Virus record (IMG/VR): IMGVR_UViG_3300008450_000169 | Location: 1 to 36,364 of that record | Strand: one strand, 5' to 3' | Origin: a virus | Length of the DNA stretch: 36,364 nucleotides | Shown: positions 1-36,364 of the stretch, piece by piece | Layout of the letters: each line of letters starts with the position of its first letter | Position numbering within the stretch: the stretch's first letter is position 1 | Made by a program: the position numbers and the translations under genes | Notes under the pieces: model-generated | Told to the model about the DNA's origin: nothing | Seen by the model: the letters and a program-made list of their open reading frames with translations, nothing else | Database searches by the model: none

Positions 1-114
1 GAGAGCGCGGTAGCCACCACTTCTTGCACACCGATCCCAGCCTTCACGCCGGTCCCGTTTAAAGTGCCCCAAGGCACTGGCAGCCAGTGGCGTGTGAGCG
101 CCATTCAGGTGTCT
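1..114. repeat. Terminal direct repeat (left copy), circular-assembly overlap
   Basis: Bases 1-114 are identical to 36251-36364. The repeat lies inside one reading frame (start 36104, stop 156) that becomes continuous when the ends are joined. This is what an assembler leaves when it closes a circular or circularly permuted molecule. A P22-like headful-packaging phage is expected to give such a map. A true physical terminal repeat of 114 bp is possible but less likely, because the ends fall inside a gene. Confidence 0.93.
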
Positions 115-156
115 ACGGGCGGCACGATCTACTGCAAACCGATTAACACGCAATGA
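1..156 (+). CDS. Small conserved virion-region protein, C-terminal part (starts at 36104)
   Basis: This is the last 51 codons of the gene that starts at 36104; the phase agrees across the 114-base overlap. The stop TGA (154-156) overlaps the ATG of the next gene as ATGA, indicating translational coupling. Function unknown. Confidence 0.75.
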   Translation, partial: ESAVATTSCTPIPAFTPVPFKVPQGTGSQWRVSAIQVSTGGTIYCKPINTQ

Positions 157-314
157 GTTACTTTGGCATTCCCATCCGTAACGGCATAGCCATTGGGCTA
201 GGCAGCATCATTTCGCTGTTCTCTGGGTATGCTCGGGATCAAGTATTTGACAACCTAATCACTGAATCGGAAGACAACCTGGTTCAGGAAGACGGCGGTT
301 TTATTTTAGTTTAA
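153..314 (+). CDS. Hypothetical 53-residue protein
   Basis: The start ATG overlaps the upstream stop (ATGA), and the gene ends 9 bases before the ATG of the fibre-like gene. The N-terminal half has a short hydrophobic, glycine-containing stretch (about residues 11-27), and the C-terminal half is acidic with the segment LITESEDNLVQEDGG. Similar Ile-Thr-Glu-Ser strings occur in phage tail and adhesin proteins, and a related LITESGNYITNES string occurs in the gp10-like protein here. Position and coupling support a real late gene; function unknown. Confidence 0.6.
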   Translation: MSYFGIPIRNGIAIGLGSIISLFSGYARDQVFDNLITESEDNLVQEDGGFILV

Positions 315-323
315 GGATACATC

Positions 324-1295
324 ATGGCTGACGTAAAAATTTCCCAACTCCCAGTTGCAACCACGCCGGTTGCGGGCACTGAAGTTCTCCCAATTGTCCA
401 AAGCAGCATAACTGCTAAAGTCAGTATTGACAATTTAACGGCAGGCCGTGCGGTTAGCATGGCTTCAGCTACTGTGTCTACGGGTAACCTAGCCTTCACA
501 GGCACGGCTCAACGCATCACTGGCGACTTCAGCAATGGGACTGCTGCTAATCGGGTGGCGTTTAAGACAAGTACGGTAAACGGAATTACGGTTATCAATA
601 TTTTACCAAACGGCACAGCCGTAAGTTCTCGTTTTAGGGCTTTTAACACAGAAGACCCAACAAACTCTGCATTTGCTGATTTTGGCATAAGCAGCACTAC
701 CACAATTATTCAGTCAAGTTTTGGTGGCGCAGGCTCATACTTACCCATGGGCTTCTTTACCGGAGGCGCTGAACGAGCTAGTATTGACACTGCGGGAAAT
801 ATTTTAGTTGGAACTGGAACAACAGCAGACACTCACCTTAAAATTTATGGCGCTGGGACAACCTCCAGTTCCTATACAAATGGTGATGCTACCGGCGCAA
901 CTTTATATTTAAGAGACAGCGGAACAACCTCTGGCAATGGCGGTCAGATTTTATTTGGCTCTGGATTTGGTATTAACGCTGGAATTAAAAGCCTTGTTAC
1001 CAACGGAACCGGGCCAGCAGGTGATTTGGTTTTTCAAACTCGCACTACTACTGGCAACGTCACCGAAAAAATGCGTATTAATGATGTGGGCAACGTAGGC
1101 ATCGGAGTAACGGCTAACGCTTCAGCAATATTGGACGTTCAGAGCACCACCAAGGGTGTGCGGATGCCCAACATGACCACAACACAAAAGAACGCTATTG
1201 CCTCCCCTGCCGCTGGCTTGATGGTGTTTGATACAACGCTGTCAAAATTGTCTGTTTATTCTGGCGCAGCTTGGCAGACCATCACTTCAGTCTAA
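324..1295 (+). CDS. Fibre-like virion protein
   Basis: A 323-residue protein starting at an ATG preceded by TTAAGGATACATC. The N-terminus (MADVKISQLPVATTPVAGTE) resembles the opening found in many phage fibre or structural proteins. The middle is a Gly/Ser/Thr/Asn-rich beta-repeat region. The C-terminal 70 residues contain the pattern GNVGIG, then SAILDVQSTTKGVRMPNMT, ending with SGAAWQTI, typical of trimeric phage and bacterial fibre ends. It has no peptidase or lyase motif. Its location between portal and scaffold genes is unusual for a host-binding fibre, so it may instead be a capsid or whisker fibre. The base composition looks more AT-rich than neighbouring genes, compatible with exchange of this module. 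Confidence 0.7.
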   Translation: MADVKISQLPVATTPVAGTEVLPIVQSSITAKVSIDNLTAGRAVSMASATVSTGNLAFTGTAQRITGDFSNGTAANRVAFKTSTVNGITVINILPNGTAVSSRFRAFNTEDPTNSAFADFGISSTTTIIQSSFGGAGSYLPMGFFTGGAERASIDTAGNILVGTGTTADTHLKIYGAGTTSSSYTNGDATGATLYLRDSGTTSGNGGQILFGSGFGINAGIKSLVTNGTGPAGDLVFQTRTTTGNVTEKMRINDVGNVGIGVTANASAILDVQSTTKGVRMPNMTTTQKNAIASPAAGLMVFDTTLSKLSVYSGAAWQTITSV

Positions 1296-1305
1296 AGGAA
1301 CCACC

Positions 1306-1611
1306 ATGACAACATATCTCTGGACCATCCCCCAAATGGATCGCCTGACCTCTGATGGTTTCGTGGTCACAGTGCATTACAACGTGTCTGCCACTGATGG
1401 CGCATACAACTCCTCGGTCTACGGCACTGTGGGCTACCAAGAGCAGCCGGGTGAGACATTCATCCCCTATGCTGACCTCACTGAAGCCATTGTGGTTGGC
1501 TGGGTGCAAACAAGCCTTGGCAAAGACACTGTTGAAGCCAGTTTGCAAAGTCAAATTGACGCACAGATCAACCCCGTTCAAGAGTCGGGTGTGCCTTGGA
1601 GCCAGCCATGA
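1306..1611 (+). CDS. Small virion-type protein, paralogue A of a tandem pair
   Basis: A 101-residue protein; the ATG at 1306 follows AAAGGAACCACC. Conserved-looking features are TYLWTIPQMDRL, a VHY strand, YADLTEA, VVGWVQTSLG and a C-terminal SGVPWSQP. The next gene shares the same layout (W, Y-x-x-LT, VxGWV, LG, GLPW), so the two are diverged copies. The stop overlaps the next start (ATGA). It is probably a small structural or assembly protein of the late operon; no catalytic motif is visible. Confidence 0.75.
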   Translation: MTTYLWTIPQMDRLTSDGFVVTVHYNVSATDGAYNSSVYGTVGYQEQPGETFIPYADLTEAIVVGWVQTSLGKDTVEASLQSQIDAQINPVQESGVPWSQP

Positions 1612-1955
1612 AAGTCTGGTCTGTTGAGCAAATGCAGTGCTTCCCCAGCGTAGACGGCAAGCAAAACGTCGTCTATGTGGTCAACTGGCTATTGACAGCC
1701 ACGGAGAATGGCAATACTGTTCATATATACAATACAACAAACCTTGAGTACACTCCTGGTTCGCCGTATACTGAATACGCATCCCTGACATCCGAGCAAG
1801 TGCTTGGCTGGGTCAAAGATGCGCTTGGCAACAAACAAGTGCAAGCCTATGAAGTCGAGGCCGATGAGCTTCTGGCGGCAAAAGCTGCACCGCAACTGGT
1901 TACAAACGGTCTGCCTTGGGTAGACCAGACATACGTGCCAATCAAACTGTACTGA
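1608..1955 (+). CDS. Small virion-type protein, paralogue B of a tandem pair
   Basis: A 115-residue protein beginning at the ATG of the ATGA overlap at 1608. It aligns by eye with the preceding gene: YASLTSEQVLGWVKDALG corresponds to YADLTEAIVVGWVQTSLG there, and both end in an Asn/Ser-Gly-Leu/Val-Pro-Trp motif. It has no membrane segment. Lying just before the scaffold gene, it is presumably a capsid-associated or assembly protein. Function unknown. Confidence 0.75.
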   Translation: MKVWSVEQMQCFPSVDGKQNVVYVVNWLLTATENGNTVHIYNTTNLEYTPGSPYTEYASLTSEQVLGWVKDALGNKQVQAYEVEADELLAAKAAPQLVTNGLPWVDQTYVPIKLY

Positions 1956-1988
1956 TGCAGTTCATCAGGAACTCTAACGAGTAAACAC

Positions 1989-2777
1989 ATGACTGAAGAA
2001 GTCCAAGCCCTAGCGGAAGTAGACTCCGCGCCAACCACGGATGCGACGGCCGCACCTGAAGTTGCTGAAAGTACGCCGGAAGTCGCTGAGAATCAAACCG
2101 ACCAAGCTGAGAAGAAATACTCTCAAGCTGAAATTGACGCGATGATTGGCAAACGCCTTGCAAGAGAGCAACGTAAGTGGGAAAGAGAACAAGCACAGCG
2201 TCAGTCTGAACAACAGACGTTGAGAGCTGCGCCAACGGCCAGCGTTGACCAGTTTGAGTCTCCTGAAGCCTATGCGGAAGCATTGGCCCTTCAAAGAGCC
2301 GAAGAACTGATTGCCAAACGCGAAGCCGCCAAACAGCAATCGGCTGTTCTCGAAAGCTATCAAGAGCGTGAAGAAGCAGCTCGGGACAAGTACGACGATT
2401 TTCAACAAGTCGCCTACAACCCCCAGCTACCGATCACAAACGTGATGGCAGAAACGATCCAGTCTTCGGACATTGGACCTGAGTTAGCGTACTACCTCGG
2501 CTCCAACCCAAAAGAAGCAGATCGCATCTCACGCATGACGCCCTTAAGTCAGGCGAAGGAAATTGGAAAGATTGAGGCCAAACTGGCGTCAGACCCTCCA
2601 GTAAAACGAACAACGTCTGCACCTGCACCGATTTCACCTGTCACAGCGAGAGCCTCCGGCTCTCCGGCTCACGACACTACGGACCCACGGTCTATCAAGA
2701 CCATGACGGCCTCGCAGTGGATTGAAGCTGACCGCGCCCGACAGATGAAGAAGATGCAAGCACAGATGACCCGCTAA
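1989..2777 (+). CDS. Scaffolding protein
   Basis: A 262-residue, highly charged, helix-rich protein immediately upstream of the major coat gene, the standard position of podovirus and siphovirus scaffolds. The N-terminus (residues 1-40) is acidic and low-complexity. It is followed by a Lys/Arg/Glu/Gln coiled-coil region with KYSQAEIDAMIGKRLAREQR (about 43-62). The C-terminus is basic (MKKMQAQMTR), as expected for a scaffold tail that contacts coat protein. Scaffold acts inside procapsids to direct coat assembly and is released before or during DNA packaging. Sequence identity to P22 gp8 is not obvious; the call rests on composition and position. Confidence 0.85.
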   Translation: MTEEVQALAEVDSAPTTDATAAPEVAESTPEVAENQTDQAEKKYSQAEIDAMIGKRLAREQRKWEREQAQRQSEQQTLRAAPTASVDQFESPEAYAEALALQRAEELIAKREAAKQQSAVLESYQEREEAARDKYDDFQQVAYNPQLPITNVMAETIQSSDIGPELAYYLGSNPKEADRISRMTPLSQAKEIGKIEAKLASDPPVKRTTSAPAPISPVTARASGSPAHDTTDPRSIKTMTASQWIEADRARQMKKMQAQMTR

Positions 2778-2804
2778 AAACTTTGACTTTTAAAGGAATA
2801 CAAA

Positions 2805-4013
2805 ATGAGTAATTCGATTCTCACGATCGACATGATCACCCGCAAGGCTCTTGAAATTCTGGAGAACAACCTTGTGCTCACCCGCAACGTAAACCGTCAG
2901 TACGACGACAGCTTCGCTGTTGAAGGTGCCAAGATCGGTTCCACACTGCGTATTCGTTTGCCCGACCGCGCTCTGGTGACCGACGGTGCCGCCCTGCAAG
3001 TTCAGGACGACAACGAACAGTTCACCACTTTGACCGTTGCCAGCCAGAAGCACATTGGTGTTAACTTCACCTCTGCTGAACTGACCATGCAGTTGGACGA
3101 CTTTGCTGAACGTGTGCTCAAGCCACGTATTAGCCAGTTGGCCTCCAGCATTGACGCTGACGTTGCCAATGCGTACAAAACCATCGGCAACACTGTCGGT
3201 ACACCTGGCACCACTCCTTCGACTTCTTTGGTGCTGTTGCAAGCCCAGCAGAAGCTGAACGAGAACGCTGCCGTGATGAACCCACGTTATGCCACCGTCA
3301 ACCCCGCCGCTAACGCTGGTTTGGTTGAAGGCATGAAAGGTCTGTTCAACCCTACCGACACCATCAGCAAGCAGTTTAAGAACGGCATGATGGGCACTGG
3401 CGTGTTGGGCTTTGACGAGATCAACATGTCTCAGTCGATCAAGCAACACACCACTGGTTCGCGTGACGCATCTGCATCTACCACAGTCGGCGCTACCGTG
3501 ACTTCTGAAGGTGCTTCTACTGTAACCTTGTCTCAAGGTTCTGTGACTACCACCCTCAAGGCCGGTGATGTGTTTACCATTGCAGCTTGCTTTGCTGTGA
3601 ACCCACAAACCCGTGAAACCACTGGTTCGTTGTTCCAGTTTGTGGCTTTGGCTGATGCAACCGCTGTGGCTGGCACTTGGACTGTGACCGTGGCTCCCAT
3701 GTACTCCGCTGCTCACGCACTGGCTACCATGACCGCTTTGCCAGTATCTAGCGCTGTTGTAACCTTTGTTGGCGCGGCTTCTACTGCTTACGCTCAGAAC
3801 TTGGTGTACCACAAGGATGCCATCACCTTTGCAACAGCCGACTTGCTGTTGCCACAAGGCGTTGACATGGCTGCCCGTGCCGTCCACAACGGTATCAGCT
3901 TGCGCGTTGTTCGTCAGTACGACATCAACAACGATCGCTTGCCTTGCCGTATTGACGTTTTGTATGGCTTCAGCACCATCCGTCCACAAATGGCCTGCCG
4001 CATCTGGGGCTAA
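2805..4013 (+). CDS. Major capsid protein, P22 coat family
   Basis: A 402-residue protein with the N-terminal pattern of the P22 gp5 coat family: initial helix MSNSILTIDMITRKALEILE, then NLVLTRNVNRQYDD, then IGSTLRIRLP. P22 coat is 430 residues, so the length fits an HK97-fold coat with an inserted domain. Residues of about 215-330 form a Thr/Val/Ala-rich beta stretch that probably corresponds to the P22 insertion (I) domain. The ATG follows AAAGGAATACAAA. It lies downstream of scaffold and is followed by a hairpin terminator at 4020-4040, consistent with very high expression. Confidence 0.93.
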   Translation: MSNSILTIDMITRKALEILENNLVLTRNVNRQYDDSFAVEGAKIGSTLRIRLPDRALVTDGAALQVQDDNEQFTTLTVASQKHIGVNFTSAELTMQLDDFAERVLKPRISQLASSIDADVANAYKTIGNTVGTPGTTPSTSLVLLQAQQKLNENAAVMNPRYATVNPAANAGLVEGMKGLFNPTDTISKQFKNGMMGTGVLGFDEINMSQSIKQHTTGSRDASASTTVGATVTSEGASTVTLSQGSVTTTLKAGDVFTIAACFAVNPQTRETTGSLFQFVALADATAVAGTWTVTVAPMYSAAHALATMTALPVSSAVVTFVGAASTAYAQNLVYHKDAITFATADLLLPQGVDMAARAVHNGISLRVVRQYDINNDRLPCRIDVLYGFSTIRPQMACRIWG

Positions 4014-4019
4014 ACCGAA

Positions 4020-4040
4020 TGGGGCTTTGGCCCCGTTTTT
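4020..4040 (+). terminator. Hairpin terminator after the coat gene
   Basis: The stem GGGGC (4021-4025) pairs with GCCCC (4030-4034) around a TTTG loop and is followed by GTTTTT. This is a rho-independent terminator shape. Late genes continue downstream, so it probably terminates only partly and raises coat-gene transcript level relative to downstream genes. Confidence 0.7.
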
Positions 4041-4066
4041 CGTATCAAATTTGAAAGGAAATTATC

Positions 4067-4462
4067 ATGGCACTCCCAAACGGCTCTGGCGGTTACCAAA
4101 TTGGTGACGGCAATTCTGGCGAAGCTCAACTGTTCGTGCAAGCTGCTCCCACAGCGTTGACCGCAGCAGCAGTTTTGACCTCGGCTCAATTGTCGATTGG
4201 CCTGTTCACATACACCGGCGCGGCTGCCAACTTGACCTTGCCCACTGTGGCTCTGGTCGAGGCTGACATCAGCAGCGCTTCTAAAGTGGATTCGGCTTTT
4301 GACTTCGTCATCATTAACACTGGGGCGACCAACGCCGCTACTGTTATTGTGGGCACAGGCTGGACCATTGTTGGCGCAGCCGCTGTGTCTGCTGCCACCT
4401 CTGCCCGGTTCCGCGCCCGTAAAACCGGCGATGGTTCTTGGACTTGCTACCGCGTAGCCTAA
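4067..4462 (+). CDS. Probable capsid decoration or minor head protein
   Basis: A 131-residue protein with ATG at 4067 after GAAAGGAAATTATC. It is Ala/Thr/Val-rich with predicted beta strands (TYTGAAANLTLPTVALVE; FDFVIINTGATN; GTGWTIVGAAAVS) and a C-terminal FRARKTGDGSWTCYRV pattern, typical of small phage surface beta-domains. The downstream 119-residue protein has a similar style (LP strand, then a GWA/GTNW ending), so the two may be distant paralogues. It is flanked by hairpins on both sides, as expected for an abundant structural protein. Decoration is inferred from position and composition. Confidence 0.65.
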   Translation: MALPNGSGGYQIGDGNSGEAQLFVQAAPTALTAAAVLTSAQLSIGLFTYTGAAANLTLPTVALVEADISSASKVDSAFDFVIINTGATNAATVIVGTGWTIVGAAAVSAATSARFRARKTGDGSWTCYRVA

Positions 4463-4466
4463 ACCT

Positions 4467-4492
4467 AAACGGGGGTTTCGGCCCCTGTTTTT
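4467..4492 (+). terminator. Hairpin terminator in the late operon
   Basis: AAACGGGG (4467-4474) pairs with CCCC-T-GTTT (4482-4490, one bulged T), followed by further T residues. It is the second of three hairpins spaced behind consecutive structural genes. Confidence 0.6.
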
Positions 4493-4503
4493 AAGGAAAC
4501 ATC

Positions 4504-4863
4504 ATGGCAAACAATAAATCTGTCGGCGTTGCATACTCCGATCCTGCATTGACTGCGCTGTATTTGAACGCGCCAATAACTAAAACCGCAAGTTTTAGTT
4601 TGGGCGATTCGGATAACTACGTTGTGTGCAACGGCTCTGCTGCCAACGTCAGCGTGACGTTGCCCAGCGGTTCCGACTACATCGGTCGTACTGTTACTTT
4701 AAAAAACCTGTCCGGCACCTATACGGTGATCTCGGTTTCGTCCAACGTCAAGCCGCTAACTTCCGCTACCGCAGGCACAGCTATTCTTGCTGCTACTGCT
4801 GGTAAGTGGGCCACGCTGGTTTGCGAGGATGGTACAAACTGGATCATCATGGCCGCTGGCTAA
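4504..4863 (+). CDS. Small beta-rich virion protein
   Basis: A 119-residue protein with ATG at 4504 after TTAAGGAAACATC. The segment NVSVTLPSGSDYIGRTVTLK and the ending WATLVCEDGTNWIIMAAG match a common small phage structural beta-domain found in fibre and capsid surface proteins. It has no signal peptide or catalytic motif. It is flanked by hairpins at 4467-4492 and 4871-4890. Likely virion-associated; possibly related to the preceding protein. Confidence 0.65.
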   Translation: MANNKSVGVAYSDPALTALYLNAPITKTASFSLGDSDNYVVCNGSAANVSVTLPSGSDYIGRTVTLKNLSGTYTVISVSSNVKPLTSATAGTAILAATAGKWATLVCEDGTNWIIMAAG

Positions 4864-4870
4864 AACTTAA

Positions 4871-4890
4871 ACGGGGTCTTCGGACCCCGT
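4871..4890 (+). terminator. Perfect UUCG-loop hairpin, partial terminator
   Basis: ACGGGGTC (4871-4878), TTCG loop, GACCCCGT (4883-4890): a perfect 8-bp stem capped by the very stable TTCG tetraloop. It is followed by TCTC rather than a clean T run, so it may be a weak terminator or an mRNA stability element. It ends 7 bases before the next start codon. Confidence 0.6.
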
Positions 4891-4897
4891 TCTCAAC

Positions 4898-5086
4898 ATG
4901 CACATTTACCTAGAACACCCAACTCATGGCCGAAAAATAGCGTACATGGAAGCGGAAGCTGAACATGATGAGAAATACGGTTGGGTACGCTACAATCCTG
5001 ACACGCCTTCAGAGCCTGAAGAAGCGGCTAACACGCTTGTGGTAAAGCGCAAATACACCCGTAAGGCTGAAACCGAAGGAGTCTGA
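4898..5086 (+). CDS. Hypothetical 62-residue protein
   Basis: The frame starts at the ATG at 4898 and ends one base before the tail accessory factor start at 5088. It reads MHIYLEHPTHGRKIAYMEAE and continues into an acidic middle and a basic end with VVKRKYTRKAE. There is no clear ribosome binding site and a strong hairpin lies directly upstream. The tight junction with the next gene and sensible composition support a real gene. Function unknown. Confidence 0.6.
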   Translation: MHIYLEHPTHGRKIAYMEAEAEHDEKYGWVRYNPDTPSEPEEAANTLVVKRKYTRKAETEGV

Positions 5087-5087
5087 C

Positions 5088-5804
5088 ATGGCAACGTACA
5101 CCGCTGGTGATCAAATCAACAGGGCGCTGCGCCTGCTTGGTGTACTTGCAGAAGGCGAATCGCCATCAGCCGAAACGTCCCAAGACGCCTTGATGGCGAT
5201 GAACCAGATGATTGATTCATGGAACACAGAACGTCTGTCTGTGTTCTGCACTCAAGATCAAGTCTTCACCTGGCCCGCTGGCCTTGTCTCCCGCACCCTT
5301 GGCCCCACTGGCGACTTTGTTGGCCTGCGCCCCGTGCTGCTGGATGACTCCACGTACTACCGCGACCCCGGCACCGGCGTGTCGTTTGGCGTCAAGTTCA
5401 TCAACCAGCAGCAGTACAACGGCATTGCGGTCAAGACCGTCACCTCAACGTACCCGCAAGTCATCTTCGTCAACAACACGTTTCCAGACGTTGAGATGTA
5501 TGTCTACCCACGCCCCACACAGAACTTGGAGTGGCATTTCGTGTCCGTGCAAGAGCTGGCTAACCCGGCTGGTTTGGCAACCATCTTGTACTTCCCGCCC
5601 GGTTACCTGCGGGCGTTTACGTACAACTTGGCGATGGAGATCGCCCCCGAGTTTGGCCTTGAGCCAAGCCCACAGGTGCAGCGCATTGCCATGACCAGCA
5701 AACGCAATCTGAAGCGCATCAACAACCCTGACGATGTGATGTCGCTGCCCTACGCCATTGTGGCGACACGCCAGCGCTTCAACATCTACGCCGGTAACTA
5801 CTGA
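5088..5804 (+). CDS. Tail accessory factor, P22 gp4-like
   Basis: A 238-residue protein matching the P22 gp4 family. The N-terminal motif is TAGDQINRALRLLGVLAEGE, followed by ALMAMNQMIDSWNTERLSVF, which forms the helical hub. Next comes a beta section with FPDVEMYVYPRP and LEWHFVSVQEL, then a C-terminal helical section with LRAFTYNLAMEIAPEFGLEP. In P22, gp4 binds the portal ring, starts tail assembly and closes the packaged head; P22 gp4 is 166 residues, so this is a longer relative of the type common in environmental podoviruses. The stop overlaps the next start (TGATG), the same order as P22 4-10. Confidence 0.88.
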   Translation: MATYTAGDQINRALRLLGVLAEGESPSAETSQDALMAMNQMIDSWNTERLSVFCTQDQVFTWPAGLVSRTLGPTGDFVGLRPVLLDDSTYYRDPGTGVSFGVKFINQQQYNGIAVKTVTSTYPQVIFVNNTFPDVEMYVYPRPTQNLEWHFVSVQELANPAGLATILYFPPGYLRAFTYNLAMEIAPEFGLEPSPQVQRIAMTSKRNLKRINNPDDVMSLPYAIVATRQRFNIYAGNY

Positions 5805-7330
5805 TGAAGTCGCCGATCCTTGGCAGCTCATACGTTGCCCGCAGCACCAACGCTGCGGACAACCGCATGATCAATTTGTTTCCAGAAATTGTTCCCGAGG
5901 GCGGCAAGGAACCGGCGTTCTTAAACCGTGCGCCAGGGCTGCGCCTGCTGGCTACCGTGGGCACTGGCCCCGTGCGGGGGATGCTGGATTCGGGTCAATG
6001 GCTGTACGTGGTATCTGGCTCCCAACTGTACAAGGTAGACCAAAGCTACGCGGCCACGTTGATCGGCGTGGTGGACAACACCGGCCCGGTGTCGTTGGCC
6101 TTTAACGGCACTCAGTTGTTTATTGCTGCCAACGGCCCGAGCTACGTCTACAACTCGGTGACCAACGCCTACGTCCAAAACACAGCGTTTCCGCAGGCGC
6201 AGACGGTTACGTTCATCGACGGGTACTTCATCTTTAACCAACCCAACAGCCAGAATTTCTGGGTTACCGAGTCCTACGATGGCACGGTTCTTGAGGGAAC
6301 CAGCGTTGCCAACGCTGAAGGCTCACCTGATGGGATTGTGTCGCTGATCGCTGACCACAACGAACTGTGGCTGTTTGGCGGCAACTCGGTTGAGGTCTGG
6401 TATGACGCGGGTCTACCGCCGCCAGGTGTGCCATTCCAGCGCATCCAAGGGGCATTTAACGAGATTGGCTGCGCTGCCACGTACTCGGTAGCCAAGCTGG
6501 ACAATTCGCTGTTCTGGCTGGGCGCAGACGCCCGAGGCCAAGGCGTTGTCTACCGGGCCAACGGCTACACCGGCCAGCGCGTGTCCACTCACGCAATCGA
6601 GTACGCTATCGCACAGTACGGCATCATCTCAGACGCCATCGCCTACACGTACCAGCAAGAAGGCCACTCCTTCTACGTGCTGACGTTCCCTTCGGCCAAC
6701 GCCACATGGGTGTACGACGCCTCGACACAGGCGTGGCATGAGCGCGGTAGCTGGACCAACGACAGTTTTATCCGTCACCGTTCAAACTGCCGTGCCGTGT
6801 TCAACGGCGAGGTGGTTGTCGGCGACTTCCAAAGCGGCAACATCTACGCATTCGATCTGGATGTCTATTCGGACAACGGCGACATTCAAAAGTGGATTCG
6901 TTCGTGGCGTGCCCTGCCCACAGGCCAGAACAACTTGAAGCGCACGGCGCAGCACTCCATGCAGCTCGACTGTGAGGTGGGGTTTACTTTGCCGCCCACA
7001 ACAATTTTGGATTCATTGCTTTATCTGACGACGCAATCAAGCGATCGTCTGATTACTGAAAGCGGTAATTACATAACCAACGAAAGCACAACATTTGGCA
7101 ATCCGCAGCCAATCGTGCGGCTGCGCTGGTCTGATGATGGCGGCCACACTTGGAGCAATTACCACGGCAAGGACATGGGCACCACGGGCCAGACTGGCAA
7201 GCGGGTGATCTGGCGGCGCTTGGGCATGACTCTAAAACTGCGTGACCGGGTGTATGAGCTGTCGGGTACAGACCCCATTAAGATCGCCATCATGGGCGCA
7301 GAACTGATCGTATCGCCGACAAATGCTTAA
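5804..7330 (+). CDS. Packaged DNA stabilisation protein, P22 gp10-like
   Basis: A 508-residue protein of the P22 gp10 family; P22 gp10 is 472 residues. It opens with GSSYVARSTNAADNRMINLF and has a beta-propeller-like middle with LWLFGGNSVEVWYDAG, LDNSLFWLGADARGQGVVYR and WVYDASTQAWHERGSW. The family hallmark RLRWSDDGGHTWSN lies near the C-terminus. In P22, gp10 binds gp4 and forms the hub below the portal where tailspikes attach. An insertion of about 35-40 residues precedes the WSDDGG motif (around 6985-7110) with a distinctly AT-richer sequence. The gene overlaps its neighbours at both ends. Confidence 0.92.
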   Translation: MKSPILGSSYVARSTNAADNRMINLFPEIVPEGGKEPAFLNRAPGLRLLATVGTGPVRGMLDSGQWLYVVSGSQLYKVDQSYAATLIGVVDNTGPVSLAFNGTQLFIAANGPSYVYNSVTNAYVQNTAFPQAQTVTFIDGYFIFNQPNSQNFWVTESYDGTVLEGTSVANAEGSPDGIVSLIADHNELWLFGGNSVEVWYDAGLPPPGVPFQRIQGAFNEIGCAATYSVAKLDNSLFWLGADARGQGVVYRANGYTGQRVSTHAIEYAIAQYGIISDAIAYTYQQEGHSFYVLTFPSANATWVYDASTQAWHERGSWTNDSFIRHRSNCRAVFNGEVVVGDFQSGNIYAFDLDVYSDNGDIQKWIRSWRALPTGQNNLKRTAQHSMQLDCEVGFTLPPTTILDSLLYLTTQSSDRLITESGNYITNESTTFGNPQPIVRLRWSDDGGHTWSNYHGKDMGTTGQTGKRVIWRRLGMTLKLRDRVYELSGTDPIKIAIMGAELIVSPTNA

Positions 7331-7688
7331 CGCCGACACCAACATCCCGTCAAGCAGGATTCCGTTCTTTGATCAACGGACCGGCCTGATTTCGCGGGAA
7401 TGGTATCGGTATCTGCTGGCGCTGCTGGAGTCAAATGTTGATTACACACCGCCCAATAATCCTGTGCCAGTGCCGTTGACTGGCTCCCCCTTGGTGTTTG
7501 GCAACACGACCGAGCGCCCTATCGACATAATGATCAGCGGCGGCGGGGTCATCAAGGTGCAGTTCCAGCGCGGCACTGGTGCGCAATTCAACACAGGTTC
7601 ATACTACGGTATGTTTGGTTTGTCTCCCGGCGACGCCTTGACCATCACGTATTCAGGCACGCCGATCATCACGGCCATTTCGAGGTAG
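7323..7688 (+). CDS. Hypothetical tail-region protein
   Basis: A 121-residue protein overlapping the gp10-like gene by 8 bases. The N-terminus has SRIPFFDQRTGLISREWYRYL, a motif I recognise from short proteins in this position in environmental podoviruses, followed by a beta-rich half (RPIDIMISGGGVIKVQFQRG; GDALTITYSGTPIITAISR). It has no membrane segment or signal. It lies between tail hub and ejection genes, so it is probably a minor tail or tail-completion protein. Function unknown. Confidence 0.7.
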   Translation: MLNADTNIPSSRIPFFDQRTGLISREWYRYLLALLESNVDYTPPNNPVPVPLTGSPLVFGNTTERPIDIMISGGGVIKVQFQRGTGAQFNTGSYYGMFGLSPGDALTITYSGTPIITAISR

Positions 7689-7690
7689 CT

Positions 7691-8056
7691 ATGCCAACAA
7701 TCTTGACGGATAATCGGGATATTGCTTTGGAAGTTGGTTACAAAGCCACTGACTGGTCAAGCCCAATTACGTTTGAGGATTATCTGCAAAGCATGTCGGA
7801 CTGGAACGTACAAGGGATTGAACGTGACGGTGACTGCATAGGAGCTGTCTACAAGAAGGACGGCGAAGTGCATGTGTCAGTTTTGAAAGATTGGCGAAAG
7901 CGTTGGATGACTAAAGGATTGGTCCGATCAATTCTTGGCCCCGACGTTACGCGCACAGAGGTGGTGCCAGGGCATGAGTACATGTTTGGCATACTGACTC
8001 GGCTTGGGATGAAAAACGTAAGTTCTTACAAATTCGAGGTGTCACATGGGCATTGA
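7691..8056 (+). CDS. Hypothetical protein with GNAT-like features
   Basis: A 121-residue protein resembling the small GNAT-like proteins beside internal virion protein genes in podoviruses (T7 gp13 is the known example). The beta strands ERDGDCIGAVYKKDGEVHVS, the segment KDWRKRWMTKGLVRSILGP in the usual acetyl-CoA-loop place, and a C-terminal FGILTRLGMKNVSSYKFEV all fit. No clear acetyl-CoA loop (QxxGxG/A) is visible, so enzyme activity is doubtful. Its 3' end overlaps the first ejection protein gene by 11 bases, consistent with a role in ejection-protein assembly. Confidence 0.6.
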   Translation: MPTILTDNRDIALEVGYKATDWSSPITFEDYLQSMSDWNVQGIERDGDCIGAVYKKDGEVHVSVLKDWRKRWMTKGLVRSILGPDVTRTEVVPGHEYMFGILTRLGMKNVSSYKFEVSHGH

Positions 8057-8789
8057 AGCAGCAATTTTAGGCAGCGCCGTATTGGGTGCAGCGTCATCCA
8101 GAAGCGCAGCAAAAACACAATCAAACGCCGCAAATCAAGCCGCTGGACTTCAGCAGCAGCAGTTTGAGCGCCAGATGGAACTGCAAGCGCCGTTCCGTGA
8201 AGTCGGGCTGCGGGCGCTTAACAAGCTGGAAGGCGCGTCCGAGTACACGCCGTTTGGCATGGCTCAGTTTCAACAAGACCCCGGCTACGGGTTCCGGTTT
8301 AACCAAGGACAGAAGGCGCTGGAGCGCAGCGCTGCCGCCCGTGGTGGCCTGATCAGCGGCAATACTGGTGGTGCCTTGCAACAGTTCGGTCAAGGCATGG
8401 CCTCGCAAGAGTACCAAAACGCATTCAACCGTTACCAAGCCGAACGCCAAGCCCGTCTGGGGCCGTTACAGTCGTTGGCCGGTGTCGGTCAAACTTCGGT
8501 CAACGCGCTGGGTCAAGCCGGTCAAAACTATGCGTCTGGCATGGGCGAGGCGTTAGGTGCCAGTGCTCAAGCCCGTGCGTCGGGCTACATGGGCGGCGCA
8601 AACGCCATCGGCGGCGGCATCGGCCAGTACATGGGCTACCAGCAGAACCAAGCTACCAACTCGCTGCTGCAACAAGCGTTGGCTAACCGAACAGGTGGAG
8701 GCGTTAATTACGGATCAATGTACAGCCCTAGCGGTGCTGGCGGCGCTCCTACCGCAACCGGCGCTGAAAACTATTTTTCGCCATATTAA
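8046..8789 (+). CDS. Ejection protein 1, P22 gp7-like position
   Basis: A 247-residue protein rich in Gly, Ala, Gln and Asn. It has a hydrophobic N-terminus (AAILGSAVLGAASS), then a Gln-rich helix (AAGLQQQQFERQMELQAPFR) and a recurrent pattern of FNRYQAERQARLGPLQSLAG. This is the style of a family of DNA transfer proteins of podoviruses. It is the first of three consecutive genes of 247, 480 and 810 residues, matching P22 gp7, gp20 and gp16 in order and rising size. In P22 these proteins are packed in the head and pass into the cell envelope at infection. Assignment rests on composition and order. Confidence 0.8.
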   Translation: MGIEAAILGSAVLGAASSRSAAKTQSNAANQAAGLQQQQFERQMELQAPFREVGLRALNKLEGASEYTPFGMAQFQQDPGYGFRFNQGQKALERSAAARGGLISGNTGGALQQFGQGMASQEYQNAFNRYQAERQARLGPLQSLAGVGQTSVNALGQAGQNYASGMGEALGASAQARASGYMGGANAIGGGIGQYMGYQQNQATNSLLQQALANRTGGGVNYGSMYSPSGAGGAPTATGAENYFSPY

Positions 8790-8798
8790 GGACTAGTC

Positions 8799-10241
8799 AT
8801 GGCACTCGTTAACCCCAACATCGCAATGAGTTTTCGGCAACCTGACATTCAGGCTCCGAACGCTTTGGCGCAGTTTGCTCAGATTCAGCAGATTCAAGGC
8901 GGCCGTCAAGCGCAAGAGTTGGCGCAGTACCAGCTTGGCGCAGCGCAACGCGGCGAGGCTCGTGAAGTTGCCCGAATAAACGCGCTTGCTGGCGCGGGGA
9001 CTGACGAAACCGCCGTTGCAAACGCGCTGTTAAGATCAGGTGACATCGCCGGGTATTCAGCGTTTGTTAAAGCAGCCGAAGATCGCAGAACGCAAAAACT
9101 TACCCAGCAAAAAACTGAAGGTGAAATTGCTGGGCAACCGTTGGCAAGGCAAAAAACTCAAGGTGACATTGATGCTCAACAAATAGTCGCCGCCAAAGGG
9201 CGTGCAGATGCCTTTTCAACTGCACTTGCGCCGTTAGTAGGTGCGGTTCAAGCCAAAAAACCAATTACGCACCAAGACGTATTTGCACAAGCTAACCGCC
9301 TTGTTTCACAGGGTTTGTTAAGAAAAGAAGACCTTTACTCTATCCCAATTAATGTAGCTGAGTTGCCAAATTTTGTAATGAACATGGCGTCGAGTACAGA
9401 AAACTCGCGCAAGGCTTTGGAAACATATTTGCCAAAAGCGTTGGTTGCTGGTGGCGATGTGATTAACGTAAATCCGTTGGCTGAAGGCGGTGTTGGCAAA
9501 CCTCTTGCGCGTGTGTCAATAAGCGACTACCAAAACGCGCAAAACCAAATTGCACAAGAGCAACTTGGCGTGGCGCAACGCAACGCAGCAACATCTGCGG
9601 GTCAGTTAAAGGTTGCACGAGACAGATTGGCGCAAGAAGGCCAAGGCGTTACATACCAACAAGACGCGCAAGGCAATATTGTTGCTTTGCCGTCGCGGTT
9701 GGCTGCTGGTGGCGTGCCTACGGCAAGGCCGGTTACTAGTCAAGATGGCGCGCCGGTTAAAGGCAAGCCGTCGGCGTTTGCTGAAAAAGCAGCCGCGCAA
9801 CGAGTGCAAATGGGTAAAGACCTCAACTTTGCAATTAAAGAGTTGGGCGACATCACAAAAGACGGCGGTTTAATTGACCAATCTACCGGCAGCGGCGCAG
9901 GTCGATTAGCTGATATTGGTATGAGTTTTATCGGCCAAGCAACGCCCGGTGCAATTGCCATCGGTAAGATTGAGCCGGTTGCCGATTTGGCATTAAAAAT
10001 GATCCCTCGTTTTGAAGGCCCACAGTCCGATAAGGACACTGCGTCGTACAAGGCAGCGGCTGGTCAATTAGCCGATCCTACACTGCCCACAAAAATTAGA
10101 AAAGAAGCTGGTAAAACAGTTCTCCGTTTGATGCAAGAACGTAAAAGCCAGTTTGCAACCAGCGACATGGCTGCTGAAGGCACCGCGCCTACTCAGGATG
10201 TACGTTCGCAAGCTGATGCAATTTTGCGCGGGGGTAATTAA
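8799..10241 (+). CDS. Ejection protein 2, P22 gp20-like position
   Basis: A 480-residue, Gln/Ala-rich, mostly helical protein with ATG at 8799 after TAAGGACTAGTC. The N-terminal region (IQAPNALAQFAQIQQIQGGR; QYQLGAAQRGEAREVARIN) is typical of phage DNA-transfer proteins, and a possible coiled-coil stretch follows (about 85-130). The size matches P22 gp20 (471 residues) and so does the gene order. The middle part looks AT-richer in codon choice than the flanking tail genes. It is followed without a gap by ejection protein 3, so the two are probably co-translated. Confidence 0.78.
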   Translation: MALVNPNIAMSFRQPDIQAPNALAQFAQIQQIQGGRQAQELAQYQLGAAQRGEAREVARINALAGAGTDETAVANALLRSGDIAGYSAFVKAAEDRRTQKLTQQKTEGEIAGQPLARQKTQGDIDAQQIVAAKGRADAFSTALAPLVGAVQAKKPITHQDVFAQANRLVSQGLLRKEDLYSIPINVAELPNFVMNMASSTENSRKALETYLPKALVAGGDVINVNPLAEGGVGKPLARVSISDYQNAQNQIAQEQLGVAQRNAATSAGQLKVARDRLAQEGQGVTYQQDAQGNIVALPSRLAAGGVPTARPVTSQDGAPVKGKPSAFAEKAAAQRVQMGKDLNFAIKELGDITKDGGLIDQSTGSGAGRLADIGMSFIGQATPGAIAIGKIEPVADLALKMIPRFEGPQSDKDTASYKAAAGQLADPTLPTKIRKEAGKTVLRLMQERKSQFATSDMAAEGTAPTQDVRSQADAILRGGN

Positions 10242-12674
10242 ATGGCAACCGCAGATGAATACGCAGCATGGATTGTTAAAAACTCTGCTAAAAAAGGCAC
10301 GCCTGAATTTGACACGGTAGCGCAAGCGTATCAACTTGCAAAGCAAGAACCTGCGCCCACAACGCCAAGTGAAATTCCTGCACCTCGCAAACAGCGTGGG
10401 TTTTTAGCAACGATTGGCGCGCCTATCGAAGCGGCCTCTCAAGGTGTGATCAGCGGCGTTGGCAACGTGGTGCTGGGCAGTCAGCGGCTGTTAGGCATGG
10501 GCTTAGAAACAGTAGGCGCTAGAGACACAGGCACGTTTTTGCAAGAAGACGCTGCCCGGCGTCTTGCCCAATCGCAAGCCACTGTTGCACCGTTTAAGCA
10601 AGAGTTTCCTTTTTCCACTGGTGCCGGTGAACTGGGCGGCGAGGTTCTCGGCACCGGCCCCGTGGGCAGGGTGCTTGCCGCGCCTTTAAAAGCAATCCCA
10701 GCCGCCGCGCCTTTGGCGCAAGCCATCCGCACTGGCGGGTTTTCCACTGGCCGAGCTATGGCTAACGCGCCAGCGGCTGCACGTGTCGCCGATTTGGGCA
10801 CCCGCGTTGCAGGCGGTGCAATAACAGGCGGCGCAACGGCTGCGTTAATCAACCCCGCAGAAGCCGAGACAGGCGCGTTGGTCGGTGGTACGGTGGCCGC
10901 AGTAGCACCCCCTATCGTCAATGTTCTTGCTAAAAGCGCGGGGTTTCTTAAAGATGCGTTTGGCGGTCAACTTGCCGCTGTCAAAGCAGGCAAAATTTCG
11001 CGTGAAGTGGCAGGTGATCGTATCGGCGCAATCCGCGCTGCGCTTGCCGCCGCGCCAGATGACCTGACTGCCGCGCAAGCCACGTCCGGTATTCAGAACG
11101 ATGCGCTGCAAGCGCTGTACAAGTTTTCAAGCCGCACCGACGATATGTCGATGAAGCTCAAGCAACAGGCGGCGGCTGAACTTGCTGACTTGCAGCGCGC
11201 TGCTCAGTCGGCAAACGCTACCGAAGCCCGCGCCATTTACGATCAGTCCATCCAGCGCCTCAACCAATTGACCGCTGACATGCGCAATGTCGAGTTGCAA
11301 GCCGCCAATCAGGCAGCGCAGACCGCTAACCGTCTTGCGCCGCAAATGCAGCAGCGTGAAGCCAGTATGGTTAACGCCTTGCGTCAAGGTATGCCCGCGC
11401 CAGTGTCTGCCCCCCTGTCTGGCGGCTTAATTCAAGGCACAGTTACAGGTCCAGCCCGCACTGGACAATCAACTGTGGCAGCAGGAACAGAAGCATTGCA
11501 ACGTGCAAATGTTGCGGATGATGCTGCTAGACGATTAATGGTTTCGCGTTCTCGTGGTGCTCGCGGTGTATTGTCGGAAGGACCAGTTCCAGGCGTAGAC
11601 GACAGAAAAATTGAACGCGCCAACAGGTTTGTAGCCGAACAATGGCAAGAAACATCTGACACTTTTGCCAACATTGCCCGTCAGCGCCGTGCAGAAGCTG
11701 GATTCTTGGAACGCCAAATTGGCAGCTTGGAAGATTATGGCTTGCGGCCACTGGACGCAAACGCAATCACCGGCGCTCTCGACGCCAAGATGGCGCAGCC
11801 AGGCCTGCGCGCCAGCTCAAACGTCACTAAGGTGCTGCAAGCTGTCAAGGACGATATCGCCAACCTGACAGAAAAAGGCGGCGGCGTCATCGACGCGCAC
11901 GATCTGTACACCCTTCGTAAAGAAGGCATCAACGAGCGCATCATGCAAATCATGGGTCAGACAGACCCCAAAATCAGCGCCAAAGTGACGCGCAAAGTGT
12001 TGGAAGAAGTGCGACCACTGATTGACGACGCAATTACGACTGCGGGCGGCACGGGCTGGCGCGACTACCTCAAGACGTATTCGCAAGGACGGCAAGCAAT
12101 TGATCAAAAAGCAATGGCCGCGCAAGCCGCCAAGTTGTTTCAGGAATCGCCGCAAGAGTATGTTCGCCTTGTACGCGGCAACAATCCTGACGCAGTTGAA
12201 GCTATTTTTGGCCCTGGCAGCTACGACATTTTTAAAGAGATGGGCGGTAAAATGCCTACGCTGCAAAAGGTGGCGACAAACATTGAGGGCGCTGCCAGTA
12301 GAGAAGTTGCGGCCCTTCAGGGTAAAGAACGGTTAACGGAAGTTTTTGAAGATGTTGGACGTACTTTTCCCCGCTTTCCTAACTTGTTGAATCGCGAAGC
12401 CGCGTTTGGTAACCTGACGTTTGGCGAATTGGAACGCAGGCTTGACAAAAAAGTTGTTGCCAAGTTGCGCGAAGGAGCGCTATCAGGTAAAAACTCGCTG
12501 GAGTTGCTTAACACGCTACCCACAATTGAGCGCAGCAAAGTGCTTAAAGTCTTGACCGACCCATCAACGTGGGGCGCAAGAGGTGCGGCTGCAACACGGG
12601 CTGCGGTGATGCCTGCTGCGCCGACTAACAACCTTGCGCCGCAGTCCGAAAACCAAAACGCGCTTGCTAGATAA
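10242..12674 (+). CDS. Ejection protein 3, P22 gp16-like position
   Basis: An 810-residue protein starting one base after the previous stop. The N-terminal 60 residues include DEYAAWIVKNSAKKGTPEFD and AQAYQLAKQE, the short helical repeat found at the start of many phage ejection proteins. A Gly/Ala-rich, amphipathic to hydrophobic region follows (about 60-230), suited to membrane insertion. A long helical region runs from about 230 to 800. No transglycosylase motif is evident. By order it corresponds to P22 gp16, which helps the genome cross the inner membrane. Confidence 0.78.
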   Translation: MATADEYAAWIVKNSAKKGTPEFDTVAQAYQLAKQEPAPTTPSEIPAPRKQRGFLATIGAPIEAASQGVISGVGNVVLGSQRLLGMGLETVGARDTGTFLQEDAARRLAQSQATVAPFKQEFPFSTGAGELGGEVLGTGPVGRVLAAPLKAIPAAAPLAQAIRTGGFSTGRAMANAPAAARVADLGTRVAGGAITGGATAALINPAEAETGALVGGTVAAVAPPIVNVLAKSAGFLKDAFGGQLAAVKAGKISREVAGDRIGAIRAALAAAPDDLTAAQATSGIQNDALQALYKFSSRTDDMSMKLKQQAAAELADLQRAAQSANATEARAIYDQSIQRLNQLTADMRNVELQAANQAAQTANRLAPQMQQREASMVNALRQGMPAPVSAPLSGGLIQGTVTGPARTGQSTVAAGTEALQRANVADDAARRLMVSRSRGARGVLSEGPVPGVDDRKIERANRFVAEQWQETSDTFANIARQRRAEAGFLERQIGSLEDYGLRPLDANAITGALDAKMAQPGLRASSNVTKVLQAVKDDIANLTEKGGGVIDAHDLYTLRKEGINERIMQIMGQTDPKISAKVTRKVLEEVRPLIDDAITTAGGTGWRDYLKTYSQGRQAIDQKAMAAQAAKLFQESPQEYVRLVRGNNPDAVEAIFGPGSYDIFKEMGGKMPTLQKVATNIEGAASREVAALQGKERLTEVFEDVGRTFPRFPNLLNREAAFGNLTFGELERRLDKKVVAKLREGALSGKNSLELLNTLPTIERSKVLKVLTDPSTWGARGAAATRAAVMPAAPTNNLAPQSENQNALAR

Positions 12675-12688
12675 CCAGGAACACGATC

Positions 12689-13975
12689 ATGCCTACTACG
12701 CTCATTCCCAATCCAGTAATGCAGTTTTTCGACGCCAACGGTAACCCGTTGGTGGGCGGCAAGCTGTTCACCTACGCTGCTGGCACGACCACCCCGCAGG
12801 CCACGTTCACTGACTACAACGGCACTACGGCCAACACCAACCCGGTGATCCTAAACAGTCGGGGCGAGGCGGCGATATGGTGCGGCGCTAACCGCTACTT
12901 CATGCTGCTCAAAGACGCTGACGATGTAGAGATATGGACCTCTGACAACGTGAACGGCCCCAACGGCCCTACGTTGGCCGTGCTGGCCGCATCGGACGGC
13001 GCTACGCTGATCGGCTACACACCCGCCGACACTGGCGTGGCGACCACTGTCAACGCCCGCCTTCAGCAGATCGACGGCACATCGCCCACGGCCGGATCGC
13101 TGGACGGCAACACCAAGGCACCCATCAACACGCTGCGCGACGCCACGGCTGTTGCAGGCGGCACCAGCGGCTACGTCAACCCCAACATCTGGGCACGCAC
13201 CATCACAGGCGCGACTGAGACATCGTTCGAGTGGACGATTGTTGGCATCGTTGACAACTACGCTGCTGCTGGCGAGAACGTGGCGCTGTACGGCCAAGGC
13301 AACAAGCGCAGCACCGGCCCGACATGGGGCATTGTGTCTGAGGCGCGTGACTTCACCCAAGTTGCCAACCCAACGGCTGGCCTGATCGGTTTGGAAGTCG
13401 GTATTTTTGCCAACGGCACAGACACTTCGCTCAACCGGGTCGGCGTAGACATATCGGTGGGCAAAGGCGTGTCAGGCGGCACGATCAACACCACGTCTTA
13501 CGCTATCCGTATCGGCCCTACCAACAACGACCTGACACAAGGTCAAGTCACCAACGGCTTTACGTTGCAAGGCAACGCAACAGTTGGTGTGCAGATTTCC
13601 AGCTCGGGCACTTGGGGCATCCAATTTAGCGGCACATACGGCGTTGGTATTGACTTGGGTACAGCAACCAACAGCACGTCGGCGATCCGCATCAAGGATG
13701 GCGAGAACATGGCGTTTGACGCTTCGTCAGTTTACCGTTTGCGTCACTCTAGCTCGGGCGTAACTGGGCTTACCTACGCCGTCAGCGGTGTGGACAAACT
13801 GATCATCAGCGACGTGGGCGGCTTGGTGCTGGCCGAAACCATTGCATGGACCAACACCTACGCTTCGGCATCTGCAACTGCTGGCACCAACGGTGCGCCG
13901 CCTGCCCAAGTGGCTGGCTATTTGCAAGTTAACATTGCAGGCGTTAACGTCAAACTTCCCTACTACGCAGTATGA
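12689..13975 (+). CDS. Tail fibre or spike with P22-type head-binding domain
   Basis: A 428-residue protein. Residues 1-110 form a recognisable tailspike/fibre attachment domain with NPVMQFFDANGNPLVGGKLF, then TYAAGTTTPQATFTDYNG, then NPVILNSRGEAAIW. This module docks receptor-binding proteins onto P22-like tails. The remainder is Thr/Gly/Ser/Asn-rich beta structure with no recognisable endoglycosidase or lyase motif. The receptor domain is short compared with P22 gp9 (667 residues). It is the likely host-range determinant. Its stop overlaps the next ATG. Confidence 0.85.
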   Translation: MPTTLIPNPVMQFFDANGNPLVGGKLFTYAAGTTTPQATFTDYNGTTANTNPVILNSRGEAAIWCGANRYFMLLKDADDVEIWTSDNVNGPNGPTLAVLAASDGATLIGYTPADTGVATTVNARLQQIDGTSPTAGSLDGNTKAPINTLRDATAVAGGTSGYVNPNIWARTITGATETSFEWTIVGIVDNYAAAGENVALYGQGNKRSTGPTWGIVSEARDFTQVANPTAGLIGLEVGIFANGTDTSLNRVGVDISVGKGVSGGTINTTSYAIRIGPTNNDLTQGQVTNGFTLQGNATVGVQISSSGTWGIQFSGTYGVGIDLGTATNSTSAIRIKDGENMAFDASSVYRLRHSSSGVTGLTYAVSGVDKLIISDVGGLVLAETIAWTNTYASASATAGTNGAPPAQVAGYLQVNIAGVNVKLPYYAV

Positions 13976-14109
13976 TCACACTTGTTTTAACCCCTCAAGA
14001 ACTGGCTGTCATCAACCGAGCGCTCATGCTTGCCCCTTACGGTGAGGTCGCGCCCGTTGTACAGTCAATCAACCAGCAGTTGCAGAAAGCAAAAGATGAG
14101 CACGATTGA
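13972..14109 (+). CDS. Hypothetical 45-residue protein
   Basis: The start at 13972 overlaps the fibre stop (ATGA), and the 3' end overlaps the XhlA-like gene. It reads MITLVLTPQELAVINRALML and continues with SINQQLQKAKDEHD. This helical layout is shared by small proteins often placed between phage fibre and lysis genes. It has no membrane segment. Real by overlap logic; function unknown. Confidence 0.6.
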   Translation: MITLVLTPQELAVINRALMLAPYGEVAPVVQSINQQLQKAKDEHD

Positions 14110-14275
14110 CGCAACAGACGCGCGACTGTCCACCCATGAAGAAGTCTGCGCCATTCGGTATGACCAGATCAACGCCCGCCTTAAACGCATTGAGGCCATC
14201 ATGCTCAAGACCGCCGGCGTGATGATTTTGTCAATGGCCGGGACAATCTTTTCAGCCATGTGGATGCTTAAATAA
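14096..14275 (+). CDS. XhlA-like small membrane protein of the lysis cassette
   Basis: A 59-residue protein using the ATG at 14096, which overlaps the previous gene. The N-terminal half is polar and helical with HEEVCAIRYDQINARLKRIE. A single transmembrane helix follows (ILSMAGTIFSAMWML, about 44-58) at the extreme C-terminus. This is the layout of the hemolysin XhlA family, which associates with holins in phage lysis cassettes. An earlier in-frame ATG at 14030 would overlap the upstream gene further and is less likely. Confidence 0.7.
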   Translation: MSTIDATDARLSTHEEVCAIRYDQINARLKRIEAIMLKTAGVMILSMAGTIFSAMWMLK

Positions 14276-14288
14276 GAAAAGGAATCAC

Positions 14289-14840
14289 ATGAAACTGATC
14301 GCCACCATCCTCTGCGCCCTGTTTCTGACAGGCTGCGCCACTGCCGAGTACCAAGCCTACGCTGACGCCCATAAAGCGCAAGCAGCGGCCCAGACAGCCC
14401 GATATCAGGCTCTGGCTGACATCGCTCGGCAGGGCGACACCACGGCCAAGGTTGCTGCGGTCATGTCTTTGCAGATGGGCAGCGCCCAGCAGAACACGCA
14501 GATCAACGCCCCCAAGAGCTGGGCTGATTACGCTTTGCAATGGACGGGCCTGTTGCTGCCGACATTCGGTCAGGTCTATAGCGTCAACAAGCAAACCTCT
14601 CTGGGGATGCGCCAGTCTGACAACGCAACGGCGCTGGGTATCAGCACCAACGCTGCGTTCGTGGGTATTGCTTCAAAGATTCAAGCGCCAGCAGCCAACA
14701 TAACCACCACTACAACAACAAACACCGACAGCACCCATGCGCCGACTGTTGTGACTCAGCCTGCTCCAATCGTGGTTACGCAACCAGCTCCCTTGGTTGT
14801 ACCGACTACCGTCAACAACATTACGCCAGCAGCGCCATGA
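14289..14840 (+). CDS. Phage lipoprotein, possible spanin-like lysis factor
   Basis: A 183-residue protein with a clear lipoprotein signal: a charged start, a hydrophobic core and the lipobox LTGC (Cys 17). Signal peptidase II would release an outer-membrane or periplasmic lipoprotein. A helical Ala/Gln-rich segment follows (about 20-60), then a hydrophobic stretch WADYALQWTGLLLPTFGQVY (about 78-97). A Thr/Pro/Val-rich tail follows with the repeat TQPAPIVV / TQPAPLVV. Within the lysis cassette, a spanin-like role in disrupting the outer membrane is possible, but the domain order does not match a standard u-spanin, so this is tentative. Confidence 0.65.
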   Translation: MKLIATILCALFLTGCATAEYQAYADAHKAQAAAQTARYQALADIARQGDTTAKVAAVMSLQMGSAQQNTQINAPKSWADYALQWTGLLLPTFGQVYSVNKQTSLGMRQSDNATALGISTNAAFVGIASKIQAPAANITTTTTTNTDSTHAPTVVTQPAPIVVTQPAPLVVPTTVNNITPAAP

Positions 14841-14932
14841 AAGACTGGGCTGTTGCATTGATTGCAGCGGCCCTTCTGATCGGGCTGGCGTTGTGGTGCA
14901 CCCGCGTTTTTATCTGGAGTTTTTATGGTTGA
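14837..14932 (+). CDS. 31-residue membrane protein
   Basis: The start overlaps the lipoprotein stop (ATGA at 14837) and the stop overlaps the next ATG at 14925. The sequence is nearly all one transmembrane helix (VALIAAALLIGLALW) followed by a short Cys- and aromatic-containing tail. Overlap at both ends strongly suggests coupled translation. It may assist holin or spanin function. Small size keeps confidence moderate. Confidence 0.6.
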   Translation: MKDWAVALIAAALLIGLALWCTRVFIWSFYG

Positions 14933-15380
14933 CCTCACCAAAGCCATTGGAGCCGTTGCCGCCAGCGTTGCTGCACTTGGCGGCAGTTACACGCTTGCCG
15001 ACAAGTTTGGTGTGTTTGACCGGGCAATCATTGAGTGGTCGCCAGAGAATTTCAAGATCACAGCAGAAGCTGGACAGCCCATCAACGTCACCGTTGCGCG
15101 GATCAAAAAGCGTGACGACTGCTCTGTTGAGAGCTTTACCCCAAGCATCCGTGATGCAGCAGGCATGGTCCATGAGGCCACAACCACAGCAAGCAAGTTC
15201 AGCGGACCCGCAGGGCCAGAGATCGACACGTTCACATACCAACTCACTATGGTGAGAAAAGAGAAAATCGCCAGTGGAAAAGCGACCCTGCTGGCAACCA
15301 TCAAGTACAAATGTCCTGAAGGGGAGCGCGTTGTGCAGTATCCCCGCCACACCAACCTCAGTTTTGAATTGAAAGGGTAG
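14925..15380 (+). CDS. Hypothetical exported or membrane-anchored protein of the lysis region
   Basis: A 151-residue protein. The N-terminus has a weakly hydrophobic Ala/Val/Gly segment (AIGAVAASVAALGGSYTLAD, about 7-26), which could be an uncleaved signal anchor. The rest has the feel of a small beta domain (EAGQPINVTVARIKKRDDC; FTYQLTMVRKEK; TNLSFELKG) with two Cys residues that could pair in the periplasm. It lies between the lipoprotein and the holin, so a lysis or envelope role is plausible. Family not recognised. Confidence 0.65.
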   Translation: MVDLTKAIGAVAASVAALGGSYTLADKFGVFDRAIIEWSPENFKITAEAGQPINVTVARIKKRDDCSVESFTPSIRDAAGMVHEATTTASKFSGPAGPEIDTFTYQLTMVRKEKIASGKATLLATIKYKCPEGERVVQYPRHTNLSFELKG

Positions 15381-15384
15381 AGCG

Positions 15385-15795
15385 ATGTTTCCATTGACAG
15401 CACTTCTTGAGGTGGGCGGCAAACTCATCGACAAACTTATTCCCGATCCCGAGGCCAAAGCCAAGGCCCAACTCGACCTTGCCAAGATGGCGCAAGATGG
15501 TGAGTTGGCGAAGATGGCTAACGACACCAAGCTATTTGAGATTGAACAAACGTCCATCACAGAGCGCTGGCGTTCCGACATGGGGTCTGACTCTTGGCTG
15601 TCCAAAAACATTCGCCCTATGGCCCTTATAGCCATCTTCGTGGCCTACTTCGTGTTCACCATGATGTCGGCCTACGGGTACAACGCGCAGGAGTCCTACG
15701 TCCAGTTGCTGGGCCAGTGGGGACAAATCATTTTCTTGGCCTATTTCGGTGGCCGGACAGTTGAGAAACTTGCAGACATGCGGAGCAAAAAATGA
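15385..15795 (+). CDS. Holin of the 3-TM (gene-transfer-agent release) type
   Basis: A 136-residue protein matching the 3-TM holin family. The N-terminus has KLIDKLIPDPEAKAKAQLDL, a hallmark of the family, followed by a charged helix. Hydrophobic segments then appear around IRPMALIAIFVAYFVFTMM and QWGQIIFLAYFGGRTVEK, with the C-terminus RSKK. Holins open the inner membrane so the endolysin reaches peptidoglycan. The stop overlaps the endolysin start (ATGA), the usual holin-endolysin coupling. Confidence 0.85.
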   Translation: MFPLTALLEVGGKLIDKLIPDPEAKAKAQLDLAKMAQDGELAKMANDTKLFEIEQTSITERWRSDMGSDSWLSKNIRPMALIAIFVAYFVFTMMSAYGYNAQESYVQLLGQWGQIIFLAYFGGRTVEKLADMRSKK

Positions 15796-16337
15796 AAGAC
15801 AATTTTGCAGAAGCGCTTGAGCACGTTTTGAAGCACGAAGGCGGCTACGTTTTTCACAAAAATGACCCCGGTGGCCGCACCAACCTTGGCGTGACGCAAA
15901 AGGTGTGGGAAGCGTGGGTCGGCCATGAAGTGGACGAAAAAACCATGCGTGAGCTGACGCCTGCTCAAGTAGGGCCGATGTACAGGGCAAAATACTGGGA
16001 CAAGATCAAGGGCGACGATCTGCCCGACGGCGTGGACTACGTTGTGTTCGACGCTGCGGTCAACAGTGGCCCAGGGCGTGCTGCTAAGTGGTTGCAAGCC
16101 TGCGTGGGCGTCGAGCCTGACGGTGGTATTGGCCCCAAGACGCTGGCGGCCGTGGCAGCGTTTGAGGGCGATCTGGTGGACGACTACAGCAAGCGCCGCC
16201 TGTCCTTTCTCATGGGCCTGCCCCACTGGCCGACTTTTAGCAAAGGCTGGAGTCGGCGAGTGGCCGAGGTGCGGTCAGACGCCGCCACGTTCCACGATGT
16301 CGTAAAACCAGTCGTCCCCAGCGCTCCACTTGCGTGA
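15792..16337 (+). CDS. Endolysin, glycoside hydrolase 108 (N-acetylmuramidase)
   Basis: A 181-residue enzyme of the GH108 family. The catalytic Glu lies in HEGGY (Glu 16), followed by the signature NDPGGRTNLGVT (about 24-35). The C-terminal half carries the peptidoglycan-binding-3 pattern with VFDAAVNSGPGRAAKWLQAC and DGGIGPKTLAAV. It would cleave glycan strands of the host wall at lysis. It has no signal peptide, so export through the holin lesion is expected. The last 15 or so residues (from ATFHDVV) extend past the usual family end and overlap a protein-like antisense frame. Confidence 0.92.
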   Translation: MKDNFAEALEHVLKHEGGYVFHKNDPGGRTNLGVTQKVWEAWVGHEVDEKTMRELTPAQVGPMYRAKYWDKIKGDDLPDGVDYVVFDAAVNSGPGRAAKWLQACVGVEPDGGIGPKTLAAVAAFEGDLVDDYSKRRLSFLMGLPHWPTFSKGWSRRVAEVRSDAATFHDVVKPVVPSAPLA

Positions 16338-16341
16338 GCCG

Positions 16342-16491
16342 TCAACGGTGTAGAAGTCCTTGGCCGCGCAGCGCTTTGATGCTGACCCAGATCGCTGGCT
16401 CCAACTCCCCGTGGCCCTTGGTGTGGTTGTACAGAAACTCGCGCCGCACAAAGCACTTTAAGGGTGGTAGTGATGCAATGATGTAGCTCAT
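16342..16491 (-). CDS. 49-residue phage protein, possibly a truncated 5' part of a longer gene
   Basis: The ATG at 16491 is chosen because CGAGGAACAC lies just upstream and it overlaps the previous gene's stop (ATGA). It reads MSYIIASLPPLKCFVRREFL and continues with YNHTKGHGELEPAIWVSIKA. I recognise this N-terminal pattern from a longer conserved phage protein family, which normally continues beyond the stop seen here. The frame ends after LRGQGLLHR at 16342, four bases from the convergent endolysin stop. It may be a natural truncation. It is the last gene of the leftward operon. Confidence 0.55.
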   Translation of the reverse strand: MSYIIASLPPLKCFVRREFLYNHTKGHGELEPAIWVSIKALRGQGLLHR

Positions 16492-16676
16492 GTGTTCCTC
16501 GCCATTTCTAGCATCAATTGGCGGCAATCGTTCCAGCCCACCATGTACTCTACGCTCTCGCCGTCACTGGCGGTGAGGGCATCAGGGATGCTAGGCCGCA
16601 AAGCGGCACTTACAGCATTTAGCCGTGTTGTGGCCTCGCGCTCAATGCGGTTAAATTCTTCGTCTTCGGGGGTCAT
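16488..16676 (-). CDS. Hypothetical 62-residue protein
   Basis: The start at 16676 has ACGGAG seven bases upstream and overlaps the previous stop (ATGA). It is helical and acidic: MTPEDEEFNRIEREATTRLN, then a middle with IPDALTASDGESVEYMVGWN and an end with QLMLEMARNT. The stop overlaps the next ATG as ATGA. The SVEYMVGWNDCRQ pattern is seen in other small phage proteins of unknown role. Confidence 0.65.
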   Translation of the reverse strand: MTPEDEEFNRIEREATTRLNAVSAALRPSIPDALTASDGESVEYMVGWNDCRQLMLEMARNT

Positions 16677-16780
16677 AAACAACTCCGTAAAGTAAGAAGA
16701 CCCAGCATCAGCACGATGAAGGCCACCACGATCCACACCAACTGTTTATCAGCGGGAGTGGGTTTGTCTTCGGGGATCAT
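16673..16780 (-). CDS. 35-residue single-pass membrane protein
   Basis: Reads MIPEDKPTPADKQLVWIVVA and then a hydrophobic stretch ending LGLLTLRSCL. It has an acidic/Pro-rich head and one transmembrane helix (about 15-31). It overlaps both neighbours by ATGA junctions, which is good evidence for translation. Function unknown. Confidence 0.6.
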   Translation of the reverse strand: MIPEDKPTPADKQLVWIVVAFIVLMLGLLTLRSCL

Positions 16781-16872
16781 TTGATGATCCTCAAGAATGC
16801 GCCGCATCGGGCGCACTTGTACAAAGGTTGGCCCTCAACAGGCTCCCACATGTGTTGTTTGCAGTTGGTCAT
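16777..16872 (-). CDS. 31-residue zinc-ribbon-like protein
   Basis: Starts at 16872 with GAGG six bases upstream. It carries a possible zinc site made of NCKQHMW and LYKCARCGAFLR, the CxxC knuckle being clear and the Cys/His partner near the N-terminus. It overlaps both neighbours by ATGA junctions. Such micro zinc ribbons are common in phages; the role is unknown. Confidence 0.6.
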   Translation of the reverse strand: MTNCKQHMWEPVEGQPLYKCARCGAFLRIIK

Positions 16873-17096
16873 TCTGGCCTCGGGCAGTTCTCGGGGACCG
16901 AAGCCACACACCACACCGCAGCCCACTGGCCTCGGCGCGGGCCTTCCCAGCGGTCCACGTACACACCAAAGCATGTCTCAAGTGTTTGGCGCAAGACGTC
17001 AGCAGAAATGCTTGTGCACTCTACAAGCTCGGCCACGGTGCGGCCATCGGGATGGTCTTGCAGGCACTTGCGAATCTTGTCGTGGTGTGATCTCAC
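16869..17096 (-). CDS. Small winged-helix-like DNA-binding protein
   Basis: A 75-residue protein starting with GTG at 17096 (GTGA overlap with the previous stop). The N-terminal part reads as a helix-turn-helix: KIRKCLQDHPDGRTVAELVE, then SISADVLRQTLETCFGVYVD, then an aromatic wing RWEGPRRGQWAAVWCV. The most likely role is DNA binding or regulation within this operon. It is the only evident candidate for a small transcription regulator in the genome, but it could equally be a structural helper; no operator is assigned. Confidence 0.6.
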   Translation of the reverse strand: MRSHHDKIRKCLQDHPDGRTVAELVECTSISADVLRQTLETCFGVYVDRWEGPRRGQWAAVWCVASVPENCPRPE

Positions 17097-17251
17097 TTGA
17101 ATCTCCGCAGCGGCTCAACCTTGCGCTCTGGCGGGGGCGGCGTCATCTTCTCGCTTGGTGGGGTCCAGCCCCACTTGCGCCAAGTTGTCTGCACGTCCGC
17201 GCCGCTGCTCCACTTAAAATCTTTGTTCGGTACTGATGGGTAGACTTTCAT
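17093..17251 (-). CDS. 52-residue Pro/Lys-rich protein
   Basis: The ATG at 17251 follows GAAGGAGCAAAAA, a strong ribosome binding site. It reads MKVYPSVPNKDFKWSSGADV, then WRKWGWTPPSEK, and ends basic (KVEPLRRFK). The motif WRKxGWxPP occurs in short phage proteins of unknown function. The stop overlaps the next GTG start. The 5' end overlaps the gene at 17214-17411 by 38 bases. Confidence 0.65.
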   Translation of the reverse strand: MKVYPSVPNKDFKWSSGADVQTTWRKWGWTPPSEKMTPPPPERKVEPLRRFK

Positions 17252-17411
17252 TTTTTGCTCCTTCGATTACTAAGTGCCGGTAGGCACGGATCGCTGCCTT
17301 CAAGTCTGCTTCAAGACTCTTGATCAGCTCGTCTTGCTCAGTCAGCCGCGTTGTGGCCTCTTGCGCAAACTTCGCCAAGTTGTGCGCTTCCCACGCCGCA
17401 AACCTGTTCAC
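17214..17411 (-). CDS. 65-residue coiled-coil protein
   Basis: Starts with GTG at 17411, overlapping the previous stop as GTGA. Nearly all helix: FAAWEAHNLAKFAQEATTRL, then TEQDELIKSLEADLKAAIRA. It is one of three adjacent small coiled-coil proteins in this operon and could form hetero-oligomers with them. Function unknown. Confidence 0.6.
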   Translation of the reverse strand: MNRFAAWEAHNLAKFAQEATTRLTEQDELIKSLEADLKAAIRAYRHLVIEGAKNESLPISTEQRF

Positions 17412-17599
17412 GGTTGGGTGGCCTGCGCCAGCAGCTCGGCCCTCTCTCTAGCCACACGCAGCGTGTTGTAGCGCTGGTGCAGGCGTTCGATCACTTTAAC
17501 GCGCCGAGCGTTTGCCATCTCGGCGTCCAGCAACGCTTTAACGTCTACCTCTGGCAGCAGCGCCAGCACTTTGTTAAGACTTCGCCATGTGTAGGTCAA
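17408..17599 (-). CDS. 63-residue helical protein, start uncertain
   Basis: No ATG is available near the 5' end. A TTG at 17599 has TGGAG seven bases upstream and is preferred; a TTG at 17620 or GTG at 17569 is possible. The core reads LNKVLALLPEVDVKALLDAE, then NARRVKVIERLHQRYNTLRV, ending QATQP. It is helix-rich and amphipathic. With the TTG start it overlaps the upstream coiled-coil gene by 26 bases in another frame. Stop and next GTG overlap (GTGA). Confidence 0.5.
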   Translation of the reverse strand: MTYTWRSLNKVLALLPEVDVKALLDAEMANARRVKVIERLHQRYNTLRVARERAELLAQATQP

Positions 17600-17735
17600 T
17601 TTTTTTCTCCAGTTGTTCAATCAGTTTGACCGTGTGGTCATGCGTGCGCTGCACCGCGTTAAGCTGCCGCGTCTTGTGCTTCAGCTCAGACTTGGCCGCC
17701 CGCAGTTTGGCTTTCCATTGGTCGATGCGTTTCAT
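17574..17735 (-). CDS. 53-residue basic coiled-coil protein
   Basis: The ATG at 17735 overlaps the helicase stop. It reads MKRIDQWKAKLRAAKSELKH, then KTRQLNAVQR, THDHTVKLIEQLEKKID and LHMAKS. It is strongly basic and entirely helical. Overlap with both neighbours supports translation. A nucleic-acid-binding or helicase-partner role is conceivable from charge and coupling to the helicase, but nothing shows it. Confidence 0.6.
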   Translation of the reverse strand: MKRIDQWKAKLRAAKSELKHKTRQLNAVQRTHDHTVKLIEQLEKKIDLHMAKS

Positions 17736-19012
17736 TTGAGTGCCTCCAAGGCGATGGTTGAAAGGCTTTGCTTGTCATGTAGCGCACCCCAGATTTTCTC
17801 ATCGACAGTTGCGTCGGTCAGAAATACGTAGCACCACACGTCATGCCGCTGGCCGCTACGATGCAAGCGCCCGATGGTCTGCTCATACAGTTCGAGCGAC
17901 CAGGGCAGGGACAAGAAAACAATGTGGCGCCCTCCGTGTTGGAGGTTAAGACCGTGACCCGCCGACTTAGGATGGACGGCAAGCAGTCTGACCTCGCCTC
18001 GGTTCCAGCGGTCGATGGCGTCGTCATCATCGAGTGTGACAACCCATTTAAACCGTCGCTTAATCTCGGCCAGTTCTTCTTGGTACTGGTAAACAAGCAG
18101 GGTATTCGCATGTTGGTTCTCATCAAGCAGTTCTTCAAGGCGATCAAATTTATGGGGCGACAGCCACACCGGGCCGCTGTCGGAGTAGATAAAACCCGAC
18201 GACATCTGCTGGAGCTTTTGCGTGACGACAGCCGCGTTGACCGCCACCACGTCGTCCAGCACAAACTCTTTCTTCATCTTGTTGTAGCCGGTCATGTCCA
18301 TCTTGCAGGCCACCTCAACCGTGTGCAGGAGCGGCAGCTTGTCCTTGTACTCGCCAGGCTCCAAGACAAACGTGGCGGGCTTGATGCGCTGCATGACCAG
18401 CTCAAGCGATCCTTTACGTGGCTGCCAGTCGCCAAAGTCCTTGTTGACCAGCGTGAAGTACTGCTGCATGAATGCGCCCTTGGCCCGGCCCAGCAGCGTC
18501 TGGTCCACGATCTTGCACTGGCCGAACACGTCCTCCAAGCCGTTGCTGGTGAAGCTGCCCGTCAGACCCCAACGGATGCCGACGTCGCCAATGACTTTGT
18601 TCAGCGCCTTGAAGCGTGCGCCAGACGGGTTCTTGAGCTTGGTCAGTTCGTCGAACACGATGGCGTTGATGTGCGCCAGGTTCTGCTCGGCCAACCATTG
18701 GATGTTGTCGTAGTTGCTGACGATGATCTGAGCGCCGCTGTAGAGCGCCGCCTTGCGCTGCGCTGGCGTGCCCACGGCCACGGCCAGCGTGCAGCCGGAT
18801 GCCCACTTCGGTGCCTCGACTGGCCACACGTCCGTGCAGACACGCTTGGGTGCGAGCACCAAAAAGCGCATGGCGTAGCCGTCTTTGAGAATGGCCTGCA
18901 TAGCAGTGAGCGTGATGGCTGTCTTGCCCGCGCCGACTGGCGCGAGGATCATCGCCCGGTCGTGCTCGAACAGGAAGTCAGCAGCTGTCTTTTGGTATGG
19001 CCTTAACTCCAT
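17732..19012 (-). CDS. SNF2-type superfamily 2 DNA helicase/translocase
   Basis: A 426-residue protein with a complete SF2 set. The Q-like motif is LRPYQ; Walker A is APVGAGKTAI (about 24-33); motif II is VFDELTKLKN (Asp 121, Glu 122); motif III is LTGSFTSNG; motif V is AVHPKSAGHGLNLQ; motif VI is QTIGRLHRSGQ. The closest class is the compact phage SNF2-like helicase found beside VRR-NUC and DNA polymerase genes. It would use ATP to move on or remodel DNA during replication or recombination. The start overlaps the methyltransferase-like gene by 10 bases, and the stop overlaps the next ATG. Confidence 0.9.
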   Translation of the reverse strand: MELRPYQKTAADFLFEHDRAMILAPVGAGKTAITLTAMQAILKDGYAMRFLVLAPKRVCTDVWPVEAPKWASGCTLAVAVGTPAQRKAALYSGAQIIVSNYDNIQWLAEQNLAHINAIVFDELTKLKNPSGARFKALNKVIGDVGIRWGLTGSFTSNGLEDVFGQCKIVDQTLLGRAKGAFMQQYFTLVNKDFGDWQPRKGSLELVMQRIKPATFVLEPGEYKDKLPLLHTVEVACKMDMTGYNKMKKEFVLDDVVAVNAAVVTQKLQQMSSGFIYSDSGPVWLSPHKFDRLEELLDENQHANTLLVYQYQEELAEIKRRFKWVVTLDDDDAIDRWNRGEVRLLAVHPKSAGHGLNLQHGGRHIVFLSLPWSLELYEQTIGRLHRSGQRHDVWCYVFLTDATVDEKIWGALHDKQSLSTIALEALK

Positions 19013-19593
19013 TGCGCTGCCATCGCGTCAGCGATGCCCTCGTAGGTCTTGCTGCGCAGCTTCCAACGGTCTTTGCTAGGTGGCAGTTTGTTTTGGCCGC
19101 TGTCGGTCTGGTTGCCCCAGCGTTGCTTACCGTTGACGATGCGCGGCTCGACCATCTGCGTCGGCTTGAGCAACGGCAAGCCCTTGAGCCACAAGCAGGT
19201 CTTCTTGCTGGCGTCGTGGCCGAACTGGTACGGCTGGATGATCTGGTCGGGCTTGCGGATGCGCGAGCTGATGACGCTGACAGGGTTCTCGATGGCGATG
19301 CGCTCGATAGGCGCGTCCATGAACAGGCGCACGAAGTCCAGCGCGTCTTCGGTCAACTTAGGGTCGCGCAGGCCACGGGTGGTCCAGTGCATACCACTGA
19401 CAGACAGATAGGTGCAGGGCGGGTGCGCGATCAGCAAGTCCCACTCTTGACTCAGCAGCTCACGCACGTCGCCTTGGTGATGCGGCCCCGGCTGTTCGCT
19501 GGGCAGCAGATCGCACGACATGGCGAAGTGGCCACGCGCACGAAAGGCGTCGCGTACAGCGCCGCTGGATTCACAAGCTATTAAGATTCTCAT
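19003..19593 (-). CDS. DNA cytosine-5 methyltransferase-like protein (short form)
   Basis: A 196-residue protein with a Rossmann start (MRILIACESSGAVRDAFRAR) and an acidic residue after strand 2 (CDLLPSE). The motif IV-like sequence is AHPPCTYLSVSG, where Cys 60 sits as the nucleophile of C5-cytosine methyltransferases. IENP (102-104) sits where these enzymes have ENV. A full target-recognition domain and motifs IX-X are not obvious, and the protein is much shorter than Dcm-like enzymes (about 330-400). It may be a minimal phage methyltransferase that protects phage DNA, or a related base-modifying enzyme. Confidence 0.75.
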   Translation of the reverse strand: MRILIACESSGAVRDAFRARGHFAMSCDLLPSEQPGPHHQGDVRELLSQEWDLLIAHPPCTYLSVSGMHWTTRGLRDPKLTEDALDFVRLFMDAPIERIAIENPVSVISSRIRKPDQIIQPYQFGHDASKKTCLWLKGLPLLKPTQMVEPRIVNGKQRWGNQTDSGQNKLPPSKDRWKLRSKTYEGIADAMAAQWS

Positions 19594-19855
19594 TTAACCA
19601 TCCGTCGATTTGTTCTTTGTTCCACAGACACACATACCGTTGATTCATCTTGGCCATGTCACTGGCGAAGACTTTCTGCAACTCCGACAGCCTGCCGCCC
19701 TCGGTTTTGACCTCCACGAACCATGTCTGGCCGTTGGGCAGGCACACGATGCGGTCGGCCACGCCGCGATGCGCAGGGCTGGTGAACTTGTACGCCCGCC
19801 CGCCAGCTTCTTTGACGCGCTTGACGAGGTAGGCTTCAACTTGTTTCTCAAGCAC
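19571..19855 (-). CDS. VRR-NUC domain nuclease
   Basis: The preferred start is GTG at 19855, with GGGAGAG just upstream; it overlaps the previous stop by 8 bases. The 94-residue protein contains the VRR-NUC pattern: Glu 7 in the first helix, GVADRIV (Asp 34), then FVEVKTEGG (Glu 48, Lys 50) and a Gln in SELQ. This is a PD-(D/E)XK nuclease fold of the kind found in FAN1, here as the stand-alone phage version that can cut branched DNA. It lies between methyltransferase and XF1762-family genes. A role in resolving replication or packaging intermediates is inferred. Confidence 0.88.
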   Translation of the reverse strand: MLEKQVEAYLVKRVKEAGGRAYKFTSPAHRGVADRIVCLPNGQTWFVEVKTEGGRLSELQKVFASDMAKMNQRYVCLWNKEQIDGWLNENLNSL

Positions 19856-20294
19856 AGTTTCTCTCCCACCGTATGCGGGCAACGCCTGCCGAGCCAATGT
19901 CACCCCTGGCACGCGAAGGCGCGTCCCATCCTGCGCGAGGCGCTAACGTCTGAGTTGGTGCCCACCCTGCCCCGCGCAAAGAAGCGCCAGATTCATCGTA
20001 TTGCGTATAGGTCACGCACTTTGCGTAGCCAAGCGCTATTGCTGCACGGACAATCGCGCCGTAAAGCATTGAGTTGGCGTTGCGCGTGCCGTCTGTGCAA
20101 GTACGGGTGACTTCTAACGTCATTCCATCATCAAGCATTCGGGCCACAGGACGCCCGGCTACCGCAACACCTACCAAGCGTTCGCCGTCAAACAGGCCCA
20201 CGCTAAATTTGTGCCCAACTGGCGGCTTGTTGTGCCGATGATGGTCGCGGACAAACGCTTGCGCGGTTTTGAGGGACACGGGCTTAATTTGCAC
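19848..20294 (-). CDS. XF1762-family protein (GNAT-like fold)
   Basis: A 148-residue protein matching the XF1762 family: MQIKPVSLKTAQAFVRDHHR at the N-terminus, HKFSVGLFDGERLVGVAVAG, then TLEVTRTCTDGTRNANSMLY and ALGYAKCVTYTQYDESGASL, GAGWAP. The GRPVAR and EVTRTCTDGT motifs are the family core. The fold resembles a GNAT acyltransferase, but no substrate is known. The gene is widespread in phages beside replication genes. The start is GTG at 20294, inside the end of the upstream gene, indicating coupling. Confidence 0.85.
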   Translation of the reverse strand: MQIKPVSLKTAQAFVRDHHRHNKPPVGHKFSVGLFDGERLVGVAVAGRPVARMLDDGMTLEVTRTCTDGTRNANSMLYGAIVRAAIALGYAKCVTYTQYDESGASLRGAGWAPTQTLAPRAGWDAPSRARGDIGSAGVARIRWERNCA

Positions 20295-20466
20295 GATGCT
20301 TAAACTCGTCTGCGGTCACAAGGCCGCTAGGCTCCAGCTCGACCATGATTGTTTTCTCATAGCTGCCGATGATCACGCAGCTCGGGTTGTACCCGCGCTG
20401 CAAGCAGTACTCGCGCAGGGCTTCCTGCAATTCACTAAGCGTTAGCGCTACGGTCTGAATCTTCAT
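20284..20466 (-). CDS. Hypothetical 60-residue protein, first gene of the leftward operon
   Basis: The ATG at 20466 follows AAAGGAGATACCGAC; an upstream in-frame start at 20496 lies in the promoter and is rejected. It reads MKIQTVALTLSELQEALREY, then CLQRGYNPSCVIIGSYEKT and a charged end DEFKHRAN. It is a small alpha/beta protein without recognised motifs. As the promoter-proximal gene it could be regulatory, but nothing shows that. Confidence 0.7.
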   Translation of the reverse strand: MKIQTVALTLSELQEALREYCLQRGYNPSCVIIGSYEKTIMVELEPSGLVTADEFKHRAN

Positions 20467-20487
20467 GTCGGTATCTCCTTTGACGCG

Positions 20488-20537
20488 ATAATACATGAAA
20501 AAAAGATTTGCACAACAAATTTTTTGTGTGTTAAGAT
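20488..20537. promoter_or_regulatory. Divergent promoter region between the two early operons
   Basis: Rightward: TTGCAC (20508-20513), an 18-bp spacer and TAAGAT (20532-20537) resemble a sigma-70 promoter for the replication module. Leftward: TATTAT on the minus strand (20488-20493) with a TTGTGC-like -35 about 16 bp away. The AT-rich stretch CACAACAAATTTTTTGTGTG between them is an imperfect palindrome and could bind a regulator of both promoters. Inference from consensus only. Confidence 0.55.
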
Positions 20538-20577
20538 TGCCTCACCCAATCTCGGGTAGACACTACAGGACAGTAAA

Positions 20578-20766
20578 ATGGAATACCACATCCCTGCTGC
20601 TGCTGATAACACCAGCATCAACGTCAGCCGATATGAAGGCGGCGTTTGGATCAGCGTCATGCGTCACTGCGCTTACACATCCGCCCATCTCACACGCGAA
20701 CAGGCAGAGCAACTGCGTGACGCCCTGATCGCCTTGACGCAGGAGACAGCAGATGCAGCACAGTAA
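20578..20766 (+). CDS. Hypothetical 62-residue early protein
   Basis: The ATG at 20578 follows ACAGGACAGTAAA. It reads MEYHIPAAADNTSINVSRYE, then GGVWISVMRHCAYTSAHLTR and ends LTQETADAAQ. The motif AHLTREQAEQLRDALIAL is a common helix in small phage proteins encoded upstream of DUF2800 genes. It overlaps the DUF2800 gene by 14 bases. First gene after the rightward promoter; function unknown. Confidence 0.7.
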   Translation: MEYHIPAAADNTSINVSRYEGGVWISVMRHCAYTSAHLTREQAEQLRDALIALTQETADAAQ

Positions 20767-21880
20767 CATCGTGGGCGGCTCGACCGCCAAGCGCGTCATC
20801 AACTGCCCTGGCAGTGTGGCGCTCGTGCAGAAGATGCCCAAGCAGCCCTCTAGCTCTTACGCGGACGAGGGCACGCTCTTGCACGACACAATCGCCGACC
20901 ACTTGGCAACGCTCCAGCCGCTGCACTCTTACCTTGGCTGGAAGCACGAAGACCAAGTGCTTACGCAAGAACTGATCGACGAGAAGCTAGTGCCTGCGCT
21001 GGCGGCGCTTGACGAGATCGACCCCGACCAGAAGATGGACTACGAGGTCGAGACACGGGTCAGCTTCGGTGATCTGCTGCCCGGCGTGTTCGGCTCGACC
21101 GACTTCGTTGGTCGGATCGGCAACCGCGCCATTGTGCTGGACTGGAAGTTCGGCTCTGGCGTGGCCGTGACCGCCGAGGAGAACGAACAGTTGATGTTCT
21201 ACGCTGCCGCTGCTATGCGTACCGATGCGTTGAAGTGGGCGTTCGAGGGCGCGACTGAGATCGAGTGCATCATCGTGCAGCCGCCTGTGATTCGCCGTTG
21301 GGTGACCACACCCGAGCGCATCAAGCAGTTCGAGCAGACGCTGGTGCAGGCCGTCAAGCAAGCGCAGCAACCTAACGCAAAGCTGGCTGCGGGTGACCAC
21401 TGCCGCTGGTGCGCGGCCAAGCCCATGTGCCCCAAGATGACCGGCGCTGTGGACCGCGCCTTGCTGGTGCAACTGAAAGAGATAGATGTTGACACGCTGG
21501 GCCGTTACCTGAAGAATGCAGACCTCTTGGAAGACTGGATTAAAGACCTGCGTGGGCTGGCGCTCCAGTTGCTTGAGAAAGATTTGCCTGTGCCTGGCTA
21601 CAAGTTGGTCGCCAAGCGCGGCACACGTCAGTGGACAAAACAAGAAGATGTAGTGCATTGGCTTGACGGCAAAGGTCTTGAACCCAGTGAAATCTACAAC
21701 AAGGAATTACTCAGCCCTGCTCAGATGGAGAAGGTGCTGAAAAAGCGCAAGATGGCACTGCCCGACGATCTCGTCGTGTCGGTGTCATCAGGCACAACAT
21801 TGGCAAGCGAGGATGATCCCCGCCCGTCAGTGTTGCAAATCGGCGCGCAACTCAAAGGCGCGCTTTCTAAACTTCAGTAA
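20753..21880 (+). CDS. DUF2800 nuclease, RecB/Cas4-like
   Basis: A 375-residue protein of the DUF2800 family, a PD-(D/E)XK exonuclease-like group. Visible features are VINCPGS (Cys 18), EGTLLHD, GSTDFVGRI and VLDWKFGSG (core Asp and Asp-x-Lys). The C-terminal CRWCAAKPMCPKM has spaced Cys residues; with Cys 18 these could bind a 4Fe-4S cluster, as in Cas4 and AddB. The ATG at 20753 follows CAGGAGACAGCAG. It is the first enzyme of the replication/recombination module and probably resects DNA ends. Confidence 0.9.
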   Translation: MQHSNIVGGSTAKRVINCPGSVALVQKMPKQPSSSYADEGTLLHDTIADHLATLQPLHSYLGWKHEDQVLTQELIDEKLVPALAALDEIDPDQKMDYEVETRVSFGDLLPGVFGSTDFVGRIGNRAIVLDWKFGSGVAVTAEENEQLMFYAAAAMRTDALKWAFEGATEIECIIVQPPVIRRWVTTPERIKQFEQTLVQAVKQAQQPNAKLAAGDHCRWCAAKPMCPKMTGAVDRALLVQLKEIDVDTLGRYLKNADLLEDWIKDLRGLALQLLEKDLPVPGYKLVAKRGTRQWTKQEDVVHWLDGKGLEPSEIYNKELLSPAQMEKVLKKRKMALPDDLVVSVSSGTTLASEDDPRPSVLQIGAQLKGALSKLQ

Positions 21881-21889
21881 AGGACAATC

Positions 21890-22522
21890 ATGTCAACTTT
21901 TTCATTGGCAAATCTGCCAGCAGTCTCCACCCTCTCCACCGCTTTGCGTGCGCTTGAACAAGGCGCGGGCACATCGGGCGTCGTCATCCTGAAAATGGAC
22001 AAGACCGGCCATTGGGTTTTTGGTGCCGACCAGACAGAGGTCGAAGACGACTCTACCTGGGCCGTCAATCCTTTCTCTTTCGTCCACGGCTTTATTGCCT
22101 GGGGCGACGGTGAAGTGCTTGGTGAGAAAATGACCGGTGTGCAGCACCCGCTGCCCGAGTTGGACGCAGCGCCTCCCGGTGCCAAGCGCGGCTGGGAAAC
22201 GCAGATCGGTATGTCTTTGAAGTGCCTCGTTGGTGAGGACAAGGACATGGAAGCACGCTTCACCACGACCTCGGTTGGCGGTAAGAAGGCCGTGCAGGCG
22301 CTGGGCGTCGCCATTGCCACGCAAGTGGAGAAGGACCAGACCAAGCCCGTAGCAATTGTGCGCCTGAAGAAGGACCACTACGTCCACAAGTCCTACGGTC
22401 GCATCTACACCCCGGTGTTTGAAGTGGTCGAGTGGGCCAGCATGGACGGCGCGTTGGAAGAAGCCGCGCCAGTGGCAGAACCCGAAGCAGCGCCTGCTGG
22501 TCGCCGCCGCCGCGCAGCGTAA
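21890..22522 (+). CDS. Probable single-stranded DNA-binding or recombination partner protein
   Basis: A 210-residue protein between the nuclease and DNA polymerase genes, where phages of this type encode an ssDNA-binding protein (DUF2815-like position). It reads as a beta-rich domain (VVILKMDKTGHWVFGADQTE; WAVNPFSFVHGFIAWGDGEV; KPVAIVRLKKDHYVHKSYGR). A low-complexity Ala/Pro/Glu tail ends RRRRAA, a basic end unlike the acidic tails of usual SSBs. Function is inferred from position; I do not recognise the family by sequence. Confidence 0.6.
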   Translation: MSTFSLANLPAVSTLSTALRALEQGAGTSGVVILKMDKTGHWVFGADQTEVEDDSTWAVNPFSFVHGFIAWGDGEVLGEKMTGVQHPLPELDAAPPGAKRGWETQIGMSLKCLVGEDKDMEARFTTTSVGGKKAVQALGVAIATQVEKDQTKPVAIVRLKKDHYVHKSYGRIYTPVFEVVEWASMDGALEEAAPVAEPEAAPAGRRRRAA

Positions 22523-22561
22523 CCTTTTCTGATGCCCAGTGACAGTGGGCATTGGAAAAGG
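22523..22561 (+). promoter_or_regulatory. Hairpin covering the DNA polymerase ribosome binding site
   Basis: CCTTTTC (22523-22529) pairs with GAAAAGG (22555-22561), and ATGCCCA pairs with TGGGCAT inside it, leaving a small TG/TG internal loop. The 3' strand contains most of the AAGGA that precedes the polymerase ATG at 22570. The structure would hide the site unless opened by ribosomes or a protein, so translational control of polymerase is likely (inference). Confidence 0.6.
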
Positions 22562-22569
22562 AACCGACT

Positions 22570-25356
22570 ATGCTTTGGCTTGACTTTGAGACAAGATCGC
22601 GCTGTGACCTGAAGGCCAAGGGCGTGTACAACTACGCCCAAGACATGAGCACCGAAGTGCTGTGCATGTCCTACGCCTTCGACGACGGTGAGGTCGTGAC
22701 GTGGTTGCCGGGTCAGCCCCTGCCTGACTTTACGGGCCAGACGATCTACGCCCACAACGCCGCTTTCGAGCGGTTAATTTTTTGGTATGTTCTCCAGCAG
22801 AACTACCCGTTGGAGCAGTTTGTATGCACGGCAGCGCAGGCCCGCGCCAACTGTGCGCCTGGCTCACTGGAAGACGTGGGCCGCTTTGCTGGCGCTGACA
22901 TGCGTAAGGACCACCGGGGCAGCCAACTGATCCGGCTGTTGTCCATCCCACAGGCTAACGGCCAGTTCCGTGAAGACGCCGCCCTGATGGCCGAGATGGT
23001 GGCCTACTGTGAGATGGACGTCAAAGCCATGCGGGCCGTCAGCAAAGCCCTGCGGCCACTGTCTGAGGACGAGCTGGCCGATTACCACACCAACGAGCGC
23101 ATCAACGACCGTGGCGTGCTGGTGGATGTGCCGCTGTGCCGTGCTGCGGTGCAATACTCAGCAGACGAAACCGTCGAGATTCAGCAGATCGTGTCCGAGG
23201 TGACCGAGGGCGTCATCACCAGCGTCAGGTCGCCCAAGATGCGCGAGTGGGTGCTGGAGCGTGTCGGGCCAGAGGCCAAGAAGCTGATGTGGAACGGTGA
23301 GAAGTATTCGATTGACAAGACTGTGCGGGCTAACTTGCTTGCGATGGAAGACCCTGATGAGATACCGCCCCATGTTGCAGACGTTATTCAATGCGCGGAC
23401 GACCTCTGGGCGTCTTCGGTTGCGAAGTTCAACCGCTTGTCAAACCTGGCCGATGAGGAAGATCACCGAGTCCGAGGCGCTTTTGTTTTTGCTGGAGGGG
23501 CTGCCACTGGACGAGCGTCGAGCTATGGCGCACAGGTTCACAACTTTACCCGCAAATGCGCCAAAGAGCCTGATGAAGTACGCCACGCTATGGTGCGTGG
23601 ACACAACATCACACCAAGATTTGGTAAGCGCATTACAGATGTCCTTAAAGGGATGCTCCGGCCTGCGCTGATCGCCAAGCCCGGCCACGTCCTGATCGCC
23701 TACGACTGGTCGGCCATTGAGGGCCGCGTGCACCCGTGGCTGTCCAACTGCCCGGCGGGTGAGGCCAAGCTGGACGTGTTCCGCTCGGGCCTTGACCCGT
23801 ACAAGGTCAACGCAGCCGCCACCTTTCGCGTGCCCTACGAAGACGTAGCCGGTGACCAGCGTCAGGTGGGCAAGGTGCAAGAGCTGGCCTGTCTTGGCCC
23901 AGAAACCCAAGTGTTGACGCATAACGGGGTCAAGGCTATACTGGAGGTTCAACTAACAGACCAGCTATGGGACGGTGAACAATGGGTAAACCATCAAGGT
24001 GTGATCAGCAGGGGGCATCGGCAGACTATCAACGTGTGCGGAATGGAAGTAACGTCGGATCATTTGATCAAAACGCAGCAAACTTGGGCGCAGGCGCAGC
24101 AACTCGTTTTAAACAAACAGTTGATGACCCAAGCCTTGGCGACCGGTTCGGCCAACTTACCGTTTTGGGCACCGAGCGCGTTAAACAAGGTGCGGCCTAC
24201 GCCAGATACGTCCGTGTTCAATGCGCGTGCGGTGCTGAACCGCATTTGGTCTATCTTCACAATTTGCGCAAAGGCGCGTCAACGCGGTGCAATGTCTGCG
24301 CGAAAAAGTCCGCTGGATTTTGGCGCAAAGACTTTTACAAATATGCCGATGCCTGTCCTGATGACGGCCACCGACGGCGCTTGCTCAACCGGCTATCTGC
24401 TTGCAAAAACAGATGCCACAACCCCAAAGATCGAAACTATCCAAACTATGGCGGCAGGGGAATTCATTTATATGAATCCTGGCGCACTGACAAAGCCGCG
24501 TTTCTTCGGTACGTGCTCACGCTTGACGGGTGGGATCAGCCGCATTTGGAGTTGGATCGCATTGATGTCAACAAAGGTTACGAGCCGAATAATTTGCGGT
24601 TTGTTACGCGGCAAGTTAACCGCGATAACCAGCGTAAAGTTCAAGACATGCAGCGATACATCCTTGAACTTGAGGCCCGTGTACGACATCTTGAACAGCG
24701 GCCCGCGCAACCAATTCACGGTGCTAACTAACGAAGGTGCGTTGATTGTTCACAACTGCGGTTTTCTCGGCGGCGTTGGCTCATTTGAAACTTTTGGCCG
24801 TGCATACGGGTTAAAAATTACTGCGCAAGAAGCGCAGCGGGCCGTGGACGGCTGGCGCAGGGCCAACCCTTGGGCGCAAGACCACGGGCGGCGCTTAGAA
24901 GACGCCTACCTTCGGGCCATGAGAAACAAAGGGCATGAATTTAAAGCAGGACGTGTTGCGTACTTGTTCGACGGTCGGACCCTCTGGTATGCTTTACCCT
25001 CTGGCCGGGTGCTGTGCTATCCCAACGCCAAATTTGACGACGAAGGCAACGTGACGTATACCAAAGCAGCCTGGAAGCCCGCCGCTGATGCCAAGGAGTG
25101 GCCCCGCGCCCGCCTGTGGCGTGGCTTGGCTTGCGAGAACGTCACGCAGGCCGCTGCGCACGACATTCTGCGCCATTCCCTGCGCCAGCTTGATGGCGTT
25201 GTCCTACACGTCCACGACGAAATTGTTGTCGAGTGCCCGGCCCACGAGGCCGATGCAGTCGCTGCCCACATGCACCAGATCATGTGCACCCCGCCCGCTT
25301 GGGCCACCGGTCTGCCTTTGGCCGCAGAAGGTGTGACCACCACCCGATACTCATAA
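22570..25356 (+). CDS. Family A DNA polymerase (3'-5' exonuclease + polymerase), interrupted by an intein
   Basis: The 928-residue precursor starts at ATG 22570, seven bases after AAGGA. Exonuclease motifs: LDFET (Asp 5, Glu 7), HNAAFE (Asn 63, Glu 67), YCEMD (Asp 150). Polymerase motif A is YDWSAIEGR (Asp 379). Motif B begins RQVGKVQELA (Lys 435) and is interrupted after Ala 440. Motif C is HVHDE (Asp 883, Glu 884). The intein occupies residues 441-729; splicing would give a 639-residue enzyme with ELA joined to CGFLGGVGSF, matching the motif-B helix of phage polymerases. The intein sits in the active site, so polymerase activity should need splicing. A -1 frame HNH gene overlaps the intein. 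This enzyme should replicate the phage genome together with the downstream primase-helicase. Confidence 0.93.
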   Translation: MLWLDFETRSRCDLKAKGVYNYAQDMSTEVLCMSYAFDDGEVVTWLPGQPLPDFTGQTIYAHNAAFERLIFWYVLQQNYPLEQFVCTAAQARANCAPGSLEDVGRFAGADMRKDHRGSQLIRLLSIPQANGQFREDAALMAEMVAYCEMDVKAMRAVSKALRPLSEDELADYHTNERINDRGVLVDVPLCRAAVQYSADETVEIQQIVSEVTEGVITSVRSPKMREWVLERVGPEAKKLMWNGEKYSIDKTVRANLLAMEDPDEIPPHVADVIQCADDLWASSVAKFNRLSNLADEEDHRVRGAFVFAGGAATGRASSYGAQVHNFTRKCAKEPDEVRHAMVRGHNITPRFGKRITDVLKGMLRPALIAKPGHVLIAYDWSAIEGRVHPWLSNCPAGEAKLDVFRSGLDPYKVNAAATFRVPYEDVAGDQRQVGKVQELACLGPETQVLTHNGVKAILEVQLTDQLWDGEQWVNHQGVISRGHRQTINVCGMEVTSDHLIKTQQTWAQAQQLVLNKQLMTQALATGSANLPFWAPSALNKVRPTPDTSVFNARAVLNRIWSIFTICAKARQRGAMSARKSPLDFGAKTFTNMPMPVLMTATDGACSTGYLLAKTDATTPKIETIQTMAAGEFIYMNPGALTKPRFFGTCSRLTGGISRIWSWIALMSTKVTSRIICGLLRGKLTAITSVKFKTCSDTSLNLRPVYDILNSGPRNQFTVLTNEGALIVHNCGFLGGVGSFETFGRAYGLKITAQEAQRAVDGWRRANPWAQDHGRRLEDAYLRAMRNKGHEFKAGRVAYLFDGRTLWYALPSGRVLCYPNAKFDDEGNVTYTKAAWKPAADAKEWPRARLWRGLACENVTQAAAHDILRHSLRQLDGVVLHVHDEIVVECPAHEADAVAAHMHQIMCTPPAWATGLPLAAEGVTTTRYS
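23982..24731 (+). CDS. HNH homing endonuclease nested in the intein, -1 frame
   Basis: An open frame of 249 codons, one base behind the polymerase frame. HNH homology starts near codon 50: LGDRFGQLTVLG, then a zinc-ribbon-like region (CACG and CNVC). The HNH core follows: KNRCHNPKDRNYPNYGGRGI, YESW, LELDRIDVNKGYEPNNLRFV and NRDNQ. These match phage HNH homing enzymes, which nick DNA and spread their own gene. The first 45 or so codons overlap the N-terminal splicing half and look non-native, so the true entry may be frameshifting at 24108-24114 rather than the ATG at 23982, whose ribosome binding site is weak. The C-terminus is a helix that overlaps intein block F in the other frame. Confidence 0.85.
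   Translation: MGKPSRCDQQGASADYQRVRNGSNVGSFDQNAANLGAGAATRFKQTVDDPSLGDRFGQLTVLGTERVKQGAAYARYVRVQCACGAEPHLVYLHNLRKGASTRCNVCAKKSAGFWRKDFYKYADACPDDGHRRRLLNRLSACKNRCHNPKDRNYPNYGGRGIHLYESWRTDKAAFLRYVLTLDGWDQPHLELDRIDVNKGYEPNNLRFVTRQVNRDNQRKVQDMQRYILELEARVRHLEQRPAQPIHGAN
24108..24114 (+). promoter_or_regulatory. Candidate -1 ribosomal frameshift site T TTA AAC
   Basis: In the polymerase frame the codons read GTT TTA AAC AAA, so the heptamer TTTAAAC is in the exact X XXY YYZ phase. A -1 slip would continue as CAA ACA GTT GAT GAC in the HNH frame, giving QTVDD then PSLGDRFGQLTV, the start of HNH homology. A possible stem (AAG..TTGGC, 24131-24140, with GCCAA-CTT, 24151-24158) lies 16 bases downstream, farther than the usual 5-9. 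Activity is inferred, not shown. Confidence 0.6.
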
Positions 25357-25363
25357 AAGAAAA

Positions 25364-25384
25364 CCCCGGCGGGTAAGGCCGGGG
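25364..25384 (-). terminator. GC-rich hairpin after DNA polymerase, oriented leftward
   Basis: CCCCGGC (25364-25370) pairs with GCCGGGG (25378-25384). A T-rich run (TTTTCTTTT when read on the minus strand) follows only in the leftward direction. It would stop leftward read-through from the 28-29.8 kb operon before it runs antisense through the polymerase gene. In the rightward direction it could be an mRNA processing or stability element. Confidence 0.55.
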
Positions 25385-25412
25385 CTAAAGTTCCAACATC
25401 TAAGGAGAAACC

Positions 25413-27707
25413 ATGAATGATTTCACAGACTATGTTACCAGACTCGCACCAGATGGCGAAACTTTTTTACTGGTGCGTCAAAAACCCCAGCTCAAAGACG
25501 GCCAGTATCAGTACCACGCCGATGGGGCCATCAAGGCTACATGGCCCGCCATGCTGCCCACGGCCAAGGTCAAGACCGAGTGGGCCATCTACGGCAATAC
25601 GGCCAGCTTCATCGTTGACCGCTTCACCGACGGCCATGTCAGCGCCAGCGCCGCCAACTGCGAGTACGTGCTGGTGATGGTGCTGGACGATGTGGGCACC
25701 AAGGCCAAGGTGCCACCGATCGAACCAACGTGGAAGATGGAAACGTCCCCTGGCTCGTTCCAGTGGGGCTACGTGTTCAACGAACAGCCGACCAAGGGCG
25801 AGTTCACCGCAGCCATCAAGGCCATCGCCGATGCAGGCTACACCGACCCCGGCGCGATCAACGCGGTGCGGAACTTTCGCCTCCCCGGCTCAGTCAACCT
25901 CAAACCTGGCCGCGACAACTTTGCGTCTGTGCTGGTGGAGTTCCACCCCGAACGTGACTTCACCCTGCCCGAGATATGCGCCGCCCTTAACGTCGTGCCT
26001 GGTGATGTGTCAGCCGTACACCGCCCGATCCGCATCAGTGATGACGGCACAGATGACGTGATGGTCTGGCTGTCTGACAACGGCTTGCTACTGTCCCGCC
26101 CCAACCAAGAGGGCTGGGCTGGCGTGATCTGCCCCAACTCAGCCGAGCACAGCGACGGCAACCCCGAGGGCCGTTACCTGCCCGCCAGCCGCGCCTACTG
26201 CTGCCTGCACTCGCACTGCATTGATCTGGATTCGTCGGTGTTCCTGCAGTGGGTGGCCGAGCAGGGTGGGCCTGCGCACACCCCCGGACTGCGTGATGAG
26301 CTGCTAACCGCTGCGATGGAGGGCGCACTTAGTAAGTTAGCGCCTACTCCGCAATACCCCGATGCTGCCGCCGTAGTGGTGGCCGAGGTCGAGCGCAAGG
26401 AATTGCAGCGCGTCGAGCGTGACGGGTGGTATGCCCGTTTTGCATACCTGCAAGATGATGATGCGTTCTTTGATCTGGTCGAGCGTCATGAGGTGTCGCG
26501 GTCATCGTTTAACGCGATCTTCCGACACCTTGAGTGCCGCAGCATCCACGGGCTGAAGAAGCCCAAGATTGAGGCCGCCACCTGCTTTGATGAGAACAGG
26601 CAGGCTAAGGGCGCCCGCATCTTGAAGGGTGTCACTTACGCGGCGGGTGAGTCGATCCTGTGCGCCCGTGACGGTATTGTGTACGGCAATCGTTGGCGTG
26701 ATGCCCGGCCTGTCCCCGTCCCCGGCAACGTCCAGCCGTGGATGGCGCACCTCTCGCACATGATCCCTGACCAACGTGAGCGTGAGCACGTCCTTAACGT
26801 GATGGCCTTCAAAGTGCAGCACCCCAACCGCAAGATCAACCACGCCATCCTACATGGCGGCAATCCTGGCAGTGGTAAGGACACGCTCTGGTCGCCGTTC
26901 TTTTGGGCCATCGGTGGCCCGTCCCTGAAAAACGTGTCCCTTGTCCGAAACGAGGAGATCACTTCCCAATGGGGCTACGCCCTTGAAACCGAAGTCTTGG
27001 TCGTCAACGAGTTGCGCCAATCTGAGGCCAAAGATCGCCGCTCCCTTGAGAATACCCTCAAGCCCCTAATCGCCGCGCCCCCTGAGTATCTGTCAGTTCA
27101 GCGCAAGGGTTTGGCCCCGTATGATCTGGTCAACCGTCTGCAAGTAGTTGCGTTCTCTAATGAACGGGTGGCGATTAATCTGCCCTCCGACGACCGCCGT
27201 TGGTTCGTGATCTGGTCAGATGCCCCCCGTATGACCGATGACGAGGGTGCAACCATTTGGGCTTGGCTTGAGTCTGGCGGCAAGTCAGCAGTCGCCGCCT
27301 GGTTGCACCTGCGCAACGTGACAGCGTTCAACCCTGGCGCAACCCCGTTTATGACTGAGGCTAAGGCCATCATGGTCGAGGCTGGCATGAGCGGCGCGGA
27401 AGCGTTCCTTGTCGAGATGATGCGCTCCCGCTTGGGTGAGTTCTCCAAGGGTGTCGTCGGCGCGCCTTGGCACGCCCTCTGTGACCGTTTGCAGGGGTCG
27501 GTGCAGGGCAGCGTCAAAATCGTCCAGCCTGCCCTGCTCCACGCCCTCAAAGAGGCTGGATGGGTGGACATGGGGCGGCTCAAGTCGCGCCGCTATGACA
27601 ATAAAAAACACATCTTCTGCGCCCCTGACATGATGGGTGAGTCGCGTTCAGACCTGCGCGACATGGTGGAGGCTGCGCCCCCCTCCAGTGTGCGTTTGGT
27701 CAAATAA
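25413..27707 (+). CDS. Primase-helicase, RepB-like primase plus SF3-type (DUF5906-like) helicase
   Basis: A 764-residue protein. The N-terminal 200 residues resemble RepB-type primases: YVLVMVLDDVGTKAK supplies the acidic pair, and NFRLPGSVNLKPGR matches the conserved Arg/Gly end of that domain. A Cys/His-containing linker (AYCCLHSHC) follows. The C-terminal part is a D5/SF3-like helicase: Walker A GGNPGSGKDT (about 483-490, Lys 489), Walker B-like EVLVVNELRQ, the sensor region LQVVAFSNERVAINLPSDDR and then RWFVIW. It would prime and unwind DNA for the phage polymerase. The ATG at 25413 follows TAAGGAGAAACC. It is the last gene before the terminator at 27706. Confidence 0.88.
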   Translation: MNDFTDYVTRLAPDGETFLLVRQKPQLKDGQYQYHADGAIKATWPAMLPTAKVKTEWAIYGNTASFIVDRFTDGHVSASAANCEYVLVMVLDDVGTKAKVPPIEPTWKMETSPGSFQWGYVFNEQPTKGEFTAAIKAIADAGYTDPGAINAVRNFRLPGSVNLKPGRDNFASVLVEFHPERDFTLPEICAALNVVPGDVSAVHRPIRISDDGTDDVMVWLSDNGLLLSRPNQEGWAGVICPNSAEHSDGNPEGRYLPASRAYCCLHSHCIDLDSSVFLQWVAEQGGPAHTPGLRDELLTAAMEGALSKLAPTPQYPDAAAVVVAEVERKELQRVERDGWYARFAYLQDDDAFFDLVERHEVSRSSFNAIFRHLECRSIHGLKKPKIEAATCFDENRQAKGARILKGVTYAAGESILCARDGIVYGNRWRDARPVPVPGNVQPWMAHLSHMIPDQREREHVLNVMAFKVQHPNRKINHAILHGGNPGSGKDTLWSPFFWAIGGPSLKNVSLVRNEEITSQWGYALETEVLVVNELRQSEAKDRRSLENTLKPLIAAPPEYLSVQRKGLAPYDLVNRLQVVAFSNERVAINLPSDDRRWFVIWSDAPRMTDDEGATIWAWLESGGKSAVAAWLHLRNVTAFNPGATPFMTEAKAIMVEAGMSGAEAFLVEMMRSRLGEFSKGVVGAPWHALCDRLQGSVQGSVKIVQPALLHALKEAGWVDMGRLKSRRYDNKKHIFCAPDMMGESRSDLRDMVEAAPPSSVRLVK

Positions 27708-27731
27708 AAAGGGGCCATTTGGCCCCTTTTT
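27706..27731. terminator. Bidirectional terminator between convergent operons
   Basis: AAAAA-GGGGCC-ATTT-GGCCCC-TTTTT (27706-27731): a perfect 6-bp GC stem with A and T runs on either side, so it works in both directions. It separates the rightward replication module from the leftward small-protein operon. Its 3' side overlaps the stop of the tiny leftward frame at 27730. Confidence 0.88.
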
Positions 27732-27786
27732 ACAGTTTCAGCAATATCGCTATTATCGCGGCAACAAGTGCCGCCAATGCCATCAT
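27730..27786 (-). CDS. Putative 18-residue hydrophobic microprotein
   Basis: A frame starting at the ATG (27786) that overlaps the previous gene's stop as ATGA. It reads MMALAALVAAIIAILLKL and ends in the terminator's T run. It is one short transmembrane helix with a single Lys. Translational coupling and its ending exactly at the terminator favour a real gene, but its size makes chance possible. Confidence 0.4.
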   Translation of the reverse strand: MMALAALVAAIIAILLKL

Positions 27787-28223
27787 TTAATCGCCTCGTT
27801 CAGTACACACTGCGCCGTGTCAACATCCCCCGCTTGCAGCATTTCAAGAGCTTGCGCGATTGATGCCTTGAGGCTTGCGACTGTTTGTTTTTTAGGTGCT
27901 GGTGTCCATACAGGTGGCACATAATCCACGTCCAGTTCCTCCATTACCTCGGGTTGGGTAGCGTCCAGCATAGGTGCGGCGCGGTCAGCAAACGTGAACC
28001 CCTCACCCTTCAGCAACAAGCGAGAATTGAGGCTCGCATACTGGCTCACGTAATCGCCAGTCGTCATGCCCGCGTAAAACTCGGGATAACCGCGTTTCAT
28101 GCTGTCATTCTTAGCGTCAACCTTACATTTAATTTTTGGCGGCTTTGCCGCCAGCTTGCGGTAAGCCTGGGCGTTTTCGGGCTTGACGGTGTAACGGGTT
28201 GTTGCGTGTGTAAAAGTAATCAT
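27783..28223 (-). CDS. Hypothetical 146-residue protein
   Basis: The ATG at 28223 follows AAATGGAGTGACGAC and overlaps the previous stop (ATGA). It has a basic N-terminal half (TRYTVKPENAQAYRKLAAKP; KIKCKVDAKNDSMKRGYPEF) with YPEFYAGMTTGDYVSQYASL, then an acidic linker and a helical C-terminus (QTVASLKASIAQALEMLQAG, DVDTAQCVLNEAIK). No family recognised. It could be a DNA-binding or host-interaction protein. Confidence 0.7.
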   Translation of the reverse strand: MITFTHATTRYTVKPENAQAYRKLAAKPPKIKCKVDAKNDSMKRGYPEFYAGMTTGDYVSQYASLNSRLLLKGEGFTFADRAAPMLDATQPEVMEELDVDYVPPVWTPAPKKQTVASLKASIAQALEMLQAGDVDTAQCVLNEAIK

Positions 28224-28498
28224 GTCGTCACTCCATTTAAAAGGTTTACAGCGTGTTGCAGGTTGGCGTGGTTCGCCATACGAAAGCGTTGATCTTGTCG
28301 GGTAAATGCGCCCCGGTCGTTGCCCTTCGGCGCGTGTCGGATGCTTGGCTTGTCTATCCATGCGCCCCTGACATCACGGTCACCCAACAGAATATATGCA
28401 ATGTATCGCCCGTCATCGGTCACGATAACGGCGGGGAACAAGTCGCCCCCTTGCCAGATGGTGCTAATCTGCACAGTCGCGGTATGGTAGTCGCTCAT
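28220..28498 (-). CDS. Hypothetical 92-residue protein
   Basis: The ATG at 28498 follows AAGGAGAGACAGC. It reads MSDYHTATVQISTIWQGGDL, then FPAVIVTDDGRYIAYILLGD, then a basic middle and NHANLQHAVNLLNGVTT. A short beta-sheet domain is likely. The stop overlaps the next ATG. Function unknown. Confidence 0.7.
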   Translation of the reverse strand: MSDYHTATVQISTIWQGGDLFPAVIVTDDGRYIAYILLGDRDVRGAWIDKPSIRHAPKGNDRGAFTRQDQRFRMANHANLQHAVNLLNGVTT

Positions 28499-28509
28499 GC
28501 TGTCTCTCC

Positions 28510-28743
28510 TTATCGGGCCGATGGGCCAAAAAATTGGGCGAGATCGTCGCCTGTTTCGGTTTCGAGATCGTCGGTCAATTCTTCAATGTGGTTAAGGTTC
28601 CAGTCTGCGTCGTTACCCGTACCATATGAACCGTCTTGGCTTACTTCATTCCACGCCAGTGCCTCGGCCTCGTCTTGCGTTTCAGCCTCGATGGTCATGG
28701 TCACGTAAGACGTGCGTTTCAATTCAATTTCAAATGTTTTCAT
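28510..28743 (-). CDS. Acidic 77-residue protein
   Basis: The ATG at 28743 follows AAGGGGCACACC. It starts MKTFEIELKRTSYVTMTIEA, then ETQDEAEALAWNEVSQDG, the pattern of small phage proteins with one beta-alpha unit, and the rest is acidic (IEELTDDLETETGDDLAQFF). By count it has 19 acidic and 4 basic residues, which would make it a plausible DNA mimic, though such charge is also common in host-takeover proteins. Confidence 0.72.
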   Translation of the reverse strand: MKTFEIELKRTSYVTMTIEAETQDEAEALAWNEVSQDGSYGTGNDADWNLNHIEELTDDLETETGDDLAQFFGPSAR

Positions 28744-28753
28744 GGTGTGCCCC

Positions 28754-29080
28754 TTAAAAAGCAGAATAAACAAAACCGGATGCAGTCTCACCACAATATG
28801 CGCCCTGATCCATCAGATATTCACGCACAGCGTCAATCTGTTCGTCGTCGTCCAGCCCCTCAACGTCGATACGATAGTTGGCAATGATTTCTTCGGTCGA
28901 GCTTTCGTAATAATCGCAGCACAACGCGATCACGTCCAGCTCCAGCTCTTGGCCTGTGTCTTGTTCAAGCTGTTCAAGGTAATCGAACAGCGCAGCGCGC
29001 CCCTCATAGCTGAATTGATCTTTACGTCCTGCATCAGCAAAGGCGCGCTCAAAGTCGTATTTTGAAACGGTGGTTTTCAT
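28754..29080 (-). CDS. Acidic 108-residue protein of a widespread phage/plasmid family
   Basis: The ATG at 29080 follows CCGGAGCTAACACC. The core FSYEGRAALFDYLEQLEQDT followed by GQELELDVIALCCDY is one I recognise as widespread in phages and mobile elements without assigned function. The C-terminus reads DQGAYCGETASGFVYSAF. It has about 26 acidic and 8 basic residues. It is a candidate anti-restriction or host-interaction protein by charge and context. Confidence 0.78.
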   Translation of the reverse strand: MKTTVSKYDFERAFADAGRKDQFSYEGRAALFDYLEQLEQDTGQELELDVIALCCDYYESSTEEIIANYRIDVEGLDDDEQIDAVREYLMDQGAYCGETASGFVYSAF

Positions 29081-29084
29081 GGTG

Positions 29085-29333
29085 TTAGCTCCGGTCAGTG
29101 GTTGTGGTGAGGTCGAGAAGGTAGGCGCAGGGGTCAGGCATGAAGGTGTGAACCTCATACATCCGATTGTTGACCTGCTCGGCTTCGGCGTAAGTGAACA
29201 GGGGTTGACCTGTTGCGCCGTTGATGATGTTCTGTGCGTCATCTTCTGGGTGGAAGTGCCGCCCGTGTTGGTAGAGCTGAAACAAGAAACCTTCAGCGTC
29301 TGCGACACTTGTGATGGGTGTGCTGTAGTTCAT
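29085..29333 (-). CDS. Hypothetical 82-residue protein
   Basis: The ATG at 29333 follows TAGGGGCTAAATC. It reads MNYSTPITSVADAEGFLFQL, then FHPEDDAQNIIN, FTYAEAEQVNNRMYE and DPCAYLLDL. The pattern of FHPEDDA and DPCAYLL is familiar from small proteins in mobile elements; function unknown. It is probably alpha-helical and cytosolic. Confidence 0.72.
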   Translation of the reverse strand: MNYSTPITSVADAEGFLFQLYQHGRHFHPEDDAQNIINGATGQPLFTYAEAEQVNNRMYEVHTFMPDPCAYLLDLTTTTDRS

Positions 29334-29336
29334 GAT

Positions 29337-29540
29337 TTAGCCCCTAATAAAGTCGTGAATAAAGATTTCCAAGATGTCAACGCGCGCCAACTCGTCAAAG
29401 TCTCCGTTTGAATCGTTCCATGCAATAGCGGCTCTGAGTTCTTCTGTAGGCGCTTGGTAAATCGTCCAAGCCTTTTCAGGGACGCCATGAAACAGGCGCA
29501 CTAACTGGCCCTCTTTAAAGTCGTATGAGATATGGTTCAT
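29337..29540 (-). CDS. Hypothetical 67-residue acidic protein
   Basis: The ATG at 29540 follows ACGGAGCCTAACACC. It reads MNHISYDFKEGQLVRLFHGV, then PEKAWTIYQAPTEELRAA and an acidic helical end DELARVDILEIFIHDFIRG. It has no recognised motif. The operon context is shared with the neighbouring acidic proteins. Confidence 0.65.
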   Translation of the reverse strand: MNHISYDFKEGQLVRLFHGVPEKAWTIYQAPTEELRAAIAWNDSNGDFDELARVDILEIFIHDFIRG

Positions 29541-29544
29541 GGTG

Positions 29545-29640
29545 TTAGGCTCCGTAGATGTAAAAGAACGCGGCAAATGGCGCGCCGATAAAGAACGCGA
29601 ACAGCGCGGCGTGGATGATGTCGGTGAAGAGTTGCTTCAT
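29545..29640 (-). CDS. 31-residue hydrophobic protein
   Basis: The ATG at 29640 follows AAGGAGCACACACC. It reads MKQLFTDIIHAALFAFFIGA, then PFAAFFYIYGA. One or two short membrane-inserting helices are likely. It has a proper ribosome binding site and fits exactly between neighbours, so it is probably real. Function unknown. Confidence 0.6.
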   Translation of the reverse strand: MKQLFTDIIHAALFAFFIGAPFAAFFYIYGA

Positions 29641-29656
29641 GGTGTGTGCTCCTTAG

Positions 29657-29845
29657 TTAACGGGGAAGTGGCAAGTCGCGCGCGCAAAGTGCGTCATCAA
29701 TCTGGAACAGTCGCGCATCAATGGCATCAAGCGCCGCGTCAACATCAGCGCCAGTATCGTGTTGCGCCATCAATTGGCGGCGCTCGTTTTCGGCGCTCAG
29801 ATATGCGGCGTTTAATTGGTTGTCGGTCATGTCGGTGAAGTTCAT
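29657..29845 (-). CDS. Hypothetical 62-residue acidic helical protein, first gene of the operon
   Basis: The ATG at 29845 follows TAGGAGTACTGT. It reads MNFTDMTDNQLNAAYLSAEN, then ERRQLMAQHDTGADVDAALD and ends IDDALCARDLPLPR. It is entirely helical with 12 acidic and 5 basic residues. It is the promoter-proximal gene and is likely expressed early. Confidence 0.65.
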   Translation of the reverse strand: MNFTDMTDNQLNAAYLSAENERRQLMAQHDTGADVDAALDAIDARLFQIDDALCARDLPLPR

Positions 29846-29875
29846 ACAGTACTCCTATGGGTTGTTGGTGTGTCT

Positions 29876-29903
29876 ATTGTAAGGGATGTTTTTACACTTG
29901 CAA
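29876..29903 (-). promoter_or_regulatory. Candidate sigma-70 promoter for the leftward small-protein operon
   Basis: On the minus strand: TTGCAA (29898-29903), a 16-bp spacer, then TACAAT (29876-29881). The -10 matches the consensus at five of six positions. Transcription would begin near 29868, about 23 bases before the first gene's ATG. Confidence 0.6.
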
Positions 29904-30055
29904 GGGTTGTCTGCAATACTTGACTAAATTGTGGGGTCTTCACCAGGCGGCGGCGTTTTTGAAAATTGTGGGCCTTGTGGGTGCGATTGTGGATAGCGTT
30001 TTATGGGGGTTTGACCCACGCGGAAAGCCGCGCCGCTCATGGGGTTTCGGGGCTT

Positions 30056-30345
30056 TGTGGATATTGTGGACAGTCTTTTAAGTTTAATTAGTAGACCCTA
30101 ATATTAGTAAGTGTGCGTATGATTCCAAAAGGGGGTAGAGCGATTTAAATCGGGCGTCCAAAGTGTCCACAGTGTCCACACTTCGCCCCACGCATTTTGC
30201 CCCGCGCATGATGTGGACAATGTGGACAGTCTGCTAACTGATTGTCCACAATGTCCACAATCAGTGGTCTATACAGTGGTGTATGTGCATACAGTAGTGT
30301 GCTTGGGGTCTGACTGCATGGTGTGGACAACCCGCAATGTCCACA
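30056..30345. repeat. Iteron-like array of TGTGGACA / TGTCCACA
   Basis: Perfect copies are at 30065, 30164, 30173, 30212, 30221, 30243, 30252, 30322 and 30338, with a variant TGTGGATA at 30056. They form five pairs; four pairs are tandem with starts exactly 9 bp apart, and the last is inverted. With flanking bases several read TTGTCCACA, one base from the classic DnaA box TTATCCACA. A DnaA-like initiator, a phage origin-binding protein or the small terminase could bind here. Confidence 0.85.
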
Positions 30346-30448
30346 AAATGTTAGTTAGCACACACTAACCAGGTAGTGGCTTTGAGCTGGGAGGGGGAGG
30401 GGGTAGGGCCGAGCGGATGGGCCAACGGTAGCGTAGCGTCCGCAAACA

Positions 30449-30468
30449 ATTTTTATTTTTTAATATAA
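30449..30468 (+). promoter_or_regulatory. AT-rich segment and possible promoter upstream of terS
   Basis: TTTTTATTTTTTAATATAAG gives a -10-like TAATAT or TATAAG but no convincing -35. It could be the late promoter, a DNA-unwinding element for the adjacent repeat array, or both. Weak evidence. Confidence 0.4.
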
Positions 30469-30501
30469 GATGCACGCACGCATCCACGCGGCCATACAAC
30501 T

Positions 30502-30972
30502 ATGAGTTTTCATTCACTGCCACTTGTCATCAACGAGATACGCGCCACCGAGGCGGTGCTTAACCGCATCTACGACGCCGCCAAGATCGGATTGAAGGGC
30601 GACAACCTGGCGCTGGCCGCAGGGCTGCTGCCAAAAGCCTACCGGCAGTTGTGTGAGCTGGACCCGGTGGCAAAGCTGGCCGAAGACAAGGGCCGCGCAG
30701 AAGGTGAGATGGCTCTGACGCAGGTGTTGCACACGGCAGCGCTGGAGGGCGACGCCAAGGTGGCGCTGGAAATCCTGAAGCACCAGCACGGCTGGGTCGC
30801 CAAGCAGGCCATCACGGTGGACGTCAACCAACAGATCAGTATCCTTGGCGCACTCGCCGAGGCCGAGCGCAGAGCAGCCGACGTGGTAGAGGTCACGGAT
30901 GTGATCGCGCATGAGCCAAGACAGACACAGGCGCTCCAAGCACGCAAAGCACCTAACAGACAGACCGCCTAA
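30502..30972 (+). CDS. terS: Terminase small subunit
   Basis: A 156-residue protein directly upstream of terL. The N-terminal half is helical with a helix-turn-helix-like NRIYDAAKIGLKGDNLALAA and GLLPKAYRQL. The middle HTAALEGDAKVALEILKHQH, then GWV, is a pattern common in phage small terminases. The acidic C-terminus would be free to contact TerL. It recognises the packaging site on concatemeric DNA. The ATG at 30502 has no clear ribosome binding site and overlaps the stop of an 11-codon frame (30470-30505). The stop overlaps the terL start (TAATG). Confidence 0.85.
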   Translation: MSFHSLPLVINEIRATEAVLNRIYDAAKIGLKGDNLALAAGLLPKAYRQLCELDPVAKLAEDKGRAEGEMALTQVLHTAALEGDAKVALEILKHQHGWVAKQAITVDVNQQISILGALAEAERRAADVVEVTDVIAHEPRQTQALQARKAPNRQTA

Positions 30973-32498
30973 TGCAAACCACCATCTATTCGGCAGAAGA
31001 TGAGCAAGAACTCATGGCGCGACTGTGGTCGCCACAGTACAAGGACAACCCACTGGCGTTTGTGCTGTACACGTTCCCGTGGGGCGTCAAGGGCACGCCG
31101 CTGGAACACTTTGACGGCCCGCGCAAATGGCAGCGCGAGGTGCTCCAGAAACTTGGCGAACACATCAAACAAAACAAAGGCGAGGTGGACTTCAACACCC
31201 TACGCCACGCAGTCTCAAGCGGGCGCGGTATCGGCAAGTCGGCCCTAGTGTCATGGATCGTGATCTGGATGCTGTCCACCAGGATCGGCTCGACGACCAT
31301 CGTGTCGGCCAACTCGGAAAGCCAATTAAGATCGGTCACATGGGCCGAGATCACCAAGTGGCTGGCGATGTCACTCAACAGCCATTGGTTCGAGGTCAGC
31401 GCCACCAGACTGATGCCCGCCAAGTGGCTGACCGAGTTGGTCGAGCGTGACCTAAAGAAGGGCACGCGCTACTGGGGCGTTGAAGGCAGACTCTGGTCAG
31501 CGGAAAATCCAGACGCCTACGCGGGTGTGCACAACTTCGACGGCGTGATGGTGATCTTCGACGAGGCCAGCGGTATTGACGACGCCATCTGGGCGGTGAC
31601 GGCTGGTTTCTTTACGGAGAACACGCCCAACCGGTTCTGGTTGGCGTTCTCCAACCCACGGCGCAACACGGGGTACTTCTACGAAACGTTCCACAGCAAG
31701 CGGGAGTTCTGGCAGACCAAGGTGGTGGACGCCCGTACAGTGGAGGGGACGGACAAGCAGGTCTACCAGCAGATCATTGATGAGTATGGGGCAGACTCGG
31801 GGCAGGCGCACGTCGAGGTGTACGGTGAGTTCCCGAACGCTGGCGATGACCAGTTCATCTCCAGCATGGTGGTGGACGACGCCATGAAACGAGAGCGTTA
31901 CAAAGACCCATCGGCTCCAATCGTGATTGGCGTAGACCCGGCGCGGTTCGGGGCAGACGCCACCGTGCTGGCTATCAGGCAGGGGCGAGACATCGTGAAA
32001 CTCATCAGGCACCGGGGCGACGACACCATGACGGTGGTCGGGCACGTCATCGAAGCGATCGAAGAATACAAGCCAGCGATGGTGTTCATCGACGAGGGCG
32101 GGCTGGGGGCGGGTATCGTGGACCGGCTGAAAGAGCAGCGCTACAAGATCAAGGGTGTGAACTTCGGCTGGAAGTCCAAGAACCCGGCCATGTACGGTAA
32201 TATGAGGGCGCAGATATGGGGCGACATGCGCGACTGGTTGAAGTCGGCCAGCATCCCGCAAGACAGGTTCTTGAAAACTGACCTGATTTCGCCTATGATG
32301 AAGCCGGACTCCAAAGGCTCTATCTTCTTGGAGTCCAAGAAAGACATGAAGGCGCGGGGTTTGGCGTCGCCAGACGCGGCTGACGCCATCGCGCTGACAT
32401 TCTCGTACCCGGTCGCAAACCGGGGTGACTACAATCGACCAGAGCGGCGCGTCCTGTCAGAGCGCGGCATGGTTTCAACGGGTTGGATGGGTGCTTGA
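30972..32498 (+). CDS. terL: Terminase large subunit (ATPase and nuclease)
   Basis: A 508-residue packaging motor. ATPase domain: Walker A SSGRGIGKS (82-90), Walker B VMVIFDEAS with Asp 197 and catalytic Glu 198, then a coupling-motif region near FSNPRRNTGYF. Nuclease domain: GVDPARFGADATV (Asp 322), MVFIDEGGLGAG (Asp 374), and SPDAADAIAL with Asp 468/471. These acidic residues bind the metals that cut concatemers. It docks on the portal and pumps DNA into the head. The arrangement with terS and a P22-type portal suggests headful packaging. Confidence 0.95.
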   Translation: MQTTIYSAEDEQELMARLWSPQYKDNPLAFVLYTFPWGVKGTPLEHFDGPRKWQREVLQKLGEHIKQNKGEVDFNTLRHAVSSGRGIGKSALVSWIVIWMLSTRIGSTTIVSANSESQLRSVTWAEITKWLAMSLNSHWFEVSATRLMPAKWLTELVERDLKKGTRYWGVEGRLWSAENPDAYAGVHNFDGVMVIFDEASGIDDAIWAVTAGFFTENTPNRFWLAFSNPRRNTGYFYETFHSKREFWQTKVVDARTVEGTDKQVYQQIIDEYGADSGQAHVEVYGEFPNAGDDQFISSMVVDDAMKRERYKDPSAPIVIGVDPARFGADATVLAIRQGRDIVKLIRHRGDDTMTVVGHVIEAIEEYKPAMVFIDEGGLGAGIVDRLKEQRYKIKGVNFGWKSKNPAMYGNMRAQIWGDMRDWLKSASIPQDRFLKTDLISPMMKPDSKGSIFLESKKDMKARGLASPDAADAIALTFSYPVANRGDYNRPERRVLSERGMVSTGWMGA

Positions 32499-32499
32499 C

Positions 32500-32760
32500 A
32501 TGGCTACAAAGAAAAGCGTTTCATTGTCCGTCGGTCGCGGCGAGAAGCTGCCCGTGTCCAAGGGCGCTGGCCTGACCGCCAAAGGCCGCGAGAAGTACAA
32601 TGCAGCCACGGGCAGCAACCTCAAAGCGCCTGCCCCGAACCCCAAGACCAAAGCAGATCAGGGGCGCAAAGATTCGTTTTGCGCCCGGATGGGTGCCGTC
32701 GCGGCTAACGCCAAAGACGGCGAACGCGCCAAGGCGGCGCTCAAACGATGGAAGTGCTGA
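32500..32760 (+). CDS. Small conserved phage protein (DUF6321-like)
   Basis: An 86-residue basic protein starting at ATG 32500, just after terL. The motifs GAGLTAKGREKYNAATGSNL, KAP, RKDSFCARMGAV and the ending ALKRWKC are those of a small family seen beside phage terminase genes, which I associate with DUF6321. It is very rich in Lys, Ala and Gly; nucleic-acid contact is plausible. The stop overlaps the HNH gene start (TGATG). Confidence 0.8.
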   Translation: MATKKSVSLSVGRGEKLPVSKGAGLTAKGREKYNAATGSNLKAPAPNPKTKADQGRKDSFCARMGAVAANAKDGERAKAALKRWKC

Positions 32761-33257
32761 TGAAAACGTGTTTTAAGTGCAAAACAAACAAGCCCCAAAG
32801 TTTGTTTTTTAAGCACCATTTAACTACCGACGGGCTTCATAGTTGGTGCAAAGATTGCTGCGCGGAGGGAAGCACTATTTCACGGGCAAAGCAAAATTCT
32901 ACAATTGAAGGCCGCGCGCGCGTATTTTTGCGTAACGCTAAAAACGGCGCAACTAAAAGAAAACAAATTTTTGCTTTAACTGCTGCCGATGTTATTGACT
33001 GTTGGAACACGCAAGCCAATGTTTGTGCGTACAGTGGCCGCTTAATGACGCTGGAAGCCGGGAAACTTAACACAGTGTCCATAGAGCGTATCGACAGTAA
33101 TGTTGGGTACACTCCCGAAAATACAATTTTGGTTTGCCAAGCAATTAACCGCATGAAGTCAGACTTTGAGTTTGATGATTTCTACAATTTATGCCGCGAC
33201 GTTGCTCAATTTTTGGGCGACAATTCACTAAACCTTGCTGTTGGAGCGTACAAATGA
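32760..33257 (+). CDS. Free-standing HNH endonuclease
   Basis: A 165-residue protein starting at ATG 32760. The N-terminus holds a zinc ribbon (CFKCK and CKDCC). The C-terminal HNH-type core reads CAYSGR, VSIERIDSNVGYTPENTILV and INRMKSDF. Free-standing HNH enzymes near terminase and portal genes are common and either home into neighbouring genomes or assist packaging. The sequence looks clearly more AT-rich than flanking genes, suggesting recent insertion. It is joined to neighbours by start/stop overlaps on both sides, so it is well integrated in the operon. Confidence 0.88.
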   Translation: MKTCFKCKTNKPQSLFFKHHLTTDGLHSWCKDCCAEGSTISRAKQNSTIEGRARVFLRNAKNGATKRKQIFALTAADVIDCWNTQANVCAYSGRLMTLEAGKLNTVSIERIDSNVGYTPENTILVCQAINRMKSDFEFDDFYNLCRDVAQFLGDNSLNLAVGAYK

Positions 33258-33424
33258 AAAAACCTGGTAGCCCCGGCTTGTATGCCGCAATTAACGCCAA
33301 ACGTGAGCGCATCAAGGCTGGCTCTGGCGAGAAAATGAACAAAGTGGGCAGCAAGAACGCGCCTACGGCCAAGGACTTTAGAGAGTCGGCCAAGACGGCA
33401 AAGCCCGCCAAGAAGGGGAAGTGA
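33254..33424 (+). CDS. 56-residue basic protein
   Basis: The start overlaps the HNH stop (ATGA). It reads MKKPGSPGLYAAINAKRERI, then KAGSGEKMNKVGSKNAPTAK and ends PAKKGK. The KRxRIKAGSGEKMNKVGSKNAPT string is a recurrent motif of tiny basic phage proteins upstream of portals. Probably a virion or DNA-binding accessory; function unknown. Confidence 0.7.
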   Translation: MKKPGSPGLYAAINAKRERIKAGSGEKMNKVGSKNAPTAKDFRESAKTAKPAKKGK

Positions 33425-33579
33425 TGCCACTGGTCAAGTCAAAGTCACCCGAGGCGTTTCGCAAGAACGTCAAGGCCGAAGTGGCTGCTGGCAAACCAGT
33501 GAAGCAAGCTGTAGCCATTGCGTACTCAATCAAGCGTGCTGTACAATCTAAGCCTAAACCGAAAGGTAAAAATGGCTGA
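33424..33579 (+). CDS. 51-residue basic protein
   Basis: The ATG at 33424 overlaps the previous stop (TGATG). It reads MPLVKSKSPEAFRKNVKAEV, then AAGKPVKQAVAIAYSIKRAV and a Lys/Pro-rich end. The pattern SPEAFRKNVKAEVAAGKPVK is common in very small phage proteins (sometimes fused to larger ones). The stop lies 5 bases inside the portal gene. Confidence 0.7.
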   Translation: MPLVKSKSPEAFRKNVKAEVAAGKPVKQAVAIAYSIKRAVQSKPKPKGKNG

Positions 33580-35734
33580 CCCAACTGGTATGGTTGCCGC
33601 TGCCGCTGTAGCGAACGGTGGCAAACCCAAGAAAAGCGAGTCAGATATTCTGGCACTCGCCCGATCCCGCCTTGACCTGGCGGTTTCGGCGCTTTCCGAA
33701 TCACGGGAAGACGAGACAGACGACTTGCGCTTTTACGCAGGCTCCCCCGACAACCAATGGCAGTGGCCCGCCGACGTGCTGGCTACTCGCGGCGCTGTGC
33801 AGGGCCAGACCATCAACGCACGCCCGTGCCTGACCATCAACAAGCTGCCCCAGCACGTCCGTCAGGTGACGAACGACATGCGGCAAAACCGCCCTGGCGC
33901 CAGAGTCATCCCCGTGGACGACAAAGCCGATGTGGCCGTGGCCGACATCTTCAACGGCATGATCCGGCACATCGAATACATCAGCGACGCTGATGTGGCC
34001 TACGACACTGCCTGCGAGAACCAAGTCTCCTACGGCGAAGGCTACATCCGGCTGCTGACCGAGTACTGTGATGGCGACTCGTTCGACCAAGACATCAAGA
34101 TTGGCCGGGTGCGTAACAGCTTTTCGGTCTACATGGACCCGATGATCCAAGACCCCACCGGCTCGGACGCCAAGTATTGCTTTGTGACCGAGGACGTGAC
34201 CCGCCTTGAGTACGAGCGCATGTATCCCGACTCCACGCCGATCTCGACGCTTCAGTCGCTGGGCGTGGGCGACCAGTCGATCAGCAACTGGCTGAACGAA
34301 GACACGATCCGCGTTGCCGATTACTACTACATCGACTACGACAAGGCCACGCTCAACCTGTACCCCGGCAACATGACTGCGTTTGCAGGCACGCCCGAGG
34401 ACAGAGAGATGAAGGCTGTCTACGGCAAGCCGCTGCGCAGCCGCGAGTCAGACCGGCCCAAGGTCAAGTACTGTAAGATCAACGGGTACGAAATTCTTGA
34501 AGAACGCGAGTGGGCGGGCAAGTACATTCCCGTCATCCGCATTGTTGGCAACGAATTTGAGGTGGATGGCCGTTTGTACGTGTCGGGCTTGGTGCGTAAC
34601 GCCAAGGACGCCCAGCGCATGTACAACTACTGGGTCAGCCAAGAGGCCGAGATGCTGGCGCTGGCCCCCAAGGCACCGTTTATCGGCTACGGCGGCCAGT
34701 TTGAGGGTTACGAGGAAAAGTGGAAGACGGCCAACACCAACAACTGGCCGTATCTGGAGGTCAATCCAGACGTTACAGACGGCCAAGGCGCTGCCCTGCC
34801 GCTACCCCAGCGGGCGCAGCCCCCAATGGCCTCCAGTGGCCTGCTGCAAGCCAAGGCAGGCGCATCTGAGGACATCAAGTCCACAACAGGCCAGTACAAC
34901 GCATCACTGGGCATGGGTTCCAACGAACGCAGCGGCAAGGCTATTCTGGCCCGCCAGCGTGAAGGCGATGTGGGCACGTACCACTACGGCGACAACTTGT
35001 CCCGTGGCGTGCGTCATGTGGCCCGTCAATTGGTGGACCTGATCCCTAAAATCTACGACACGCAGCGTATTGCCCGCATTATTGGCGAGGACGGCGAAAC
35101 GAAGATGGTCAAGATCAACCCTGATCAGCCAGAACCCGTCAACCAGATCGTGAACGAAGAAGGCATCGTCATTGAGAAGATTTACAACCCCGGCGTCGGC
35201 AAGTACGACGTGGTTGCCATCACTGGCCCAGGCTACGCCACCAAGCGCCAAGAGGCGCTAGAGGCAATGGCCCAGTTGCTGCAAGGCAACCCGCAGTTGT
35301 GGCAAGTGGCAGGCGATCTGTTCGTCAAGAACATGGACTGGCCCGGTGCTCAAGAGATGTCCAAGCGTTTTGCCAAGACCATCGACCCTAAAATTATGGC
35401 CGACGACGACAAAACGCCAGAATTGCAGGCCGCAGAGCAGCAAATCCAAGCAATGGGTGCTGAGATGGAGCAAATGCACCAAATGATCCAAAATGTGGGC
35501 AAATCCATCAAAATGCAGGACTTGGCACGCAAGGATTACGAGGCCGAAATCAAGGCATATGCTGCCGAAACACAGCGAATTTCTGCTGTTCAGGCCAGTA
35601 TGAGTCCCGAGCAGATTCAAGACATCGTGATGGGTACAATTGCAGCAGCTTTGGACACCGGCGACTTGATCAACGGGGCACCAGAGATGCGCGAGATGCC
35701 TCCGATGGCTGAACAACAAGGAATGCCACAATGA
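33572..35734 (+). CDS. Portal protein, P22 gp1 family
   Basis: A 720-residue protein; P22 gp1 is 725. The ATG at 33572 follows GAAAGGTAAAA. Hallmarks: LRFYAGSPDNQWQWP, RPCLTINKLPQHVRQVTNDM, RQNRPGARVIPVDDKADV, ACENQVSYGEGYIRLLTEYC, YMDPMIQDPTGSDAKYCFV. The C-terminal helical part (ELQAAEQQIQAMGAEMEQMH) corresponds to the barrel region of P22-type portals. Twelve copies form the ring at one capsid vertex through which DNA enters and leaves. The stop overlaps the next ATG. Confidence 0.94.
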   Translation: MADPTGMVAAAAVANGGKPKKSESDILALARSRLDLAVSALSESREDETDDLRFYAGSPDNQWQWPADVLATRGAVQGQTINARPCLTINKLPQHVRQVTNDMRQNRPGARVIPVDDKADVAVADIFNGMIRHIEYISDADVAYDTACENQVSYGEGYIRLLTEYCDGDSFDQDIKIGRVRNSFSVYMDPMIQDPTGSDAKYCFVTEDVTRLEYERMYPDSTPISTLQSLGVGDQSISNWLNEDTIRVADYYYIDYDKATLNLYPGNMTAFAGTPEDREMKAVYGKPLRSRESDRPKVKYCKINGYEILEEREWAGKYIPVIRIVGNEFEVDGRLYVSGLVRNAKDAQRMYNYWVSQEAEMLALAPKAPFIGYGGQFEGYEEKWKTANTNNWPYLEVNPDVTDGQGAALPLPQRAQPPMASSGLLQAKAGASEDIKSTTGQYNASLGMGSNERSGKAILARQREGDVGTYHYGDNLSRGVRHVARQLVDLIPKIYDTQRIARIIGEDGETKMVKINPDQPEPVNQIVNEEGIVIEKIYNPGVGKYDVVAITGPGYATKRQEALEAMAQLLQGNPQLWQVAGDLFVKNMDWPGAQEMSKRFAKTIDPKIMADDDKTPELQAAEQQIQAMGAEMEQMHQMIQNVGKSIKMQDLARKDYEAEIKAYAAETQRISAVQASMSPEQIQDIVMGTIAAALDTGDLINGAPEMREMPPMAEQQGMPQ

Positions 35735-36093
35735 AAGCTGCTGATTTCATAGGGACGCTGTTTTTGGCGCGGGATGTGGCCCATTCTGTGCATCTGAACA
35801 CCCGTAGCTTTAGTAAACACGAAGCCCTGAACATTTTTTACAACCGAATTATTGGTGCGGCTGACGATTTTGCTGAAGCGTACCAAGGTCGGAATGGTTT
35901 GATTGGCCCAATCACACTGCATTCGGCTAAAAAGACCAACAACATCATTGAATTTTTGCAAGAATCGCTTGCGGAGATTGAAGCCGCACGTTACGAGGTG
36001 TGCGACAAATCGGATTCATCGCTTCAGCAATTGATAGACAATATCATTGAAGTTTATTTGCGGACTCTGTATAAATTACGCTTCTTGGCATAA
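35731..36093 (+). CDS. Helical 120-residue protein (DUF5856-like)
   Basis: The start overlaps the portal stop (ATGA). It reads FIGTLFLARDVAHSVHLNTR, SFSKHEALNIFYNRIIGAAD, DFAEAYQGRNGLIGPI, then a helical C-terminal half. The HxxxF..D..AEAYQGR pattern and all-helical fold recall ferritin/Dps-like bundles, and I associate it with DUF5856, a phage family of unknown function. His, Glu and Asp residues placed along the helices could bind metal, but this is not shown. Confidence 0.75.
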   Translation: MKAADFIGTLFLARDVAHSVHLNTRSFSKHEALNIFYNRIIGAADDFAEAYQGRNGLIGPITLHSAKKTNNIIEFLQESLAEIEAARYEVCDKSDSSLQQLIDNIIEVYLRTLYKLRFLA

Positions 36094-36103
36094 GGAAAAC
36101 ATC

Positions 36104-36364
36104 ATGGAACTCTTGAATCCTTTATCAGCAACCAACTTCCCTGCTAAATCGGTGGCATACACCGGCACGGCGGGCAATACCGGAACATGGCCTGCTGGCC
36201 CTGAAGGTGTTGTGGTCTGGTCTGACCAGTCGTGCTACATCGAAGTTGGCGAGAGCGCGGTAGCCACCACTTCTTGCACACCGATCCCAGCCTTCACGCC
36301 GGTCCCGTTTAAAGTGCCCCAAGGCACTGGCAGCCAGTGGCGTGTGAGCGCCATTCAGGTGTCT
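36104..36364 (+). CDS. Small conserved virion-region protein, N-terminal part (continues at base 1)
   Basis: The ATG at 36104 follows TAAGGAAAACATC, a good ribosome binding site. The frame is open to the window end and continues in phase at base 1 to a stop at 154-156, giving a 100-residue protein when the circle is closed. The sequence is rich in Thr, Gly and Val with several Trp residues, and looks like a beta-structured phage protein. It has no signal peptide or membrane segment. It lies in the late operon between the portal-linked gene and the fibre-like gene, so a small virion or head-completion role is plausible. I do not recognise a named family. Confidence 0.75.
   Translation, partial: MELLNPLSATNFPAKSVAYTGTAGNTGTWPAGPEGVVVWSDQSCYIEVGESAVATTSCTPIPAFTPVPFKVPQGTGSQWRVSAIQVS
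36251..36364. repeat. Terminal direct repeat (right copy)
   Basis: Exact duplicate of bases 1-114. It should be counted once when the genome is circularised, giving a unique length of about 36,250 bp. Confidence 0.93.

What the first reader, a model, noticed from the sequence alone, without database searches (positions are those of the whole stretch)
23890..24756. Intein whose homing endonuclease is encoded in the -1 frame of the same DNA
The polymerase frame carries a complete splicing set (Cys at 23890, block B EVTSDHLI, block F PVYDILNSGP, terminal His-Asn before Cys at 24757), yet the HNH endonuclease is read one base back (23982-24731). The usual intein carries its endonuclease in-frame between the splicing halves. 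Here the splicing frame is stop-free through roughly 185-200 codons of HNH shadow; with uniform codons the chance of that is about (61/64)^200, under 1 in 10,000. The overlap therefore looks maintained: any stop in the shadow frame would abolish the polymerase. I know of no described intein family with this arrangement.
Basis: partly seen in the sequence, partly recalled or inferred. Interest (0 to 1): 0.93.

Follow-up and report, generated by a model that had tools for sequence, protein, structure and literature searches.

The report
Inteins hiding an out-of-frame homing endonuclease
A phage DNA polymerase gene carries a self-splicing insert whose DNA is read in two overlapping frames, one giving the splicing protein and the other a separate DNA-cutting enzyme, and the same trick recurs in hundreds of phages, has probably arisen more than once, and sometimes seems to decay into inteins split over two genes.

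Summary
Confirmed and extended. The polymerase ORF (22552-25356) contains a complete 289-codon intein (23890-24756); an HNH endonuclease ORF (23982-24731) lies in its -1 frame. In 42 homologous viral loci and six fetched cultured-phage loci (three of them jerseyviruses of Salmonella) the splicing frame is stop-free across the HNH. Protein-preserving codon resampling predicts 3-16 stops; 68 of 68 distinct loci have none, while 38 free-standing HNH homologues have the expected number (7.2 against 7.1). Substitutions show the middle is selected only in the HNH frame, the ends mainly in the intein frame; predicted folds of the two proteins occupy complementary stretches. Two further HNH groups (streptococcal prophages; Caulobacter RW/APSE) use the +1 frame, and in the tree at least one is a separate invasion; one polymerase carries both kinds. 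No in-frame HNH was found. Deletion derivatives (mini-inteins) and two probable split inteins nested inside the dual-coded groups suggest a homing cycle and a route to split inteins. Splicing, cutting and homing are inferred, not shown. [quoted passage not shown] One preprint on non-canonical phage inteins could not be read.

The parts
22552..23889 (+). N-extein: DNA polymerase A, up to motif B ('RQVGKVQELA')
23890..24756 (+). Intein in the polymerase frame, 289 codons, Cys1 ... His-Asn
   Evidence: Hint fold Z up to 14.8
23890..24174 (+). Hint N-terminal half (intein residues 1-95, predicted pLDDT about 95 for residues 1-90)
24187..24663 (+). Shadow stretch of the intein frame (residues 100-258): predicted disordered, little residue-level selection, but stop-free
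24667..24756 (+). Hint C-terminal half (residues 260-289, blocks F and G, ends HN)
23982..24731 (+). HNH endonuclease ORF in the -1 frame, 249 aa: CxC...CxxC region, HNH core, C-terminal helix
23974..23978 (+). GGTGA, a possible ribosome-binding site 3 nt before the HNH ATG; the TGA at 23976-23978 closes the HNH frame upstream
24757..25356 (+). C-extein: rest of polymerase A, beginning with Cys+1 (Leu in most empty alleles)

Best explanation
It is a mobile intein whose two functions are encoded in overlapping frames. Ribosomes reading the polymerase frame make polymerase with a 289-residue insert; the two ends fold into a Hint splicing domain that excises itself together with a roughly 160-residue unstructured shadow peptide, giving intact polymerase. 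Separate initiation at the conserved ATG/GTG inside the Hint coding sequence makes an HNH endonuclease from the -1 frame. The endonuclease would cut intein-less polymerase genes of co-infecting phages at the insertion site in motif B and be copied in by repair (homing). Shown here by sequence: both ORFs, conserved splicing residues, selection on the two frames in different stretches, empty sites, deletion derivatives. Inferred: splicing, HNH translation, cleavage and homing.
For: 42/42 HNH relatives keep the splicing frame open with Hint motifs, at more than one polymerase site, while free HNH homologues carry stops. A search by the Hint half alone gives 75/80 loci with an out-of-frame HNH, 3 mini-inteins, 1 with stops (split), 1 truncated, 0 in-frame. 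Codon resampling: 0 stops in 68/68 loci against 3-16 expected; controls match expectation. Substitution rates: in the middle, changes silent for HNH but missense for the intein run at 2.6-2.7 times the mean, the converse at 0.46-0.57; in class A the order reverses at the Hint ends. HNH start codon kept in 76/77, with third base A in all 17 Ser/Ala codons before it. Models: intein frame confident at about 1-95 and 260-289 only, HNH frame confident at about 50-235; intein model matches solved inteins, Z up to 14.8. 53 of 80 intein-less relatives align without gap over the joined site.
Against: No protein data: neither splicing nor HNH expression is shown. A ribosome-binding motif is present upstream in only 38 of 77 class A loci. 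The structural match of the HNH core to solved HNH nucleases is weak (PacI, Z 5.7 over 86 residues); the identification rests on PHROG profiles. The 'DRID' motif has Arg where classical HNH enzymes have the first His (from general knowledge).
Confidence: 0.9

Rival explanations
1. Sequencing or assembly error: paired indels shift a normal in-frame HNH out of frame.
For: Single contig; one old jerseyvirus record (SS3e, L142) does show frame breaks here.
Against: Same phase in 42 viral loci and in cultured phages such as fSE4S, VSe103, Ent2, EBPR siphovirus 2, Pseudomonas MR14; no in-frame relative among 80.
Confidence: 0.01
2. A recently inserted HNH ORF that leaves the splicing frame open by chance.
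For: For the window alone P=0.002, not negligible in a large scan.
Against: 68 of 68 distinct loci stop-free, diverged to about 42% protein identity in class A, while 38 free homologues show the expected 7.2 stops.
Confidence: 0.01
3. Only the splicing frame matters; the HNH ORF is a dead relic that is not translated.
For: No expression data; mini-inteins with HNH remnants exist.
Against: HNH missense changes are strongly avoided in the middle (rate 0.46-0.57 against 2.6-2.7) and the HNH start codon is conserved beyond what the intein needs.
Confidence: 0.04
4. The HNH is made by programmed ribosomal frameshifting as a fusion to the Hint N half rather than from its own start.
For: -1 is a common slip direction; half of class A loci lack a clear ribosome-binding motif.
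Against: Start codon conserved in 76/77; the HNH frame is closed by a stop between the intein start and the start codon in 45 of 49 class A loci; +1-phase groups would need a different slip; Javan-type loci have AGAGGTGATATCTTATG.
Confidence: 0.06
5. The middle of the intein frame is itself a second functional domain, so both frames encode selected protein throughout.
For: Frame kept open; residues G198 and G215 are nearly invariant in the intein alignment.
Against: Missense changes in the intein frame are nearly free in the middle (SN 2.6 against SS 4.3 in class A, 2.7 against 2.9 in class B); the stretch is predicted disordered and missing in mini-inteins.
Confidence: 0.05
6. It is a group I intron or other RNA-spliced element.
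For: HNH ORFs are common in phage introns.
Against: No Rfam family in the window; complete conserved Hint protein motifs and frame.
Confidence: 0.01

Closest known systems
[quoted passage not shown]
   Same: HNH in another frame of an in-frame, stop-free insertion; patchy distribution suggesting homing
   Different: No intein motifs or fold; authors think the insert stays in the protein; methylase, not polymerase
Canonical endonuclease-bearing inteins (PI-SceI, PI-MtuI type)
   Same: Hint splicing domain with a homing endonuclease between its halves, in a conserved site of a replication protein
   Different: There the endonuclease is in frame and part of the excised protein; here it is a separate protein from another frame
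Split inteins with an endonuclease gene in the break ('fractured genes', Dassa et al. 2009; from memory)
   Same: Endonuclease encoded between intein halves as its own ORF; two relatives here (L152, L300) have this form
   Different: In the window and nearly all relatives the host gene is not broken: the splicing frame runs through the endonuclease gene
Group I introns with an HNH ORF
   Same: Endonuclease ORF nested in a self-splicing element with its own start
   Different: Splicing here is at protein level, so the overlapping frame must stay open
Jerseyvirus 'intein-containing DNA polymerase precursor' (e.g. vB_SenS-Ent2 gp37)
   Same: Same arrangement; intein already annotated as 'encoding splicing domains'
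   Different: The -1-frame HNH is not annotated there, unlike the LAGLIDADG endonuclease noted for the helicase intein of the same phage

Membership tests
Intein (Hint protein-splicing element) | Cys/Ser/Thr1, block B with TxxH, C-terminal (H)N followed by Cys/Ser/Thr | tested here: met
   C1, T55, H58, H288, N289 invariant across 37 relatives; Cys+1
Intein (Hint protein-splicing element) | Hint fold | tested here: met
   AF2 pLDDT about 95 at both ends; PDB inteins Z up to 14.8, about 113 residues; profile hits to PI-MtuI, NEQ068
Intein (Hint protein-splicing element) | Intein-less alleles of the host gene, junction exact | tested here: met
   53/80 relatives align ungapped across the joined site
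Intein (Hint protein-splicing element) | Protein splicing activity | not testable with these tools
   needs expression
HNH homing endonuclease | HNH sequence family | tested here: met
   phrog_374 4e-34, phrog_3377 8e-22; weak match to I-HmuI 1u3e at the right place (E=0.1)
HNH homing endonuclease | beta-beta-alpha metal fold | tested here: inconclusive
   PacI Z 5.7 over 86 residues only
HNH homing endonuclease | Cuts intein-less allele and promotes copying | not testable with these tools
   needs enzyme assay and co-infection
Canonical large intein | Endonuclease in frame with the splicing halves | tested here: not met
   -1 frame here; 0 of 80 Hint-found relatives in frame
ShiLan-type out-of-frame HNH insertion | Insertion lacks self-splicing domains | tested here: not met
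   full Hint domain present
Group I intron | Catalytic intron RNA | tested here: not met
   no Rfam match in the window at gathering score

The most novel reading that the evidence does not exclude
Out-of-frame overprinting is the rule for this group of phage HNH inteins: endonuclease ORFs invaded Hint elements two or three separate times, in either phase, and the resulting dual-coded inteins are a natural source of split inteins, because a stop in the shadow frame is survivable once the C-terminal half restarts translation next to the endonuclease gene.
Probability: 0.55. Interest if true: 0.88.

Novelty: new variant of a known kind. Interest (0 to 1): 0.8.

Why it matters
Inteins are usually described as carrying their endonuclease in frame or not at all; here is a large group that does neither, present in well over a hundred sequenced phages where the endonuclease was overlooked. 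It explains why some 'endonuclease-free' inteins are about 290 residues long, gives a naturally replicated case of overlapping genes in which one frame is largely free filler that is spliced away, and makes the open question of how split inteins arise testable by comparison and by experiment.

Tried and rejected
Pfam and NCBIfam barely detect either protein. Rfam: nothing in the window. L001 was a chance match in an unrelated long ORF. Gorbalenya 1998 and the Gosselin 2025 preprint are not held. Of ten paper searches only the ShiLan paper and a phage announcement with the same methylase element (PMC12613952) concerned an out-of-frame HNH. The HNH model's structural match list is dominated by CarD-like barrels covering residues 44-102, not the catalytic core.

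Full report
What is there. The window is a 36,364-base virus record. Its polymerase ORF, 22552-25356 on the plus strand, is open throughout. Residues 447-735 of that ORF are an intein: CLGPETQVLT...LWDGEQWV...EVTSDHLI...PVYDILNSGPRNQFTVLTNEGALIVHN, followed by Cys. Inside it, in the -1 frame, lies a 249-aa ORF (23982-24731) with a GQLTV...CxCG...CxxC region and the core YGGRGI...W...LDRID...YEPNNLRFVT...N; PHROG profiles call it an HNH endonuclease at E=4e-34. The HNH frame is closed by a TGA two codons before the ATG, so the ORF needs its own start. The insert is absent from most relatives: 80 viral loci matched the uninterrupted polymerase, 53 of them align without a gap across the joined flanks. 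Among the empty alleles in which the motif was found, residue +1 is Leu in 64 and Cys in 14; in this allele it is Cys.

Relatives. A search with the HNH protein found 42 homologues at 81-42% identity, nearly all full length. In every one the splicing frame is free of stops across the HNH ORF and carries the Hint motifs; Cys1 and terminal HN/C are present in those complete at both ends. Five more distant HNH hits have no Hint and carry 8-14 stops in that frame. The same -1 arrangement occurs in cultured phages: three jerseyviruses of Salmonella fetched here (fSE4S, VSe103, Ent2), EBPR siphovirus 2 (uncultured record), Vibrio 97.13 and Pseudomonas MR14. In the phage collection 166 records match at least 80% of the HNH query, most of the top ones Salmonella phages. 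In Ent2 the depositors marked the intein as 'encoding splicing domains' but no endonuclease.

A second phase. Streptococcus phages Javan255 and Javan113, phage APSE-7 and Caulobacter phage RW have a homologous HNH in the +1 frame of a polymerase intein. Two more scans gave further viral loci of this class with an open intein frame (L144-L151, L153, L154, L157-L160, L168, L175, L195, L214-L224), plus one deletion derivative, L225. Across the loci the rule is nearly strict: where an HNH is flanked by Hint halves it is out of frame and the Hint frame is open; where there is no Hint, both other frames have stops in nearly every case (L213, a 33-codon stretch, is the exception). The two breaches are L142 (SS3e, frame breaks in an old record) and L152 (below). 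A search by the Hint N half only (451 relatives, best 80 kept) gave 75 loci with an out-of-frame HNH and an open frame, three mini-inteins, one locus with stops (L300), one truncated contig, and no in-frame HNH. One polymerase, L283, carries two such inteins at two sites, one with a -1 and one with a +1 HNH, in a single 1261-codon ORF.

Is the open frame selected? For each distinct locus I kept the HNH protein and resampled its synonymous codons with the gene's own usage. Dual loci: expected about 3-16 stops in the splicing frame, observed none in 68 of 68 (38 of class A, 30 of class B, split locus L152 set aside). Free-standing homologues (38): observed mean 7.24, expected 7.15.

Which residues are selected? 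In 17 gapless class A pairs and 7 class B pairs I classed each substitution by its effect in both frames, relative to opportunity. Middle: silent in HNH and missense in the intein 2.61 (A) and 2.70 (B); missense in HNH and silent in the intein 0.57 and 0.46. So the HNH is under purifying selection there and the intein-frame residues are nearly free. At the Hint ends the order reverses in class A (N overlap 1.15 against 1.76; C end 0.89 against 2.11) and in the small class B N overlap (0.95 against 2.27), but not clearly at the class B C end (1.78 against 1.51). Predicted structures mirror this: intein frame pLDDT about 95 at residues 1-90 and 260-289 and about 33 at 100-258; HNH frame below 50 at 1-28 and about 90 from 50 to 235. 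The intein model matches solved inteins (Mtu RecA 3ifj Z 14.8, rmsd 2.3, 113 residues). The HNH core matches PacI weakly (Z 5.7, rmsd 3.1, 86 residues).

How the HNH is made. In class A the start codon sits in the conserved LWDGxxWV codons; 76 of 77 distinct loci keep ATG, GTG or TTG there, and all 17 Ser or Ala codons preceding Trp end in A, which the intein does not need. The HNH frame has a stop between the intein start and this codon in 45 of 49 class A loci. A Shine-Dalgarno-like motif is present in 38 of 77; in the window it is GGTGA at 23974-23978. In Javan-type loci the sequence AGAGGTGATATCTTATG is a good initiation site. Independent initiation is therefore more likely than frameshifting, but it is inferred.

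Decay products. L225 has lost most of the HNH by a deletion that keeps the intein frame; L293, L294 and L304 are 137-146-residue mini-inteins, and L293 and L294 still show HNH remnants in the other frame; L140 is a 140-residue mini-intein at the Javan site. L300 (class A) has a 96-residue N half ending in a stop, further stops in the middle, and a C half starting at an ATG at 3354 preceded by AAAGGACC; its polymerase C part then runs on in frame. L152 (class B) has its N half closed at 2435, the HNH ORF, then a C half whose ATG overlaps the HNH stop (ATGA at 3055). Both look like split inteins with the endonuclease gene in the break. In a tree of HNH cores L300 lies inside class A next to L131 and L152 inside class B next to L153, which suggests dual-coded ancestors; node support there is uneven.

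Origins. In the same tree class A, the Javan group and the RW/APSE group are separate; the RW/APSE group falls on the side of the free HNH genes and the other two lie together on the far side of a midpoint root. With opposite phases, this suggests at least two and perhaps three independent invasions of Hint elements by HNH ORFs.

Prior knowledge. The closest published case I could read is the ShiLan domain (PMC11855218): an out-of-frame HNH in an in-frame, stop-free insertion of a phage methylase, without intein features. That paper cites Gosselin et al. 2025 (bioRxiv 10.1101/2025.01.02.630785, 'non-canonical architecture') and Gorbalenya 1998 ('Non-canonical inteins') for overlapping frames; neither is held, so earlier notice of some such inteins cannot be excluded. 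I therefore rate this a new variant of a known kind.

Noticed in passing
L300:2544-3455: Class A relative with several stops in the splicing frame; N half ends after 96 residues, C half has its own ATG (3354) and AAAGGACC upstream: a probable natural split intein with the HNH gene in the break.
   Followed up: partly
L152:2169-3357: Class B relative split into three ORFs in three frames; the C half's ATG overlaps the HNH stop codon (ATGA at 3055): a second probable split intein.
   Followed up: partly
L283:1621-5406: One polymerase ORF of 1261 codons with two dual-coded inteins, one with a -1 HNH and one with a +1 HNH.
   Followed up: yes
L225:2347-2850; L293:659-1081; L294:1311-1721; L304:3001-3438; L140:2501-2920: Mini-inteins, several with HNH-frame remnants, that look like deletion derivatives of dual-coded inteins.
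   Followed up: partly
L142 (Salmonella phage SS3e, AY730274) 2186-3100: Frame breaks in the polymerase intein region of this old record put the Hint N half into the HNH frame; sequencing error or real decay.
   Followed up: no
L135 (vB_SenS-Ent2) 2349-3245 and 4799 onward: Record annotates the polymerase intein as splicing domains only, but a LAGLIDADG endonuclease in the neighbouring helicase intein: the polymerase one was probably missed because it is out of frame.
   Followed up: yes
window 24757-24759; L002-L081: Among empty polymerase alleles with the motif, 64 have Leu and 14 have Cys at the +1 position; intein alleles have Cys (one Ser seen): possibly the nucleophile came in with the insert by co-conversion.
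   Followed up: partly
L143 (Escherichia phage PGN829.1) 684-4106: A DNA polymerase gene annotated in two pieces with a related free HNH ORF between them and no Hint halves detected: perhaps an intron or a broken gene.
   Followed up: no
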